In this document: positions 1-9,134 of the stretch, one piece after another
How the letters are laid out: each line of letters begins with the position of its first letter
Numbering within the stretch: position 1 is the first letter of the stretch
Assembly: GCA_015234045.1 (NCBI GenBank)
Contig: JADFWU010000081.1
Coordinates: 1 to 9,134 of the forward strand
DNA from: Magnetococcales bacterium
Lineage (GTDB): Bacteria > Pseudomonadota > Magnetococcia > Magnetococcales > JADFWU01
Direction of reading: 5' to 3'
Length of the DNA stretch: 9,134 nucleotides
Made by a program: the position numbers and the translations under genes
The notes under the pieces: generated by a model
Told to the model about the DNA's origin: nothing
Database searches by the model: none
The model's input: only the letters and a program-made list of their open reading frames with translations

Positions 1-944
1 TCTTCCCGTGCCACACCAGAAAGCAGTGTCGCTTTGGAACCGAGACGCAAAGCCAGACGCGCAACGTCCATGGCCACATCACCGTCACCGATGACGAGCA
101 CATGTTTGCCAATCTTGCTGGCATAGTCAGAACCAGGACCACCAGCGTGCTCAAAACCACGCAGGAACTCAATAGCGTTGGTGCAGCCTGCACCTTCACC
201 ACCAGGAATAGGAATATCACGGCCATTCTGAGCACCTACGGCCAGAAATACCGCATCATAATCCTTACTGAGTTGGTCCAGAGTAACATCAGTACCAATA
301 TTGGTATTGGTCTTGATTTCCATACCCAGGTCGGTAATACGCTTGATCTCGGCGTCCATGACGTCACGATCAATACGATACCCCATGATGCCGTAACGCA
401 TCATACCACCCAGTTTGGCTTCACGCTCAAAGATGGTCACATTGTGACCGCGCAACGCCAATTGGTATGCGTTGGACAGACCACCAGGTCCACCACCCAC
501 TACCGCAATTTTCTTGTCGGTTTTGGTGGTAGGCTTTTCAAAGCCAAAACCTTTTTCAATGGCATATTGGCCAAGAGCATGCTCAATGGCGTTGATGCCA
601 ATGGTCTCATCACGAAACTGACGATTACATTTGGACTGACAAGGTGCCGGGCAAACCCGACCCATAATCGCTGGGAATGGATTCTTGGTCGTCAAACGAC
701 GCCAAGCAGCTTCCCAGGGATCATCCGCAGGCCAAATGCCGCGCAGAATGTTGTTGTAGCCACGAATATCCTCACCAGCCGGGCAAGCATTGGTGCAGGG
801 CGGCGTACGCTCATTGTACGTAGGACATTTTGTACTGGCTTCGCCGTACGCAACATGGCGTTCTTCATCTTCTTCACGAGAGAAGGGAAGGTACTCCCAT
901 TCTGTCGCTTCTTTGTGGTACCGATTGCTTGGAATATCGGCCAT
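1..944 (-). CDS. dsrL: DsrL-like NAD(P)H:acceptor oxidoreductase, N-terminal 314 residues (cut by window edge)
   Basis: DsrL is a cytoplasmic iron-sulfur flavoprotein related to the small (beta) subunit of glutamate synthase. In sulfur oxidisers it passes electrons between the dissimilatory sulfite reductase DsrAB and NAD(P). Seen here: an N-terminal cysteine-rich region with C40, C50, C54 and then C98, C102, C106 (CPAPC followed by QSKC), the pattern that holds [4Fe-4S] clusters in this family; an FAD-binding GGGPGG glycine motif at residues 150-155, just after a short beta strand; and a second Rossmann motif, GDGDVA, at 285-290 for NAD(P)H. Family members run to about 650 residues, so roughly half is missing beyond position 1. 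The ATG at 944 is chosen because AGAGGAG lies about 8 bases before it and it follows dsrB by 43 bases, in the same operon. A generic GltD-type oxidoreductase would look similar at this level; the position directly after dsrAB makes DsrL the best call. Confidence 0.87.
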   Translation of the reverse strand, partial: MADIPSNRYHKEATEWEYLPFSREEDEERHVAYGEASTKCPTYNERTPPCTNACPAGEDIRGYNNILRGIWPADDPWEAAWRRLTTKNPFPAIMGRVCPAPCQSKCNRQFRDETIGINAIEHALGQYAIEKGFGFEKPTTKTDKKIAVVGGGPGGLSNAYQLALRGHNVTIFEREAKLGGMMRYGIMGYRIDRDVMDAEIKRITDLGMEIKTNTNIGTDVTLDQLSKDYDAVFLAVGAQNGRDIPIPGGEGAGCTNAIEFLRGFEHAGGPGSDYASKIGKHVLVIGDGDVAMDVARLALRLGSKATLLSGVARE

Positions 945-987
945 TGGGCTTATCTCCTCTCAGGCTGTGTCGCGTCGCAATCCTGCC

Positions 988-2064
988 TCAGAACCGAACA
1001 TGGGTCGAGGTGTTGAAGGATGTACGAGCATGCCTGTAGGTGTCGATCATGTATGTATCGAACTTAAGGCCGGTCGTTTCAAAGAAGCGTTTCCAACCGA
1101 TCCGATCGATCCACTCACCCATGCGTTCCCAATCACGAGCACCGTCTTTGTAGGCATCGAGGATACGCTTCACAAGCGTACCAACGGCAGGCCAACGTGG
1201 TGGCTCTTGAGGAATACCATGGCAGACAAGCTTCATATTAGCTGGTGCTGTACGAGCGTTGGAGTTTTTACCACCAACCCAGATTGCCAGTTTGGAGTAA
1301 TCAGGATGATTGATCTCCATGGCTGGGCAAGCGCCGAAGCAGGCACCGCAGCAGATGCATTTCTCTTCAACAACCATCAGGGACGGCTTACCGTTCACTG
1401 TGGTAGGACGAATAGCGGCAACAGGGCAACGTGCCACTGTGCTGGGCATTTCGCAGATGCCGGAGAGAATGTCATGGTTGATCCGTGGCGGACGGGTATG
1501 CTGAATGATCACAGCAATGTCAGCCTGACCGCCGCAGTTGATTTCGCAGCAACTGGTGGAGAGCTTAACCCGGTTGGGCATCTCTTCCACGATGTATTCA
1601 TCATAGACGATATCCATGATGGACTTAGCCACACCAGAGGCATCAGTCGCAGGAATATCGCAGTGCAACCAACCCTGGGTATGCGCGATGGCGGATACGG
1701 AAGGTCCGGTACCACCAACGGGATGTCCAAGATCGTTCAAGTCCTTGATCAGGGCTTCAACGTTGTCCCAGGACGGGGTCATGAATTCTACGTTGTTCCG
1801 AACGGTCCAGCGCAGAAAACCGTCTGCATACTTGTCAGCCAGATCGCAGAAGCGACGGATGATGGTAGCAGTGTCTTGACGCTCGGTGCCAGCACGTACG
1901 GTATAGAGCACATCGCCACTCTCGGCAACATGCTTCAGCACGCCAGGGCGGGGCCGCTCATGATATTTCCACTTGCCATAGTTTTTCTGGCAAACGGGAT
2001 GAAGGAAATCCCAGGCATTTGGCGGGCCGGATTCAATGGTTGTCCATGTTCTTTCTGCAGCCAT
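988..2064 (-). CDS. dsrB: Dissimilatory sulfite reductase subunit beta (DsrB)
   Basis: This is the beta subunit of the cytoplasmic alpha2beta2 siroheme sulfite reductase. It carries the catalytically competent siroheme-[4Fe-4S] site and, with DsrC, interconverts sulfite and protein-bound sulfur; in a sulfur oxidiser it runs in reverse. The 358-residue length is normal. Siroheme-cluster cysteines are C135, C172, C173 and C177. Their spacing (37, 1, 4) equals that of C151, C188, C189 and C193 in the Desulfovibrio vulgaris enzyme. An inserted ferredoxin domain shows C213 and then C236, C239, C242 in a CICCGAC motif, with C246 in GACPAM. Conserved blocks such as HTQGW before C135, NEPPRW-like QEPPRW at 286-291 and RIGWKRFF at 321-328 are intact, and the chain ends in an aromatic residue as in other DsrB. 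The gene follows dsrA by 62 bases. A GGGAG ribosome-binding sequence lies about 9 bases before the ATG and sits in a small hairpin. No damage is visible. Confidence 0.98.
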   Translation of the reverse strand: MAAERTWTTIESGPPNAWDFLHPVCQKNYGKWKYHERPRPGVLKHVAESGDVLYTVRAGTERQDTATIIRRFCDLADKYADGFLRWTVRNNVEFMTPSWDNVEALIKDLNDLGHPVGGTGPSVSAIAHTQGWLHCDIPATDASGVAKSIMDIVYDEYIVEEMPNRVKLSTSCCEINCGGQADIAVIIQHTRPPRINHDILSGICEMPSTVARCPVAAIRPTTVNGKPSLMVVEEKCICCGACFGACPAMEINHPDYSKLAIWVGGKNSNARTAPANMKLVCHGIPQEPPRWPAVGTLVKRILDAYKDGARDWERMGEWIDRIGWKRFFETTGLKFDTYMIDTYRHARTSFNTSTHVRF

Positions 2065-2077
2065 GGAGAGTTTCTCC
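2065..2077 (-). promoter_or_regulatory. Small hairpin over the dsrB ribosome-binding site
   Basis: In the transcript GGAGA, a three-base loop AAC, and UCUCC lie directly before the dsrB AUG. The 5' arm is the Shine-Dalgarno sequence (GGGAGA) and the 3' arm touches the start codon. Five pairs with a three-base loop is a weak structure; whether it tunes dsrB translation is inference. Confidence 0.3.
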
Positions 2078-2126
2078 CAAACTGATTTTGTCTTGAATAT
2101 CTATACGCTCGAAAAGAAAGCCTGGA

Positions 2127-3356
2127 TTAGAGGCTGATCTCTTTAAGCGGATCATGATCATACCCGGCTTTGAAGTATGGATTATCCCGAGGATGGGTAA
2201 CCATATCAATGCTGGTATCGAGTTCGGCACCTTCCAGGAAGGCATGCATACCGATACGCTCGATGAACTCACCAAGACGTTCGTGGTCCAGAGCATTGTC
2301 AGCCCAGAAGTCGAGGATCTGTTCAATCAGCTCAACAAAAGCTTCCTGCTCTTCTTCAGTATCCACTTTGATGAAAGGAATCATCATTGCGCCGAGCATG
2401 TTGCCGACTTTCAGAATACCTTTACCACCACACAGCAGAGAAACACCACGTTCTTTACCTGGTGACAGCGCTTTGGTCATCACGTTGATGCAGTGCATAC
2501 AGCGCACGCAATCATCGTTATTGATCTTGATGCTGCCAGATTCCATGGTGATTGCGTTTGTGGGACAACGTGTAACTACGTTGTTGACCACATAGTCCAT
2601 TCCTTTGGAATCAATAAATGCTTTGACTTCAGCTTCATCCACTTGGATGTCGCCTTTCCAAGTGCCGATGACAGCATAGTCCGCACGCTGAATCGCGTTG
2701 GTACAGTCATTGGGGCAGCCGGAAAATTTGAATTTGGCTTTGTAAGGCAGCGCAGGACGATGAACCAAATCAGTGAAGTAGGTCAACATCTTGTGGTGCA
2801 CATTCAAAGTATCGTAGCACGACATTTCGCAACGCGCAGGACCGACACAAGAAGCCGCTGTACGTACACAGGCACCAGCACCACCGAGATCCCAACCTTT
2901 TTGGTTGAATTCATCGAAGGCGGCCTGAACTTTGTCAGCTTCAATACCGATCAACTGCAAGTTACCAGACTGGCCGTGACAGTTAATCAGGCCTGAGCCA
3001 TATTTTTCCCAGATATCGCAAATCTCACGAAGAGATTTACTGGAGTAGTGCAATCCTGGAGCAGGCTGGATACGAACCGTATGAAACTCTTTAGCCTCTG
3101 GAAACAGATCAGAAACCATAGAATAACGGCTGATGATACCAGCACCGTAACCATGAACGCCGACCACACCACCCTTCCAGTAACCCATTTTGGTCTGGTA
3201 AGAGTAGTTAAGCTGATCCAGAGCACCCCGGATCATGGTGTTACCGGTTTTTTTGAATTGCTCTTTAAAGCCTTTGATAAAGCTAGGCCAGGGTCCACTT
3301 TCCAGATCATCCAGCAAGGGCGTAGGATTCAACTGGAACTCATTTCCATCAGCCAT
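2127..3356 (-). CDS. dsrA: Dissimilatory sulfite reductase subunit alpha (DsrA)
   Basis: This is the alpha subunit of the siroheme-containing sulfite reductase, partner of DsrB. It is the first gene of the visible operon. At 409 residues it is close to the usual length. Cysteines C170, C176, C214 and C218 (spacing 6, 38, 4) match C177, C183, C221 and C225 of Desulfovibrio vulgaris DsrA, and lie in CVGPARC and SGCPNDC. The ferredoxin-like insert is marked by C264 (TRCPTNAI) and C283, C286, C289 (CVRCMHC), again with the standard spacing of 19, 3, 3. The N-terminal LESGPWPSF block and the C-terminal HERLGEFIERIG block are typical of DsrA. The ATG at 3356 has GGGAGAA about 7 bases upstream. No frameshift or missing ligand is visible, so the enzyme should be functional. 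Sequence alone does not separate the oxidative from the reductive type with certainty; the adjacent dsrL favours oxidative. Confidence 0.98.
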   Translation of the reverse strand: MADGNEFQLNPTPLLDDLESGPWPSFIKGFKEQFKKTGNTMIRGALDQLNYSYQTKMGYWKGGVVGVHGYGAGIISRYSMVSDLFPEAKEFHTVRIQPAPGLHYSSKSLREICDIWEKYGSGLINCHGQSGNLQLIGIEADKVQAAFDEFNQKGWDLGGAGACVRTAASCVGPARCEMSCYDTLNVHHKMLTYFTDLVHRPALPYKAKFKFSGCPNDCTNAIQRADYAVIGTWKGDIQVDEAEVKAFIDSKGMDYVVNNVVTRCPTNAITMESGSIKINNDDCVRCMHCINVMTKALSPGKERGVSLLCGGKGILKVGNMLGAMMIPFIKVDTEEEQEAFVELIEQILDFWADNALDHERLGEFIERIGMHAFLEGAELDTSIDMVTHPRDNPYFKAGYDHDPLKEISL

Positions 3357-3436
3357 AGGTGTTCTCCCGAAAGATGTGGCATTTGAATTCCGCGTTCAAA
3401 GCGCGATTTTGGTGCGAACCATCACGATGAACGAAT

Positions 3437-3464
3437 ATTATGATATTCTTGAACATATACTCAA
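3437..3464 (-). promoter_or_regulatory. Candidate sigma-70 promoter of the dsr operon
   Basis: On the minus strand, TTGAGT (3464-3459) and CATAAT (3442-3437) are 16 bases apart. They match the TTGACA and TATAAT consensus boxes at 4 and 5 of 6 positions. Transcription would start near 3430 and leave a leader of about 75 bases before dsrA. The spacer and the -35 box lie inside the inverted repeat at 3443-3470. This is a by-eye match in AT-rich DNA. A second possible -10, TATAGT at 3540-3535, lies upstream. Confidence 0.35.
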
Positions 3465-3470
3465 GAATAT
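3443..3470. repeat. Perfect 10+10 bp inverted repeat upstream of dsrA (operator-like)
   Basis: ATATTCTTGA at 3443-3452 is exactly reverse-complementary to TCAAGAATAT at 3461-3470, with 8 bases (ACATATAC) between, giving a 28-bp dyad with a further symmetric ATAT in its centre. It is about 87-114 bases before the dsrA start codon and overlaps the candidate promoter. A binding site for a dimeric regulator is the natural reading. An RNA hairpin is less likely, because most of the repeat would lie upstream of the predicted transcription start. Confidence 0.6.
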
Positions 3471-3776
3471 AAACGCAGCAGAAATTTGCATTTCCAGCAG
3501 CTTTGCTACTTAAAACATATTGAAACAAACTGTTACTATAAACCAAATAAATCTTTATGTGCCGAAAGACAGGCACAGAGTTTTCATCTCCATCCCACTT
3601 AACTGGAAAATGATACGCTGTGACGCTGCTGAATTCAATGGAATATCAGCAATCCCTTCAATAGAAATTTCTGATATATGATGAAGGCGTGTTCATGTCA
3701 GCTGTTGATGATTTATATTTCTGTCCTTTTCCTGCATGGAGAAGCTTGCCAGAAGTGATCTGATTCGCCACCATAA

Positions 3777-5114
3777 GTGACATCGTATTTTCATACTAAT
3801 CCGTATAATCTTCCCATTGAACACACTCTGTTTCAATGGTTGCAGTTGAACCACCGCCTGGCGCTATTTATCAGGAGAAGCCTTTTGTTTGACCATCATA
3901 TCATCGACCAGGTGATCGAACTGTGGGAAAAGGACAATAGTGGCGATTCGTCACGTCCGCGATTTCGCCATGTCAAACAGATCATGGAGATCGTCTATCT
4001 GGCAGGCTTGAAGCGTGAGGAAGAACGACCTGTACAGCTTTGTGTCGCCTTGGCGCAATCCGACACATTCCCCGATTGGGGCTTGAGTGGCGAACAGATG
4101 GTGGTAAAACTTGAAAAACGACTGCCATTTAGCGTTGATTCATTGGTGAAACTGGCACCCGCATTTGATCCTTCAACAACCATTATGGCTGTTAGCCAAG
4201 TATCGGATGAACCGGATGAGCTCGAAATTTGGGGCGCGGTCTTCACCACCGAACGCGGCCATAACCGCTTTGATCCTCTACCGTTTGGTGTCAATCAGCC
4301 CGATTTATTGATCATTTCATCCCGCATTCCTGGTTCATTGAGCGTGCATCGTGGCAGCCTTACCATCGCACGATTCAACGCGGGTAAATTCAGCCAACCT
4401 ACGCCTACACCGTTCACTTCCACTCTCATTGGTTGGAGTATTCTCAGAGTCATCCGAGAACATCCTGAATATAAACGCTACGGCACCCGTTACTGGCGTA
4501 CCTATCGGGATTTAATCAATGAATTGCTGCAAGAGTCCAGCGAACGAGGTCATGGTGGTAGTATCATATGGATTCCTGAATCTTTAGTGACACAAACCAG
4601 GCATAGAATTGTTTCTAAACATGTTATTTCCAATAATGAGTTGGAAGGTGTGCCACTGCTTGGTGAACTGTGTGCCATGGAAACCCTGCAAGGACACACT
4701 TCACCCGGTCCGAATGGTATTCCTGCTCCTGATCCCAATGTGCTTGCACAGGCAATCATTGCATGCAAACGAAAAGTCGTTGAACATGTTGAACTTTTAG
4801 CGCAGTTTACCCGTGTTGATGGTGCTTTGATCATTTCTGACCGTCTGCGCCCCATCTCATTTGGATCGGTCCTGATGGCACGAACATGGCCACACGAAGT
4901 CGTTGTCGGTTCCGAAGAGGGATTTCCTCAAGACACTTTGGATACGTCCCGCTATGGCACTCGGCATAATTCGGCGGTGAACTTTGTCGGACATTCGCCC
5001 GGCTCGGTTGCGTTCGTTCTTTCACAAGATGGTCCAATCGCCGGGTTGACAAGACGAGATGATGAAGCGGTCTACTGGTGGCCTGATTGTCTCAGTAGAA
5101 TTTGGGTTGGTTAG
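3777..5114 (+). CDS. DACNV-type protein with a C-terminal diadenylate cyclase-like domain
   Basis: The 445-residue protein resembles the family named 'putative sensor domain DACNV-containing protein'. An N-terminal sensor-like region (about 100-205; LVKLAPAFDP at 123-132, IWGAVF at 151-156, GSLSVHRG at 186-193) precedes a linker and a domain like the diadenylate cyclase (DAC/DisA_N) fold at about 255-430. In that domain, RGHGGSIIWIP (257-267) forms the first strand, VDGALII (347-353) contains the DGA motif that contacts ATP and metal in true cyclases, GSVL follows at 363-366, and GTRHNSA (394-400) aligns with the GTRHR(A/T)A motif. The second arginine of RHR is N398 here. SQDGPI at 416-421 closes the domain. 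No membrane segment or signal peptide is seen, so it is probably cytoplasmic. The GTG at 3777 is used because a stop codon (3774-3776) lies directly before it and the N-terminus looks family-like, but no good Shine-Dalgarno is visible. It is divergent from dsrA. Whether it makes c-di-AMP, senses a nucleotide or is inactive cannot be told. Confidence 0.78.
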   Translation: MTSYFHTNPYNLPIEHTLFQWLQLNHRLALFIRRSLLFDHHIIDQVIELWEKDNSGDSSRPRFRHVKQIMEIVYLAGLKREEERPVQLCVALAQSDTFPDWGLSGEQMVVKLEKRLPFSVDSLVKLAPAFDPSTTIMAVSQVSDEPDELEIWGAVFTTERGHNRFDPLPFGVNQPDLLIISSRIPGSLSVHRGSLTIARFNAGKFSQPTPTPFTSTLIGWSILRVIREHPEYKRYGTRYWRTYRDLINELLQESSERGHGGSIIWIPESLVTQTRHRIVSKHVISNNELEGVPLLGELCAMETLQGHTSPGPNGIPAPDPNVLAQAIIACKRKVVEHVELLAQFTRVDGALIISDRLRPISFGSVLMARTWPHEVVVGSEEGFPQDTLDTSRYGTRHNSAVNFVGHSPGSVAFVLSQDGPIAGLTRRDDEAVYWWPDCLSRIWVG

Positions 5115-5123
5115 CTATTCTAG

Positions 5124-5197
5124 CTATTTGATTTTAATTAATAATTTTAAAATAAATGTCGTCACATCCAACAGACGAGAAAAATAAAATCAAATAG
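5124..5197. repeat. 13 bp inverted repeat between convergent genes, possible bidirectional terminator
   Basis: CTATTTGATTTTA at 5124-5136 is the exact reverse complement of TAAAATCAAATAG at 5185-5197, separated by 48 AT-rich bases that themselves contain a weak stem (ATTTTAA 5131-5137 with TTAAAAT 5147-5153). The repeat fills the gap between the stop codons of the DACNV gene and yejB, which converge here. Position suggests transcription termination for both, but the stem has almost no G-C pairs and a long loop, so it is not a standard intrinsic terminator. A tandem TAGCTATT (5112-5119 and 5121-5128) overlaps the left arm. Confidence 0.4.
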
Positions 5198-6256
5198 TTA
5201 CGACCGACTTTCAAAGGTAATTCTAGGATCAACCATCACATAGGTGATATCTGTCAATAATTTCGTAACAAGCCCCACAAGCGTAAAGAAATAGAGCGTT
5301 GCCATCACCACAGGATAATCTCGATTTACCACCGATTCATAACCCAGCAATCCCAGACCATCCAGACTGAAAATAGTCTCAATAAGCAGACTGCCACTGA
5401 AAAATGCCGCTACAAATGAACCTGGAAAACCGGTGACCAATGGTATCATGGCGTTTCGGAATACATGACCATACAAAACACCGCGTTCAGACAACCCTTT
5501 AGCGCGAGCAGTGGTGACATACTGTTTTGAAATCTCTTCCAAAAAGCTATTCTTGGTCAACATGGTCATAACCGCAAATGAGCCCATGACCGAAGCGGTG
5601 ATCGGTAATACCATATGCCACAGATAGTCGGTGATTTGTGCTGGCCATGCGAGGGTTTCCCAGTTGTCTGAAACAATCCCACGCATGGGAAAAATATCCC
5701 AAAAACTGCCGCCACCAAACAATACAATCAGCATCAAACCAAGTACAAAACCGGGAATGGAATAGCCAACCAATACCAGAGTGGAAGAGAGAGCATCAAA
5801 ACGACTACCATCTCTCACCGCTTTGGCAATTCCCAGCGGAATGCTGATCAAATAGGTCAACAGAAAGGTCCAGACCCCTAAGGATATGGAAACCGGTAGT
5901 TTATCAATGACCAGATCCACCACTTTCCGATGATAGTAGTAGGATTCACCAAACTCAAACTGGATATAGTTGCCCAACATCAGCAAAAATCGCTCATGGG
6001 CTGGCTTGTCAAAGCCGTACAGCTTACGCAACGCCTCAATTTGAGCAGGATCAAGCCCTTTAGCGCCTTGGTAACTGCTCATACCTTGCGTGCTGGTACT
6101 GCGGCTTTCACCCGCCATATGACTCTGTTCCATCAGTGAAATCATTCGTTCCACAGGCCCGCCAGGGACAAACTGAATCACCAAAAATGTGATGGCCATT
6201 ACGCCAAACAGCGTAGGAATCATAAGCAGGATTCGACGGACTATATAGGCAGCCAT
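5198..6256 (-). CDS. yejB: YejB-type peptide ABC transporter permease
   Basis: This is an inner-membrane permease subunit of the oligopeptide/microcin C-type (DppB family) ABC importers. In Escherichia coli YejB works with permease YejE, ATPase YejF and binding protein YejA. The 352 residues (364 in E. coli) align by eye along the whole length: an N-terminal helix (about 9-29) ending in VPGGPVER, a periplasmic stretch with GLDP and YGFDKPAHERF, membrane helices near 122-143, 155-181, 214-233, 274-297 and 317-337, and the cytoplasmic EAA loop around 246-268 (TTARAKGLSE, then HVFRNAM) that docks to the ATPase. The tail VDPRITFE is also YejB-like. It starts 9 bases after the stop of the upstream lipoprotein gene, so the two are probably cotranscribed. 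No clear Shine-Dalgarno is seen before ATG 6256, which fits translational coupling. No yejA, yejE or yejF lies downstream; a convergent gene follows instead. Confidence 0.92.
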   Translation of the reverse strand: MAAYIVRRILLMIPTLFGVMAITFLVIQFVPGGPVERMISLMEQSHMAGESRSTSTQGMSSYQGAKGLDPAQIEALRKLYGFDKPAHERFLLMLGNYIQFEFGESYYYHRKVVDLVIDKLPVSISLGVWTFLLTYLISIPLGIAKAVRDGSRFDALSSTLVLVGYSIPGFVLGLMLIVLFGGGSFWDIFPMRGIVSDNWETLAWPAQITDYLWHMVLPITASVMGSFAVMTMLTKNSFLEEISKQYVTTARAKGLSERGVLYGHVFRNAMIPLVTGFPGSFVAAFFSGSLLIETIFSLDGLGLLGYESVVNRDYPVVMATLYFFTLVGLVTKLLTDITYVMVDPRITFESRS

Positions 6257-6265
6257 GATGCGCTG

Positions 6266-7375
6266 TTAAAACCCGGATGCGTTGTGGTTCTGTTGTTTTT
6301 TCTTAAGTTGATCGCGCAGTGTATCGCGTTCGTTCAGTGCTTCTTTAACCCTATGAAGTGCGGCATTCATTTTATCATCTGGGTGGAGCATTGCCCGATC
6401 TGCTTTTGTGTACCAACTCAGAGCGGTTGTCAAATCACCACTGGTTTCACTGCATGCGCCCATATTAAACAGAAAAGCTGGTGCATCCGGTGAAAGTTTA
6501 TGGCCATGGCTCCAGATTTCGCACGCTCTATCCATGCGATTCGCTCTGGCGAACTCCATGCCGCGTTGCAATTTCTTTCGGGCAGCTTCCGACTCAATAC
6601 CTTCTTCCTCTTCCATAAGCGCTATGGAGACTGTCACAAGATGTGGTGCAATATCCTGACGCATACGCAGGATAGCGGACTCTCTTGCCTGATCCATCAG
6701 TTGCGTACCAGCAGCAATCATTCGGTTATCTTCATCAGGACATCCCTGATCACTCTTGGTTGTTGAGATCTTGCGTGCATAGACGATGCGACCGGTTTCT
6801 ACTTCTATGATTTTTGGAGTAAATTTAAAGATTGCTGTCCGTTTAAGGCAGCTGATAGTGACTTTTTTCTTCTTTACACATTTCGTTACATCAACACCTA
6901 AAATTCGTTTGCCGGTTTTGACTTTTTGCACACATTTTTTGCGTTTCTGTGTGTATGACTCATCAGTGACTGTATTGGCATTGATTTGTCCGGTGTAAAT
7001 TGCTTTAGCACCGACCAAACGGCCTACTTCAGCGGCTGCACTGTTATCAAAAAAGAAGTCAGCATTGGTTTTTTTAATCTCACTCATCACCCGATTCAGC
7101 TGATTTCGCTCAACCAAAGTAAAATAGGGCGCTTCACCAACCTGGACAGAGGCGAGCATGGCTTCAACCTCTGAGGCAACGGAACGGCCATCCTTACCTT
7201 TATAATTGACCACGGCAATCTGACGCAGCTTGGCAGCTTCGCTATATTTTGCGGCTTGCAACTGTGTGGTTTTAACAGATGGTGCCATACACGAGGTCAT
7301 CAAAATGAGGCCCGACAAAAGCACAACTGTGCGTTTGAGCCACCCAGAGAAGGAAAGTATTTGAGGATAAGGCAC
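6266..7375 (-). CDS. CsgG-like/TPR outer-membrane lipoprotein of unknown function
   Basis: The predicted 369-residue protein has a basic N-terminus (LKR), a hydrophobic core and a lipobox-like LMTSC, making Cys29 the likely lipidated residue. Residues about 50-130 resemble the CsgG/curli-assembly N-terminal fold: IAVVNYKG as first strand, FTLVERNQL (86-94) as the conserved 'verr-ql' segment, then GRLVGAKAIYTGQI. A very basic, three-cysteine stretch follows (about 144-179), with another strand region to about 205. Residues about 265-330 form at least one TPR-like helical repeat (ACEIW...LSPDAPAFLFNMGACSE..G), and the end is a charged coiled coil (about 335-365). The GTG at 7375 is preferred over an upstream TTG (7399): AGGAG stands 7 bases before it and it gives a signal peptide of normal length. 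The adjacent permease gene suggests a shared envelope role. It is not curli CsgG itself; no curli genes are present. Exact function is unknown. Confidence 0.75.
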   Translation of the reverse strand: MPYPQILSFSGWLKRTVVLLSGLILMTSCMAPSVKTTQLQAAKYSEAAKLRQIAVVNYKGKDGRSVASEVEAMLASVQVGEAPYFTLVERNQLNRVMSEIKKTNADFFFDNSAAAEVGRLVGAKAIYTGQINANTVTDESYTQKRKKCVQKVKTGKRILGVDVTKCVKKKKVTISCLKRTAIFKFTPKIIEVETGRIVYARKISTTKSDQGCPDEDNRMIAAGTQLMDQARESAILRMRQDIAPHLVTVSIALMEEEEGIESEAARKKLQRGMEFARANRMDRACEIWSHGHKLSPDAPAFLFNMGACSETSGDLTTALSWYTKADRAMLHPDDKMNAALHRVKEALNERDTLRDQLKKKQQNHNASGF

Positions 7376-7432
7376 GGATAAACTCCTGAGAAAGTCCAAT
7401 GGATATTCTTTTCAACTTTTTGATTTTTCAAT

Positions 7433-7448
7433 ATTAAATGAATTTAAT
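7433..7448. repeat. AT-rich dyad upstream of the lipoprotein gene
   Basis: ATTAAAT and ATTTAAT form a 7+7 bp inverted repeat with two bases between, about 60 bases before the lipoprotein start. It could be an operator, but all-AT dyads arise easily by chance. A perfect CCTGATCAGG palindrome lies further upstream at 7476-7485. Confidence 0.2.
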
Positions 7449-7550
7449 TGTGGTGTATTGTTAGGCGTTGTCAAACCTGATCAGGGTAGGCCATTGGTTC
7501 AATTATTTCCAGTTTTTTCGGGTAAGGATTTTCGAATGGTAGGCAGGGTA

Positions 7551-8330
7551 TTAAATAGTGCCTATCACATACACATCAAACCGAGTGGTTTTTCCAGTCA
7601 ATTGGAATGCGGGCTTAGGCCCTGTGAGTGGCGGTGCCTGACGTGGACGCTTTACAACCACCCGATAGCCTGCATGATTCAGCGCATCCTCAAGTAAAGC
7701 TGGCGCGTCGAGATCATCACCAGCCAATTGGCGTAAGTGGCGCATCTCTTTTTTCACCAACGCGGATTTCTTGCGGTGTGGAAACATGGGGTCCAGATAG
7801 ATGGTGTCAGGTTTCTGATTCTCATTCTGAACATCATTTTGATTGTGAATAATATCTAATGAATCACCATAAATCAAAGTGATACGACTGGAAATTAATG
7901 CAGTTTCTTGATCTATTCTGGCCCGTTGCAGTCCATTTTCCAACAGGGCATATGTTGCTAAACTCCGTTCTATCATTGTTACCTTACATCCTTGAGAAGC
8001 AAGCTGAAATCCATCTCGACCCAATCCCGCTGTTGCATCCACGACATAGGGCATGAAGTTTCCTTTGACACCAACCGCCCGCGCCAATGGCGGATGTCGT
8101 CCATCCCGACGGCGAAAACCGACCACGCCACCAACAAAGTCAACATAAATAGGGCGTTCCCGTGGATGGTTTGGGGTTTGCAACTCAAGACGTTCAGGTG
8201 TCAGCACCAGATGAAAGGCGTTCTGATCTCTATTATTCGATTGTGTAAATGGAATACCCAATCGATCTGCCAGAGAATGGGCCTGATGGGTTAATGTGTT
8301 ATCTGTAGTGCTGATGCAAAGATTATCCAT
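7551..8330 (-). CDS. rsmJ: 16S rRNA (guanine-1516-N2)-methyltransferase RsmJ
   Basis: RsmJ (formerly YhiQ) transfers a methyl group from S-adenosylmethionine to N2 of G1516 in 16S rRNA of the small ribosomal subunit. The 259-residue product matches the E. coli protein (about 250 residues) through VLTPERLEL (42-50), YVDFVGG (62-68), the SAM-binding motif I DATAGLGRDGF (98-108), the catalytic-type DPMFPHRKKSALVKKEM (180-196) and VVVKRPRQAPPL (224-235). The reading frame is open for 94 more codons upstream, but the family match begins at the ATG at 8330 and the extension would run over pheA, so 8330 is chosen although no clear Shine-Dalgarno is seen. A polar insert rich in N and Q (about 163-174) sits before motif IV. 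It is divergent from pheA, 72 bases between starts, and 175 bases upstream of the lipoprotein gene. Confidence 0.95.
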   Translation of the reverse strand: MDNLCISTTDNTLTHQAHSLADRLGIPFTQSNNRDQNAFHLVLTPERLELQTPNHPRERPIYVDFVGGVVGFRRRDGRHPPLARAVGVKGNFMPYVVDATAGLGRDGFQLASQGCKVTMIERSLATYALLENGLQRARIDQETALISSRITLIYGDSLDIIHNQNDVQNENQKPDTIYLDPMFPHRKKSALVKKEMRHLRQLAGDDLDAPALLEDALNHAGYRVVVKRPRQAPPLTGPKPAFQLTGKTTRFDVYVIGTI

Positions 8331-8341
8331 GGCGCACAGTC

Positions 8342-8347
8342 TATAAT
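8342..8347 (+). promoter_or_regulatory. Candidate -10 box for pheA
   Basis: A perfect TATAAT lies 56 bases before the pheA ATG, which would place the transcript start near 8354. No good -35 box is found 15-19 bases upstream, so this is a weak call. Confidence 0.3.
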
Positions 8348-8402
8348 CCGGTGAATACCTAATTAAAGGGCCGATAAGCTTGATGGCAAAGGTTGGTGCA
8401 GT

Positions 8403-9134
8403 ATGACCAGGAAGGCGGATAAGGTGAATGAAAAGAATAAAACAGTAGCATTCCAGGGTATGCGCGGTGCCTATAGCGAACAGGCTTGCCGGGAGCGCCT
8501 GCCAGGATATGACGTACTGCCTTGTAAGACCTTTGAAGATGTTTTTGCCGTTGTTGAAAGCGGTAAAGCAGATATTGGCATGTTGCCGGTGGAAAACTCC
8601 ATTGCCGGACAAGTGAGCGACAGCTATGACTTACTGGCGCTACATCACCTGAAAGTAACGGGTGAATATTATCTGCGGGTACGTCACTGTCTGCTTGGCC
8701 AGCCTGGTGCGACAATAGCTGATATTCAGAACGTTCACTCACATCCTCAAGCACTGGCACAGTGCCATCACTTCATACGAAGCTATCGCTGGCGGCGAAT
8801 GGCGGTTTACGATACCGCAGGAGCTGCTGAAGAGCTTTCTCATCGTAAAGATCAGGATATCGCGGCCATCGCTTCAGAACTGTGTGCAGATCTGTATGGA
8901 TTGACTATTCTTGAGCGAGATATTCAGGATAGTGAATCCAATACCACACGATTTCTGTTAATTTCAAAAGAGGAGCATCTCCCGCAACTCAGTGAAGAAG
9001 AATGTAAAACCAGTTTGCTGTTTGAAGTACGCAACATTCCCGCATCCTTGTACAAATGTCTGGGTGGTTTTGCGACCAATGGTATCAACTTGACGCGTTT
9101 GGAATCACGGCCGGTTCTGAACAAACCTTGGACA
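8403..9134 (+). CDS. pheA: Prephenate dehydratase, monofunctional, first 244 residues (cut by window edge)
   Basis: The enzyme converts prephenate to phenylpyruvate in phenylalanine synthesis in the cytoplasm. Seen: VAFQGMRGAYSE (15-26) at the start of the catalytic domain, LPVENSIAG as the substrate-pocket block, HSHPQALAQC, and the catalytic NTTRF at 180-184 (T182 of the TRF triad). A regulatory ACT domain begins near residue 200 and contains NINL-like GINLTRLESRP, with ESRP at 234-237, the segment that binds phenylalanine for feedback inhibition. The window ends about 40 residues before the expected C-terminus (family length about 280). There is no chorismate mutase domain in front of the catalytic domain, so it is not the fused P-protein typical of Gammaproteobacteria. 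ATG 8403 is used. GTG at 8424 is a real alternative, since GGAAGG stands 8 bases before it and the extra seven residues are not part of the conserved domain. Confidence 0.93.
   Translation, partial: MTRKADKVNEKNKTVAFQGMRGAYSEQACRERLPGYDVLPCKTFEDVFAVVESGKADIGMLPVENSIAGQVSDSYDLLALHHLKVTGEYYLRVRHCLLGQPGATIADIQNVHSHPQALAQCHHFIRSYRWRRMAVYDTAGAAEELSHRKDQDIAAIASELCADLYGLTILERDIQDSESNTTRFLLISKEEHLPQLSEEECKTSLLFEVRNIPASLYKCLGGFATNGINLTRLESRPVLNKPWT

Follow-up and report, generated by a model that had tools for sequence, protein, structure and literature searches.

A divergent diadenylate cyclase-like DACNV-DAC protein encoded beside dsrA in Magnetococcales

Results

Genes and features of the locus

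The window, by which we mean the whole stretch of DNA analysed (9,134 nucleotides of contig JADFWU010000081.1 from a Magnetococcales bacterium, assembly GCA_015234045.1), carries a gene for a two-domain protein next to a cluster of dsr genes. The following features were assigned, with residue numbers referring to the open frame 3777-5114.

3..944, minus strand: dsrL-like oxidoreductase, truncated at the contig end; relatives have the same gene order
988..2064, minus strand: dsrB (TIGR02066, 470 bits)
2127..3356, minus strand: dsrA (TIGR02064, 512 bits, cut-off 393)
3357..3884, no strand: upstream region shared by dsrA and the DACNV gene, between the two starts
3777..3884, plus strand: in-frame 5' extension from a GTG, probably untranslated; unconserved in homologues, pLDDT about 38-69 in the model
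3873..3877, plus strand: Shine-Dalgarno-like AGGAG, predicted from sequence, 7 bases before TTG 3885
3885..5114, plus strand: probable true coding sequence of the DACNV-DAC protein, 409 aa, TTG start
3888..4412, plus strand: N-terminal DACNV domain with a predicted degenerate DAC fold, residues 38-212 (Pfam PF21751 and model of the domain alone)
4422..5099, plus strand: C-terminal DAC-fold domain, residues 216-441 (VIA-align to DisA)
4818..4826, plus strand: DGA motif, residues 348-350, D348 invariant
4956..4967, plus strand: GTRH, residues 394-397; G394, R396 and H397 invariant
4968..4970, plus strand: N398, third position of RHR
5022..5033, plus strand: SQDG, residues 416-419; S416 and D418 invariant
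5198..6256, minus strand: YejB-type ABC permease, convergent neighbour (NF011712, 473 bits; synteny in several relatives)
6266-7399, minus strand: CsgG/LpoB-like protein, 377 aa, with a TPR-like C-terminus

The frame 3777-5114 on the plus strand was confirmed and comprises 445 codons. Since the first residue of homologues aligns with residue 37 or 38 of this frame, an AGGAG precedes the TTG, and an ATG or GTG lies within two codons of the equivalent of TTG 3885 in six of the seven dsr-adjacent orthologues, the first 36 codons are probably untranslated. TTG 3885 is thus probably the real start of the gene. The product then has 409 aa, and about 528 bp separate the gene from dsrA, compared with about 420 bp otherwise. 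The divergent arrangement with dsrA given in the preliminary description of the locus was borne out, dsrA lying on the minus strand and the DACNV gene on the plus strand. Within the shared upstream region, promoter- and terminator-like sites were no more frequent than in shuffled sequences, and an Rfam search gave no match.

Domain composition and C-terminal fold

The Pfam family DACNV matches residues 60-155 with an E-value of 2.1e-16 (60.3 bits, cut-off 27). As the protein reaches the DACNV gathering score and its C-terminal half has a DAC fold, it belongs to the DACNV-DAC family. The DGA motif of diadenylate cyclases is present (D348-A350), and all the motif residues listed in the preliminary description (DGA 348-350, GTRH 394-397 and N398) were found in place. 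Because the protein has RHN in place of the complete RHR motif and Pfam DAC (PF02457) scores only 16.6 bits on residues 339-420 against a cut-off of 27, it is not classed as a canonical DAC enzyme. PADLOC gave no match and, for the DACNV-DAC protein, the sole NCBIfam match lay far under its cut-off, which left no lead towards a function in defence; a PDB sequence search returned only weak matches, to designed repeat proteins.

An AlphaFold2 model was built from a 40-sequence alignment (mean pLDDT 85.7). In VIA-align comparisons, the best match of residues 216-441 was DisA of M. tuberculosis (Z 13.9), with Z 13.5 for DisA of T. maritima and about 11 for CdaA/DacA; the top 40 structure entries were all DACs, and the next entry had a Z of 3.3. 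The preliminary description had proposed a comparison with DisA and CdaA and named a mismatched fold as grounds for giving up the DAC reading; since the model matches DAC structures, that reading stands. In an hhalign comparison of the family with five canonical DACs, the GTRH stretch alone was anchored.

The N-terminal domain resembles a DAC domain in its predicted fold

Residues 38-212 were modelled as a separate unit, with an alignment restricted to DACNV sequences (31 rows, pLDDT 84.3, pTM 0.82). The resulting model had a Foldseek probability of 0.99 to DisA of M. tuberculosis. In VIA-align, the 40 best entries were DACs without exception (Z from 8.3 to 6.2), and the next scored 3.1; a Z near 8 is modest in itself, and it is the gap to the unrelated entries that carries the match. 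The GTRH-bearing helix of the C-terminal domain is without a counterpart in the predicted secondary structure of DACNV. As hhalign detected no sequence signal between the DACNV and DAC domains (E 0.1), the DAC-like nature of DACNV is a matter of predicted fold. A search for viral structure matches found none. Judging from the models, the window protein may be a fused pair of a degenerate DAC and a DAC.

The third arginine of RHR is absent throughout the clade

Arginine at the position of N398 was found in none of 64 distinct Magnetococcales sequences, where this position is occupied by N (24), A (14), T (11), S (7), G (6), H (1) or I (1), compared with 23 of 28 DACNV-DAC sequences outside Magnetococcales, the rest having Q (2), K, L or S (1 each). 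No variation was seen at D348, G394, R396, H397, S416 or D418 among 63 Magnetococcales and the 28 outside sequences, some of which share as little as about 16% overall identity with the window protein. Specific to the Magnetococcales clade are the invariant W265 and W371 and the near-invariant P420. The asparagine singled out in the preliminary description is thus no quirk of a single protein and reflects a state of the whole clade. In six planctomycete DACNV-DAC proteins (L186, L187, L191, L192, L195 and L196), the third letter of DGA differs while Asp and Gly are kept.

A quick tree groups the Magnetococcales sequences in a single clade (support 100) and places Methylobacter (R) and one planctomycete (K) next to it, which fits a single ancestral loss of the third arginine. 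Seen at the level of sequence, the free drift at position 398 beside a frozen pocket suggests that the pocket is still used without this residue. Mutants with RHR changed to AAA are inactive in M. tuberculosis DacA (PMC3328451), B. thuringiensis CdaS (PMC4568413) and M. bovis CdaM (PMC13022847), and the ligand contacts named for S. aureus DacA are the Asp and Gly of DGA and the Thr preceding RHR (PMC6368335). We found no published experiment in which only the third residue was changed; as the mutants above alter all three together, they do not decide whether the third arginine is needed.

Distribution of DACNV in Magnetococcales and beyond

Of 48 Magnetococcales genomes, 43 contain DACNV, and individual genomes carry as many as three full-length copies. 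The DACNV model matched 0 of the 251 other Pseudomonadota genomes sampled, in keeping with the scarcity in this phylum that had been suggested for c-di-AMP signalling. The family is not strictly confined to Magnetococcales, since a Methylobacter MAG outside the 251-genome sample has a DACNV-DAC copy. Beside the stand-alone form, there are paralogues with REC-PAS-DACNV-DAC or GAF-DACNV-DAC architecture; such a variety of input types would be expected of an output module or enzyme. No plasmid copies of DACNV-DAC were found. In genome G009, a cyclic-nucleotide-binding protein (L032:8543-9007) is encoded directly upstream of the DACNV gene, in frame and with one stop codon between.

A search with PF02457 found no canonical DAC in Magnetococcales. 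Three matches exceeded the cut-off, namely one DACNV-DAC protein (27.3 bits) and a pair of short divergent proteins (about 28.7 bits). This pair represents a second divergent DAC-like family (L205:348-1424 in G025, 358 aa, and L206:495-1448 in G036, 317 aa), whose members lack the third arginine (GARHA, GGRHA), have SQDG and carry no Pfam N-terminal domain. The c-di-AMP receptor family PF06153 was not found in Magnetococcales.

A PgpH-type hydrolase is encoded in nearly all Magnetococcales

The PgpH-type family 7TM-7TMR_HD (PF07698) was present in 46 of 48 Magnetococcales genomes; among 251 other Pseudomonadota, a single genome had a match above the cut-off. The source-genome protein (G000:C73, L199:982-3468) has 828 residues and the full 7TMR-HDED, 7TM and HD architecture of the PgpH family; its gene adjoins a putative phoH-like gene, assigned from sequence. 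Its closest PDB match is the HD domain of Listeria Lmo1466 (E 2e-61), Lmo1466 being the c-di-AMP hydrolase PgpH. Given a PgpH-type hydrolase and no canonical DAC, DACNV-DAC is the only widespread synthase candidate of the order. A search for the GdpP GGDEF family gave mostly sub-threshold, GGDEF-like matches. In Planctomycetota there was no association between the two genes, PgpH occurring in 8 of 20 genomes with DACNV and 10 of 20 without. Methylobacter has DACNV and lacks PgpH, and genome G039 (93% complete) has PgpH and lacks DACNV. Since the co-occurrence falls within one clade, it amounts to close to one event.

The dsr neighbourhood is partly conserved

The divergent DACNV/dsrA pair was found in eight genomes of five families (f1, f2, f3, f4 and f11), one of the genomes being presumably that of Magnetococcus marinus MC-1. 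Both DACNV and the dsrA type of the window occur in 24 genomes, where the genes are adjacent in 8 and apart in 16. In a further 19 genomes DACNV is present but this dsrA type is missing, and in 4 of these no dsrA was detected at all; as several of the assemblies are incomplete MAGs, absences are provisional. The preliminary description linked the gene to dsr and would have dropped the link had homologues been scattered without it; the adjacency is real and conserved, but the 16 genomes with the genes apart and the 19 without a close dsrA show such scattering in part. The synteny block often takes in the convergent ABC permease, and neighbour clustering over 40 loci gave no conserved partner outside the dsr/ABC-permease block; in other lineages, an ETF-QO or TonB receptor lies near the DACNV gene. 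We read the dsr neighbourhood as an inherited, partly kept ancestral gene order that does not define function, the shared upstream region giving no sign of joint regulation. Two dsrA types, about 72% and about 48% identical to the window dsrA, occur in Magnetococcales, both being present in ten genomes; these identity groups match the two dsrAB copies described for the order (PMC6783814).

Discussion

With somewhat better than even confidence, we regard the window protein, a stand-alone member of a Magnetococcales-wide DACNV-DAC family, as most likely the order's diadenylate cyclase; it would be a divergent cyclase that supplies the substrate of PgpH. From the computed fold, residue conservation, clade-wide arginine loss, paralogue architectures and PgpH presence, we infer a scheme of catalysis, product, regulation and PgpH pairing. 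The C-terminal DAC domain would bind ATP through D348 of DGA, G394-T-R396-H397 and S416/D418, and two DAC domains meeting head to head would condense two ATP molecules to give c-di-AMP or a closely related cyclic dinucleotide, the cyclisation proceeding without the third arginine of RHR. The N-terminal DACNV domain, with its predicted degenerate DAC fold, could set the geometry or regulate the reaction, and the product would be removed by the PgpH-type HD hydrolase, whose gene lies at another site in the genome.

The preliminary description had left the choice among a nucleotide sensor, an altered cyclase and an inactive relative linked to sulfur metabolism. Both the domain architectures of the paralogues and the co-occurrence of PgpH argue for an active cyclase rather than a dead relative. 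The link to sulfur metabolism is weak. Counting against a cyclase are the loss of the arginine in 64 of 64 sequences, the inactivity of the RHR-to-AAA mutants of other DACs, although all three residues differ in these, the sub-threshold PF02457 score, the failure to find PF06153 and the lack of DACNV/PgpH co-variation in Planctomycetota, as well as Methylobacter with DACNV but no PgpH, G039 with the reverse, and the near-single event behind the co-occurrence in Magnetococcales. Two of these points would also suit a catalytically inactive DAC homologue acting as a nucleotide sensor, which would bind ATP or c-di-AMP and signal through a change of conformation: the third RHR residue has been lost and varies freely across the clade (N/A/T/S/G/H/I), and the PF02457 score is low; the N-terminal domain, moreover, already appears to be a degenerate DAC fold in the model. 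However, the remaining pocket residues are invariant across phyla and no other synthase was found to feed either such a sensor or PgpH, and we consider this nucleotide sensor unlikely.

If the protein is active, the arginine loss could instead mark a changed specificity, the product being another cyclic dinucleotide or a linear or mononucleotide. That a single motif position changed in this clade while the others were retained, together with the invariant W265 and W371 and the near-invariant P420, is consistent with this, as is the cyclic-nucleotide-binding protein directly upstream in one genome (L032/L112); but that neighbour occurs in one genome only and the PgpH relative suggests c-di-AMP, which makes a different product improbable. 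More improbable still is that the protein serves sulfur oxidation as a dedicated regulator, expressed together with dsr from the upstream region they share: eight genomes of five families have its gene divergently adjacent to dsrA, which speaks for this reading, yet the genes are apart in the 16 other genomes having both, DACNV is kept in the 19 genomes without the window dsrA type (including the 4 with no dsrA found), and the promoter signal in the shared region is not above chance.

A working cyclase would equip an order of magnetotactic bacteria with a full pair of enzymes for making and breaking down c-di-AMP, with a partner hydrolase nearly absent from the sampled genomes of the phylum (1 of 251), and would show the third arginine of the textbook RHR motif to be dispensable. 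The cultured Magnetococcus marinus MC-1 appears to carry both the DACNV-DAC and the PgpH genes.

DACs act as head-to-head dimers (PMC8573169), so a built-in DACNV partner could, speculatively, position or restrain the active half. A bolder and on balance doubtful extension is that DACNV is a decayed DAC and DACNV-DAC a half-dead fused pair, an asymmetric pseudo-dimer that lets the Magnetococcales cyclase work without the third arginine. If DACNV is a decayed DAC, a named 'sensor' domain of diadenylate cyclases needs redescription. Such a DACNV/DAC pseudo-dimer would be loosely comparable to the animal adenylyl cyclases, with their two unequal halves.

Among known systems, the DisA proteins of M. 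tuberculosis and T. maritima share the DAC fold (Z 13.9-13.5 over 133-136 residues), DGA and GTRH with the window protein, but have a complete RHR and no DACNV; in DisA, the DAC domain is N-terminal and an HhH domain C-terminal (PMC3328451). The CdaA/DacA proteins of Listeria, Bacillus and S. aureus have the same fold (Z about 11) and likewise a C-terminal DAC domain, but membrane helices in place of DACNV and SEE where the window protein has SQD. The candidate partner in the source genome resembles PgpH/Lmo1466 in its HD domain and its 7TMR-HDED and 7TM domains, but is encoded outside the window and known here from its sequence. The other DACNV-DAC proteins, from Methylobacter, Planctomycetota, Lachnospiraceae and Syntrophaceae, have the same two-domain layout and the same six invariant pocket residues; they differ in that most of them (23 of 28) keep the third arginine, which Magnetococcales never do.
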